Of a stretch of DNA of 35,964 bases, positions 1 to 35,964 are shown in pieces; positions within the stretch are counted from its first letter, which is position 1; each line of letters opens with the position of its first letter. This DNA is from a virus. The notes under the pieces are model-generated. The model had not been told where the DNA came from and ran no database searches. It saw only the letters and a program-made list of their open reading frames with translations. The stretch is from IMG/VR virus record IMGVR_UViG_3300033148_002988, positions 1-35,964 of that record; one strand, written 5' to 3'. Both the position numbers and the translations under genes were made by a program.

Positions 1-1
1 T

Positions 2-400
2 TTGGAGCGAGAGCTTAAAAAGATAAAAGTAAAATCTGTTCGGCTCGTCGGAGGCATGACTAAAAAGCAAAGAGATGATTCTCTTAATAGCTTTAGAAAT
101 AACCCTAAAATCCGTTGCATGATAGCAAACCCATCTAGTGCAGGGACAGGGGTAGACGGAATGCAAGTAGCAAACTACGCTATATATTTTTCCCGAAGTT
201 ATAACCTTGAACATGATCTACAGAGTAACGACCGTATATATAGAGGTGGCTCTGAGGTACATGATAAAGTAACTCGAATCGATTTAGTTACTCCCGACAC
301 ATTAGATGAGGCAATCCTTGAGAGCCTTGACAATAAACTAAAAGCGTCTGAGGCTGTGCTAGCTTGGCGTAAAAAATTTGGAAAGGTGAAAAATGGATAA
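2..400 (+). CDS. SNF2-like DNA helicase, C-terminal part (cut by window edge)
   Basis: This is the last 132 residues of a superfamily 2 helicase; the reading frame is open at the left edge, so the N-terminal ATPase domain lies outside the window. Visible helicase C-lobe signatures are the motif V-like SSAGTGVDGMQVA (about residues 45-57) and the motif VI-like QSNDRIYRGG (about 74-83), the latter carrying the arginine finger region. The SAGTG-V-D pattern followed by a short tail is typical of phage SNF2/DEAD-like helicases next to family A polymerases. It probably remodels DNA in replication or recombination. Its stop overlaps the next start by 8 bases, implying coupled translation. The helicase call is firm; the substrate is unknown. 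Confidence 0.85.
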   Translation: MERELKKIKVKSVRLVGGMTKKQRDDSLNSFRNNPKIRCMIANPSSAGTGVDGMQVANYAIYFSRSYNLEHDLQSNDRIYRGGSEVHDKVTRIDLVTPDTLDEAILESLDNKLKASEAVLAWRKKFGKVKNG

Positions 401-623
401 GGAAAAATACTCTAAATACATTCCTGTTATGGATGAGGAAATGAATAAAAATATTAAATCCATACTTAAAGAGAGTCCTGCAATTATTCAAGGAATGAAA
501 GATAGTGGTATGTCTCACTTAGAGAAAAGAACCACTCTTTTGGTAGAGTCATTAATATTTAGTCTAGGTGTTCAAAAGGGACATATAGATAAACTAACCC
601 AATTCATAGACGAGAACTTTTGA
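393..623 (+). CDS. Small hypothetical protein in replication operon
   Basis: A 76-residue acidic, helical-looking protein that I do not recognise. It has no membrane segment, cysteine cluster or nucleotide-binding motif. The ATG lies inside the end of the helicase gene (8-base overlap), and its TGA is separated by one base from the next ATG, so it sits in a translationally coupled chain. The context suggests an accessory role in phage DNA metabolism, but nothing in the sequence shows it. Confidence 0.7.
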   Translation: MDKEKYSKYIPVMDEEMNKNIKSILKESPAIIQGMKDSGMSHLEKRTTLLVESLIFSLGVQKGHIDKLTQFIDENF

Positions 624-624
624 T

Positions 625-999
625 ATGGAACTAACACGAGCTATAAAACTCCTAAACCTGACACGTTCTAAAAATGATAATGAATCTAGAGCTGCTATGC
701 AAAAGCTAAACACAGCTATTTTGTGTTGGGAAACATTTTTTAAAAACGTGGTGACTAGAGAGAAATTAAAAGCTAGGTACACTACTAAAACTGAAGCAAA
801 ACCGCAGGACGCCACGGTTGAGTACGACCCTCACTTTATACCTATGTGGCAAGCTTTAGCAGACATTGCTACTTTCGGTACCTCAGAGGAGCAGCAGTTT
901 GCAAAAGATGTGCTGCATACGAATACCGTAAAAGGTTCTATATCTGCTGCAGCTGCTGAAAGAGCTAGGAAAATACACCAAAGGTTATCTCATGACTAG
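625..999 (+). CDS. Hypothetical protein in replication operon
   Basis: A 124-residue protein of unknown function. The N-terminal half is basic and helical (lysine/arginine spread over residues 1-55). The C-terminal half has an Ala-rich helix near SAAAAERARK (about 106-115). No catalytic motif is visible. It starts one base after the previous stop and overlaps the next gene by 8 bases (ATGACTAG), so it is co-translated with its neighbours. DNA or protein binding is conceivable from the charge pattern, but this is only inference. Confidence 0.7.
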   Translation: MELTRAIKLLNLTRSKNDNESRAAMQKLNTAILCWETFFKNVVTREKLKARYTTKTEAKPQDATVEYDPHFIPMWQALADIATFGTSEEQQFAKDVLHTNTVKGSISAAAAERARKIHQRLSHD

Positions 1000-1480
1000 A
1001 CGATTGTTAAATGACAAGGAGGTAAAAGAACTTGCTAACCTCCTAGCTGAAAAAGTAGGGCAGCACAAAATCCTTGAGCGTGAAATAGAATTTTTGAAAG
1101 GTGAGTTTACAGACCAGGTAGAATTTACCGAGAGTAAAAAACATTTCGGAAAAACTACTTTATGTAATTACAGAGTGCAGGAAAACCTAGCTGTACATCC
1201 TCCGAGGAAATTTGAGGTTGATAAGAAAAAGATACTCTATGTTTACTTACAGAAAAATTTTCCTGATTGGTACAGGAAAAACTTAGAGATTCCTAGGGAT
1301 ATCTTATGTAAAAAAGCTGAGGCTGTTATGAAAGAGGAGCATGTGTCTAAACGGGATTGGGTTCCTTGGCCTCACTGCAAAAGGGAACCTTACATAGCTT
1401 TAACTTTCAGATTAAACCCAGGAGCATTCAAAAAGAATTACGATAAAAGGCTAGACAAATACGGATTCAAAGGTAAATAA
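992..1480 (+). CDS. Hypothetical basic protein in replication operon
   Basis: A 162-residue, lysine-rich protein. Residues 6-36 look like an amphipathic or short coiled-coil helix (LLNDKEVKELANLLAEK and onward). The rest is rich in aromatic residues and Lys/Arg, with the W/P-rich stretch RDWVPWPHCKREPY near 120-134. There are three Cys and no clear metal-binding spacing. I do not recognise the family. It is the last gene before a 53-base gap that precedes the candidate single-strand binding protein. A nucleic-acid role fits the charge and context but is unproven. Confidence 0.7.
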   Translation: MTRRLLNDKEVKELANLLAEKVGQHKILEREIEFLKGEFTDQVEFTESKKHFGKTTLCNYRVQENLAVHPPRKFEVDKKKILYVYLQKNFPDWYRKNLEIPRDILCKKAEAVMKEEHVSKRDWVPWPHCKREPYIALTFRLNPGAFKKNYDKRLDKYGFKGK

Positions 1481-1484
1481 TACG

Positions 1485-1520
1485 ATGGAACTAGGCGGTA
1501 CTGCCTATCGAAACATATAA
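1485..1520 (+). other. Possible 11-codon leader ORF with imperfect palindrome
   Basis: In the 53-base gap an ATG at 1485 opens an 11-codon frame (MELGGTAYRNI) ending in TAA at 1518-1520, directly against the AAGGGA ribosome site of the next gene. It is preceded by AAAGGT ten bases upstream. Inside it, TAGGCGGTACTGCCTA (1492-1507) is a near-perfect palindrome with one mismatched pair. It could be a leader peptide or an operator/RNA hairpin controlling the next gene, or chance. Weak evidence. Confidence 0.25.
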
Positions 1521-1533
1521 GGGATATTTGAGA

Positions 1534-2367
1534 ATGGTTAAACCAAAAACAAACACCGCTGTAGCGGTAAAAGAAAAACAAGTGTTAGCAACTGTAGGCG
1601 AGAACAAAGAGCTAGCAGAAATGTACACCGAGGAAAACGATGATTTTGCTCAAGATGATTTACTTATACCTCGTATATTACTTGCTCAGGCTCAAAGTAA
1701 ATACGTTGTGGAGGAAAAGGCAAAACCTGGACAGTTAGTAGGTTCCTTAGGACATGACTTACTTGCAGAAAAAGGAGAATACCTAGAGATTATTCCCTTC
1801 CATAGGAATAAAACATTTAGATTATTTAAGCCACAACCAGGAGGAGGCTCCCCTAAGTTTATTACAGAGGTGCCCTATAGTCTACAAACTAAGGCTTGGG
1901 AACGTTCGAGGCTTAGAGAGGTTGACTGGAAATACAAAAATTTAGACGGAGTAGAGGTTACAGAACCTTTACTATGTTTTATCACTTGGAATTATTATGT
2001 ACTTCTATCCTCTGATGTAGAGGGATTACCTAGAGTCATTAGTTTCTCATCTACTTCATACATGACAGGAAAAATGTTAGGTACATTCATTACTGAGGAA
2101 GCTAAGAAAAAAATTCCTATGCCTTTCAAAACTTATAAGGTAAGTACTGAAGGGGTTTCTAATGAAAAAGGGAACTTCTATAAACTGCTCGTATTAAAAG
2201 GTAGAGAAACTACTAACGAGGAACTATCTCAAGTCACTGAGTGGGCTAGTCTAGCTAAAAAGGGAGACATTAAAGTAGATAGTGCTGAGGAGGAAAGTAA
2301 CGACTCCATGCCTGCAGCTGCTCCTAAAGTAGAAAAAGGTATTGTAGACGACGAGGCAGAATTTTAA
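1534..2367 (+). CDS. Candidate single-stranded DNA-binding protein
   Basis: A 277-residue protein. The ATG at 1534 is preferred over a TTG at 1528 because AAGGGA at 1519-1524 is then nine bases upstream, not three. The N-terminal part has the pattern DDLLIPRILLAQAQS, shared by a widespread family of phage proteins next to replication genes. The C-terminus is a disordered Glu/Asp/Pro/Ala-rich stretch ending DDEAEF. An acidic tail closed by an aromatic residue is the signature of SSB proteins and T7 gp2.5, where it docks polymerase and helicase. Neighbours are a helicase, an exonuclease and a polymerase, which fits. The OB-fold itself cannot be seen by eye, so the function is inferred from tail and context. 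Confidence 0.6.
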   Translation: MVKPKTNTAVAVKEKQVLATVGENKELAEMYTEENDDFAQDDLLIPRILLAQAQSKYVVEEKAKPGQLVGSLGHDLLAEKGEYLEIIPFHRNKTFRLFKPQPGGGSPKFITEVPYSLQTKAWERSRLREVDWKYKNLDGVEVTEPLLCFITWNYYVLLSSDVEGLPRVISFSSTSYMTGKMLGTFITEEAKKKIPMPFKTYKVSTEGVSNEKGNFYKLLVLKGRETTNEELSQVTEWASLAKKGDIKVDSAEEESNDSMPAAAPKVEKGIVDDEAEF

Positions 2368-2379
2368 GGAGCTAGAACT

Positions 2380-2826
2380 ATGAGTAACGAATGTTTTAGA
2401 ATAAGTAAAAGAGCAAAAGAGTGCACTATTAATGTATCAGATACGTATAGCGAAAAAGTAAAAATCTATTCCTTAAATACAGGTAAGGAATCACAGCATT
2501 TTTATTTACCTATAGGTAGCTCATGTGCTTTTGCACTATATCTTAGTAATGTAGCAGAACAGCCTCTAGATGCAGAGGATCATTTACACATGTTTCTCGA
2601 AGCTTTCTTAGATGTATATGAGGAGGAAATTAAAAAAAGAGACTTAGGGAATAAAGGATGGTCTGCGGAATCTGTAGTACATGACGCTCATAATCATTTC
2701 TACATTTTGGGCAGTGCTCCAGAGCTTTGTCACGATGAATACATAGGTATAACTCTAGGACTAGAGCTAAGCATGTGTAAATACATTTTTACTAATTACA
2801 AAGAAAAGGAAAAATCAAATGACTGA
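2380..2826 (+). CDS. Hypothetical protein in replication operon
   Basis: A 148-residue acidic protein with a good ribosome site (AAGGAG, eight bases before ATG). It has five Cys and a His-rich segment HDAHNHF near residues 101-107, but no spacing typical of a known zinc or nuclease motif. The last residues are Lys/Glu rich and overlap the next gene by 8 bases. I do not recognise the family. It may be an accessory factor for the SSB-like protein just upstream, only because of adjacency. Confidence 0.65.
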   Translation: MSNECFRISKRAKECTINVSDTYSEKVKIYSLNTGKESQHFYLPIGSSCAFALYLSNVAEQPLDAEDHLHMFLEAFLDVYEEEIKKRDLGNKGWSAESVVHDAHNHFYILGSAPELCHDEYIGITLGLELSMCKYIFTNYKEKEKSND

Positions 2827-3031
2827 AGAAAAAACAAATGAAGCTCAAGTAAAAGAAGAGAAAGAAAAAATGAAACAAAGATACTACGTAGTATCTATAA
2901 TCGAAACATTCGAAACTCGTGCAGCAGCTCAAACATACCTAGGTGATAACGAGCTAGCAGCAGACGAGAGTATTCTAAAAGGTAGAGCTCTCGATATCGA
3001 AGAGAAAACAGTAGTGAAGCTAGGTAATTAA
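2819..3031 (+). CDS. Small acidic hypothetical protein
   Basis: A 70-residue protein. The first 22 residues are a highly charged Glu/Lys helix. The remainder (RYYVVSIIETFETRAAAQTY and following) looks like a compact alpha/beta fold. Nothing catalytic is visible. It is the last gene before the 115-base gap with a hairpin at 3074-3123, so it may end a transcriptional subunit. Function unknown. Confidence 0.6.
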   Translation: MTEEKTNEAQVKEEKEKMKQRYYVVSIIETFETRAAAQTYLGDNELAADESILKGRALDIEEKTVVKLGN

Positions 3032-3073
3032 TAAGTCAGCATACTCGCCGCTAGGGTATTAGTAGGGGAGTTA

Positions 3074-3134
3074 CGAAGTAAGGCGGTTACAAAAGGGGTG
3101 TAAAAAGCCGCTGCCTTACTTTGGTCCATTTTTT
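3074..3134 (+). other. Strong RNA hairpin with T-run in intergenic gap (terminator-like or structured leader)
   Basis: The 115-base gap 3032-3146 contains an 11-pair stem: CGAAGTAAGGC (3074-3084) with GCCTTACTTTG (3113-3123), including one G-T pair. A smaller stem TTAC/GTAA (3087-3090 with 3100-3103) sits inside it. A T-run follows at 3129-3134, and then the AGGAGG site of the exonuclease. The 28-base loop and the 5-base separation from the T-run are not typical of an intrinsic terminator. A partial terminator, an RNA processing site or a structured leader of the exonuclease gene are the alternatives. Confidence 0.5.
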
Positions 3135-3146
3135 CAGGAGGATATT

Positions 3147-3890
3147 TTGCTTTTACTTTTTACAGACGTGGAAACCACGGGGTTAAACGTTACAACCGAT
3201 TACATTACAGAACTAGGTGCTGTGCTTTGGGATACTGAGAGAGCCGCTCCTGTGGAAATTATGGACGAGCTTATAGACTTCCACGACAGACCTAAGATAA
3301 CAGAAGAGATTACTAGGATTACAGGTATAGACGATAAGCTTTTATTAGACCATGGAAATAAGAACCCGAAAGAAGTATTCAAGCGCTTTTATATTATGGC
3401 AAAAAAAGCAGAGTACATTGTAGCACATAATGCTCCTTTTGATAGAAAATTTATTGAGCAAGCTTTTGATGAATTAGGAAGTAAGAATTTAGAAATTTTA
3501 CGAGCTTGGTCTTGGATTGATACAATGCTTGACCTTCCTTACGGAGAGAACACGGGCAGTAAAAAGCAGGGCTATGTAGCAGCAGACTTAGGAATAAATC
3601 CTAACTCTTTCGCACACCGTGCCTTATTTGATGTGCTACAGCTCATAGAAATATTTAATAAGTTTCCCCTTGAGGAAATTTTACATAGAGCTAAGGCACC
3701 TACAATAAATATAGTTGCTAAAATTTTACCTCCATTCAAAGATCCTAAACCCGAAGGTAAAAAAGACAAGGACGTAGCAAAAAGTCTAGGCTTTAGATGG
3801 AAAAGTGAATCTAAGACTTGGGAAAAACAGTTAAAAGATTTTGAGCTTGAGGGCTTAGATTTACCGTTCGAAGTAGATGTTAAAAGATAG
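3147..3890 (+). CDS. DnaQ-like 3'-5' exonuclease (DEDDh) with C-terminal extra module
   Basis: A 247-residue 3'-5' exonuclease of the DnaQ superfamily. Exo I is TDVETTGL (D7, E9), Exo II is HNAPFDRKF (D99) and Exo III is HRALFD (H157, D162), so all four acidic residues and the general-base His are present. After about residue 200 a small module contains AKSLGFRWKSESKTW, a motif often fused to phage exonucleases and primases. The start is TTG at 3147, chosen because AGGAGG lies five bases upstream and the beta-strand leading into Exo I begins at once. The adjacent polymerase carries its own proofreading domain, so this enzyme probably acts in end trimming, recombination or host DNA breakdown rather than proofreading. 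Family call is secure. Confidence 0.92.
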   Translation: MLLLFTDVETTGLNVTTDYITELGAVLWDTERAAPVEIMDELIDFHDRPKITEEITRITGIDDKLLLDHGNKNPKEVFKRFYIMAKKAEYIVAHNAPFDRKFIEQAFDELGSKNLEILRAWSWIDTMLDLPYGENTGSKKQGYVAADLGINPNSFAHRALFDVLQLIEIFNKFPLEEILHRAKAPTINIVAKILPPFKDPKPEGKKDKDVAKSLGFRWKSESKTWEKQLKDFELEGLDLPFEVDVKR

Positions 3891-3897
3891 GTGAGTA

Positions 3898-4092
3898 ATG
3901 GATTTAAGCATAGTTAAAGTACCGCAGAAGCGCGATAAAATGGTAGGGTTTAGAACTACCCTAGACAATAAAAGGTATCTAAATGCTTTATGTAAAGCTA
4001 ACGATACTACTGTATCTATCCTTATGGATAGTATAGTAGAGCAACTAAGACTAGGCGAATTACATGTTAGTAACAAACGAAAATCTTCGTGA
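3898..4092 (+). CDS. Small ribbon-helix-helix-like protein
   Basis: A 64-residue basic protein. The stretch KMVGFRTTLDNKRYLNALCK, followed by a short turn and a second helix ending in IVEQL, matches the strand-helix-helix layout of Arc/CopG-type ribbon-helix-helix DNA-binding proteins. The ribosome site AGGTG lies just before the ATG. It overlaps the polymerase start by 29 bases in another frame, so the two are probably coupled. It could be an autoregulator of the replication operon or a polymerase accessory factor. The fold assignment is by eye and moderate in confidence. Confidence 0.55.
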   Translation: MDLSIVKVPQKRDKMVGFRTTLDNKRYLNALCKANDTTVSILMDSIVEQLRLGELHVSNKRKSS

Positions 4093-5902
4093 AATAACTA
4101 CCCGCTTCTGTAAGCCGGGTCAAAAATCTTTCGATACTGAAACTACAGGCTTAAATCCATATCAAGGCGACAGAATGTTTTCGGCTATTCTGGCCGATGA
4201 AATAGGGCCTGTCTATTTTAACTTCCTTGATTATGGGGACGATACTTTTTTCTTTGACGATGAAAGAATACTAAAAGAAATTTTCGCACAAAAAGATTCC
4301 TATTGGTTTGCACACAACGCAAAGTTTGACCTCGCTATGCTAAAGTTTGATAGCATAGACGTAGAGGGCCCTGTGCATTGTACGCAAGCTATTGGTAGAG
4401 TAATCCGTAATGATAAATTCTCTTACGGTCTAGATGCTCTCGCAAAAGAAAGAGGATTTTCTAAAGACGATGCTGTAGAGGATTACCTAAAAAAGCATAA
4501 ACTAATTAAAAAAATTGTTATTCCTGGAAAGAAAAAGCCAGGGTACTTAAAACCATATAACAAAGTTCCTTTCCATATAATGTATAAATATGGCTTAAGA
4601 GATGCTCAAATTACTAGAGCATTAGGCTTACATCAAATAGCTGACGTAGAAAACGTGGCGGCTTCCACGGCTGTAGGCAAACCTAGTATCAAAGATATTT
4701 ACCTCACAGAACTAGATATTACTAAAGTTTGTTTTGCTATGGAATGGGAGGGTGCTCTTACTGACCCTGCTTATACATCTAAAGCTTTTGCTTTCGAAAT
4801 AGGTAATCAAAAGATAGCTTTGGAACGTATGGAAAAAATGATAGGGATGCCTTTCAAAGATGGTTCTAAATGTTTGACCAAAGCGTTTGAAAAATTAAAC
4901 TTACCTTTAGTAAGAAATAAACCTACAGCAGCTATGCTTAAGAAAGCTAAGGAGCTAGGAACCAAAGCTATAGGTAATGCTGTTTTCAATGCCAAGGTGT
5001 TAGAAAATATCGACGGAGAATTTCCCCAACTTTTAAAAACGTGGAGAGGAGCAGAACAAAAAGCAGGAACTTATTACACTGCCTTTAAACATTTTAGAGA
5101 CGACAATAATGTTATCCATTGTAATTTTAGGCAGGACGGTACCGAAACCGGTCGCATGAGTTGTGCTACTCCTAACATGCAAAATGTACCTAAACGAGGC
5201 GAGGATAAAAGTGTCTATCCTGTGCGTAAGGTTTTTATTCCTGAGCCTGAATTTTGTTTAGTAATGTTAGATTACGATCAAATGGAATACAGGCTTATGC
5301 TAGAGTACGCTAGAGAGTTTGACATGATTGCTAAAGTACTAGCAGGCATGTGCGTACACACTGCTACAGCCAATTTAGTTAAAGTCACTAGAGAAATTGC
5401 TAAGACAATCAATTTCCTCTTTATTTTCGGAGGAGGTATTAGGGCTGTAATGATGCAACTAGGTTTAACTTACGAGCAGGCTGTAGAGCTTAAAACTAAA
5501 TATTTCTCATCACTACCCGGAGTGAAAAAACTAATGCGAGATGTAGCTACTGTAGCTGCACAACGTGGGTTTATCGTAAACTGGGCAGGCCGTAGGTGTC
5601 ACCTAAACGATGTGAATTTTGCTTACAAGATGCCTAATGCTTTGATTCAAGGTGGTTGTGCAGACGTTGTTAAAAAAGCTATGGTAGGGACAGACAAGGT
5701 TATCAAAGGCTTAAACTCTAAACTCATCCTACAAGTACACGATGAATTAATTTTCAAAGTACATAAAGATGAGTTCTCTATAATTCCCGATCTAAAATTT
5801 GAAATGGAAAATGCTTATAAACATAAATACCTGCCTCTCACAGTTGGGGTAGATCATAGCTGGACTAGTTGGCATGACAAAGTAGAGGGACTACCTGCAT
5901 AA
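4064..5902 (+). CDS. Family A DNA polymerase with 3'-5' proofreading domain
   Basis: The 612-residue replicative polymerase. The N-terminal exonuclease domain has FDTETTGL (D24, E26), WFAHNAKFD (D89) and YGLRD (Y176, D180), a complete DEDDy site. The polymerase domain has GTETGRMSCATPNMQNVPK (359-377), motif A LDYDQMEYR (D403), motif B/O-helix REIAKTINFLFIFGGG (R443, K447, F451, F455) and motif C VHDE (D560). F451 aligns with E. coli Pol I Phe762. F455 takes the place of the usual Tyr766, a conservative change. It is slightly shorter than T7 gp5 (704 residues). It starts inside the upstream RHH-like gene and its TAA shares a base with the next ATG. No thioredoxin-binding loop is evident, so the processivity factor is unknown. 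Confidence 0.95.
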   Translation: MLVTNENLREITTRFCKPGQKSFDTETTGLNPYQGDRMFSAILADEIGPVYFNFLDYGDDTFFFDDERILKEIFAQKDSYWFAHNAKFDLAMLKFDSIDVEGPVHCTQAIGRVIRNDKFSYGLDALAKERGFSKDDAVEDYLKKHKLIKKIVIPGKKKPGYLKPYNKVPFHIMYKYGLRDAQITRALGLHQIADVENVAASTAVGKPSIKDIYLTELDITKVCFAMEWEGALTDPAYTSKAFAFEIGNQKIALERMEKMIGMPFKDGSKCLTKAFEKLNLPLVRNKPTAAMLKKAKELGTKAIGNAVFNAKVLENIDGEFPQLLKTWRGAEQKAGTYYTAFKHFRDDNNVIHCNFRQDGTETGRMSCATPNMQNVPKRGEDKSVYPVRKVFIPEPEFCLVMLDYDQMEYRLMLEYAREFDMIAKVLAGMCVHTATANLVKVTREIAKTINFLFIFGGGIRAVMMQLGLTYEQAVELKTKYFSSLPGVKKLMRDVATVAAQRGFIVNWAGRRCHLNDVNFAYKMPNALIQGGCADVVKKAMVGTDKVIKGLNSKLILQVHDELIFKVHKDEFSIIPDLKFEMENAYKHKYLPLTVGVDHSWTSWHDKVEGLPA

Positions 5903-6237
5903 TGGGATACACAAAAAAGCAACCGGAAACAATTTTCAAAGAAAAAGTACAGAACGACCTGGACACTCTAGATTATTGTTGGCATGAGAAAATTCAGCAG
6001 GTTTGTAAAAGAGGAACCCCCGATATACTTGCTTGTATAGGAGGTACTTTTATTGCTCTAGAACTTAAAAAAGATGAGAAGGAAGAGGCTAAGCCTTTAC
6101 AGAAATTAAAACTCCGTAAAATAAAAAAAGCGGGTGGCCTTGACTATGTGGCTCACCCGAAAAACTGGCCTGAAATATTTCAGTTTCTAAAATATCTCAG
6201 TGAGGATTACTCATTAAAAAGAGGACTCAAAGATTGA
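5902..6237 (+). CDS. VRR-NUC domain nuclease
   Basis: A 111-residue single-domain nuclease of the VRR-NUC branch of the PD-(D/E)XK fold. Diagnostic features are KRGTPDILACIGG (D41), IALELKKDE (E54, K56), a downstream Gln in PLQKLKLRKIKKAGG (Q67) and the AGG turn. Phage members cut branched or flapped DNA and commonly follow helicase or polymerase genes. Its ATG shares the A of the polymerase TAA, so translation is coupled. Its last 24 bases overlap the end of the first - strand gene, making this the convergence point of the two gene blocks. Family secure; exact DNA substrate unknown. Confidence 0.88.
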   Translation: MGYTKKQPETIFKEKVQNDLDTLDYCWHEKIQQVCKRGTPDILACIGGTFIALELKKDEKEEAKPLQKLKLRKIKKAGGLDYVAHPKNWPEIFQFLKYLSEDYSLKRGLKD

Positions 6238-6588
6238 TAGCCTTTCAAAAATTTCCTCTCTAATAATATTGTTAGCATCAGCATTCTCAGACATTTCAAA
6301 AGAAATAGTCTGTCTCTCCATAGCCTCAAGTAAAAGACTCTCTGTAGGATTAATAAGAATTTTAAAAACTCCTGCTGCAGGGTCGCCTACTTTAGTCATG
6401 ACAGACCCACTAGTCAAAGCCACATGAGAAATAATTAAAACAGTACTGGAATCAATTCGGATAGCTATCCTAAACTCATCGTAGACAGAAGTATCTACAG
6501 CTCTACCGTCCTCATCTATTACAGCTACCTCAAACTCTACTTTACCGCCTTTAACACCTGTAATCACCTCATCAATAGGTAGTAACAT
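6214..6588 (-). CDS. Small beta-rich virion/appendage protein (BppU-N-like)
   Basis: A 124-residue protein with alternating short beta strands. Features are GGKVEFEVAVIDEDGRAVD, then an ir-rich strand, then AAGVFKILINPTESLLLEA and a final FEMSENADANNI segment. This layout resembles the N-terminal beta-sandwich of baseplate upper proteins (BppU type) and similar small proteins beside tail-fibre genes. It is the last gene of the - strand block and its stop overlaps the VRR-NUC gene by 24 bases. It probably works with the gene just upstream, which has a similar architecture. Function is inferred from fold pattern and position only. Confidence 0.6.
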   Translation of the reverse strand: MLLPIDEVITGVKGGKVEFEVAVIDEDGRAVDTSVYDEFRIAIRIDSSTVLIISHVALTSGSVMTKVGDPAAGVFKILINPTESLLLEAMERQTISFEMSENADANNIIREEIFERLSIFESSF

Positions 6589-6589
6589 C

Positions 6590-7078
6590 CTAGCACTCCT
6601 TTACTAAAAGTTGTATTTTCTGTGTCTGTCTAGTACAAACTTGAATTTTATTTTGATGTAATCCTAAAAGCAACTTGTTTTGTTTAAGCGTGGCTACCAC
6701 CTGTTTTTTTGATAGCTCTAAATCCAATTTATTCTGTCCTAAAGTAAATTGGATACGCTCAATTATAGCTAAACTATTCGGAGAAATTACAGCATCTGCT
6801 AAAAGAAATACGTCTGTTAGCTCTGCGTAGTTCTCGTCTAGTACTGTATATGTAGCGTCTGTGTAAACTCTATGTAAGACATATACAAAAGAAGTTGCAG
6901 GCATAGCTACTGCAATGCTTCTAAAAAGTCCGTCACCTATATGAGGTAAATTTTCTGTAGCAATGACTGCATTAGTATCATCCCGCACAACTGCTCTAGG
7001 GAAAATATCGGTAGCTCCGTCGTACCCGTTATTTGTGAGAGGAATAATTTCCCCTAGTTTTAACTTTAATAACCCCAT
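6590..7078 (-). CDS. Beta-rich appendage-region protein with C-terminal QNK repeats
   Basis: A 162-residue protein. Residues 1-95 form a probable beta-sandwich, with the pattern PRAVVRDDTNAVIAT followed by HIGDGLFRSIAVAMP, common in small fibre-associated proteins. After an amphipathic helix, the last 50 residues hold three related strands (LGQNKLDLEL, LKQNKLLLGL, LHQNKIQVCT) and then QTQKIQLLVKEC. This is a short beta-repeat that could build a trimeric spike-like shaft. It overlaps the cysteine peptidase gene upstream by 13 bases and is followed after one base by the last gene of the block. Role in the virion is inferred. Confidence 0.6.
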   Translation of the reverse strand: MGLLKLKLGEIIPLTNNGYDGATDIFPRAVVRDDTNAVIATENLPHIGDGLFRSIAVAMPATSFVYVLHRVYTDATYTVLDENYAELTDVFLLADAVISPNSLAIIERIQFTLGQNKLDLELSKKQVVATLKQNKLLLGLHQNKIQVCTRQTQKIQLLVKEC

Positions 7079-7638
7079 AACTTACTCTCCTTAAACATAG
7101 GCGCTATGTTCACACATTGCATACTATCTTTAAAAATTTGTACTCCTCTGTCAGGTGTAAGCATCTGAGAGGAGTATCTGTTAAATTGAATGTCAGAATA
7201 TTTAGCTAAAAATTCCTCTGTAGTTTTCAAAACTTCACTACAGAAAAAATCTGTTTTGTCTGCCCACTTATTCTCAGGAGGTAGATCCTGTCCCATTAGT
7301 TTTATACAGACAATAATACTCACAGCTAAGAAAGACACGCCTTTTATATCGTAATCCTTACCATAGAGTTCTGTGTGAATCTGAGCAAAGGCCCTCATGT
7401 GTGCTTTGTTATTTCCTTTAGGGATAGCAAAGGCATAAACGACTTCATTATGTTTTAGAAACTCATGAATCCCTAATACTCTAACCCCCTCCTGAAACGT
7501 GGAGTCCAGTATTAGGGAGCTGCTTCTAGGGTATTTTGTATCTACCAAAGCGAAATGACTAACATCCTCTTTGGCCTCTAGACCCCACCGTATTATTTTA
7601 CTTGCAGGGTAGTTGTTTCTAGTGAATAAAAAAATCAT
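7066..7638 (-). CDS. Permuted papain-fold (NlpC/P60-like) cysteine peptidase or amidase
   Basis: A 190-residue protein with the circularly permuted papain layout (YiiX/YaeF/LRAT-like branch of NlpC/P60). The His comes first in DVSHFALVD (H28) and the catalytic Cys later in DFFCSEV (C133, followed by S134-E135). Between them lies ELYGKDYDIKG, which matches the YD strand of this family. Such enzymes hydrolyse peptide or acyl bonds; in phages they are found beside tail fibre genes and may cleave cell-wall peptides or modify the envelope. No signal peptide is visible. The hydrophobic stretch near 100-113 is part of the fold rather than a clear membrane segment. Catalytic residues are seen; substrate is unknown. 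Confidence 0.65.
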   Translation of the reverse strand: MIFLFTRNNYPASKIIRWGLEAKEDVSHFALVDTKYPRSSSLILDSTFQEGVRVLGIHEFLKHNEVVYAFAIPKGNNKAHMRAFAQIHTELYGKDYDIKGVSFLAVSIIVCIKLMGQDLPPENKWADKTDFFCSEVLKTTEEFLAKYSDIQFNRYSSQMLTPDRGVQIFKDSMQCVNIAPMFKESKLWGY

Positions 7639-8282
7639 TCTACTACCTCGTGGAAAGGTGCATTCATCCAGAAATCTAAGTCAGTAGCCTCATCATGGAA
7701 AACTTCTATACGGATAATAAAGTAAGTGTACAGCTTGGCCTTATATAACTCTAAAATTTGTAGAGTATCGTCAAAACCCCAACTAGGTACAAACTCATCT
7801 AACACAACCTCATTGTCAGGACTACCTGCAGGGTGTCCTTGAGGAGCAACTATTTCTAAATGGAAGTAATCGAATTTACCTGAGCCGAAAGCTTTAAATA
7901 CAGCTCCCGTGATAAAAATTTCTTTTAATATCATGTACTCAAAAACTTTACTTGTATTCGCTGCGGGTACAGTACCTGCGAAAATTCTAGTACCCCGGAA
8001 ATGAAAATTCCCTGCATCTGCAAACATAGGAACGTCTGTTTTTATTTTACTAGGGAATAAACCTAATATGTGTAGAGTAGCATCAGCAGTACTTAAATCG
8101 TTAGTACCGTCGTTATATGTGATATGAGGCAGAGCTAAAACCTCTATAGCTCCGTCGCTTATTTTTAGTTGCTCATAATAACCAGGAGGTACAACTAGCT
8201 CACCCTCCGCAGGAATCTCTAGCCCTCCTGTCTTAGGAATAGGTACAATATCTGTAGAGGAGTTTTTATAAATTTTTGTCAT
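7635..8282 (-). CDS. Hypothetical appendage-region protein
   Basis: A 215-residue protein. The start is taken as ATG at 8282, with AAAGG nine bases upstream and an ATGA overlap with the preceding gene's stop, rather than an upstream start at 8312. Residues 1-50 resemble a short beta domain (EIPAEGELVVPPGYYEQL), of a type seen in phage proteins that fill gaps in virion surfaces. The rest is aromatic-rich and beta-strand-like, with no motif I can name. It sits between a signal-peptide-bearing protein and the cysteine peptidase, overlapping both by 3-4 bases. Probably virion associated. Confidence 0.6.
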   Translation of the reverse strand: MTKIYKNSSTDIVPIPKTGGLEIPAEGELVVPPGYYEQLKISDGAIEVLALPHITYNDGTNDLSTADATLHILGLFPSKIKTDVPMFADAGNFHFRGTRIFAGTVPAANTSKVFEYMILKEIFITGAVFKAFGSGKFDYFHLEIVAPQGHPAGSPDNEVVLDEFVPSWGFDDTLQILELYKAKLYTYFIIRIEVFHDEATDLDFWMNAPFHEVVE

Positions 8283-8923
8283 AGAGATAAACCTTTCATG
8301 GCTATAGTACACCCTACATTTTTTACAGCATTTAATACTTTTATAGCAAGTTGTTTATTCTGTGTTACTGGTACAGACAAAGCTCCTGTGCTTCCGCTCC
8401 TAGCTGATGTTACAGTGAGAGTACCTAAAAGAATAGGGTTTACAAAATCACCCTCATGCTCATAATATTCTACGGAATAGGTATCAATATCCTCCTGACC
8501 ACAAGCCACAGATTTTACAGTACCTGTACCTACCATGATAGGGATGCCTGATATATTTGACGGTACACTGCCTGCCCTGTCTAAAAAAGAGTTTGCTACC
8601 GCATTACCGCTTTTTCCAAAACTAGCAGTCTGTGTAAAGACGGAGGAACCTAAACCATCCTCTACCCAATCAATAGGACTAGCGCCTGTTTTAGCGTAAA
8701 CAGTACCATCAGTTTGTCTATAGGATGAGCCTATAGGTGCATCTACTCCCGGGAAAATTGTAGGGTCCGCTACTCCTCCCCCATACCATATTAAATTGCC
8801 GTTTTCATCTGATATCATAGTCCCGTTTTCAATACCAAACGACTGTAAGATATTAAAGGCAGAAGCCCCCGAAGGGACTCCTGCTAGGAACATCAGAAAT
8901 AAGAATTTAATCTTATAAGACAT
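8279..8923 (-). CDS. Fibre-region protein with Sec signal peptide
   Basis: A 214-residue protein opening with a complete Sec/signal-peptidase-I signal: a short basic n-region (K4, K6), a hydrophobic core FLFLMFLAG and the cleavage motif ASA (residues 20-22) before FNIL. The mature part has APIGSSYRQTDGTVYAKTG...DWVEDG, a motif common in phage tail-fibre and tip proteins. It also has a C-terminal beta domain with two Cys (in VACGQED and VGCTIAM) that could pair in an oxidising compartment. It overlaps the upstream gene by 11 bases. The tail-fibre-like motif and the export signal point in different directions: virion part, or secreted/surface protein. Confidence 0.65.
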   Translation of the reverse strand: MSYKIKFLFLMFLAGVPSGASAFNILQSFGIENGTMISDENGNLIWYGGGVADPTIFPGVDAPIGSSYRQTDGTVYAKTGASPIDWVEDGLGSSVFTQTASFGKSGNAVANSFLDRAGSVPSNISGIPIMVGTGTVKSVACGQEDIDTYSVEYYEHEGDFVNPILLGTLTVTSARSGSTGALSVPVTQNKQLAIKVLNAVKNVGCTIAMKGLSL

Positions 8924-10079
8924 TCTTTCTAACCTCTCTTCTGCGTGCTGTAATAGTAGCAGAAGCGGCAGCAGTCATACGCAAACGCATATTTCCACTA
9001 TCGATATCTACCACTACAGTACGATTTAAGTTTGAGCCTGTTTTTATCTTAGCCATAGGACTAGAATAAGAAACGACAGCAGCTCCGTTATTCATAGCGT
9101 GAATAAAGAAAGCTCCTGCATTCGCAGGCGTACCCGTTTCGAAAAAGTTTACCTGCCAGAAAACTGACCTTGCATCAGCTACAGGAATGGAGTCGATAGT
9201 CTGAACAGTAGTAACACCGACGACCTGAACCCCACGGTCTTGAGCGTGTAACACACCCAAGGCTTGTAATGCTGCTTTTACCGAAAGAGCAGACGATAAA
9301 AACAAAGTTGCAGGAGTTGTAAAAGCTCCTAAAGATGTAGCGTTTCGTGCTACTCCAATTACAGCTAAAGCATCGATCAAACCCTTTTCGATTTTCTCAA
9401 TTGCTACCTGAACAGTTTCTGTACCTGTTAAAGCACCTGTGGTAGCTGCCAAGCCATTCATGGAAATTCCAGTTGCAAGAGCCCAGTTAAAATCTGAGAT
9501 TTTAATTACTGCTGCACCTGCTACCGGGATGGTAACTAGTGCCTGTGCTTCCTGCGCTGCACCTACATCAGGTAGGTAACTCTGTACTACAAATGTGTTG
9601 TTGTCTACGATTGGTTGAGCCGCTGCTGCTAGTGTAACACTAGTATCAGAGACTTTTGCAGTCATTTCTAACAATACAGGAGTACCGTCCCCGTCAACTA
9701 AAACGTGGTCCCCTATTGACATATCATCACCACCGAAACCTTTTTCGTTATCGGTCCATGCAGTCATGTCAATAGCAGAGCCAGGAGCTACCGAATCATC
9801 GGTGAGGGCACCGATTTTTTCATTTCTCCATTTCAGATTAGATAAATTGACGTTACCTAATTCTGTCCAGTCAGCTGTAGAGCCTACGTTAGCAATTTTT
9901 TTAAAAATAGCACCTGATGTGGTGTTATGATACATCGACCCGATACCTGCAGCATCTTGAATCGAAGCATCACCACCCGGTGCTGCTGTCCCTTGCAAAC
10001 CTAAACGAACTCCCCCGCCTGGTTGCGCATCTTGTCCCGTGACTTCAATATAAAGTTCACTAGAAAATCCATCTTGCAT
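8913..10079 (-). CDS. Tail fibre or tip protein
   Basis: A 388-residue protein rich in Ala, Thr, Gly and Val, with many short strands. Its N-terminal third contains IGSMYHNTTSGAIFKKI...STADWTELGN, the same layout as the DG-Y-K-DW motif of the next gene and of many fibre proteins. A middle section (about 85-170) reads like a small beta-barrel ending in VVQSYLP. Helical parts (TVQVAIEKIEKGLIDALAVI) follow, and then a C-terminal beta domain with AGAFFIHAMNNG. No signal peptide or enzyme motif is visible. Probably a structural appendage that contacts the host; receptor unknown. Confidence 0.6.
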   Translation of the reverse strand: MQDGFSSELYIEVTGQDAQPGGGVRLGLQGTAAPGGDASIQDAAGIGSMYHNTTSGAIFKKIANVGSTADWTELGNVNLSNLKWRNEKIGALTDDSVAPGSAIDMTAWTDNEKGFGGDDMSIGDHVLVDGDGTPVLLEMTAKVSDTSVTLAAAAQPIVDNNTFVVQSYLPDVGAAQEAQALVTIPVAGAAVIKISDFNWALATGISMNGLAATTGALTGTETVQVAIEKIEKGLIDALAVIGVARNATSLGAFTTPATLFLSSALSVKAALQALGVLHAQDRGVQVVGVTTVQTIDSIPVADARSVFWQVNFFETGTPANAGAFFIHAMNNGAAVVSYSSPMAKIKTGSNLNRTVVVDIDSGNMRLRMTAAASATITARRREVRKNVL

Positions 10080-10096
10080 TAATCAATACTCCTTCA

Positions 10097-10429
10097 TTAG
10101 TTAGATGTTTTAACAATCGACACACCTATGCCGAAAGTGTTCGTGTTATCAATCTGTAATTTAGTGTCGGAGCCGTCTTTGATGAGCTTTACAACGGAAG
10201 TCAAGTTATACGCAAAAGTGACATACTTCTGAAACCTTACCTCAGTGTCAGTTTTGTTACCTTTGATGTTTAGGGAAGTCGAGGCGGATTCGGATGTATT
10301 GAATAAAAGTATTTGATACTCTGTTGATACAAAATCCGTGAAAGGTGTAATATCAAAGTAGCCAGTGGACAGGGCAGGGATGCTGCCCTTTATTTTACGT
10401 CCTGATATTCTCTGTAGTGCTGTTACCAT
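10097..10429 (-). CDS. Small beta-rich protein of unknown role
   Basis: A 110-residue protein beginning inside the end of the lysis enzyme gene (35-base overlap) in another frame. GAGGA lies 11 bases upstream of the ATG. It is mostly beta-strand-like (TGYFDITPFTDFVSTEYQIL and similar) with no Cys and no membrane segment. The later part has the look of a small virion decoration or fibre-cap domain. It separates the lysis cassette from the following fibre gene. Function not recognised. Confidence 0.55.
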   Translation of the reverse strand: MVTALQRISGRKIKGSIPALSTGYFDITPFTDFVSTEYQILLFNTSESASTSLNIKGNKTDTEVRFQKYVTFAYNLTSVVKLIKDGSDTKLQIDNTNTFGIGVSIVKTSN

Positions 10430-10904
10430 CGCTTACATATTCCTCATACTTAAGTAATATTTTATCGACGTATCTCTGATTGACATACTTGCCTGTGTTC
10501 TTATCAATGATAGGAGAACCTGCATTATAAGCGGCTAAAGTCATGCCTACATCGTAACCATATCTTTTCAGTATGTGGGAGAAATACTCACATCCATAGT
10601 ATAACCCAAGCCCTGGCTTTGTACAAAGCTCAGGTAAAAACCCCTGGTACCCACGTTCTGTAGCAACTGCTCCCATAACTTGCATAAGCCCGTAAGAAAA
10701 ACGCTGTAGAGCCTCCTCAGAGGCGTAAGAGATATTCTTAAGCTTTGCTATTCTTTTTACTTTAAATAACCACCTGTAATGAGATTCGAAGCGAATAGCG
10801 TACGTGGAAAAATTAGATTCAGCATAAACAATAGCTGCGACTAGATGAGGGTCCAGTTTAAATTTTTTTGCTACTTCGTTTATTTCTTTTTGGAAAGGAT
10901 ACAT
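10395..10904 (-). CDS. Lytic transglycosylase (SLT/GH23 fold), phage lysis enzyme
   Basis: A 169-residue peptidoglycan lytic transglycosylase. The ATG at 10904 follows the lipoprotein stop by four bases. A longer frame exists to 11045, but its extra part is shadow coding of the lipoprotein gene and is rejected. Catalytic Glu is E29 in VYAESNFS. The SLT signatures YGLMQVMG (71-78) and AAYNAGSP (124-131) follow at family spacing, and DPHLVAAIVYAESNF is typical of soluble SLTs. There is no signal peptide, so it should accumulate in the cytoplasm and need a holin. The enzyme cleaves the MurNAc-GlcNAc bond. It is the last gene of the lysis cassette. Confidence 0.9.
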   Translation of the reverse strand: MYPFQKEINEVAKKFKLDPHLVAAIVYAESNFSTYAIRFESHYRWLFKVKRIAKLKNISYASEEALQRFSYGLMQVMGAVATERGYQGFLPELCTKPGLGLYYGCEYFSHILKRYGYDVGMTLAAYNAGSPIIDKNTGKYVNQRYVDKILLKYEEYVSDGNSTTENIRT

Positions 10905-10908
10905 AATT

Positions 10909-11205
10909 TTATTTTCCTCGGAAATAAGGGAAGGTACTTTTGTTTTCCTCTTCTGTAAGAGCTCTCTCCAATAGTTTCCGCATATCCCTCTCAAATAAAC
11001 AAAACATTTCCCCAAACTTTTTATCCTTACTCGAGATAAATTCATCTGCCTGACCCCTTGATACTCCTGCCTTTGCAGGATCTCCTACATATACCGATAC
11101 ATTGAGCGGCTCTTTTTCAGTGCTTTGACAACTTGGAACCGAGAGCACGAATAGTCCGCTCAATATCGCTAGTGTCCTTAGTTTTCTTTGCTTTGATGAA
11201 TGCAT
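10909..11205 (-). CDS. Small lipoprotein, candidate outer-membrane spanin
   Basis: A 98-residue protein with a lipoprotein signal: basic start (KQRKLR), hydrophobic core LAILSGLFVL and a lipobox-like VPSC with Cys26 as the modified residue. Pro at -2 is unusual. The mature part is 73 residues, charged and mostly helical, not the Pro-rich type of lambda Rz1. The ribosome site AGAGGT lies five bases before the ATG. The gene overlaps the preceding 85-residue gene by 89 bases in a different frame, the arrangement typical of Rz/Rz1 pairs. Role in outer-membrane disruption is inferred from lipobox, overlap and position next to the lysis enzyme. Confidence 0.65.
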   Translation of the reverse strand: MHSSKQRKLRTLAILSGLFVLSVPSCQSTEKEPLNVSVYVGDPAKAGVSRGQADEFISSKDKKFGEMFCLFERDMRKLLERALTEEENKSTFPYFRGK

Positions 11206-11374
11206 TTGTTACCTCTTTAATTTGAATTGAACACTCTTTATTTTCCACAGGATGCTTGTTTAAGTAAGCAAGGAATTCCCTAGCCAAAGAAGTTACCGCT
11301 ATAGCGAGTTTCAAAAGCTTAGGAATTTCTTTTATAAAAAGCACCGCAGCTATACCTAGCTGCGTGATCCCCAC
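11117..11374 (-). CDS. Small membrane-active protein in lysis cassette
   Basis: An 85-residue protein starting with GTG at 11374, three bases after the preceding stop, with GGAAAG eight bases upstream. A longer frame from 11542 is antiparallel noise within the preceding gene and is rejected. The first 40 residues are hydrophobic but carry Lys/Glu (LGIAAVLFIKEIPKLLKLAI), more like an amphipathic or interfacial helix than a clean membrane span. The rest is a charged helix. Its 3' end overlaps the lipoprotein gene by 89 bases in the +1 frame. It could be the inner-membrane spanin partner, an antiholin or a holin component. Confidence 0.6.
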   Translation of the reverse strand: MGITQLGIAAVLFIKEIPKLLKLAIAVTSLAREFLAYLNKHPVENKECSIQIKEVTNAFIKAKKTKDTSDIERTIRALGSKLSKH

Positions 11375-11376
11375 GT

Positions 11377-11577
11377 TTATTTCTTTCCGATAGACAAAGG
11401 GCCAGTGGTTACTACTCGTAAAATCATCACAAGTAAACCCACGCCTGCACCAATCATTCCCTGATTTTCTGCTATTACCTCTTTGATCGGAGGATGAAAA
11501 ATAGAAACTACGGAGGCCACAGAGGTAATTAAACCAAGCCACATTGTTTTAGATAACCAAGGATTCTTTTTTTGCAT
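11377..11577 (-). CDS. Holin-like protein with two membrane segments
   Basis: A 66-residue protein with two hydrophobic segments: MWLGLITSVASVVSIF (about 12-27) and MIGAGVGLLVMILRVV (about 41-56). A charged turn PPIKEVIAENQ lies between them and LRVVTTGPL at the end. That ending, with Trp near the start, resembles small phage holins that form lesions in the inner membrane and release the lysis enzyme. The ribosome site AAAGG is eight bases upstream. Flanked directly by other lysis-cassette genes. Holin is the most likely role, but several membrane proteins here compete for it. Confidence 0.65.
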   Translation of the reverse strand: MQKKNPWLSKTMWLGLITSVASVVSIFHPPIKEVIAENQGMIGAGVGLLVMILRVVTTGPLSIGKK

Positions 11578-11581
11578 AGTG

Positions 11582-11932
11582 TTAGCCTTTCTTAGCTACG
11601 TGTTTATTCATATCGAGGTATACTTCTCTTATTTTACCATGTTGATTCCGAATGTCTTTAGTATTCTTCTCCACATCTTTTTCCAGACGTACAAGGTTAT
11701 CGTGATCTCGCCTAACATATTTAGATTCTACAGAGATTTTATCTATGGTTGATACATTTTTATCAAGCTTATCATCCAATTTATCTAACTTTGTAAAAAA
11801 TAGGTCTGTGTTATCTTTTAGCTCTTTTCTTAGGAGCTCTCGGGTAGAGCTACCTGATGCCTGGACCCTCCACATTATTCCTACTGCACCTATGAGCAAA
11901 CCGATTAGAGTAAGTACATTTGTTATTGTCAT
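11582..11932 (-). CDS. Membrane-anchored coiled-coil protein (i-spanin or holin-associated)
   Basis: A 116-residue protein with one N-terminal membrane segment (VLTLIGLLIGAVGIMW, about 6-21), then about 90 residues of charged coiled coil with heptads of Leu/Ile/Val (LFFTKLDKLDDKLDKNVS and on). This is the layout of an inner-membrane spanin: short cytoplasmic N-terminus, one span, periplasmic coiled coil. It also resembles small phage proteins that help holins. The next gene starts four bases after its stop. Its partner would be the lipoprotein at 10909-11205. Assignment between spanin and holin helper is open. Confidence 0.55.
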   Translation of the reverse strand: MTITNVLTLIGLLIGAVGIMWRVQASGSSTRELLRKELKDNTDLFFTKLDKLDDKLDKNVSTIDKISVESKYVRRDHDNLVRLEKDVEKNTKDIRNQHGKIREVYLDMNKHVAKKG

Positions 11933-11935
11933 AAA

Positions 11936-12079
11936 TCACTCCGCCTGTTCTTTTAAAAATTCTAAAAACGTGGGACCCACTTGTTTTTCGTCCGAACTTC
12001 TGAGTAGATTAGGTAAGGCTAGTAGGAGTATTAAAGCTACTACAATAATAATGTAGGCTTTTAAAAATGTCATTCGCAT
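11936..12079 (-). CDS. 47-residue single-span membrane protein at head of lysis cassette
   Basis: A small gene: ATG at 12079, ribosome site GGGAGA eight bases upstream, TGA at 11938-11936 three bases before the next ATG. The product has a short basic N-terminus, one strong membrane span (AYIIIVVALILLLALPNLL, about residues 8-26) and a charged tail of about 20 residues (RSSDEKQVGPTF and on). This matches tiny phage membrane proteins acting as holins, antiholins or lysis regulators. It is the first gene after the hairpin and possible promoter at 12102-12144. The gene is well supported by spacing and ribosome site; the exact role is inferred. Confidence 0.65.
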   Translation of the reverse strand: MRMTFLKAYIIIVVALILLLALPNLLRSSDEKQVGPTFLEFLKEQAE

Positions 12080-12101
12080 AAGTTGTTTCTCCCAAAGTAT
12101 T

Positions 12102-12132
12102 AAGGCCTAGCTCCACGGTAGAGCTAGGCCTT
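12102..12132. terminator. 12-pair perfect hairpin (possible + strand terminator or 5' mRNA stem of lysis operon)
   Basis: AAGGCCTAGCTC (12102-12113) and GAGCTAGGCCTT (12121-12132) are perfectly complementary around a 7-base loop. On the + strand a TTTTTATTAT tract follows, giving a classic intrinsic terminator that would stop antisense transcription. On the - strand the bases after the stem are TTAATACTTT, a poor U-tract. There it may instead be the 5' stem of the lysis mRNA, because a -10 element lies immediately before it. Confidence 0.6.
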
Positions 12133-12135
12133 TTT

Positions 12136-12144
12136 ATTATATCA
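12136..12144 (-). promoter_or_regulatory. Extended -10 promoter candidate for lysis cassette
   Basis: The - strand reads TGATATAAT at 12144-12136: a consensus TATAAT with the TGn extension. No good -35 box lies 16-18 bases upstream, which extended -10 promoters can tolerate. Predicted transcription start is near 12129-12130, at the first G of the perfect hairpin. The first downstream gene is the 47-residue membrane protein. It sits just after the end of the 12162-12449 gene. Unverified, as AT-rich DNA can produce such boxes by chance. Confidence 0.4.
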
Positions 12145-12161
12145 TTTTTAAGATGACAGAG

Positions 12162-12449
12162 TTACTCGTAGTGAACATCTAAAATCTTATCCTCAACATA
12201 AGACTTACCATTTTTCTTATGGTTCCTACTCTCTATTAAATCCCTCATTTCCTCACGCTTAGTATTTGTATAGTTAACTATATCGTTTTCTATAGCAGCT
12301 ATAAGCGCATCCTCTGTAGTGATACCTGCCTCGTATTCCTCAAGCTCTACAATACGATCTTTAATTCTTTGATCGGAACTAGCGTTTCCTCTGTGACCGT
12401 TTATAATATCATTCCTAGTATTCTTTGGTATTCTGTCTGGCCTTGGCAT
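12162..12449 (-). CDS. Hypothetical charged protein before lysis cassette
   Basis: A 95-residue highly charged, helical protein with a basic N-terminus (PRPDRIPKNTRNDIINGHRG) and an acidic middle (ELEEYEAGITTEDALIAAIE). It has no Cys and no membrane segment. The ribosome site AAGGA lies upstream of the ATG in a 28-base gap after the large signal-peptide protein. Basic-plus-helical composition could mean DNA or RNA binding, perhaps a regulator of the lysis genes directly downstream, but this is a guess from position. Not recognised. Confidence 0.55.
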   Translation of the reverse strand: MPRPDRIPKNTRNDIINGHRGNASSDQRIKDRIVELEEYEAGITTEDALIAAIENDIVNYTNTKREEMRDLIESRNHKKNGKSYVEDKILDVHYE

Positions 12450-12477
12450 AATGTATTTTCCTTATGGTAAATATTTA

Positions 12478-14394
12478 TTATTTAACTATATAAGTAAAAG
12501 TACCACTAATCACAACAGTACCTGTATTATTACTTATATATTTTATCTTTACTTTATCATTAGCCGCATCGGCCTCTATGTGAGCTGAATCATTATCAGT
12601 AGCAATATTATAAAGAGAGGCAGAGCCGTTAGCGTCGTCCACAGTGGTAAAATTTGATGCTATAGGTACATCTAAATTAAACTCTGTTAGTGTAGCTGCT
12701 GCTGTAGTATTTATAGACCCCTCAAACCCTACAAGAATAAAATTACCTACTCTTAAATAGTGACACGTAAAACTAACGCCTGAATCTACGTTAGAAATTC
12801 CCGTAAATCCTAGCGAGGTATTACCTGAACCCAAGTCCTTAGTAGCAGCATTAAAAGTGCCTACTAGTCCTGCATTAGTAGCATCAGCTAAAGGCTTAAA
12901 CCCTAGAGAGCTAGTTACATTAAACTCTTGTTTTCTAGTGATAAGAATTTTATTCCAGTCACCTGTCGTTAGGTAATTCTGGGAAGCTACTCCATTCATA
13001 TTCCAGAATCTTATCTCTTCTCCCTCAGTAACATCAAACTCAAATGTTTTAGCTACTGTTCTCGTATCACCTGTGTGCTCTGTAATAGCTGCTGATGTAG
13101 TTAGTACACCGCTATCTCTGTTTATAGCAAACCTAAGAGCGCCTGTACCTGACCCGGTACCAACACTAACCATCACACTAACTCGACCTGTAAAACTAGG
13201 GGTCCATATGTCAGTAGCTACATTGTAATCAGGTACATTCGTACCTGTTACTAGCTCCCCATCCCATTCAGTATAACTAGTAGGTATAAAACCACCTGAG
13301 TTATTTTCTATCTCTAACTCATAATTCGCTTTAGCCATAGAGTTATTAAACAGGTGTACAGTACCTTGACCTAACCATTCAATAATTCTAACTCTCAAGA
13401 AACCACTTATCTTATCACCGTTTGCAAAAATAAAAGGAGCTGTAGGGGTAGAAAAATCCTCTTGGTCTCCTGTAGATGTTTGCATTAACCAAAAAGCGTT
13501 TACCTCTCCGTTTAGAGGAGCACCGTATGGTTGAGGCGAACATTTATGTCTGTTAGTTGACCCTGTATCTTGGAAACGACACCAACCAGCTGTACTACTG
13601 CCTGCACTCCCTAGGCCAGGCATGTTTGTTAAATCAGGATGTAAACTAGCAGGTAGTTGTACTAAAAGATTACCTGCTATTCCTGTAACATTTGTTAGCT
13701 CAGCATCCCAATAAACTTCTAAATGTTCTCCGTCCCTAACTGCCTCAGATGTAACTGTCCAGGCAGAGGTACCGAAAGCAATAGACATACCTATGTCACC
13801 TAATTTCTCTTTGTGTGGAGCTTGTCCTATAGATTTTGTACCAATCCAAACTAAATCATAACGGATTGGGTTAGCATCTCCGGAGGATTCCATTTCTATA
13901 TACAACGTTCTATCGTTTGTTGTAGCAGCTAGCGCAGGATAGACTCCACTGAGTTCTATCTCTGTCCAGTTTGTTACTGCATCTGTGATTACCACGGGTT
14001 CAAAGCTTGGGACTATATCACCGTCTGCATCTCTTAACCTTACCGTAATGTCTGCACCACCTGCACCGAAATACCAAAGGGAGGGTACTCCATGGACTCC
14101 TGCTAGTCGGTTAGGAATTAATTTCTCCGCACTCTTAACCGTGGCAGCTGCTGCGGAGGGATTCCAAACACAAGATGTTTTTCCGTCATATACTTCTGAG
14201 GCCGTAGACGTAGTGGATAAAGTACCTGCTCCTGCCTCAATCCAACCTTGCTTACCATTCTCACAGCCGTTATTCACAACTATATTTACATCAGGGTTTG
14301 ATTGGTTAGCTATGTCTTTATTCTCATATGCAGCTAGTGCTATGAAGGAATTAAAAAATAGGGCTATCAATAATATTGAATTCAAAATTTTCAT
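12478..14394 (-). CDS. Large multidomain fibre-like protein with Sec signal peptide
   Basis: A 638-residue protein. Residues 1-21 are a clear signal peptide (basic start, core ILLIALFF, cleavage motif ALA at 19-21). About 33-190 resembles a galactose-binding/CBM-like jelly roll, opening NNGCENGKQGW and closing DLVWIGT. About 200-370 is a beta-rich middle domain with Cys in WCRFQ and HKCSP. About 375-500 has a C1q/TNF-like pattern (GRVSVMVSV...FAINRDSGVL...ITRK). About 505-638 is a C-terminal domain with CHYLRVGNFILVGFEG and ending FTYIVK, a layout frequent at phage fibre tips. Cys are spaced as if able to form disulfides. Start follows the previous stop without a gap. Receptor binding is likely; the signal peptide is unexpected for a virion part. 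Confidence 0.65.
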   Translation of the reverse strand: MKILNSILLIALFFNSFIALAAYENKDIANQSNPDVNIVVNNGCENGKQGWIEAGAGTLSTTSTASEVYDGKTSCVWNPSAAAATVKSAEKLIPNRLAGVHGVPSLWYFGAGGADITVRLRDADGDIVPSFEPVVITDAVTNWTEIELSGVYPALAATTNDRTLYIEMESSGDANPIRYDLVWIGTKSIGQAPHKEKLGDIGMSIAFGTSAWTVTSEAVRDGEHLEVYWDAELTNVTGIAGNLLVQLPASLHPDLTNMPGLGSAGSSTAGWCRFQDTGSTNRHKCSPQPYGAPLNGEVNAFWLMQTSTGDQEDFSTPTAPFIFANGDKISGFLRVRIIEWLGQGTVHLFNNSMAKANYELEIENNSGGFIPTSYTEWDGELVTGTNVPDYNVATDIWTPSFTGRVSVMVSVGTGSGTGALRFAINRDSGVLTTSAAITEHTGDTRTVAKTFEFDVTEGEEIRFWNMNGVASQNYLTTGDWNKILITRKQEFNVTSSLGFKPLADATNAGLVGTFNAATKDLGSGNTSLGFTGISNVDSGVSFTCHYLRVGNFILVGFEGSINTTAAATLTEFNLDVPIASNFTTVDDANGSASLYNIATDNDSAHIEADAANDKVKIKYISNNTGTVVISGTFTYIVK

Positions 14395-15120
14395 TTATTC
14401 TACCTCTGAAGCGTTTGGAATAAAGCGTAAATCTGCGGTATCTGTATCGGTACCCCTGGTTAAAACTACTCTAAGAATGTCACCTGCTGATAGTGCCACA
14501 CTATTAATTTCTCCCGAACCATCCGTGAGGTCTATAATAGCCTCCTGAGGAGCGTTAGCTGTAGCAGGGTTAGTTAGTGCTACATTTGTGCTGACATGGA
14601 AATTTGAGGTAGTATCTACCCCGTCTGTGGCCTTGCGAATCAAATAGGTTGAGGCTTTAAATAACGAGGTATTAATTACCGAGGGTGTGAAATACATAAC
14701 CCTCAATGTTTTTTCTACTCCCGATAAATGGGAGGGGGAAAGTTTCACATCAGTTTCTAGTCTACTTCCGCTCGAGGAGTCATATAGAAAAACTGTTTGT
14801 CCTAATTCATCTGCACGTAAAGGAGCTACTCCGGGTGCTTCTCTCCAAACTAGAGAGCCACCGCCTCCCCCTGAACCCATAGACTCGTAGTTCACTCCGT
14901 CTTTTGCAAACTCAATTTCAGGTGCTGTAGTGTTAAATCTTATCTTAGGGTTAGCCGAACCTAGACCAAGGTCTGCCTCAAAAACTTTACTTGTAGTAGT
15001 TCCTGTCCCTAAAATCAAAGTGTCTTTAGAAATTCTCTCATAGCCTGCGGCGAACGCCACGCCTGCTACCACGCCTAAAAGTAATGTAAGGATTTTGTGT
15101 TTTTGTAAAAATTTTAACAT
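14395..15120 (-). CDS. Fibre-region protein with Sec signal peptide
   Basis: A 241-residue protein. The ATG at 15120 is chosen over an upstream start at 15177 because GGAGG lies six bases before it and a perfect signal peptide then begins: KFLQKHK, core ILTLLLGVVAGV, cleavage motif AFA (22-24). The mature part holds LGTGTTTSKVFEADLGLGSANPK, an arrangement seen in fibre proteins. A Gly-rich linker follows (SGGGGGS near 82-88), and then a beta domain (about 95-241) resembling a phage receptor-tip domain. It has no Cys after the chosen start. It lies two bases after the previous gene and is followed directly by the large signal-peptide protein, so the two may form one export-linked unit. Confidence 0.65.
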   Translation of the reverse strand: MLKFLQKHKILTLLLGVVAGVAFAAGYERISKDTLILGTGTTTSKVFEADLGLGSANPKIRFNTTAPEIEFAKDGVNYESMGSGGGGGSLVWREAPGVAPLRADELGQTVFLYDSSSGSRLETDVKLSPSHLSGVEKTLRVMYFTPSVINTSLFKASTYLIRKATDGVDTTSNFHVSTNVALTNPATANAPQEAIIDLTDGSGEINSVALSAGDILRVVLTRGTDTDTADLRFIPNASEVE

Positions 15121-15121
15121 A

Positions 15122-15754
15122 TTAAACCTCCGTGATCGTATCTGACACTGGACCTTTTTTACCTGCAGGCACAGCATCTTGGTTAACTTCCTCTATAGTA
15201 CTTGGTCCAAACCTTGTACCCCTAATGTAACAATACTCTGCACCCACAAGCTGAGTGATAGCTATGTCACCTCCCACAGTCCAGCCCACGAGTCTACCAA
15301 ACTCTAGAACTATTCCTTCGGCTTCGAAGCTAAAACATTTTGTAGCAGCGCCCTTAGTATAAACGACTCCTGGCTTAAACTCTATTTTCCAACGTGCTTT
15401 TGTTAAAGATATCGTAGTGTCAATAGATGCACTATCGTCAATACGTACTGTTACGTCGGTACTATAAGCTCCGTCTGCTAAAGCTAGGGCTAGCGTAGCG
15501 TGAGTAGCTGCAGGACCAGAACCCACAATTATATCGTATCGTGTGTCTGTCTCATCTGTTACAGACTCAAAATATTGCTGCCACTCGTGAATGATCCAAA
15601 ACAGCCAGTTAAAAATAGGAGCAGGTGGCTCCTCATCGTCTAACCATGCTGTTTTCTTTTTACTTGCAGTAGGCTCTATAACTCTGTTAGCAAAGTCCAC
15701 GTTGCCTACGGCCCAATTAGTTTTTGTACTCGGTTTAGGTAAGGGCACGGTCAA
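15122..15754 (-). CDS. Tail fibre / appendage protein, baseplate-proximal
   Basis: A 210-residue protein. The N-terminal region, with PAPIFNWLFWIIHEWQQYFE, matches the conserved attachment segment of phage fibre proteins that follow baseplate I genes. From about residue 75 the pattern of short strands (VTVRIDDSASIDTTISLTKA, IEFKPGVVYTKG, IVLEFGRLVGW) resembles a right-handed beta-helix of the pectate-lyase type. It overlaps the DUF2612 gene upstream by 4 bases (ATGA). It probably connects baseplate and distal fibre parts. It has no signal peptide, unlike the two genes after it. Confidence 0.65.
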   Translation of the reverse strand: MTVPLPKPSTKTNWAVGNVDFANRVIEPTASKKKTAWLDDEEPPAPIFNWLFWIIHEWQQYFESVTDETDTRYDIIVGSGPAATHATLALALADGAYSTDVTVRIDDSASIDTTISLTKARWKIEFKPGVVYTKGAATKCFSFEAEGIVLEFGRLVGWTVGGDIAITQLVGAEYCYIRGTRFGPSTIEEVNQDAVPAGKKGPVSDTITEV

Positions 15755-16446
15755 CCTCCTATGCCAGCTAGAACACCGCCAACTCTAGGGTCAATCACTG
15801 ACCCAAAGCCTCCTGTGTCGTTATTGTTTCCTGCAAAAGCAAAAGGTACTTTCCTCCTGTGATAGGTGGCTAGTTTACCTCCTGTATTTCCTGTAATGTC
15901 TGAGAAGCCTGCGCTAGGAGCATCTGTGTTCGGGCCTGAAAATCTAAAAGGTTTTACAGCATCAAAACACGTTAGACTATCTACCCTTACTCCTCCTGCT
16001 GCGACTTTTTCCATATTGTCGTAAACAAAATTTATTAAGCCAGGCTCTAGAGGTACGTCTGCACCTAGAGAAACGGAGCCTCCTCCTAAATCTTTATAGT
16101 GAACTAATGTAGCTCCTGTAAGAAGTTGGTAAATACTAATTAATTTTTCAGAACCACCCTGGGAATTATTTTGTCCAATTTTTACATACAAAAGTATTCT
16201 ATAAAAATCATCGTCAAACCCCTCTCGTGCTTGATCGACTATTGTACCAATGTTATCTAGCTGCTGACCCACTGCGTTAGCTAAGGCACGAGCATCTATC
16301 ATAGCATGTATAGCGTCCTCTATTTCCTGAATCTGTTTTACTACAGCAGAGATAAAAGCCTCATGATAAGGCTTTCCTTTGAAAGGAGAGGTAGAGCGTT
16401 TTAAGGCTACTATAATGTGATCTAAAATTTTAGGTATGTCTGTCAT
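15751..16446 (-). CDS. Baseplate wedge / tail protein I (DUF2612 family)
   Basis: A 231-residue protein. Residues about 50-110 contain NAVGQQLDNIGTIVDQAREG, then DDDFYRILLYVKIGQNNSQGG and LISIYQLLTGATL, the hallmark block of the DUF2612 family. That family sits directly after baseplate J in contractile-tailed phages and forms part of the baseplate wedge. The C-terminal 60 residues are Gly/Asn rich (PFAFAGNNNDTGGFG) and probably attach fibres. The order gp25-like, J, I, fibre seen here is the standard contractile-tail arrangement. Confidence 0.85.
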   Translation of the reverse strand: MTDIPKILDHIIVALKRSTSPFKGKPYHEAFISAVVKQIQEIEDAIHAMIDARALANAVGQQLDNIGTIVDQAREGFDDDFYRILLYVKIGQNNSQGGSEKLISIYQLLTGATLVHYKDLGGGSVSLGADVPLEPGLINFVYDNMEKVAAGGVRVDSLTCFDAVKPFRFSGPNTDAPSAGFSDITGNTGGKLATYHRRKVPFAFAGNNNDTGGFGSVIDPRVGGVLAGIGG

Positions 16447-16448
16447 AT

Positions 16449-18296
16449 TTATACCTCTACAATAGTGATAAGTGAAGTATCAAAGTCAGATATTTCTCTC
16501 GGCTCAATCACTATGTTATCCTCTAATGTAGGCCCTGCTGTTTTCCCTACTCGAATAACAATATCAGTTATGCCTGGTACACTTCCAAAAGATGCTTCTA
16601 ACGAATTAGACCCATGTACTATAATATCTTTACCTATCCCTAAACCGTCCCCCCATGCTACTATAGCAGCTTTTACTTGGTCCTCTCCGTCCGCAGGATA
16701 CTCGTTAGAGTCTACAGTTAAATCTAGCTCTACGTAAATAGGGACAACCGTAGGCCTTGAGTATTTCATCGTCTTAGCAAAACCTTTTGAGTCATAGGAA
16801 ATTTTTGTAACGTCTCCTATGAGTGTAATACCTCCTGCTTTAGAATCAAGGATAGCATCAGCTATTTCTTGGTCGTCTCCGTCCTGCACTACTATATCTA
16901 AAGAGTTAGGAGGCCTACCATCTACATCTACAATGTCTGTATCATTTTCAAAAACAAAAACTTCTTTTACATTTTCTACTTTTCCCAACCTTGCAATAAT
17001 CGCATTTATTGTAGAGCGTCCTGCTGTAGCAATTTCCTCTACTCGCTTTAATCTAAAATCAGGGTCCGACTCTATAACGGCTCCTGTAATTTCATCTAAA
17101 GCATTTGTACAGCTCTCCCAACCAGTAACAGGAGTTTCTATTACTGTGAGGGTGCCTGAAGGTGCTTTTACTGCACCTGTAGCTGTAGCTGCAGCTAACA
17201 CATCTATCTGAGGTAAAACACCTGTAACAGAAACGGAAATATTTATAGGTAAATTTCCTGCACTATATCCTTGCTTAGGTGTGCTGAGTGTAAATGCAGT
17301 GTCTACGTCTGCTCCGTCTACTCGGTCTCCCTGCTCTGCATCTATGATAGTAATAACATTGCCTACCTCGGTAGCGGAAAACTCAGGGTCGACGCTAAGC
17401 TCTGTCGCTATCGTGGTGGCAATGGAGTTAGCAGAGTCGCCAGTAGCAACACCTGTTATCTCAAAATGTCTGTCTGCTGCTAAAGCAGAAGGGGGAGGAG
17501 CAGAGCCTGAATCATCTATATCGAACCAAACTACTACGCTACCGTCTTTGTCGTATAATGTGAAAGATGTTCTATCTAAGTTTGCTGCCACATCTGCGAC
17601 AGTAACAACTTGGGTTTGCTCTGCACTTGTTAAAGTATTTGAATTTACTGTGATTAAAGATTGAGGAGTAGAACCTAAATCGTTTAGGAAAGTAACGGCC
17701 AGGCTCCCACTTTGTACGTCTCCGGAGACACTAACATTTCCTGCACCTATTGTTAGTAGGGCCTCTAAAGCTAACTCCACTGTTACTGCTGTGTCGTTGT
17801 AATTAAGAGCTGCTGTAATCGATCCGAGGAAAGCTAGAGTAAATGTAGCTGCCTCAGGCAAAGTAGGTAAGGCTATAACTTGAGTTTCGTTTATTCCTGC
17901 TGCTATAGTAGCGTTAGCACTTGTAGCGAACTTTGCAGTATCGTTACCGTCTACAGAAATTATTTTTCCTGCCTCTATTAAAGTTCCTACAACCCCGAAT
18001 AAAGTTAGAGTAACTCTACTTGAGCTAGCTCCGTCCCTAGTTGACCCTGTAATAGATGCTACATTGTCTAAACTAGTTCCCTCTGATGAAGGATACTGTG
18101 AGTTATATACCTGTTCTGCAAGCTCCCACACGCTACCTAATCTATCAGCTAGACTACTGAGAATCTGCCCAATAGGTTGCTCGTCGTCTAAATCTACACT
18201 GTCACCCAATGTAGGCCTTAAATCATCCTGCATTTCTGTTAAAATATCTGCGGTTCTTTTTGCATTAAACCCCTCGGTTGTAACTCCATAAGTCAT
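16449..18296 (-). CDS. Baseplate wedge protein J-like
   Basis: A 615-residue baseplate J family protein. The N-terminus (GDSVDLDDEQPIGQILSSLA, then EQVYNSQYPSSEGTSLDN) and the core ESDPDFRLKRVEEIATAGRS, with the following AIIARLGKVENVKEVFVFEN, are diagnostic of Baseplate_J. It is longer than most members: about 120-345 holds an insertion of two beta-rich modules (for example FTLAFLGSITAALNYNDTAV and GVATGDSANSIATTIATEL). The C-terminal domain resembles the usual J end. It forms the baseplate wedge with the gp25-like and I proteins. It overlaps the gp25-like gene by four bases. Confidence 0.92.
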   Translation of the reverse strand: MTYGVTTEGFNAKRTADILTEMQDDLRPTLGDSVDLDDEQPIGQILSSLADRLGSVWELAEQVYNSQYPSSEGTSLDNVASITGSTRDGASSSRVTLTLFGVVGTLIEAGKIISVDGNDTAKFATSANATIAAGINETQVIALPTLPEAATFTLAFLGSITAALNYNDTAVTVELALEALLTIGAGNVSVSGDVQSGSLAVTFLNDLGSTPQSLITVNSNTLTSAEQTQVVTVADVAANLDRTSFTLYDKDGSVVVWFDIDDSGSAPPPSALAADRHFEITGVATGDSANSIATTIATELSVDPEFSATEVGNVITIIDAEQGDRVDGADVDTAFTLSTPKQGYSAGNLPINISVSVTGVLPQIDVLAAATATGAVKAPSGTLTVIETPVTGWESCTNALDEITGAVIESDPDFRLKRVEEIATAGRSTINAIIARLGKVENVKEVFVFENDTDIVDVDGRPPNSLDIVVQDGDDQEIADAILDSKAGGITLIGDVTKISYDSKGFAKTMKYSRPTVVPIYVELDLTVDSNEYPADGEDQVKAAIVAWGDGLGIGKDIIVHGSNSLEASFGSVPGITDIVIRVGKTAGPTLEDNIVIEPREISDFDTSLITIVEV

Positions 18297-18649
18297 GGCA
18301 CTACCTCACTAAAATTTATGTTTCCGTCTATAGTTGTAGCCTCAAAAGTAACCTTTAACTGTCGTGTCTCTCTTATTACTTCTAGCTCTAGGGATATTAT
18401 TCCTGTTATGCCAGGGCTTGTTACAATTGTTTCTATAATCAAAGCCTCAATCTCAGCAGGGTTAGCGTTCTTTTTAAAAACTTTTGAAAACCAAGCCACC
18501 CCCTTGCGAGTATCTAAGAACCATTCGCCTAAGAAAGTTTGGAATTTTACTTTTAGAATTTGTTTTATTTCATCTTGACCAGAAACAAATTGAACTTTCC
18601 CGTTCTCAATTTTCCAGTCTCCTGTAGTTTCATCTAATTCTATATTCAT
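18293..18649 (-). CDS. Baseplate wedge protein, gp25/gpW-like
   Basis: A 118-residue protein. The segment IKQILKVKFQTFLGEWFLD, followed by TRKGVAWFSKVF, then an acidic helix and VTSPGITGI, matches the gp25-like/Mu gp46 group. Members have a conserved aromatic FLGEWF strand and a Gly after it. They bridge the sheath and the J protein in the wedge. It overlaps J by four bases and the upstream gene by four. Size matches the family. Confidence 0.85.
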   Translation of the reverse strand: MNIELDETTGDWKIENGKVQFVSGQDEIKQILKVKFQTFLGEWFLDTRKGVAWFSKVFKKNANPAEIEALIIETIVTSPGITGIISLELEVIRETRQLKVTFEATTIDGNINFSEVVP

Positions 18650-19203
18650 CCTACAGCCCTCCCAGCATCTACTAGTGGTAAAGGCCCAGCCGGGCCCGGA
18701 GTCGAATCTAAACCTGTGGTGGTTACGGTCAAAAGTAAAGTTGCCTCGTAAAATCTAATAGGTGCGTGAGACTTAGTAGCATCTTTTACAGTAGGCGCAC
18801 TTGCTAGTTCTAAAATTTTTGCTTTACCTAAGGCAATACTTGCAGGGTCTATTACAGAAGTTGTAACGTCTGACCAAAGTGTAGTAGGGGAGGGAGCTCC
18901 TATAGAGTCCCCTGCTTTAACCTCTACTACTGATGCTAAAATTCCTGCCTCCCAAGCATCTGCAACTACCACAGGCCCGTTTGAGGTTTTTGTCATAGTC
19001 TCAAAAATTGCTTTAAAAGCTGCTTTTCCGAAAGTGAATGGTAAAGGAGGGGAAGCTATTTCTAGTCCAGGTAAAGAGAGTTTAGGGGAATTTAACACAG
19101 ACTCATACCAATCAGGGAGGTTGTCTTTCCAGGAATCATCCTTGACCCCTTTAACCCCTGCTGCAAAGCTTGTTTTCCAATCATCTAAACTGTCTAAACT
19201 CAT
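18646..19203 (-). CDS. Baseplate-region protein of unknown function
   Basis: A 185-residue protein between the Gp138-type spike and the gp25-like gene. The N-terminal third is Trp-containing and helical (LDDWKTSFAAGVKGVKDDSW). The rest contains many short strands with Pro and Thr (VVVADAWEAGILASVVEVKA, IRFYEATLLLTVTTTG). No enzyme motif is visible. Its position implies a baseplate part, perhaps linking spike to wedge. I do not recognise a family name. Confidence 0.65.
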   Translation of the reverse strand: MSLDSLDDWKTSFAAGVKGVKDDSWKDNLPDWYESVLNSPKLSLPGLEIASPPLPFTFGKAAFKAIFETMTKTSNGPVVVADAWEAGILASVVEVKAGDSIGAPSPTTLWSDVTTSVIDPASIALGKAKILELASAPTVKDATKSHAPIRFYEATLLLTVTTTGLDSTPGPAGPLPLVDAGRAVG

Positions 19204-19209
19204 TCTGAA

Positions 19210-19920
19210 CTATCCTAAAAGTTGCTGTATCTTAGTTTGTATTGCTATAAACTTCGGGCTATTAATCGCAGTAGTTGAGGGCCCGAATGCTGTACCTACC
19301 GTCAAGGCTAACACCTCAGTTAAAAACTCATCTACTTCGGCTAAAAGGTCCACTGCCTCAGTACCGAAAAAAAATTTTCCTGCTTTAGTTACTACGACTC
19401 TACCAGAACCGACCGAAACCTCAACCTCTTCTGGTTTAACAGTCACTTTACTTTCGAGACCGTGCCTCAAAACAATATTGTCGGGGTCGTAACCCTCTAG
19501 AGCCTCATTGGATGAGTATAGTCCAGGGATAGCAATAGCATCAGCTAAATTGTGGTGTCTAGGGTCTCCTGCATCTACTGTACCGCCTTGAGACTTCCAA
19601 CGATCTAGAGAACGTTGTGAGAAGAGTAATGTAACACCGCATCCCTTTTTTACAGGTAAGGTTAAAGCTGCCTCACCTGCCCGAGGAAAAGCTAGGGGGA
19701 CGTTATGTAGAATAGGCAGGTCTACTACCTCCTCGTCTTTTACATATTTTCTTTTAATAGAGGGCTGTACATTCACAGTACCTTTCCCTACATTTATGGA
19801 CTCTACGACTCCCGGCATACTCGTATTTACTTGCAACAAAATTTTTTTAATTATTGCATCTAGCACAGCATAATAGCTTGGAGTCTCACTATTTGTACTT
19901 GTATTTCCTACTCCGCTCAT
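19210..19920 (-). CDS. Gp138-type membrane-puncturing spike protein
   Basis: A 236-residue central spike protein. The N-terminal OB-fold region has MPGVVESINVGKGTVNVQPS, then PVKKGCGVTLLFSQRSLDRW, and the conserved PRHHNLADAIAIPGL block at about 122-136, all typical of the Gp138_N family. A beta-helical stalk follows (VTVKPEEVEVSVGSGRVVV), as expected for a trimeric puncturing device. The last 60 residues are helical. The tip lacks a visible metal-binding HxH motif, so the apex may be a separate protein. It overlaps the hub gene by four bases. Confidence 0.85.
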   Translation of the reverse strand: MSGVGNTSTNSETPSYYAVLDAIIKKILLQVNTSMPGVVESINVGKGTVNVQPSIKRKYVKDEEVVDLPILHNVPLAFPRAGEAALTLPVKKGCGVTLLFSQRSLDRWKSQGGTVDAGDPRHHNLADAIAIPGLYSSNEALEGYDPDNIVLRHGLESKVTVKPEEVEVSVGSGRVVVTKAGKFFFGTEAVDLLAEVDEFLTEVLALTVGTAFGPSTTAINSPKFIAIQTKIQQLLG

Positions 19921-20732
19921 GCTACTACCTCTGCCTCAGCTTGTACAAACCAACTGTCTCCGTGAGTATCACCACTTAGAGTAGTTTTTCTCACCTTATA
20001 AAATCCTGAAACCCCAATGGACTCCACTTTTATAATCTTGCCAGGGCTTATACCTCCATTGATTAAATTTGTAAATTCTATGCCTTTAGAAGTTTTAACT
20101 ACATTATTTATCAAACCAGACGTAGAGCTCACCACTGTAGCAACTCCTGGAATAGCAGCGCCTGCAGGCAGAACTTGCACAGCTCCCTCTTGAGCACTCC
20201 ATTCTAGCCCGAACTTCATAGAGAACATATCTAGTAAATCTTTTGCGGTTCCGGAAAAGGAAAATCCCTCAGAGGCAGCTCCTGCTATTGCTTGCAATTG
20301 AGGCCCTTGAGATAGGCCCAATTTTTCCAAACCTTTTGCAAACATAGTTTGGAAAGGTGTACCGGGTGCCCAACTTTCCTCTACATGATTTTCTGTGAGC
20401 TCTTTCAGACTATCTTGAGATTCAATGGTACTTATCCAATTAGGAACCTCCTGCCTCGAAAAAGCTTTTGTGATATTTCCAGAAGCAACAACTTCTAAAT
20501 TACTCGGATAGCCTACCTCAAGTAAAACTTTCATATCCTCAGATTCTAGGAAAGTTCTAGAATCTTGTTTAAGATTATATATTTCTATCTTGGATTTATT
20601 GGGGGTAGACTCGCTAGTTTTTTCTATCGTAAATTTTGTACGTAATCCTGTAAAATCCAAGCCCTCGCCGTTAGCTGCGAATACTTGGATTAGTGCTTGT
20701 CTTAGATATTGTTCTTTTCCTGTGAGAGCCAT
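19917..20732 (-). CDS. Baseplate hub protein (gp27/gpD-like)
   Basis: A 271-residue protein. Its N-terminal part has FTIEKTSESTPNKSKIEIYN, then LKQDSRTFLE and a VLLEVGYPS strand. This is the pattern of a hub family in which the first domain resembles a tail tube subunit. A middle helical domain and a C-terminal beta domain (ISPGKIIKVESIGVSGFYKV) follow. Hubs bridge the hexameric tube to the trimeric spike, here the Gp138-like protein just downstream. The start shares a base with the upstream stop. Family placement is good; domain limits are approximate. Confidence 0.8.
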   Translation of the reverse strand: MALTGKEQYLRQALIQVFAANGEGLDFTGLRTKFTIEKTSESTPNKSKIEIYNLKQDSRTFLESEDMKVLLEVGYPSNLEVVASGNITKAFSRQEVPNWISTIESQDSLKELTENHVEESWAPGTPFQTMFAKGLEKLGLSQGPQLQAIAGAASEGFSFSGTAKDLLDMFSMKFGLEWSAQEGAVQVLPAGAAIPGVATVVSSTSGLINNVVKTSKGIEFTNLINGGISPGKIIKVESIGVSGFYKVRKTTLSGDTHGDSWFVQAEAEVVA

Positions 20733-21055
20733 TACTCGATACTCTCCACATAAAACAATTTAATCGTGTTACCTATTTCATCTCTGCCTGATGTTTTTTG
20801 CTCCCCTGTCTCATCGTACATAAAAATTTTACCAGGTGGGAGCTTGTCATTTTTAAACCCATGTAACAAATTATAGTTAGTGATAAGCACAAGGCCTGCT
20901 AACAGAATTTCCTCGTTTTCATCAGCTATATTCATAACCCAACGATCCATTCGGCTATTATATCTGAATGAAAAAAAATATAACGTACCCTCTAGCTCAA
21001 TTTGAAACTGATAGGCAGCTATATCGTAAGTTACAGGTAGTACTAAAGTAGCCAT
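20732..21055 (-). CDS. Baseplate plug protein (cyanophage Pam3-type)
   Basis: A 107-residue protein. The pattern YQFQIELEGTLYFFSFRYNS, then RMDRWVMNIADENEEIL and LVLITNYNLLHGF, fits the small baseplate plug proteins named after cyanophage Pam3 (DUF6983-type). Features are YN-R, a buried W and a Leu-rich loop. These sit in the lumen at the tube end. It is placed between the Dit-like protein and the hub, as expected. Size matches. Confidence 0.75.
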   Translation of the reverse strand: MATLVLPVTYDIAAYQFQIELEGTLYFFSFRYNSRMDRWVMNIADENEEILLAGLVLITNYNLLHGFKNDKLPPGKIFMYDETGEQKTSGRDEIGNTIKLFYVESIE

Positions 21056-21058
21056 ATC

Positions 21059-21835
21059 TTATCCTGCTCCGTCTGCGAAAGAAGCTAGATAACTAATGTT
21101 TTTCTTCTGTGCTTCAGTTGCTTTACCTGCTGCTTTTTTCCCTTGTTTTGCTGCACTAGATGCACCTGCTGCATCTGCTGCTATTACATTCTCGGGGAGT
21201 TTAACAGTGTTACTTTCCACTATCTGCACCTGCTCAAAATTACAGGTACATTGTATAGAATTACCTTTATCTATAGTCCTAGGGACACTTATGTTTGACA
21301 TTAATAAATTGGTATATGTTTTTAACCTGGACACCACTTTTAATAGTTCTCTGTCCTGCTGTAGAGCAAAAAGATACTCGTAACATTTTCTAGGATAGTC
21401 GGAATCATTTAGATCACGGTTTGCTATCTGTTTCTCTAAAGTACGAGACTCCCCTACATCAGGGGAGAGTGCGAATTTTTTAATTTTATCTGCTAAGACT
21501 GAGCCCACTACATTCACGAGCCCACCGTATTTTCCTCTTTGAATCCCAATAGCTCCCCCCGCAGTACCTGCTAAAACACCTAGGGCAGAGGACACGAAAC
21601 TAGTGTCTAGAGGGTCCTCTGAAATAACAATTTCTGCTGCTAGATTAATGTTTCCTAACACCGCATTGTCTGTAATATTTCCACCCGATTCTACAGGCAA
21701 TTTAGTTATGTTTATACTTCGAGAGGGGACGAGGGAAATAGTGCAGTCAATGACTAGGCCCGGAGCATCCTTTTCGTCCCTGCCTAACACAACCCTCTGA
21801 GGGTTGACACCTGTAAGTAATCCAATTATACTCAT
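21059..21835 (-). CDS. Dit-like baseplate/distal tail protein
   Basis: A 258-residue protein. Residues about 38-75 (SRSINITKLPVESGGNITDN, then LAAEIVISEDPLD) match the N-terminal domain of Dit-like proteins, where a PVE-G-I-D core leads into a beta-barrel. Two Gly/Ala-rich stretches follow, then a helical section and a C-terminal beta part with CTCNFEQVQIVES. The last 40 residues are Ala/Lys rich (SSAAKQGKKAAGKATEAQKK) and probably flexible. It follows the tape measure directly and should form the ring that starts tube assembly. Confidence 0.8.
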   Translation of the reverse strand: MSIIGLLTGVNPQRVVLGRDEKDAPGLVIDCTISLVPSRSINITKLPVESGGNITDNAVLGNINLAAEIVISEDPLDTSFVSSALGVLAGTAGGAIGIQRGKYGGLVNVVGSVLADKIKKFALSPDVGESRTLEKQIANRDLNDSDYPRKCYEYLFALQQDRELLKVVSRLKTYTNLLMSNISVPRTIDKGNSIQCTCNFEQVQIVESNTVKLPENVIAADAAGASSAAKQGKKAAGKATEAQKKNISYLASFADGAG

Positions 21836-21843
21836 ACCAATCC

Positions 21844-23841
21844 CTAATTTATAATGGCGCTCTTACCTTGACTTTGTAAATCCCTTACGGTTTTTAGCTG
21901 GGCTTTGTTTATTCCCTTTTCTACAGCACTCTCTAATTCCTGCTCATTCAAATTTGACCCGTGAATTTCTACTTTTGTCTCGAATGTATTTGATGTAGGA
22001 GGGAAAGTAGATTGTAGTTTAGCCAGGGAGTCTACAATACTTGAATCGTTTATCATCTCAGCAGTTGTAACAACCCCGTCCCTCAAAGCCTCAGCTAGCG
22101 CAGGATTGTTAAACAGAACCTTTAGACCCTCAGGATTGTTTCTAATATTTTTTAAATTTTCTCTGCTTACTCTATTGTCTACTCTTAAACGTTTGTCTTT
22201 TTGTTGGGCCTCTTGGATTATTTCAGGGGAGAAAACTTTTTGCGCATCTTTTAAGCCATGCTTAGCAATAACCCTTTTTGCATTTTCTACCCTTTGCAAT
22301 CTCTCTGCTTTTTTAAATTCTCCCGACCTCTGCCTTTGTGTCTGAAGTCCGAGGAATTTACTAAGCCTTGGAGAAGCCTCCATAATAGCCTGTATCATCC
22401 CGTCTGTGATTATTTGACCAATCTGAAAGCCTATGTCAAAAAATGCCTTAGAGCCCACGAGAGCTATCTGCAATGCTGCTAAAAGAGCATCTGCTATCTT
22501 TTGTCTGTCTGCTGCAAACTCTTCATCTGTCAAAAATTTATTTATCTTTTTAACAATTCTTTTTACAAAACCCAAAGCTTGCTTTTCAAACTTATCAATA
22601 GCACGTAAAAATTGAGGCATACCCTCATCAAAATTATTTACGAGTCTACCAATGAGCGAGTCACCACCTTGAAAGAAAACTACCATGTCCTCAATAATCA
22701 AGAACATTGCAGCTACAGCAGCACCTATTGCTAGAGGAATTGCTAGAGCAGCAGCTTTCAAGGTAAATAATGCTACAGCAGCTGTTCTAGATTTTAATGC
22801 AAAAAAGACTAAATTTTTTCCTGCTGATAAAGCGAGTAGGCCTATATCACCTAAAAAGCCTACAACCCTTACACCCACAAATAAACTTAAGGCTGCAGTA
22901 GCACCTTTAATTACATTCTCAAAACCACCAAAGGAGTTTATTATAGCTTTAGTTATCCTATAAACACCTTTGCCAACTTTAACTAATTGCTTCATTCCTC
23001 GTACAAGTAGTTGAATAAATCTAGCAGAGTTTTGTTTTATTAAAACTTTGTTTGCTTGAATCCAATCAACTGTTTGATTCAAATAAGCCTTAGCCTCAGG
23101 TACTAAAGTACCCCCTATTGTAATAGCTAGAACTTGGATACTGTCTTTTAAGTTTGAGAAAATTCCTAATAGACTTGCAGATTGTCTTTCCATTAAACCT
23201 GCAAAACGACCTGAGCCGTTCGCTAAGTTTTGTAAAGCAGCATCTACAATTTCAAAACTCACAGCTCCTTTACTAATTAGGTCTGGAACTTCTTTTACAG
23301 CTACTTTCATTTGTGCAGCTACAGCCTCAAGGATTGGTACCCCTGCCTCTGTAAATTGCCTTACCTCGGTTCCTTTTAATCTGTCCGCTGTTTTTACCTG
23401 CCCGAACGCTAAAGTAAGCTGAGGTAGTTTTTCCCTACCTACAGCAGATGCAATGTTACCTAAAGCTGTTAGAGTCTTAATCATGTTTTTAGCTTGAATA
23501 CCGTAGGCAAGTAATTTTTTGGTTCCGTCAAAAACTCCCTTTAGTTCAAAGGGAGTTTTCTGAGCGAAATTTGTGAGGTCTGATATTAATTTTTTAGCTT
23601 TGTCCTTACTTTTAGTAAGAACTTCGAAAGCTATTTCTACCTGTTCGAAGTTTCCGGCTTCTCTGAGAAGTAGCCCAATGCCTGCACCTATTGCAGCAAA
23701 GCCAGCGCCTACACTTAAAGCTAAATTTCTTAAGCCTACCGTAGATTGCTTTACTTTTGCTATCCTAGCATCCATACGTTGTAGAGGTCTATCATCTACG
23801 ACAAACCCCCACTTGGTAACTAATTCTCTTACTGTCGCCAT
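21844..23841 (-). CDS. Tape measure protein
   Basis: A 665-residue tape measure protein that sets tail length; at about 0.15 nm per residue it predicts a tail near 100 nm. The N-terminal domain includes VGAGFAAIGAGIGLLL and the conserved FEVLTKSKDKAKKLISDL...FAQKTPFEL block found in many tape measures. A large hydrophobic region at about 305-400 could cross the host membrane during DNA ejection. The rest is long helices. AGAGGT lies five bases before the ATG. The gene begins three bases after the frameshift extension of the tail chaperone, the standard position. Confidence 0.9.
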   Translation of the reverse strand: MATVRELVTKWGFVVDDRPLQRMDARIAKVKQSTVGLRNLALSVGAGFAAIGAGIGLLLREAGNFEQVEIAFEVLTKSKDKAKKLISDLTNFAQKTPFELKGVFDGTKKLLAYGIQAKNMIKTLTALGNIASAVGREKLPQLTLAFGQVKTADRLKGTEVRQFTEAGVPILEAVAAQMKVAVKEVPDLISKGAVSFEIVDAALQNLANGSGRFAGLMERQSASLLGIFSNLKDSIQVLAITIGGTLVPEAKAYLNQTVDWIQANKVLIKQNSARFIQLLVRGMKQLVKVGKGVYRITKAIINSFGGFENVIKGATAALSLFVGVRVVGFLGDIGLLALSAGKNLVFFALKSRTAAVALFTLKAAALAIPLAIGAAVAAMFLIIEDMVVFFQGGDSLIGRLVNNFDEGMPQFLRAIDKFEKQALGFVKRIVKKINKFLTDEEFAADRQKIADALLAALQIALVGSKAFFDIGFQIGQIITDGMIQAIMEASPRLSKFLGLQTQRQRSGEFKKAERLQRVENAKRVIAKHGLKDAQKVFSPEIIQEAQQKDKRLRVDNRVSRENLKNIRNNPEGLKVLFNNPALAEALRDGVVTTAEMINDSSIVDSLAKLQSTFPPTSNTFETKVEIHGSNLNEQELESAVEKGINKAQLKTVRDLQSQGKSAIIN

Positions 23842-23844
23842 ATC

Positions 23845-24066
23845 TTACCTCTGCGCTTTTGCTGCCCGCTCTGCCTTAGCATGTTCGAAATTTTCGTTTT
23901 CGTCTTTAACATCTAAAGCCTCATGAGCATCTAAAACGTCTATTAAGGAGTAATGGTTATCATACTCCGTCAAAGTAAAAATCCCTCTCAAAATTGGCCT
24001 CCACTTGAATAGTTTTATATTCAAAGGCCCAGGGTCAAAAACCTCCCCCCTGTTTTTAGTCCTTAC
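23845..24066 (-). CDS. Tail assembly chaperone -1 frameshift extension (T domain)
   Basis: A 73-codon frame with no plausible start or ribosome site of its own, open through the end of the upstream chaperone gene in the -1 frame. It is reached by slipping at TCCAAAG (24072-24066), giving a 215-residue fusion. The product section includes LNIKLFKWRPILRGIFTL, then TEYDNHYSLIDVLDAHEAL and a charged end. It resembles the second domain of G/GT-type tail chaperones, with W, a helical pair and an acidic tail. It ends three bases before the tape measure ATG. It is not listed by simple start-to-stop searches. Confidence 0.7.
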   Translation of the reverse strand, partial: VRTKNRGEVFDPGPLNIKLFKWRPILRGIFTLTEYDNHYSLIDVLDAHEALDVKDENENFEHAKAERAAKAQR

Positions 24067-24491
24067 TTTGGACTTGATATTACGAGGGGTTCGTCGAAAA
24101 AATCTGCGTACTGCGCTTTCAGTACAAAATAAATTACTTTCATTAAGTGCCCTGGATAGCCTAAGAAATGAGTTTCGTACACAACCGGCTTACCATCACA
24201 AAGCATTTCCTCAGTGAAAGAATTTACTTTTTCTACAAATTCTTTTTCATTAATTTGAGTAATTAAGGATTTTATAGCTGGTACAAGTACTTCGGAATCT
24301 ACTTTGTCCATTAGTTCCTTTAGAGAATCAACCTGCACAAGGATAGTGATAACAGGCTCACCCACTAGTTTAACAACCCACGCTAAATTCAGCATAGCTT
24401 TGTCTGGATGCCACATGTTTACCTGATACTCGTGCATTACTCTGTTCTTACCTTTGCCACGAGCTAGCTTGAATTTTTCTGATGTTCTCAT
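24063..24491 (-). CDS. Tail assembly chaperone, short form (G-like)
   Basis: A 142-residue protein between tail tube and tape measure, the fixed position of tail assembly chaperones. It is helical, with a basic N-terminus (EKFKLARGKGKNRV) and the C-terminal motif HLMKVIYFVLKAQYADFFDE, common in this group. Chaperones of this kind bind the tape measure while tube polymerises and are absent from mature virions. Its stop UAA follows a slippery TCCAAAG directly, so some ribosomes should produce the longer form. The start follows AAAGGTCGAC, an element also found before the gene at 28805. Confidence 0.75.
   Translation of the reverse strand: MRTSEKFKLARGKGKNRVMHEYQVNMWHPDKAMLNLAWVVKLVGEPVITILVQVDSLKELMDKVDSEVLVPAIKSLITQINEKEFVEKVNSFTEEMLCDGKPVVYETHFLGYPGHLMKVIYFVLKAQYADFFDEPLVISSPK
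24066..24072 (-). promoter_or_regulatory. Slippery heptamer TCCAAAG for -1 ribosomal frameshift
   Basis: In the zero frame it reads T CCA AAG UAA; after a -1 slip, TCC AAA G. The A-site Lys tRNA re-pairs perfectly on AAA. The P-site Pro tRNA re-pairs at two positions with a wobble mismatch. The stop codon directly after should pause the ribosome. A weak stem CAGGG/CCCTG begins 13 bases downstream (24052-24030). Confidence 0.65.
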
Positions 24492-24515
24492 TTTTGTCGA
24501 CCTTTAAAATTAATA

Positions 24516-24959
24516 TTATGGAGCAGGTAATACGTCCTCTGCAATACCGCCGCCTGTAAAGAGTAATGCTCCTGTAGCAAAAACCCATTGTCTATCTGTG
24601 TTTTCTTTTGAAAACCCTTTAGCAGGAACTTTCTCTACCCAAGCCTGCGGAGCTGCAGCTTGCTCAGTACCGTTACCATCTTTTATCAAGATTGGTACTT
24701 TACCTGCATTACTAGTCTCATCTGCTGTAGCAAACCCTTGGAATATCCCGTTAGATAAAGATGTTTGCAATAGAGTGATAGTAATTTTTCCGCTTTTGTC
24801 GTTAGACTTAAACCTAGCTTGCTCACCATCAGCACCCCCTTGTTGAGTGAATGCCTCGCTATTTCTTTCTGCTGTAACAAATTCCCCATCAGCATAACCA
24901 CTAACGATATGACCGCCTACGGTAATACTAACTAAATCCGGGTCGAATGTTTTCCCCAT
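24516..24959 (-). CDS. Tail tube protein (DUF3277-like)
   Basis: A 147-residue protein that follows the sheath gene, as tube proteins do. The N-terminus FDPDLVSITVGGHIVSGYAD, then the acidic EFVTAERNSEAFTQQGGADG and SGKITITLLQTSLSN, match the DUF3277 tube family. The C-terminus WVFATGALLFTGGGIAED is the usual end strand. It polymerises into hexameric rings inside the sheath. High confidence from motif and order. Confidence 0.88.
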   Translation of the reverse strand: MGKTFDPDLVSITVGGHIVSGYADGEFVTAERNSEAFTQQGGADGEQARFKSNDKSGKITITLLQTSLSNGIFQGFATADETSNAGKVPILIKDGNGTEQAAAPQAWVEKVPAKGFSKENTDRQWVFATGALLFTGGGIAEDVLPAP

Positions 24960-24977
24960 AACTTTGATTCCTTATTA

Positions 24978-26318
24978 TTAAAGTGTAACGGTACCGTCAA
25001 CAACTGCTTTATGGATAGCTCCCTGTAAGCTAGCCTTCCAAGTAATGCCTCGAATAATACGAGCCGCTTTATCTGCCGGGTCTGCATCAGCAGCTAAAGG
25101 AACTCCTATTGTATAACCTTCGTTATAAATAGTTTTCTGTACCGCTTCAGAAAGTACAGCATTTAAGTCATTTTCTAATAATGCAATTCCCTTGTCTGTG
25201 TATGGAATTTTGTCATTATTAATTTTGGTAGCGAACATTCTTTCCTGAATCCTAGCTGTAACCCAATCATTACCTCGGATAACGTCATAGTATTCGCCTG
25301 ATGCCACGGTTCCGAACTCTGTGATATCGACCCCACCCACAGGAGTAAATGTGTTACCATTATTTCCGTGTATAATATCTTTGATTCCGTCGCTTAAATC
25401 ATCTGCAATAATACCCTTGATCTGCTGATCTGCCCAAGTTAGAGAGCCAGGGTCTTTAGGGAGGTTATCACCTAGCCAACCCATTTCAGGATAGTTAGCA
25501 GCATCAGCACTAAACATTCCTACCGTTCGATCTAAATTTTTAGCCTTTATTTTATAAAGGATGTGAGAAGTATCACCTAATACTTGAGCGTTAGGGTCTA
25601 AAGTTGTACAGAAAAAAGTTTTGAATTGAGCCTCAATGTAATCTGCTACAGGCTCCTGCTCTGCTTTGTCTCTAGACTGAATAGTTAGTACATACCAAGT
25701 ATCATCTACTAATCTAGCTCTAACGATTGACTCTATATATGTTTGAACTTCATCAAAATATTGAGTTAAAGTAATCGCTCCCGTAGTCTGCGAAAGTCCT
25801 GCTGTAACCTCAAGATCTTCTAACAATACCTCTGTATTTACAGCTGCACCTGTTACTAGGATAGTTCTGTCTGTAGTATTAATTACAGCTGAGGCTACCC
25901 CTGCCTCTCCCTGAATAGCTGTAGCTACTGCTGCAAGCGTGGTATCCGTGTCAGTAATGAAAGCTACTGGACCTATAGCATTACCGTTTACATCCATATT
26001 GATAACGTTGTCAGCTACAAAAGCACCCGCAAAAGTAATCAATTGAATGTGAGCTAAATCAGCTCCCTTTTTAATAACCCAAAATTTTGCAGTCTTTAGG
26101 TTTTGACTGAAATGCACAGTAGCAGCTTGAACTACTTCTGCATCTACTAAACCTAGTGTCAAGTCCACTTGCACTGCATCTACATCAGCATAGCTTTTGA
26201 TAACCCCTTGAAAGGTAGACCCCTCTGATACAAAAGCCGCTGTACCGAACCCTGCACGGGTCGGAACTTTTGTCTGTCTTGTAATGTTGACTTTAATAAC
26301 TGTGTCGAGTCCCGACAT
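24978..26318 (-). CDS. Contractile tail sheath protein (DUF3383-like)
   Basis: A 446-residue protein of the DUF3383 sheath family. N-terminal VIKVNITRQTKVPTRAGFGT and the later SRDKAEQEPVADYIEAQFKT with the LGDTSHILYKIK segment are characteristic. Residues about 110-190 form an inserted beta-module (VINMDVNGNAIGPVAF, then TLAAVATAIQGEAGVASAVI). The C-terminal domain (ARIQERMFATKINNDKIPYT) carries the strand that knits neighbouring sheath subunits. It identifies the virion as contractile. Order terminator, sheath, tube is standard. Confidence 0.92.
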   Translation of the reverse strand: MSGLDTVIKVNITRQTKVPTRAGFGTAAFVSEGSTFQGVIKSYADVDAVQVDLTLGLVDAEVVQAATVHFSQNLKTAKFWVIKKGADLAHIQLITFAGAFVADNVINMDVNGNAIGPVAFITDTDTTLAAVATAIQGEAGVASAVINTTDRTILVTGAAVNTEVLLEDLEVTAGLSQTTGAITLTQYFDEVQTYIESIVRARLVDDTWYVLTIQSRDKAEQEPVADYIEAQFKTFFCTTLDPNAQVLGDTSHILYKIKAKNLDRTVGMFSADAANYPEMGWLGDNLPKDPGSLTWADQQIKGIIADDLSDGIKDIIHGNNGNTFTPVGGVDITEFGTVASGEYYDVIRGNDWVTARIQERMFATKINNDKIPYTDKGIALLENDLNAVLSEAVQKTIYNEGYTIGVPLAADADPADKAARIIRGITWKASLQGAIHKAVVDGTVTL

Positions 26319-26335
26319 GCTCTACCTCCAAAAAA

Positions 26336-26941
26336 TTAAATAGTAATTAATCCTGTGTCGAGATCATATACCCCGTCACCATCTGTATCTACGCTGCCTG
26401 ACACTTCTGCACTATCAAAATAACCTGGCTCATCTACGATATCAATTCTAGTACTGCAGAACATTTCTAGTAATGCTCGTGGTTCTGTCTCTGTCTCTAA
26501 AAACTGAGAGATATCTGAGACGGTGCCCTTGTCATTTATTGCTATATTTTTTTCCTGAAACCTAGCCCTTACTGTAGGGGTATCTACGCCTAAATGCAAC
26601 GCATTTAGCATATCGGTAGCTCTAACAAAGTCTTTAAGCTTACCACGTTGGCCTACAGCCTTGCCTACAGCTTCTATTGATACTGTGAACTCTCTATGAG
26701 CCCTAATAACCATGCGGCCTGTAGCATTGCCGTTACTATCCTTTTCCATGGTTTCCTCATCAGAACCACCGATAGGATTAATATCTGAAAGAATTTTGAA
26801 AGAAAAATGAGGGCCCTCAGGTCTATGGTCAGAATGGTCAGACATGACTACACTATAGGCACCTTCATCAGTTATCCATTGCAGAAATGTATTCTCAATT
26901 GTACGGGTCAATTCTTTGACAATGTTATAAATTTTTGACAT
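26336..26941 (-). CDS. Tail terminator / neck terminator protein
   Basis: A 201-residue protein immediately before the sheath. The N-terminal helix (YNIVKELTRTIENTFLQW) precedes DHSDHRPEGPHFSFKILSDI, then a central helix VRATDMLNALHLGVDTPTVR and an end with VSDISQFLETETEPRALLEM. This layout fits the phage neck terminator group of LIC_12616-type proteins, which cap the tube-sheath and join the neck. The C-terminus is Asp-rich (VDTDGDGVYDLD), like a calcium-binding loop, but that is inference. It shares one base with the preceding gene. Confidence 0.7.
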   Translation of the reverse strand: MSKIYNIVKELTRTIENTFLQWITDEGAYSVVMSDHSDHRPEGPHFSFKILSDINPIGGSDEETMEKDSNGNATGRMVIRAHREFTVSIEAVGKAVGQRGKLKDFVRATDMLNALHLGVDTPTVRARFQEKNIAINDKGTVSDISQFLETETEPRALLEMFCSTRIDIVDEPGYFDSAEVSGSVDTDGDGVYDLDTGLITI

Positions 26942-27300
26942 TAGTTAACCCTCGCAGCAAGCGCTTGGAAATGAGCCATATCATCTAAGCCTTTGTATTT
27001 CTCAACTGAAATAATTTCAAACTCTTCTCCCTCAATCCTGAGATTGTCAGCTCTTTGCTTTTTCTTATCATCGTCAAGTAATAAGGGAATGGACACAAAC
27101 AATTCTACCACATACCTTTGTCTAAAGTTATCAGGCAAATTTTCCCTCTCACGTCCCCCAACGGGTTGCACGGACCCCATGGTTTTAAAAGGAGGCAATG
27201 CAGAGGCTTTTTGTTTCCCCCCGACTAATTTTGTCTTTGAATATCTAATTACAGTAATCTCGTCCGTATATAGATCATCCATAAGCATATCAAAACTCAT
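26941..27300 (-). CDS. Head closure / head-tail joining protein
   Basis: A 119-residue protein between connector genes and tail terminator. The pattern is an early strand ITVIRYSKT, a loop GSVQPVGGRERENLPDNFR, an Arg-Tyr strand RYVVELFVSI and an end EEFEIISVEKYKG. This is that of small beta-barrel head-closure proteins that extend the portal channel. No Cys. It overlaps the upstream gene by four bases and the terminator by one. Family level is probable; number of subunits and partners are inferred. Confidence 0.65.
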   Translation of the reverse strand: MSFDMLMDDLYTDEITVIRYSKTKLVGGKQKASALPPFKTMGSVQPVGGRERENLPDNFRQRYVVELFVSIPLLLDDDKKKQRADNLRIEGEEFEIISVEKYKGLDDMAHFQALAARVN

Positions 27301-28037
27301 TTCTTACCTCTCCTTTTAATCCTACGCTTAGCTGCTCTTTTAACTTTCCTGTACTTCACGCCTGCTCGTTTACTTATATGCCTAGCTTTAGATAATGCCT
27401 TACGCTTACCTTTCCTATAATTTACGCCTGCCCTCTTTTGAATATGCTTAGCGCTCTTTTTGATTCGTCTATTTTTTCTAAGTTTACGCCTACTCGGTCT
27501 ACTTTGTCTACCAGAAGCCTTATTAGTGCCCTCTGTGCTAGCTCCTATTCCTGCATTCGCTACAACAAAAGTGATAGATTGTTTTAACCTACCTGTATTT
27601 TGCAGAGGACTAGACGATCCTTTACGCTTAATAGTGGAGGGAGCATTAGGAGGCTCTTTTATATCTACGATTTTTTTCTGCATGAGAGATTGAATCTCAA
27701 GGCCAAGGATTTTGAGGGCCCTTACTGTAGTCATGTCTCCTTTACTCATACGGTAAAACAAACGTCTATTCAGTTTAACTAGTTTTCGGAAATTGTCGTC
27801 TATAGTAGTCCTAACAAAAGGACGAGCAGGGATGTGAGGATTACCTTTTTTCGAGATGGTACCGAACTCATTAAATGTAGCTATGTCTGTTACTGATGCT
27901 TTACTACCCGAGGAATGGGGTCTGTCGCCTGAGGTGCCTTGGAATCCAACTTTTACATGAGGGCCTCTTTTCACTTTGGCAATTTCTGCCATAGCCTCAA
28001 GATAACCCTTGTTGATATCCTTGGTTCGAATTGACAT
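27297..28037 (-). CDS. Neck / virion morphogenesis protein (Mu gpG / HK97 gp10-like) with very basic repeated tail
   Basis: A 246-residue protein. Residues about 45-80 show DIATFNEFGT...HIPARPFVRTTI, and 142-156 show SSPLQNTGRLKQSIT. Both are the signature of the phage neck protein family that includes Mu gpG and HK97 gp10. After residue 176 it departs from the family: about 70 residues, roughly half Lys/Arg, with two 22-residue repeats (197-218 and 219-240) identical at 13 positions. The extension may contact packaged DNA or host nucleic acid, or shield the neck. The core call is strong; the tail function is unknown. Confidence 0.8.
   Translation of the reverse strand: MSIRTKDINKGYLEAMAEIAKVKRGPHVKVGFQGTSGDRPHSSGSKASVTDIATFNEFGTISKKGNPHIPARPFVRTTIDDNFRKLVKLNRRLFYRMSKGDMTTVRALKILGLEIQSLMQKKIVDIKEPPNAPSTIKRKGSSSPLQNTGRLKQSITFVVANAGIGASTEGTNKASGRQSRPSRRKLRKNRRIKKSAKHIQKRAGVNYRKGKRKALSKARHISKRAGVKYRKVKRAAKRRIKRRGKK
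27318..27449 (-). repeat. Two 66-base repeats encoding basic tail units
   Basis: Units 27449-27384 and 27383-27318 encode two diverged 22-residue basic repeats (HIQKRAGVNYRKGKRK and HISKRAGVKYRKVKRA are their cores). The conserved part is HI.KRAGV.YRK.KR. The divergence between copies suggests an old duplication kept by selection. Confidence 0.75.
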
Positions 28038-28394
28038 TTAGCATACCAAGTAAGGAATGGTAATAAGAGATTTTCTTTCCTGTAAAAATTGTTTACCATA
28101 TGCAGTTTCTAAATAAGAAACATCTTTGTCACTATCACTTGTACCTGATACCTGAAACTCTATTTCACTCTTACCAATTTTTTTTCTTTTGACTGCTCCA
28201 TTCCCTTTACGAGAAAACATTGTCAAAAGATGAGCAGTAAGTAGGGACGTAGCAAAGTTAGCCTTAGCACCCCATACCGTTTCGTCGATATCAAGTTTAG
28301 CTAGTTCAATAAATTTACTTACTCGTGCGTTTTTCTGTTTAGCTAGCTCAGGAGCTATACAAATAACATCGTCGTAATCTGTCGTAATTGCCAT
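28038..28394 (-). CDS. Head-tail connector/adaptor (DUF4054-like)
   Basis: A 118-residue protein. The start is taken as ATG at 28394, with AGGTGG five bases upstream, rather than GTG at 28403. Helical content with FIELAKLDIDETVWGAKANFATSLLTAH matches the DUF4054/gp6-like adaptor group, where W-G and AH-L are conserved. An acidic patch and then a basic RKKIGKSEIEFQ strand follow. It likely sits on the portal and accepts the neck proteins encoded next. It joins the downstream gene with no gap. Confidence 0.75.
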   Translation of the reverse strand: MAITTDYDDVICIAPELAKQKNARVSKFIELAKLDIDETVWGAKANFATSLLTAHLLTMFSRKGNGAVKRKKIGKSEIEFQVSGTSDSDKDVSYLETAYGKQFLQERKSLITIPYLVC

Positions 28395-28406
28395 GGTCCC
28401 CACCTT

Positions 28407-28805
28407 TTAATCTTCTTTTTTTTCTGCTTTTGCCTCTACCATTTCTATCTGTTTTTCTATTTCACTAAATACGCCTGGTCTGTCCTCGACCTGTAGCCAT
28501 GATTGTAATAAAAGAATATCGTAAGTTTTTTTCACTAGAGGAATTGCTTTTTTAATATTTAGTTTTCTAAGAATTTCTTTGTCGTCTGTAGACTCACCTG
28601 CTTTAGTACTAGAAGCCGCTAACTCTATAACTAGAGTATTATCTTCTAGTCTCTTTACTATTTTAGGGTGGTCTTTTATATTTTCCCAGTCTGCATCGTC
28701 TACAGTATTTACACCCGGCATGAGTACTACATTTTTGTGAATGACACCCTCTTTATTTACGATAGGTAAATGGAGAGCATTAGGTAAGTTGTAATTTAAT
28801 AACAT
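28407..28805 (-). CDS. PGVN-motif protein A (FluMu/HI1506-like)
   Basis: A 132-residue protein. ATG at 28805 is preferred to an upstream TTG at 28820 because AAAGGT then sits at normal spacing. The N-terminal beta part contains VVLMPGVNTVDDADWENIKD; the rest is helical and charged with an EKKED end. The same PGVNT-ADxxxxK pattern is in the neighbour at 28824-29237, so the two are probably paralogs. Proteins with this motif occur between capsid and connector genes in Mu-like and related phages. Function is not established. A structural role is likely from position. Confidence 0.65.
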   Translation of the reverse strand: MLLNYNLPNALHLPIVNKEGVIHKNVVLMPGVNTVDDADWENIKDHPKIVKRLEDNTLVIELAASSTKAGESTDDKEILRKLNIKKAIPLVKKTYDILLLQSWLQVEDRPGVFSEIEKQIEMVEAKAEKKED

Positions 28806-28823
28806 GTGTCGACCTTTCAAAAT

Positions 28824-29237
28824 TTACTTTTTTGGTTTCTTATCCTCTTTCGCCTTAGCTTTTGCTGCTTTAGCATCTGCTGCTTTAGCATCTGCTGCTT
28901 TAGCATCTGCTGCCTTAGCTTCTGCTGCTTTAGCTTCTGCTGCTTTAGCTTCTGCTGCTTTAGCTTCTGCCTTAATCTTATCATCCTCTATTTTCTTAGC
29001 ATCTGCATCAGCCTTAGCTTTAACTGCTGCTTTTGCCTCTGCTTCATCCTCTAAAATCTGCTTACTCTTTTTATCCTGCATTTCGAATAATCTTTTTTTA
29101 GCTACTATAGTCTCAAAAGCAGGAATTTTAAGAGCCTTTTTCCACTTCTTAATGTCTGCCTTATTCAAAGTATTTACACCCGGAGCTAAACAAAGTCCTG
29201 CTGCATTTACTCTAGCGCCTGTATTAAATATTTTCAT
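28824..29237 (-). CDS. PGVN-motif protein B with Ala/Lys repeat tail
   Basis: A 137-residue protein directly after the capsid terminator. Residues 1-55 share CLAPGVNTLNKADIKKWKKA with the next gene, showing they are paralogs. From about residue 70 onward it is almost only Ala, Lys, Glu and Asp. Seven copies of the pentapeptide AEAKA/ADAKA are encoded by a 15-base tandem repeat, and the end is KEDKKPKK. This should form a long charged helix or coiled coil, similar in composition to TolA or histone H1-like proteins. Repeat number may vary among relatives. It could bind DNA or other virion parts; unknown. Confidence 0.65.
   Translation of the reverse strand: MKIFNTGARVNAAGLCLAPGVNTLNKADIKKWKKALKIPAFETIVAKKRLFEMQDKKSKQILEDEAEAKAAVKAKADADAKKIEDDKIKAEAKAAEAKAAEAKAAEAKAADAKAADAKAADAKAAKAKAKEDKKPKK
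28861..28965 (-). repeat. 15-base tandem repeat (seven copies)
   Basis: Seven near-identical 15-base units (top strand TCTGCTGCTTTAGCA or ...GCT) lie in frame in the PGVN-motif protein B gene. Copies differ at the first, ninth and last base. They encode AEAKA/ADAKA repeats. Confidence 0.9.
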
Positions 29238-29254
29238 AGAAAGAATTCCCTAGT

Positions 29255-29288
29255 AAAAAAGAAAACCAGAGAGACAACCTCTCTGGTT
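29255..29288 (-). terminator. Rho-independent terminator after major capsid gene
   Basis: On the - strand AACCAGAGAG (29288-29279) pairs perfectly with CTCTCTGGTT (29273-29264) over a 5-base loop, and TTCTTTTTT follows (29263-29255). It begins nine bases past the capsid stop and lies before the PGVN-motif protein B gene. It should reduce transcription of the downstream connector and tail genes relative to capsid. Confidence 0.9.
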
Positions 29289-29296
29289 AGATATAT

Positions 29297-30235
29297 TTAG
29301 ATATCGTCTGTCTTAGCTTGACTTAATGGATAGTAAATTAATACTCCTCCAATACGCTCGTGACAAGCAATTTCATATTCCATACCTTTTTCCTGAGGAG
29401 CAAACTCCTCATAGTCCTGAGGTATTTCTAACTCCATAGCATCTGGGTTTCTATCGTAAGCAATGCATGTATCACTTCCCACAAAACCATTTGATGCTGC
29501 TAGCTCTACAACCATTTCACAGTCAGTGATTCCTGCCATGTTGTTTTTCATGAAATACTCTAGAATAGTGGTGTCACTCGTAGTACTACGAGGAGTTGAC
29601 CCTATTAGAGTTTTCTGAGCGATAGGCATAAGTAATGCATTCGGGCTTTCTACTTCATTTGACTGTATCACTACAGCGTTTACAATCTCATTTAAATCAC
29701 GGACGATTTTATCAGGAGTTGTAATTTTTGAGGCGAAAGTAGTTAGGGAGCCTGATCCGTCATTTAATAAAACAACATCAGGAATGTTTGGGTTAGTTAA
29801 CCAACCTGGAAGGTTAGCGTTAGCGTCCCCAATCCATGCCAAACGGTTTTCTTTGATAGCGATAGCTTTACGAGCTGCACTTGCTCGTCTAGTTGCTAAA
29901 GGCTTTCCTGCCATTTGAGCAGAGCGAATTTCCTGCAAACTATATCCATAACTTGCACCCAAAGACTTGATAGTAGAAGTAAATTCTTTACCTTTAATAT
30001 CTGCTCTAGGGAAGTCTCTAGCATAATCAGAAATGATTTTTGCAATACCTACTTGATCGTACTGCTCATAAGTCAAAGACTGAGCGCCTGGGCCCGTGGA
30101 GAAATTCACAGGGATTAAAGTTCTAGCCTTTAGATTCGCATATTTAATGTCATATGACTTAGATTTAACTACCTCTAATTCACGAGCAAAAAATACCGAC
30201 TCACCTGCATCTAATCTTACAAATACTTGTGTCAT
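29297..30235 (-). CDS. Major capsid protein (DUF2184, HK97-like fold)
   Basis: A 312-residue protein. The segment FVRLDAGESVFFARELEVVK, then TYEQYDQVGIAKIISDYARDFP and the helical GASYGYSLQEIRSAQMAGKP, is typical of DUF2184 major capsid proteins. GWLTNPNIPDVV lies in the middle. The C-terminus (YEIACHERIGGVLIYYPLSQ) matches the family's last beta strand. It follows the cement protein and is followed by a strong terminator, as expected for the most abundant virion protein. The N-terminus does not show a long delta domain, so the separate scaffold upstream is probably needed. Confidence 0.9.
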   Translation of the reverse strand: MTQVFVRLDAGESVFFARELEVVKSKSYDIKYANLKARTLIPVNFSTGPGAQSLTYEQYDQVGIAKIISDYARDFPRADIKGKEFTSTIKSLGASYGYSLQEIRSAQMAGKPLATRRASAARKAIAIKENRLAWIGDANANLPGWLTNPNIPDVVLLNDGSGSLTTFASKITTPDKIVRDLNEIVNAVVIQSNEVESPNALLMPIAQKTLIGSTPRSTTSDTTILEYFMKNNMAGITDCEMVVELAASNGFVGSDTCIAYDRNPDAMELEIPQDYEEFAPQEKGMEYEIACHERIGGVLIYYPLSQAKTDDI

Positions 30236-30248
30236 ATTCTTATTTTCC

Positions 30249-30740
30249 TTATGCAGGTAAGTTTAGCTCTACAACAGCTATTCCCGCTCCAGTTGTTGAC
30301 GTTACAAATTTAGAAGCCTGCAATTGAACAGCGTTAGACGTGTCCACATCAGACCTAAATCCTCCCTCGTTGCCACCTTGGAAGCGTACAAATGCAGGTT
30401 GTCCCGCATCTACAGCGTCCTCAACAGAAACCCAAACTCTCCCTTTTTTCAGAGTAGGGAAAGCAGACTTGATAGGCCATTCTGCATTTACAGATACAGA
30501 AACTTCCTGACTCTGTGCATGGAATGCAACACCTTTAGCTAGGTTATTTACGTCTGCTGCACTAGCAGGCACTCTAGCTGCATCGTCCCCGTTCACTTGA
30601 TCGGTAACAACTAATTTACCAATACCAACTAAAGCTACTACAGCCAAACTTGTTACTATATCACGGACAGAACCATAACCATCTGCCAACATACCATTAA
30701 AACCGGGTGACATATCTATACTTGGAGTTGTTGTTTGCAT
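30249..30740 (-). CDS. Head decoration / structural cement-like protein
   Basis: A 163-residue protein. It starts MSPGFNGMLADGYGSVRDIV, then has IGKLVVTDQVNGDDAARVPA, a GVAFHAQ strand, AFPTLKKGRVWVSVEDAVDA and a C-terminal strand GAGIAVVELNLPA. This layout (small beta-barrel with an N-terminal arm and a G-V-A core) fits the cement protein group placed just before the capsid gene in this type of phage. It binds the capsid surface and strengthens it. The family name is given with moderate confidence. Confidence 0.7.
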   Translation of the reverse strand: MQTTTPSIDMSPGFNGMLADGYGSVRDIVTSLAVVALVGIGKLVVTDQVNGDDAARVPASAADVNNLAKGVAFHAQSQEVSVSVNAEWPIKSAFPTLKKGRVWVSVEDAVDAGQPAFVRFQGGNEGGFRSDVDTSNAVQLQASKFVTSTTGAGIAVVELNLPA

Positions 30741-30743
30741 AAT

Positions 30744-31346
30744 TTAAGATTCCTTTCGTGTAGAGCTAGACATAGGTTGCTTCCAAGCGGCTTGGGATAC
30801 ATCCATACTGTCTTGTCTAATTTGAGCAGCTGTTTTCACATCTGCGTTATCCATTTTGTCCTTCTGCTTTCCTGCAATTGCTTTGTCCAAAGGAGTTTTT
30901 CCTTTAGTACTAGCAGGAGCAGACTCCATAGCAGCGTCAAAACGAGCAGAGATATAATCATCTGACTTGTCTTTTGCATCAAAATTTTCTGACTTGGAAG
31001 CGATTACAGCTACCTTAATTTCTTTTTCTGACATGTCATCAATTTTGTCAAAAGTTTCCTTGGTCAAGTGCGTTTTAGCACTATTCACAAGGTTTACTCT
31101 AGCTTTCACTAAAGCATTTACGTCTAAATTCTCAGCATCCAAACGTAATTTTTTTACGTCCTCCTCTAAGGCATCAAACTTACCCTGTGCTTCATCTGCC
31201 TTTTTACTGGTAGATGCCTTGTAATCGTTTAGCTCCTTAGTAATTAACGCATTCTGCGAGTCTCTACGTGTGAGAGACTGGCCGATTGCGGAAATTAAGG
31301 AACTATTTGAGGTTTCAAATTCTACCCCGTCTAGTGTTACCTTCAT
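30744..31346 (-). CDS. Nested scaffold protein (in-frame internal start)
   Basis: Within the DUF2213 gene, ATG at 31346 (residue 205 of the long form) is preceded by AAGGGG at 31357-31352 with a 5-base spacer, better than many gene starts here. The product of 200 residues (MKVTLDGVEFETSNSSL and on) is helical, charged and coiled-coil-like, with Cys absent. This fits a scaffold produced alongside protease-scaffold fusion, as lambda C/Nu3 does. It would guide capsid assembly and then be degraded. Expression is inferred from the ribosome site and composition. Confidence 0.6.
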   Translation of the reverse strand: MKVTLDGVEFETSNSSLISAIGQSLTRRDSQNALITKELNDYKASTSKKADEAQGKFDALEEDVKKLRLDAENLDVNALVKARVNLVNSAKTHLTKETFDKIDDMSEKEIKVAVIASKSENFDAKDKSDDYISARFDAAMESAPASTKGKTPLDKAIAGKQKDKMDNADVKTAAQIRQDSMDVSQAAWKQPMSSSTRKES

Positions 31347-31958
31347 TTTTTCCCCTTCAGGTTTATTAATAATTGGTTCGGGTTCCTTATAGTCACCCTC
31401 GACCACCTCGCCGTCTGAATCCATACGCAACCGAACTTTAGAGCCTGCTCTGCCCTTTTCCTCAATTGCTAGATGATTGTATTTAATATTTGTTTGAATG
31501 TGTGTATAAGCTTCTCCGTTATACATACCATCTTTTTTGATGAGCTCGCAAGTGTAACCGCTGCTCACTTGTCTGATAGGAGAATTCTCTACCTTTTTAA
31601 TAACTTTATCTGACATTAAAGTAGTGTGCGTGTCCACATAACTAAAACCGTCCTCTGCATCCCTACGAGAAACCCCTCCACTTACAGAGCCAACCATGTA
31701 TTTAGTAACATTCTCAGGCTTAAGTAGGCCAGGGGGATGCTTGTCTGTTAGAGGAATACCATCTAGAGTAGCGAGGGAATCTTGATTAAATACATGCTGA
31801 GGCAATCTAACCTCTTTACGTACTGAAAATTTATTTCCCTCTTTGATTCTATAATTTAAAACCCCTGTACGAGTGACTGTAACAGGGACTTTTAGAAAAC
31901 CATTAGATAGCTTGGTAGGCTTATGCATTTGAGCTGTATCGAATCTATTTACTAGCAT
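30744..31958 (-). CDS. DUF2213 prohead protease-scaffold fusion
   Basis: A 404-residue protein. ATG at 31958 is used because it shares a base with the previous stop and follows AGGA; an upstream ATG at 31994 would overlap the earlier gene. Residues 1-175 are the DUF2213 domain: LNYRIKEGNKFSVRKEVRLP, then GIPLTDKHPP (H74) and RQVSSGYTCEL (S132/S133), with NHLAIEE (H162). A His-Ser pair is expected for a capsid maturation protease, though the catalytic assignment is inferred. Residues 205-404 form a helical scaffold with a strong internal start. Confidence 0.8.
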   Translation of the reverse strand: MLVNRFDTAQMHKPTKLSNGFLKVPVTVTRTGVLNYRIKEGNKFSVRKEVRLPQHVFNQDSLATLDGIPLTDKHPPGLLKPENVTKYMVGSVSGGVSRRDAEDGFSYVDTHTTLMSDKVIKKVENSPIRQVSSGYTCELIKKDGMYNGEAYTHIQTNIKYNHLAIEEKGRAGSKVRLRMDSDGEVVEGDYKEPEPIINKPEGEKMKVTLDGVEFETSNSSLISAIGQSLTRRDSQNALITKELNDYKASTSKKADEAQGKFDALEEDVKKLRLDAENLDVNALVKARVNLVNSAKTHLTKETFDKIDDMSEKEIKVAVIASKSENFDAKDKSDDYISARFDAAMESAPASTKGKTPLDKAIAGKQKDKMDNADVKTAAQIRQDSMDVSQAAWKQPMSSSTRKES

Positions 31959-32812
31959 TATATTAATCCTGTCAAAATTGGTTCTGCATAACATCTACAT
32001 TGATAGTCAGCGCCTGGGTGTCCTGTGTCTGCGGGTGGTTTGTCCCAGGAAAAGGTTTTACCATCTTTTTTATGGGTATCCCTCACTCGCTCATCTCGTG
32101 AAGTCCTCCATTTATATTCAGTAACACCTACATCTCTTTGTCTCAATTCAGTTAGTTGTCCGTTGAGCTTACTCACTTGGTCTCTAGCAATCAACCTATA
32201 ATTCGCTCTAGTCTTTCGATTTACCTTGTTTCTAATTATACTAGCTAACTCTTCTCCTGCTACCCCGTCTCTAAACCCATTCACAACTATATTACGTACA
32301 TCGTTTATGTGTTTTTCCGAAAGCGTGGTAATCAGCTCAGCATTTTCGGTAGCAAAAGATTCTAAGGCATTAGTTAGCCATGGCTCAGATTGATAAACAT
32401 CTACCTCTAATAGTCGCTTAAAAACTTTTTTGTTTTGGATACGATTATACTCACTGACTTCTATGCCTCTACGTTGTGCGATTCGTTTGACTTCATTCTG
32501 CGTTAAATTTCTACTAAATTCAACCGAAATACCGTGCAAAATCACCCTCAAGTCCTCATCGGCTGTATCGAACCTGCGAGTAGCAAGCTCTCTAGCGTTT
32601 TGATCGGTCAAAGTAGGGAGGTTTATTAGTAGTCTATTTCTAATCATTTCAAATAATAAAGTATAACTTTTTCTCAAATCCTTGGTGTACTTACGTTCGA
32701 TATGCTTGGGATGCAAAAGAGGCGGGACGACTGGACTCCACGTTTTTCCTCTTTTTGCGTGAAACTCTACACGCTTCCTAATAGCCGCATCTATTTCAGG
32801 TAATGTTTTCAT
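31958..32812 (-). CDS. Head morphogenesis / minor head protein (SPP1 gp7, Mu gpF-like)
   Basis: A 284-residue protein. The last 100 residues show the family's clearest signature: ANYRLIARDQVSKLNGQLTE, then WRTSRDERVRDTHKKDGKTF and HPGADYQCRCYAEPIL, with paired Cys in QCRCY. The N-terminal 150 residues are helical and charged. Members are minor capsid components next to the portal and may take part in DNA ejection. It overlaps the portal end by four bases and shares a base with the DUF2213 ATG. Family call is secure. Confidence 0.9.
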   Translation of the reverse strand: MKTLPEIDAAIRKRVEFHAKRGKTWSPVVPPLLHPKHIERKYTKDLRKSYTLLFEMIRNRLLINLPTLTDQNARELATRRFDTADEDLRVILHGISVEFSRNLTQNEVKRIAQRRGIEVSEYNRIQNKKVFKRLLEVDVYQSEPWLTNALESFATENAELITTLSEKHINDVRNIVVNGFRDGVAGEELASIIRNKVNRKTRANYRLIARDQVSKLNGQLTELRQRDVGVTEYKWRTSRDERVRDTHKKDGKTFSWDKPPADTGHPGADYQCRCYAEPILTGLI

Positions 32813-34254
32813 ATTTTCATGTCGCCTTTGAAATAACGAGATTTATGCAAGCTATCTGCCCTCACTGTACTTTCGGGTTCAGCTCCTTCGTCGTCTGACT
32901 CATCTCTTTGAGACGTATCTCTAAGCTTTGCATTAATCTCAGTTTCAAAATTATACTCTCCTGATCCGAATCGACTAAGGCCCACCTCGTCCGAATCGAC
33001 TACCCCTGCCTCGATATAAATCTTATCTGTCTCAGCTTGGGTTTTCCTTGCTTCTATCGTTTCTTTTTTATTCAAATGTTTTAAAGGAGCAAACTCTAGA
33101 TCCCACTTTTCAGGAATTTTACCGTTAGTCGGTCCGTCTCCTGCTGAAAAAATAATCTCAAAGATTCGCTTTAATTTAGGCTTGAGGACTTGTTTCTGTT
33201 CTCGTAACACTAAATCATAGTAATCGTTTTTCTCCGACTCTCCTGTAGCTCCTAGCCCACTCGGAGCCTCGCCTAGTAGAATCGTATGAGGATACTCGGT
33301 AGAGGATGTGAATTTTCTAGATATTGCATCTAAAACTTTATCCAATCCCTGCATAGATGTAGTCTTACGCTCAAAGTCCTCCCCGTCTGCATCTACTATA
33401 GCAGCACGAAGTACAGAACGTGTGAGCTCTATAATCGCTATCCTGTCCTGTATTTTCTTTTGACCGTCTGGGCTTCCGACGATATCCGCAAGATTTTTTA
33501 CTTTATACACAGCCTGTGCAAAATCCAAGATAAGAGCGTGCGCAGAGTCATAGGATGCTTGAAAATCTCGGATAGCTGCCTGTAGATTATTTAGTATTGA
33601 ATCATTCCAATACTGATTTTGCATAAATGCATTTCTTGGGAGTTTAACCCCGTCGAATCTAATTATACGAGAGTGATGTATCTTTATACCTCCACTCAAT
33701 TTACCGGGTGTTTTTCCTGAAACCCTTGGCTGTATCATGTATGTGTCAGGGTAGCTAAAGTTGGCATCTGAAGGGTCCACACAAATATCCTGAGCTATGA
33801 GCTCAAACCTAGACATTAGAGTAAAATGAGTTACTTCTCTCAAAGACTCTAGACTCAAAGGCTCCTCGGTGTCCTCATCGTCGGTACCAACTATTAAAGC
33901 AGAACCTCCGTACATTCGACCCCATTCCATCCCCTCGCACATTTTGTCTCCATTAATGGAGAGAGTGAGTCTTTCGAAATAGTCCATAGCCTGCTCTAAA
34001 AGTTTCTCATCGATATCAGGGCTAGTTATTCTAAACCCCTCCCGAACCATATCACGAGGGAGCATTTTAACAATTTTTTGAGCCATAGTGTCACCCGCAA
34101 AAAGTGACTCTGCATCAAACTCATTCATCGGGACAAAGGAAACCGAGCCTCCTGTCCTTTTGTCTTTAGAGCCTAGGCCTAGGCCAGTAAGTATATTACT
34201 CCAACCATCCATACGAACCATTTGTTTTAATTTATCTATCGTGTCTACCTTCAT
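32809..34254 (-). CDS. Portal protein (DUF1073-like)
   Basis: A 481-residue protein. The start is taken at ATG 34254, where AAGGGG lies four bases upstream, rather than the overlapping ATG at 34269 five codons earlier. DUF1073 features are AGDTMAQKIVKMLPRDMVRE, then LILDFAQAVYKVKNLADIVG and TILLGEAPSGLGATGESEKN with DYYDLVLREQKQVLKPKL. These form the clip, wing and stem of the dodecameric portal. C-terminal residues are acidic (DESDDEGAEPE). Placement between large terminase and gp7-like protein is canonical. Confidence 0.9.
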   Translation of the reverse strand: MKVDTIDKLKQMVRMDGWSNILTGLGLGSKDKRTGGSVSFVPMNEFDAESLFAGDTMAQKIVKMLPRDMVREGFRITSPDIDEKLLEQAMDYFERLTLSINGDKMCEGMEWGRMYGGSALIVGTDDEDTEEPLSLESLREVTHFTLMSRFELIAQDICVDPSDANFSYPDTYMIQPRVSGKTPGKLSGGIKIHHSRIIRFDGVKLPRNAFMQNQYWNDSILNNLQAAIRDFQASYDSAHALILDFAQAVYKVKNLADIVGSPDGQKKIQDRIAIIELTRSVLRAAIVDADGEDFERKTTSMQGLDKVLDAISRKFTSSTEYPHTILLGEAPSGLGATGESEKNDYYDLVLREQKQVLKPKLKRIFEIIFSAGDGPTNGKIPEKWDLEFAPLKHLNKKETIEARKTQAETDKIYIEAGVVDSDEVGLSRFGSGEYNFETEINAKLRDTSQRDESDDEGAEPESTVRADSLHKSRYFKGDMKI

Positions 34255-34262
34255 AATACCCC

Positions 34263-35756
34263 TTACCATACAGCTAAAGCGCCTAGGTCTAGGCCCTCGT
34301 TAGTTTCTAGTCTAAATAATGCTTGCGTACACGCATCTACTCTGTCGTCATGTTTTCCATTAGGGAATTTAGCACACTCTTCTATAAATTCATCTACATT
34401 AAATTTTGAACAAGTTTCAGGGACAGGTAGGAATACATTACCGCTCTCACATTGAGGAGACACAGCGTATGCTCTAGCTATTTTACTACCCTGAGGCTCT
34501 ACAGCAATAAGCCCAGAAACTCGACTCTTCATTGCAGAAATTACAGCAGGCCCGTTGGCCTTGTCCTCTATAAGTTTTGTCCTAGCCTTAGGGTATTTTA
34601 AAACTAGGCTGAGTAAAGCATTACATGTAGCTATTAAGTCCATTTTATCGCAGTACTCATCTAGTAAATATTTGTTAGCTCCTTTACGACCCCAAACCTG
34701 TAGAACTACATTGTCACATGTAACTAAATCTTTGAATGTACAATCTACACTTAAAATAATTTCATCTAAGAATCGAGGTAGCTCATGAGGCTCGTAGAAT
34801 TGCCAAAAATGCTTTTTGAGAATCGCTCCCCCCTCCGTGAAAGGGTTCTGCATATACAAAGCTGAAAAGTCTCTAGAGTTAGCTGCTTTTTGTCTCAATA
34901 AATATTTTATAGAAAATTTATCGGGCCAAAGAGCCTCACCCGGTTTTCTATGATCATTTACATTGGCAGGCTCATCTAAAGCCAAGGCAGGGAATACTAA
35001 GACTGTCCACTGATCAGCATCAGGGTCTTTTTTAGCCAAGTCTAATAACCTACCTGCTAAATCGTCCTCGTGCCAACGAGTCATAAGCAAGCACTTACCT
35101 GCGTCCTCTGAATCTTGACGAGTAAGGAAAGTTGATGTGTACCAATTCCAAACAGACTCTCTAGTCGTTTCAGAATCGGCCTCCTCCCTGTTTTTATATG
35201 GGTCGTCAATAATACCAAAATCAAAACCAAAACCTGTAAGAGAACCACCTACCCCTACGTTTTTGTTTGAGCCTGAATGCTCCTCGTGAGCTAACTCAAA
35301 ATAATCGCTAGTACGCTTAGGAGTTTTACCTGAGAATTGCATACCCTTCTGTAATAAAGCGGAGTCAGGAAAAATAGAACGGTATTCCTCTGAATCCATA
35401 GTATTCTGTGTATCACCTCCCATGAGACAAGATAACTTAGCAGAATAAGCAGCAGTCACTACATTCGCATCGGGATATTTACCTAGGATATATGCGGGGA
35501 GTTTCCTCGAAACTAATTCGCTCTTACCGTGTCTCGGAGGCATAAAAACCATTAAGTTTTTTATCTTACCTGCTACAAAAAAATCTAGGTAAGCACATAG
35601 AACTTTATGGAACCATTTAGCTACGTATTTTTTATTTGTGTATGCAGTAAAAGAGAGAAGAGATTGTTTAGCTCTCTCCGCTGCAGCTAGCTCTTTGTCT
35701 CTAAGTTCGAGCTTCGTTATGTATTCATGTTCAGCATCTAAAGCCTCTAGAGCCAT
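34263..35756 (-). CDS. terL: Terminase large subunit
   Basis: A 497-residue packaging motor protein. Walker A is PPRHGKS (73-79), Walker B GFDFGIIDDP (177-186, D184/D185) and the coupling region LLMTRWHEDDL (223-233). The nuclease domain has D338 in LSVDCTF, E398 in LIEDKANG and D470/D471 in KHDDRVDA, giving the RNase H-like acidic triad. It cuts concatemers and pumps DNA through the portal. It starts two bases after the small subunit stop and its end overlaps the first possible portal ATG. Confidence 0.95.
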   Translation of the reverse strand: MALEALDAEHEYITKLELRDKELAAAERAKQSLLSFTAYTNKKYVAKWFHKVLCAYLDFFVAGKIKNLMVFMPPRHGKSELVSRKLPAYILGKYPDANVVTAAYSAKLSCLMGGDTQNTMDSEEYRSIFPDSALLQKGMQFSGKTPKRTSDYFELAHEEHSGSNKNVGVGGSLTGFGFDFGIIDDPYKNREEADSETTRESVWNWYTSTFLTRQDSEDAGKCLLMTRWHEDDLAGRLLDLAKKDPDADQWTVLVFPALALDEPANVNDHRKPGEALWPDKFSIKYLLRQKAANSRDFSALYMQNPFTEGGAILKKHFWQFYEPHELPRFLDEIILSVDCTFKDLVTCDNVVLQVWGRKGANKYLLDEYCDKMDLIATCNALLSLVLKYPKARTKLIEDKANGPAVISAMKSRVSGLIAVEPQGSKIARAYAVSPQCESGNVFLPVPETCSKFNVDEFIEECAKFPNGKHDDRVDACTQALFRLETNEGLDLGALAVW

Positions 35757-35758
35757 TC

Positions 35759-35962
35759 CTATACTACCTCAACATCTATAACTTGATTCTCTAAATTCCT
35801 TAAATCATCTAGCTCTTTTAGTCTAACGCTACGTTGCTCCGGAGACAGACTCTCGATACGCTGTATCGTAGCTGCCTCTATCTCAACCTTAGCTGTAATA
35901 TCTATCTGAACTTTTTCAGACCAACCGCCTTTGGCTTTGAGATAGAAAATTGCTGCCTGCAT
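35759..35962 (-). CDS. terS: Terminase small subunit, C-terminal part (cut by window edge)
   Basis: The last 67 residues of a frame open at the right edge. AAIFYLKAKGGWSEKVQ is a segment common near the C-terminus of phage small terminases, followed by the acidic helix SLSPEQRSVRLKELDDLRN. The Met seen at the edge is probably internal. It would recognise the packaging site and load the large subunit, which begins two bases after its stop. The N-terminal DNA-binding domain is not in the window. Confidence 0.7.
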   Translation of the reverse strand: MQAAIFYLKAKGGWSEKVQIDITAKVEIEAATIQRIESLSPEQRSVRLKELDDLRNLENQVIDVEVV

Positions 35963-35964
35963 AT

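Follow-up and report, generated by a model that had tools for sequence, protein, structure and literature searches.

It is commonly assumed that a phage makes its tail fibres, and attaches them, within the cytoplasm. The locus described here raises the question why three proteins of one fibre region (P0001, P0002 and P0003) should begin with N-termini of the kind that directs a protein out of it. The window, by which we mean the whole stretch of DNA analysed, is a 35,964-base IMG/VR virus record with no near relative among 50,697 GenBank phages. Its minus strand reads as the late operon of a contractile-tailed phage, with terminase and baseplate genes leading into a fibre and lysis region; the matches of its terminase and baseplate genes are remote and varied and point to no particular host. 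P0002 and P0001 are adjacent and come after a fibre-type gene, while P0003 lies beyond the lysis genes, after another fibre-type gene whose product has no family match in Pfam or PHROGs (Table 1). Each of the three genes has a Shine-Dalgarno-like site, and P0002 starts with an ATG at 15120 behind GGAGG in a frame that is open to 15177. In the same part of the window a short lipoprotein-like ORF (10909-11205, lipobox-like LSVPSC) overlaps the gene of an SLT-domain endolysin (10395-11045) and resembles an outer-membrane spanin. The protein encoded at 7066-7638 resembles Peptidase_C92 (YiiX/YaeF-like permuted papain fold) at a level below the threshold, and a homologous-looking gene occupies the same place in a related contig (L012, 11295-11834).

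Table 1. Predicted features of the three proteins, their neighbours in the window and corresponding genes in related loci (L numbers)
Feature	Sequence	Position	Strand	Remark
P0001, 638 aa: signal peptide, conserved mature extension, CBM4/16-like domain, variable C-terminal part	window	12478..14394	-	
P0001 signal peptide, 21 aa, cleavage ALA^AY	window	14332..14394	-	score 11.6
P0001 mature N-terminal extension, cleavage site to NNGCE (NPGFE) motif	window	14275..14331	-	16-19 aa in most relatives
P0001 CBM4/16/22-like domain, residues 37-190	window	13825..14286	-	profile and model matches
P0002, 241 aa: signal peptide, fibre-shaft module, C-terminal CBM6/35-like domain ('GTDTDTAD' domain)	window	14395..15120	-	
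P0002 signal peptide, 24 aa, cleavage AFA^AG	window	15049..15120	-	score 15.1
P0002 shaft module (LILGTG...NPKIRFN...FAKDG)	window	14860..15048	-	
P0002 C-terminal domain, jelly roll nearest CBM6/35/36 modules	window	14398..14859	-	Z about 10, many ties
P0003, 214 aa: signal peptide, fibre-like mature part with two cysteines	window	8279..8923	-	
P0003 signal peptide, 22 aa, cleavage ASA^FN	window	8858..8923	-	score 15.4
Conventional fibre-type protein without signal peptide	window	15122..15754	-	directly upstream of P0002; weak PHROG tail-fibre matches
Conventional fibre-type protein without signal peptide	window	8913..10079	-	directly upstream of P0003
Baseplate genes, gpI/DUF2612-like and gpJ-like, contractile tail	window	15751..18296	-	upstream of P0002 and P0001, same operon
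gpI/DUF2612-like gene	window	15751-16446	-	
Baseplate J-like gene	window	16449-18296	-	
CBM fibre protein without signal peptide	L029	5959-7872		compare L043
CBM fibre protein without signal peptide	L030	6456-8369		compare L043
CBM fibre protein without signal peptide	L040	6405-8294		compare L043
CBM fibre protein with signal peptide	L043	6421-8436		
Lipoprotein gene after exported CBM gene	L012	6261-7187		
Lipoprotein gene after exported CBM gene	L016	8824-9798		
Lipoprotein gene after exported CBM gene	L019	8575-9426		
Lipoprotein gene after exported CBM gene	L020	9084-10031		
Lipoprotein gene after exported CBM gene	L028	9256-10176		
Lipoprotein gene after exported CBM gene	L010	16356-17300		

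An earlier note on this DNA had read the three N-termini as complete Sec/SPase I signal peptides ending in ALA (residues 19-21 of P0001), AFA (22-24 of P0002) and ASA (20-22 of P0003), and this is how we find them. All three genes lie on the minus strand, and their products combine a basic n-region, a hydrophobic core and a small-x-small cleavage site at these residues, with scores of 11.6-15.4. The N-termini are MKILNSILLIALFFNSFIALA^AYENK in P0001, MLKFLQKHKILTLLLGVVAGVAFA^AGYER in P0002 and MSYKIKFLFLMFLAGVPSGASA^FNILQ in P0003, and a lipobox is absent from each. Our scorer was a von Heijne-type weight matrix with terms for the n-, h- and c-regions. It was calibrated before use on 81 E. coli K-12 proteins whose localisation was assigned by hand from annotation: the 16 Sec/SPase I proteins all fell within 9.0-20.5 and none of the 46 cytoplasmic ones exceeded 5.7, with an overlap in that a few inner-membrane proteins score up to 12, within the exported range. 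Among 49 non-overlapping ORFs of the window, a score of at least 6 is reached only by the three proteins and by one artefact (28804-29253, plus strand), which is antisense to an alanine/lysine-repeat protein (28824-29237, minus strand). When the sequences were shuffled within their own composition, the observed score was reached in 3 of 5000 shuffles for P0001 and in 0 of 5000 for both P0002 and P0003. The fibre genes tested in lambda, T7, P2, Mu and T4 score low and have no signal peptide, and lambda lom is the only positive in the fibre regions of these phages. A conventional virion tail fibre is cytoplasmic and has no export signal, and P0001, P0002 and P0003 differ from it in this respect. 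Judged by scores and controls, the predicted signal peptides of the three proteins are genuine secretion signals.

The same arrangement is found in some 35 other uncultured phages. We scanned viral contigs (IMG/VR) with the C-terminal domain of P0002, a search that is blind to signal peptides, and obtained 31 loci. Merging identical contigs and dropping one locus cut at a contig end left 26 distinct phages, counted by hand. In 23 of these a signal-peptide-bearing relative of P0001 is the next or next-but-one gene to the gene with the P0002-type domain; all 23 relatives score above the highest cytoplasmic control and 17 of them score at least 9. The exceptions are L029/L030, L040 and L033. In L033 signal peptides are present on the domain protein and on both neighbours upstream of it, and the contig carries a signal-peptide-bearing CBM gene elsewhere (L058). 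When the viral contigs were scanned again, now with the CBM family, 22 loci came up, most of them in new places and all with signal peptides. In a third scan the shaft module of P0002, where it is N-terminal, always stands behind a signal peptide, and elsewhere it occurs mid-protein within ordinary fibres that have none. That three such genes in one phage are a pattern and not an accident, as the earlier note had put it, is therefore borne out by phages that were not selected for signal peptides. The only relatives of P0003 that turned up are in L012, where the homologue (10004-10651) also has a signal peptide, and in a further assembly of the window's own phage.

Since the contigs range in G+C from 0.37 to 0.56 and differ in the neighbouring tail genes, the exported cassette appears to move between phages. 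A profile scan of cellular genome contigs confirmed no relative of the GTDTDTAD domain, and the CBM-family scan of cellular contigs returned only generic CBM domains (Hymenobacter, Verrucomicrobia, Streptomyces and others). The exported CBM gene is followed, in at least six relatives that are phages of different kinds, by the gene of a divergent lipoprotein of about 300 aa (Table 1), which probably belongs to the exported cassette. This lipoprotein family has no Pfam or PHROG match and is missing from the window. On the contig of L010, which is shared with L027, five signal-peptide-bearing fibre-region genes and one signal-peptide-bearing lipoprotein gene lie within about 10 kb (7324-17300), in a run that is broken by a homing-endonuclease-like gene; a patatin-like gene comes after the run.

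Two explanations would remove export from the picture altogether. One is that the hydrophobic N-termini arose by chance and have no function, which only the general frequency of hydrophobic stretches could favour; the shuffle controls, the same-genome background, the presence of the feature in three of three proteins of one region and its recurrence in 23 of 26 phages rule out an origin in chance or composition, and we give it negligible weight. The other, which the earlier note had kept as its alternative, is that the segments are uncleaved anchors or membrane-interacting parts of the virion. A hydrophobic N-terminus alone is indistinguishable from a signal anchor, and some inner-membrane proteins score equally high. 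A comparison of the N-termini in relatives, proposed by the earlier note, shows a signal that is conserved in kind, divergent in sequence and nearly fixed in its small-x-small cleavage site relative to the mature domain. The signal peptides diverge faster than what follows: P0001 and its relative in L003 are 44% identical in the signal peptide and 77% in the mature part, against 67% and 84% for P0002 and L003 and 25% and 63% for P0003 and L012. For other pairs of relatives the gap is clear in two and small in one (L037-L038). In most of 35 family members a conserved N[PG]GFE motif follows the predicted cleavage site at a distance of 16-19 residues, while the signal peptide itself varies from 15 to 31 residues (mean about 20).

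Cysteines supply a signature that is independent of the N-terminus. The number of mature cysteines is even in 29 of the 33 cysteine-containing exported proteins, compared with 55 of the 136 non-exported proteins encoded on these contigs (Fisher 5.5e-7; the 35 exported proteins tested were reduced at 40% identity, so they are not fully independent). Cysteine content is 12.1 per 1000 residues in the exported set and 7.9 in the non-exported one. This even count implies that the exported set consists of disulfide-bonded proteins. For the window the argument rests on the family, because P0001 has an odd number of mature cysteines and P0002 has none. The earlier note had seen spaced cysteines in two of the proteins; the mature counts are corrected to 5 in P0001, 0 in P0002 and 2 in P0003. 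Further evidence comes from three loci (L029, L030 and L040) that encode a P0001-type protein without a signal peptide, in the equivalent place of the operon and with the same N-terminal extension as their signal-peptide-bearing siblings. The copy in L029 begins M-SITNRDKAELGV, exactly at the predicted mature start of its relative L043, where the predicted cut is GNTQA^AITDRDKAELGV. Together these loci form a natural comparison between presence and absence of the signal peptide. No internal start codon with a Shine-Dalgarno site was found near the cleavage site in the 19 genes checked, which rules out two isoforms made from such a start. Because divergence, the distance from cleavage site to motif, even cysteines and siblings that start at the mature residue all point the same way, we consider an uncleaved anchor very improbable.

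The mature parts suggest what is being exported. The CBM-like modules described in the earlier note are supported for the P0001 family, in which the A4 profile of the conserved domain matches solved CBM16 structures (2zex/2zew, E 3e-5) and the domain model has structural matches to CBM16, CBM22 and CBM4. This domain is a predicted sugar-binding jelly roll of the CBM4/16/22 type; the C-terminal part of P0001 gave a low-confidence model. The C-terminal domain of P0002 was modelled confidently as a beta-sandwich, with CBM6/35/36 modules nearest among many tied matches (Z about 10). As modelled, the mature domains of P0001 and P0002 are jelly rolls of predicted sugar-binding type, CBM4/16-like and CBM6/35-like respectively. 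Neither protein has a Pfam or PHROG match, and a PDB sequence search with the single window proteins gave nothing meaningful. The C1q-like modules also named in the earlier note could not be confirmed, with no Pfam match in the window proteins and one relative (L043) just below the C1q cut-off. Recognisable fibre pieces do occur in exported members. One in L033 (5057-5878) has GGTG-type repeats, another (L033, 4417-5046) has a PHROG tail match (E 6e-10), further members have weaker tail matches and that of P0003 is marginal. The repeat in L033 is 76% identical to part of a tail fibre without signal peptide in MW202697. Because CBM-type folds and fibre pieces both occur in them, we regard the exported proteins as phage fibre and lectin modules with a predicted secretion signal in front.

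Comparison with known systems helps to place these proteins. Conventional tail fibres, such as that of MW202697, share shaft and tip modules and operon position with them and differ in having cytoplasmic N-termini without a signal peptide. CBM4/16 and CBM6/35 modules share the fold and, for the P0001 family, the CBM16 profile match, whereas no catalytic domain was detected in the exported proteins. The nearest phage precedent is lambda Lom, whose gene lies among those of the tail fibres and which likewise has a signal peptide. Lom, annotated as an outer-membrane protein, differs from the predicted jelly-roll lectins with fibre modules found here, several per phage; where P0001 and P0002 were modelled with confidence, their domains are jelly rolls and not outer-membrane barrels. 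The nearest cellular parallel is the mosaic adhesive trimer (MAT) fibres of Bdellovibrio bacteriovorus, which have a signal peptide, a conserved beta-rich first domain and exchangeable phage-like tips (PMC10769870). The P0001 family has the same order of a signal peptide, directly followed by a conserved beta-rich domain and then a variable tip. The parallel is one of layout and does not imply homology: MAT fibres are encoded by chromosomal genes of a predatory bacterium, in contrast to the phage tail operons here, and no sequence match was found to the solved MAT tips, with which alone the comparison was made. A search of open-licence literature brought up no account of phage tail fibres with signal peptides, which is weak evidence of novelty.

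As far as sequences can tell, sugar-binding fibre-type proteins of these phages appear to leave the cytoplasm, whereas textbook phages assemble such proteins into the tail within the cell. Predicted export and periplasmic folding are well supported. The proteins would be expressed along with the tail genes. Once across the inner membrane and rid of the signal peptide, they would fold in the periplasm, with disulfides, apart from the particles assembling in the cytoplasm. The short signal peptides fit a diderm host without proving one. In such a host the proteins would wait in the periplasm until freed by lysis, because they lack a lipobox and their modelled domains are not barrels. After lysis they would bind glycans outside the cell, and their most likely role would be that of additional receptor-binding parts, docked on virions after release by way of the conserved mature N-terminus. 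The complete account, in which late, Sec-exported and SPase I-processed lectin-type fibre proteins fold in the periplasm, bind glycans after lysis and dock on virions, is our preferred one, and we put it a little below evenly balanced.

What these proteins do once exported is where the explanations divide. Addition to virions is favoured because the siblings without signal peptide make a P0001-type protein in the cytoplasm, from the same operon place and with the same N-terminal extension, because nothing in the genome encodes a cytoplasmic twin for the P0002 tip to mimic, and because T4 fibres can join finished particles (T4 annotation). The modules held in common with ordinary fibres further support a virion role. 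The siblings without signal peptide are equally compatible with export being dispensable. Soluble lectins whose targets are cells rather than virions would be backed by the same scores, recurrence and even cysteines, and by the same carbohydrate-binding folds. They would cover glycans or receptors of the surface, either in the periplasm or once the cell has lysed, leading to superinfection exclusion or keeping progeny off debris, and the lipoprotein gene that travels with the cassette in at least six relatives suggests a wider envelope-directed set. We consider this explanation unlikely, if still a serious one: no route across the outer membrane is visible in the proteins, and simple masking by a decoy predicts an exported copy of a cytoplasmic fibre tip, of which this genome has none. 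The window genome has no second copy of P0002, which rules out an exported decoy of a virion tip. The proteins might otherwise be adhesins on the surface of the infected or lysogenic host, through which the phage alters host adhesion. The position of lambda lom in the fibre region, with a signal peptide, and the layout of the MAT fibres (PMC10769870) speak for this, whereas the genes lie within a late tail operon, which belongs to a stage when lysis of the cell is near, neither a surface anchor nor a barrel was recognised, and no relative turned up in prophages of the cellular genomes scanned, where the CBM-family scan gave generic CBM matches only. Such adhesins seem to us distinctly improbable.

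Returning to virion docking, a broader form of it is that, in a widespread group of uncultured tailed phages, the receptor-binding apparatus is finished from outside, through Sec, periplasmic disulfide folding and addition at or after lysis. We offer this as a possibility about which we are more doubtful than hopeful. The recurrence of fibre-type lectins with signal peptides suggests that part of the adhesive equipment of phages can use the export and disulfide machinery of the host. If true, this would change where phage receptor-binding proteins are sought and how virion parts are predicted from sequence. It would also change views of how phages may manage glycan receptors at lysis. Sibling phages with and without the signal peptide make the question directly testable.
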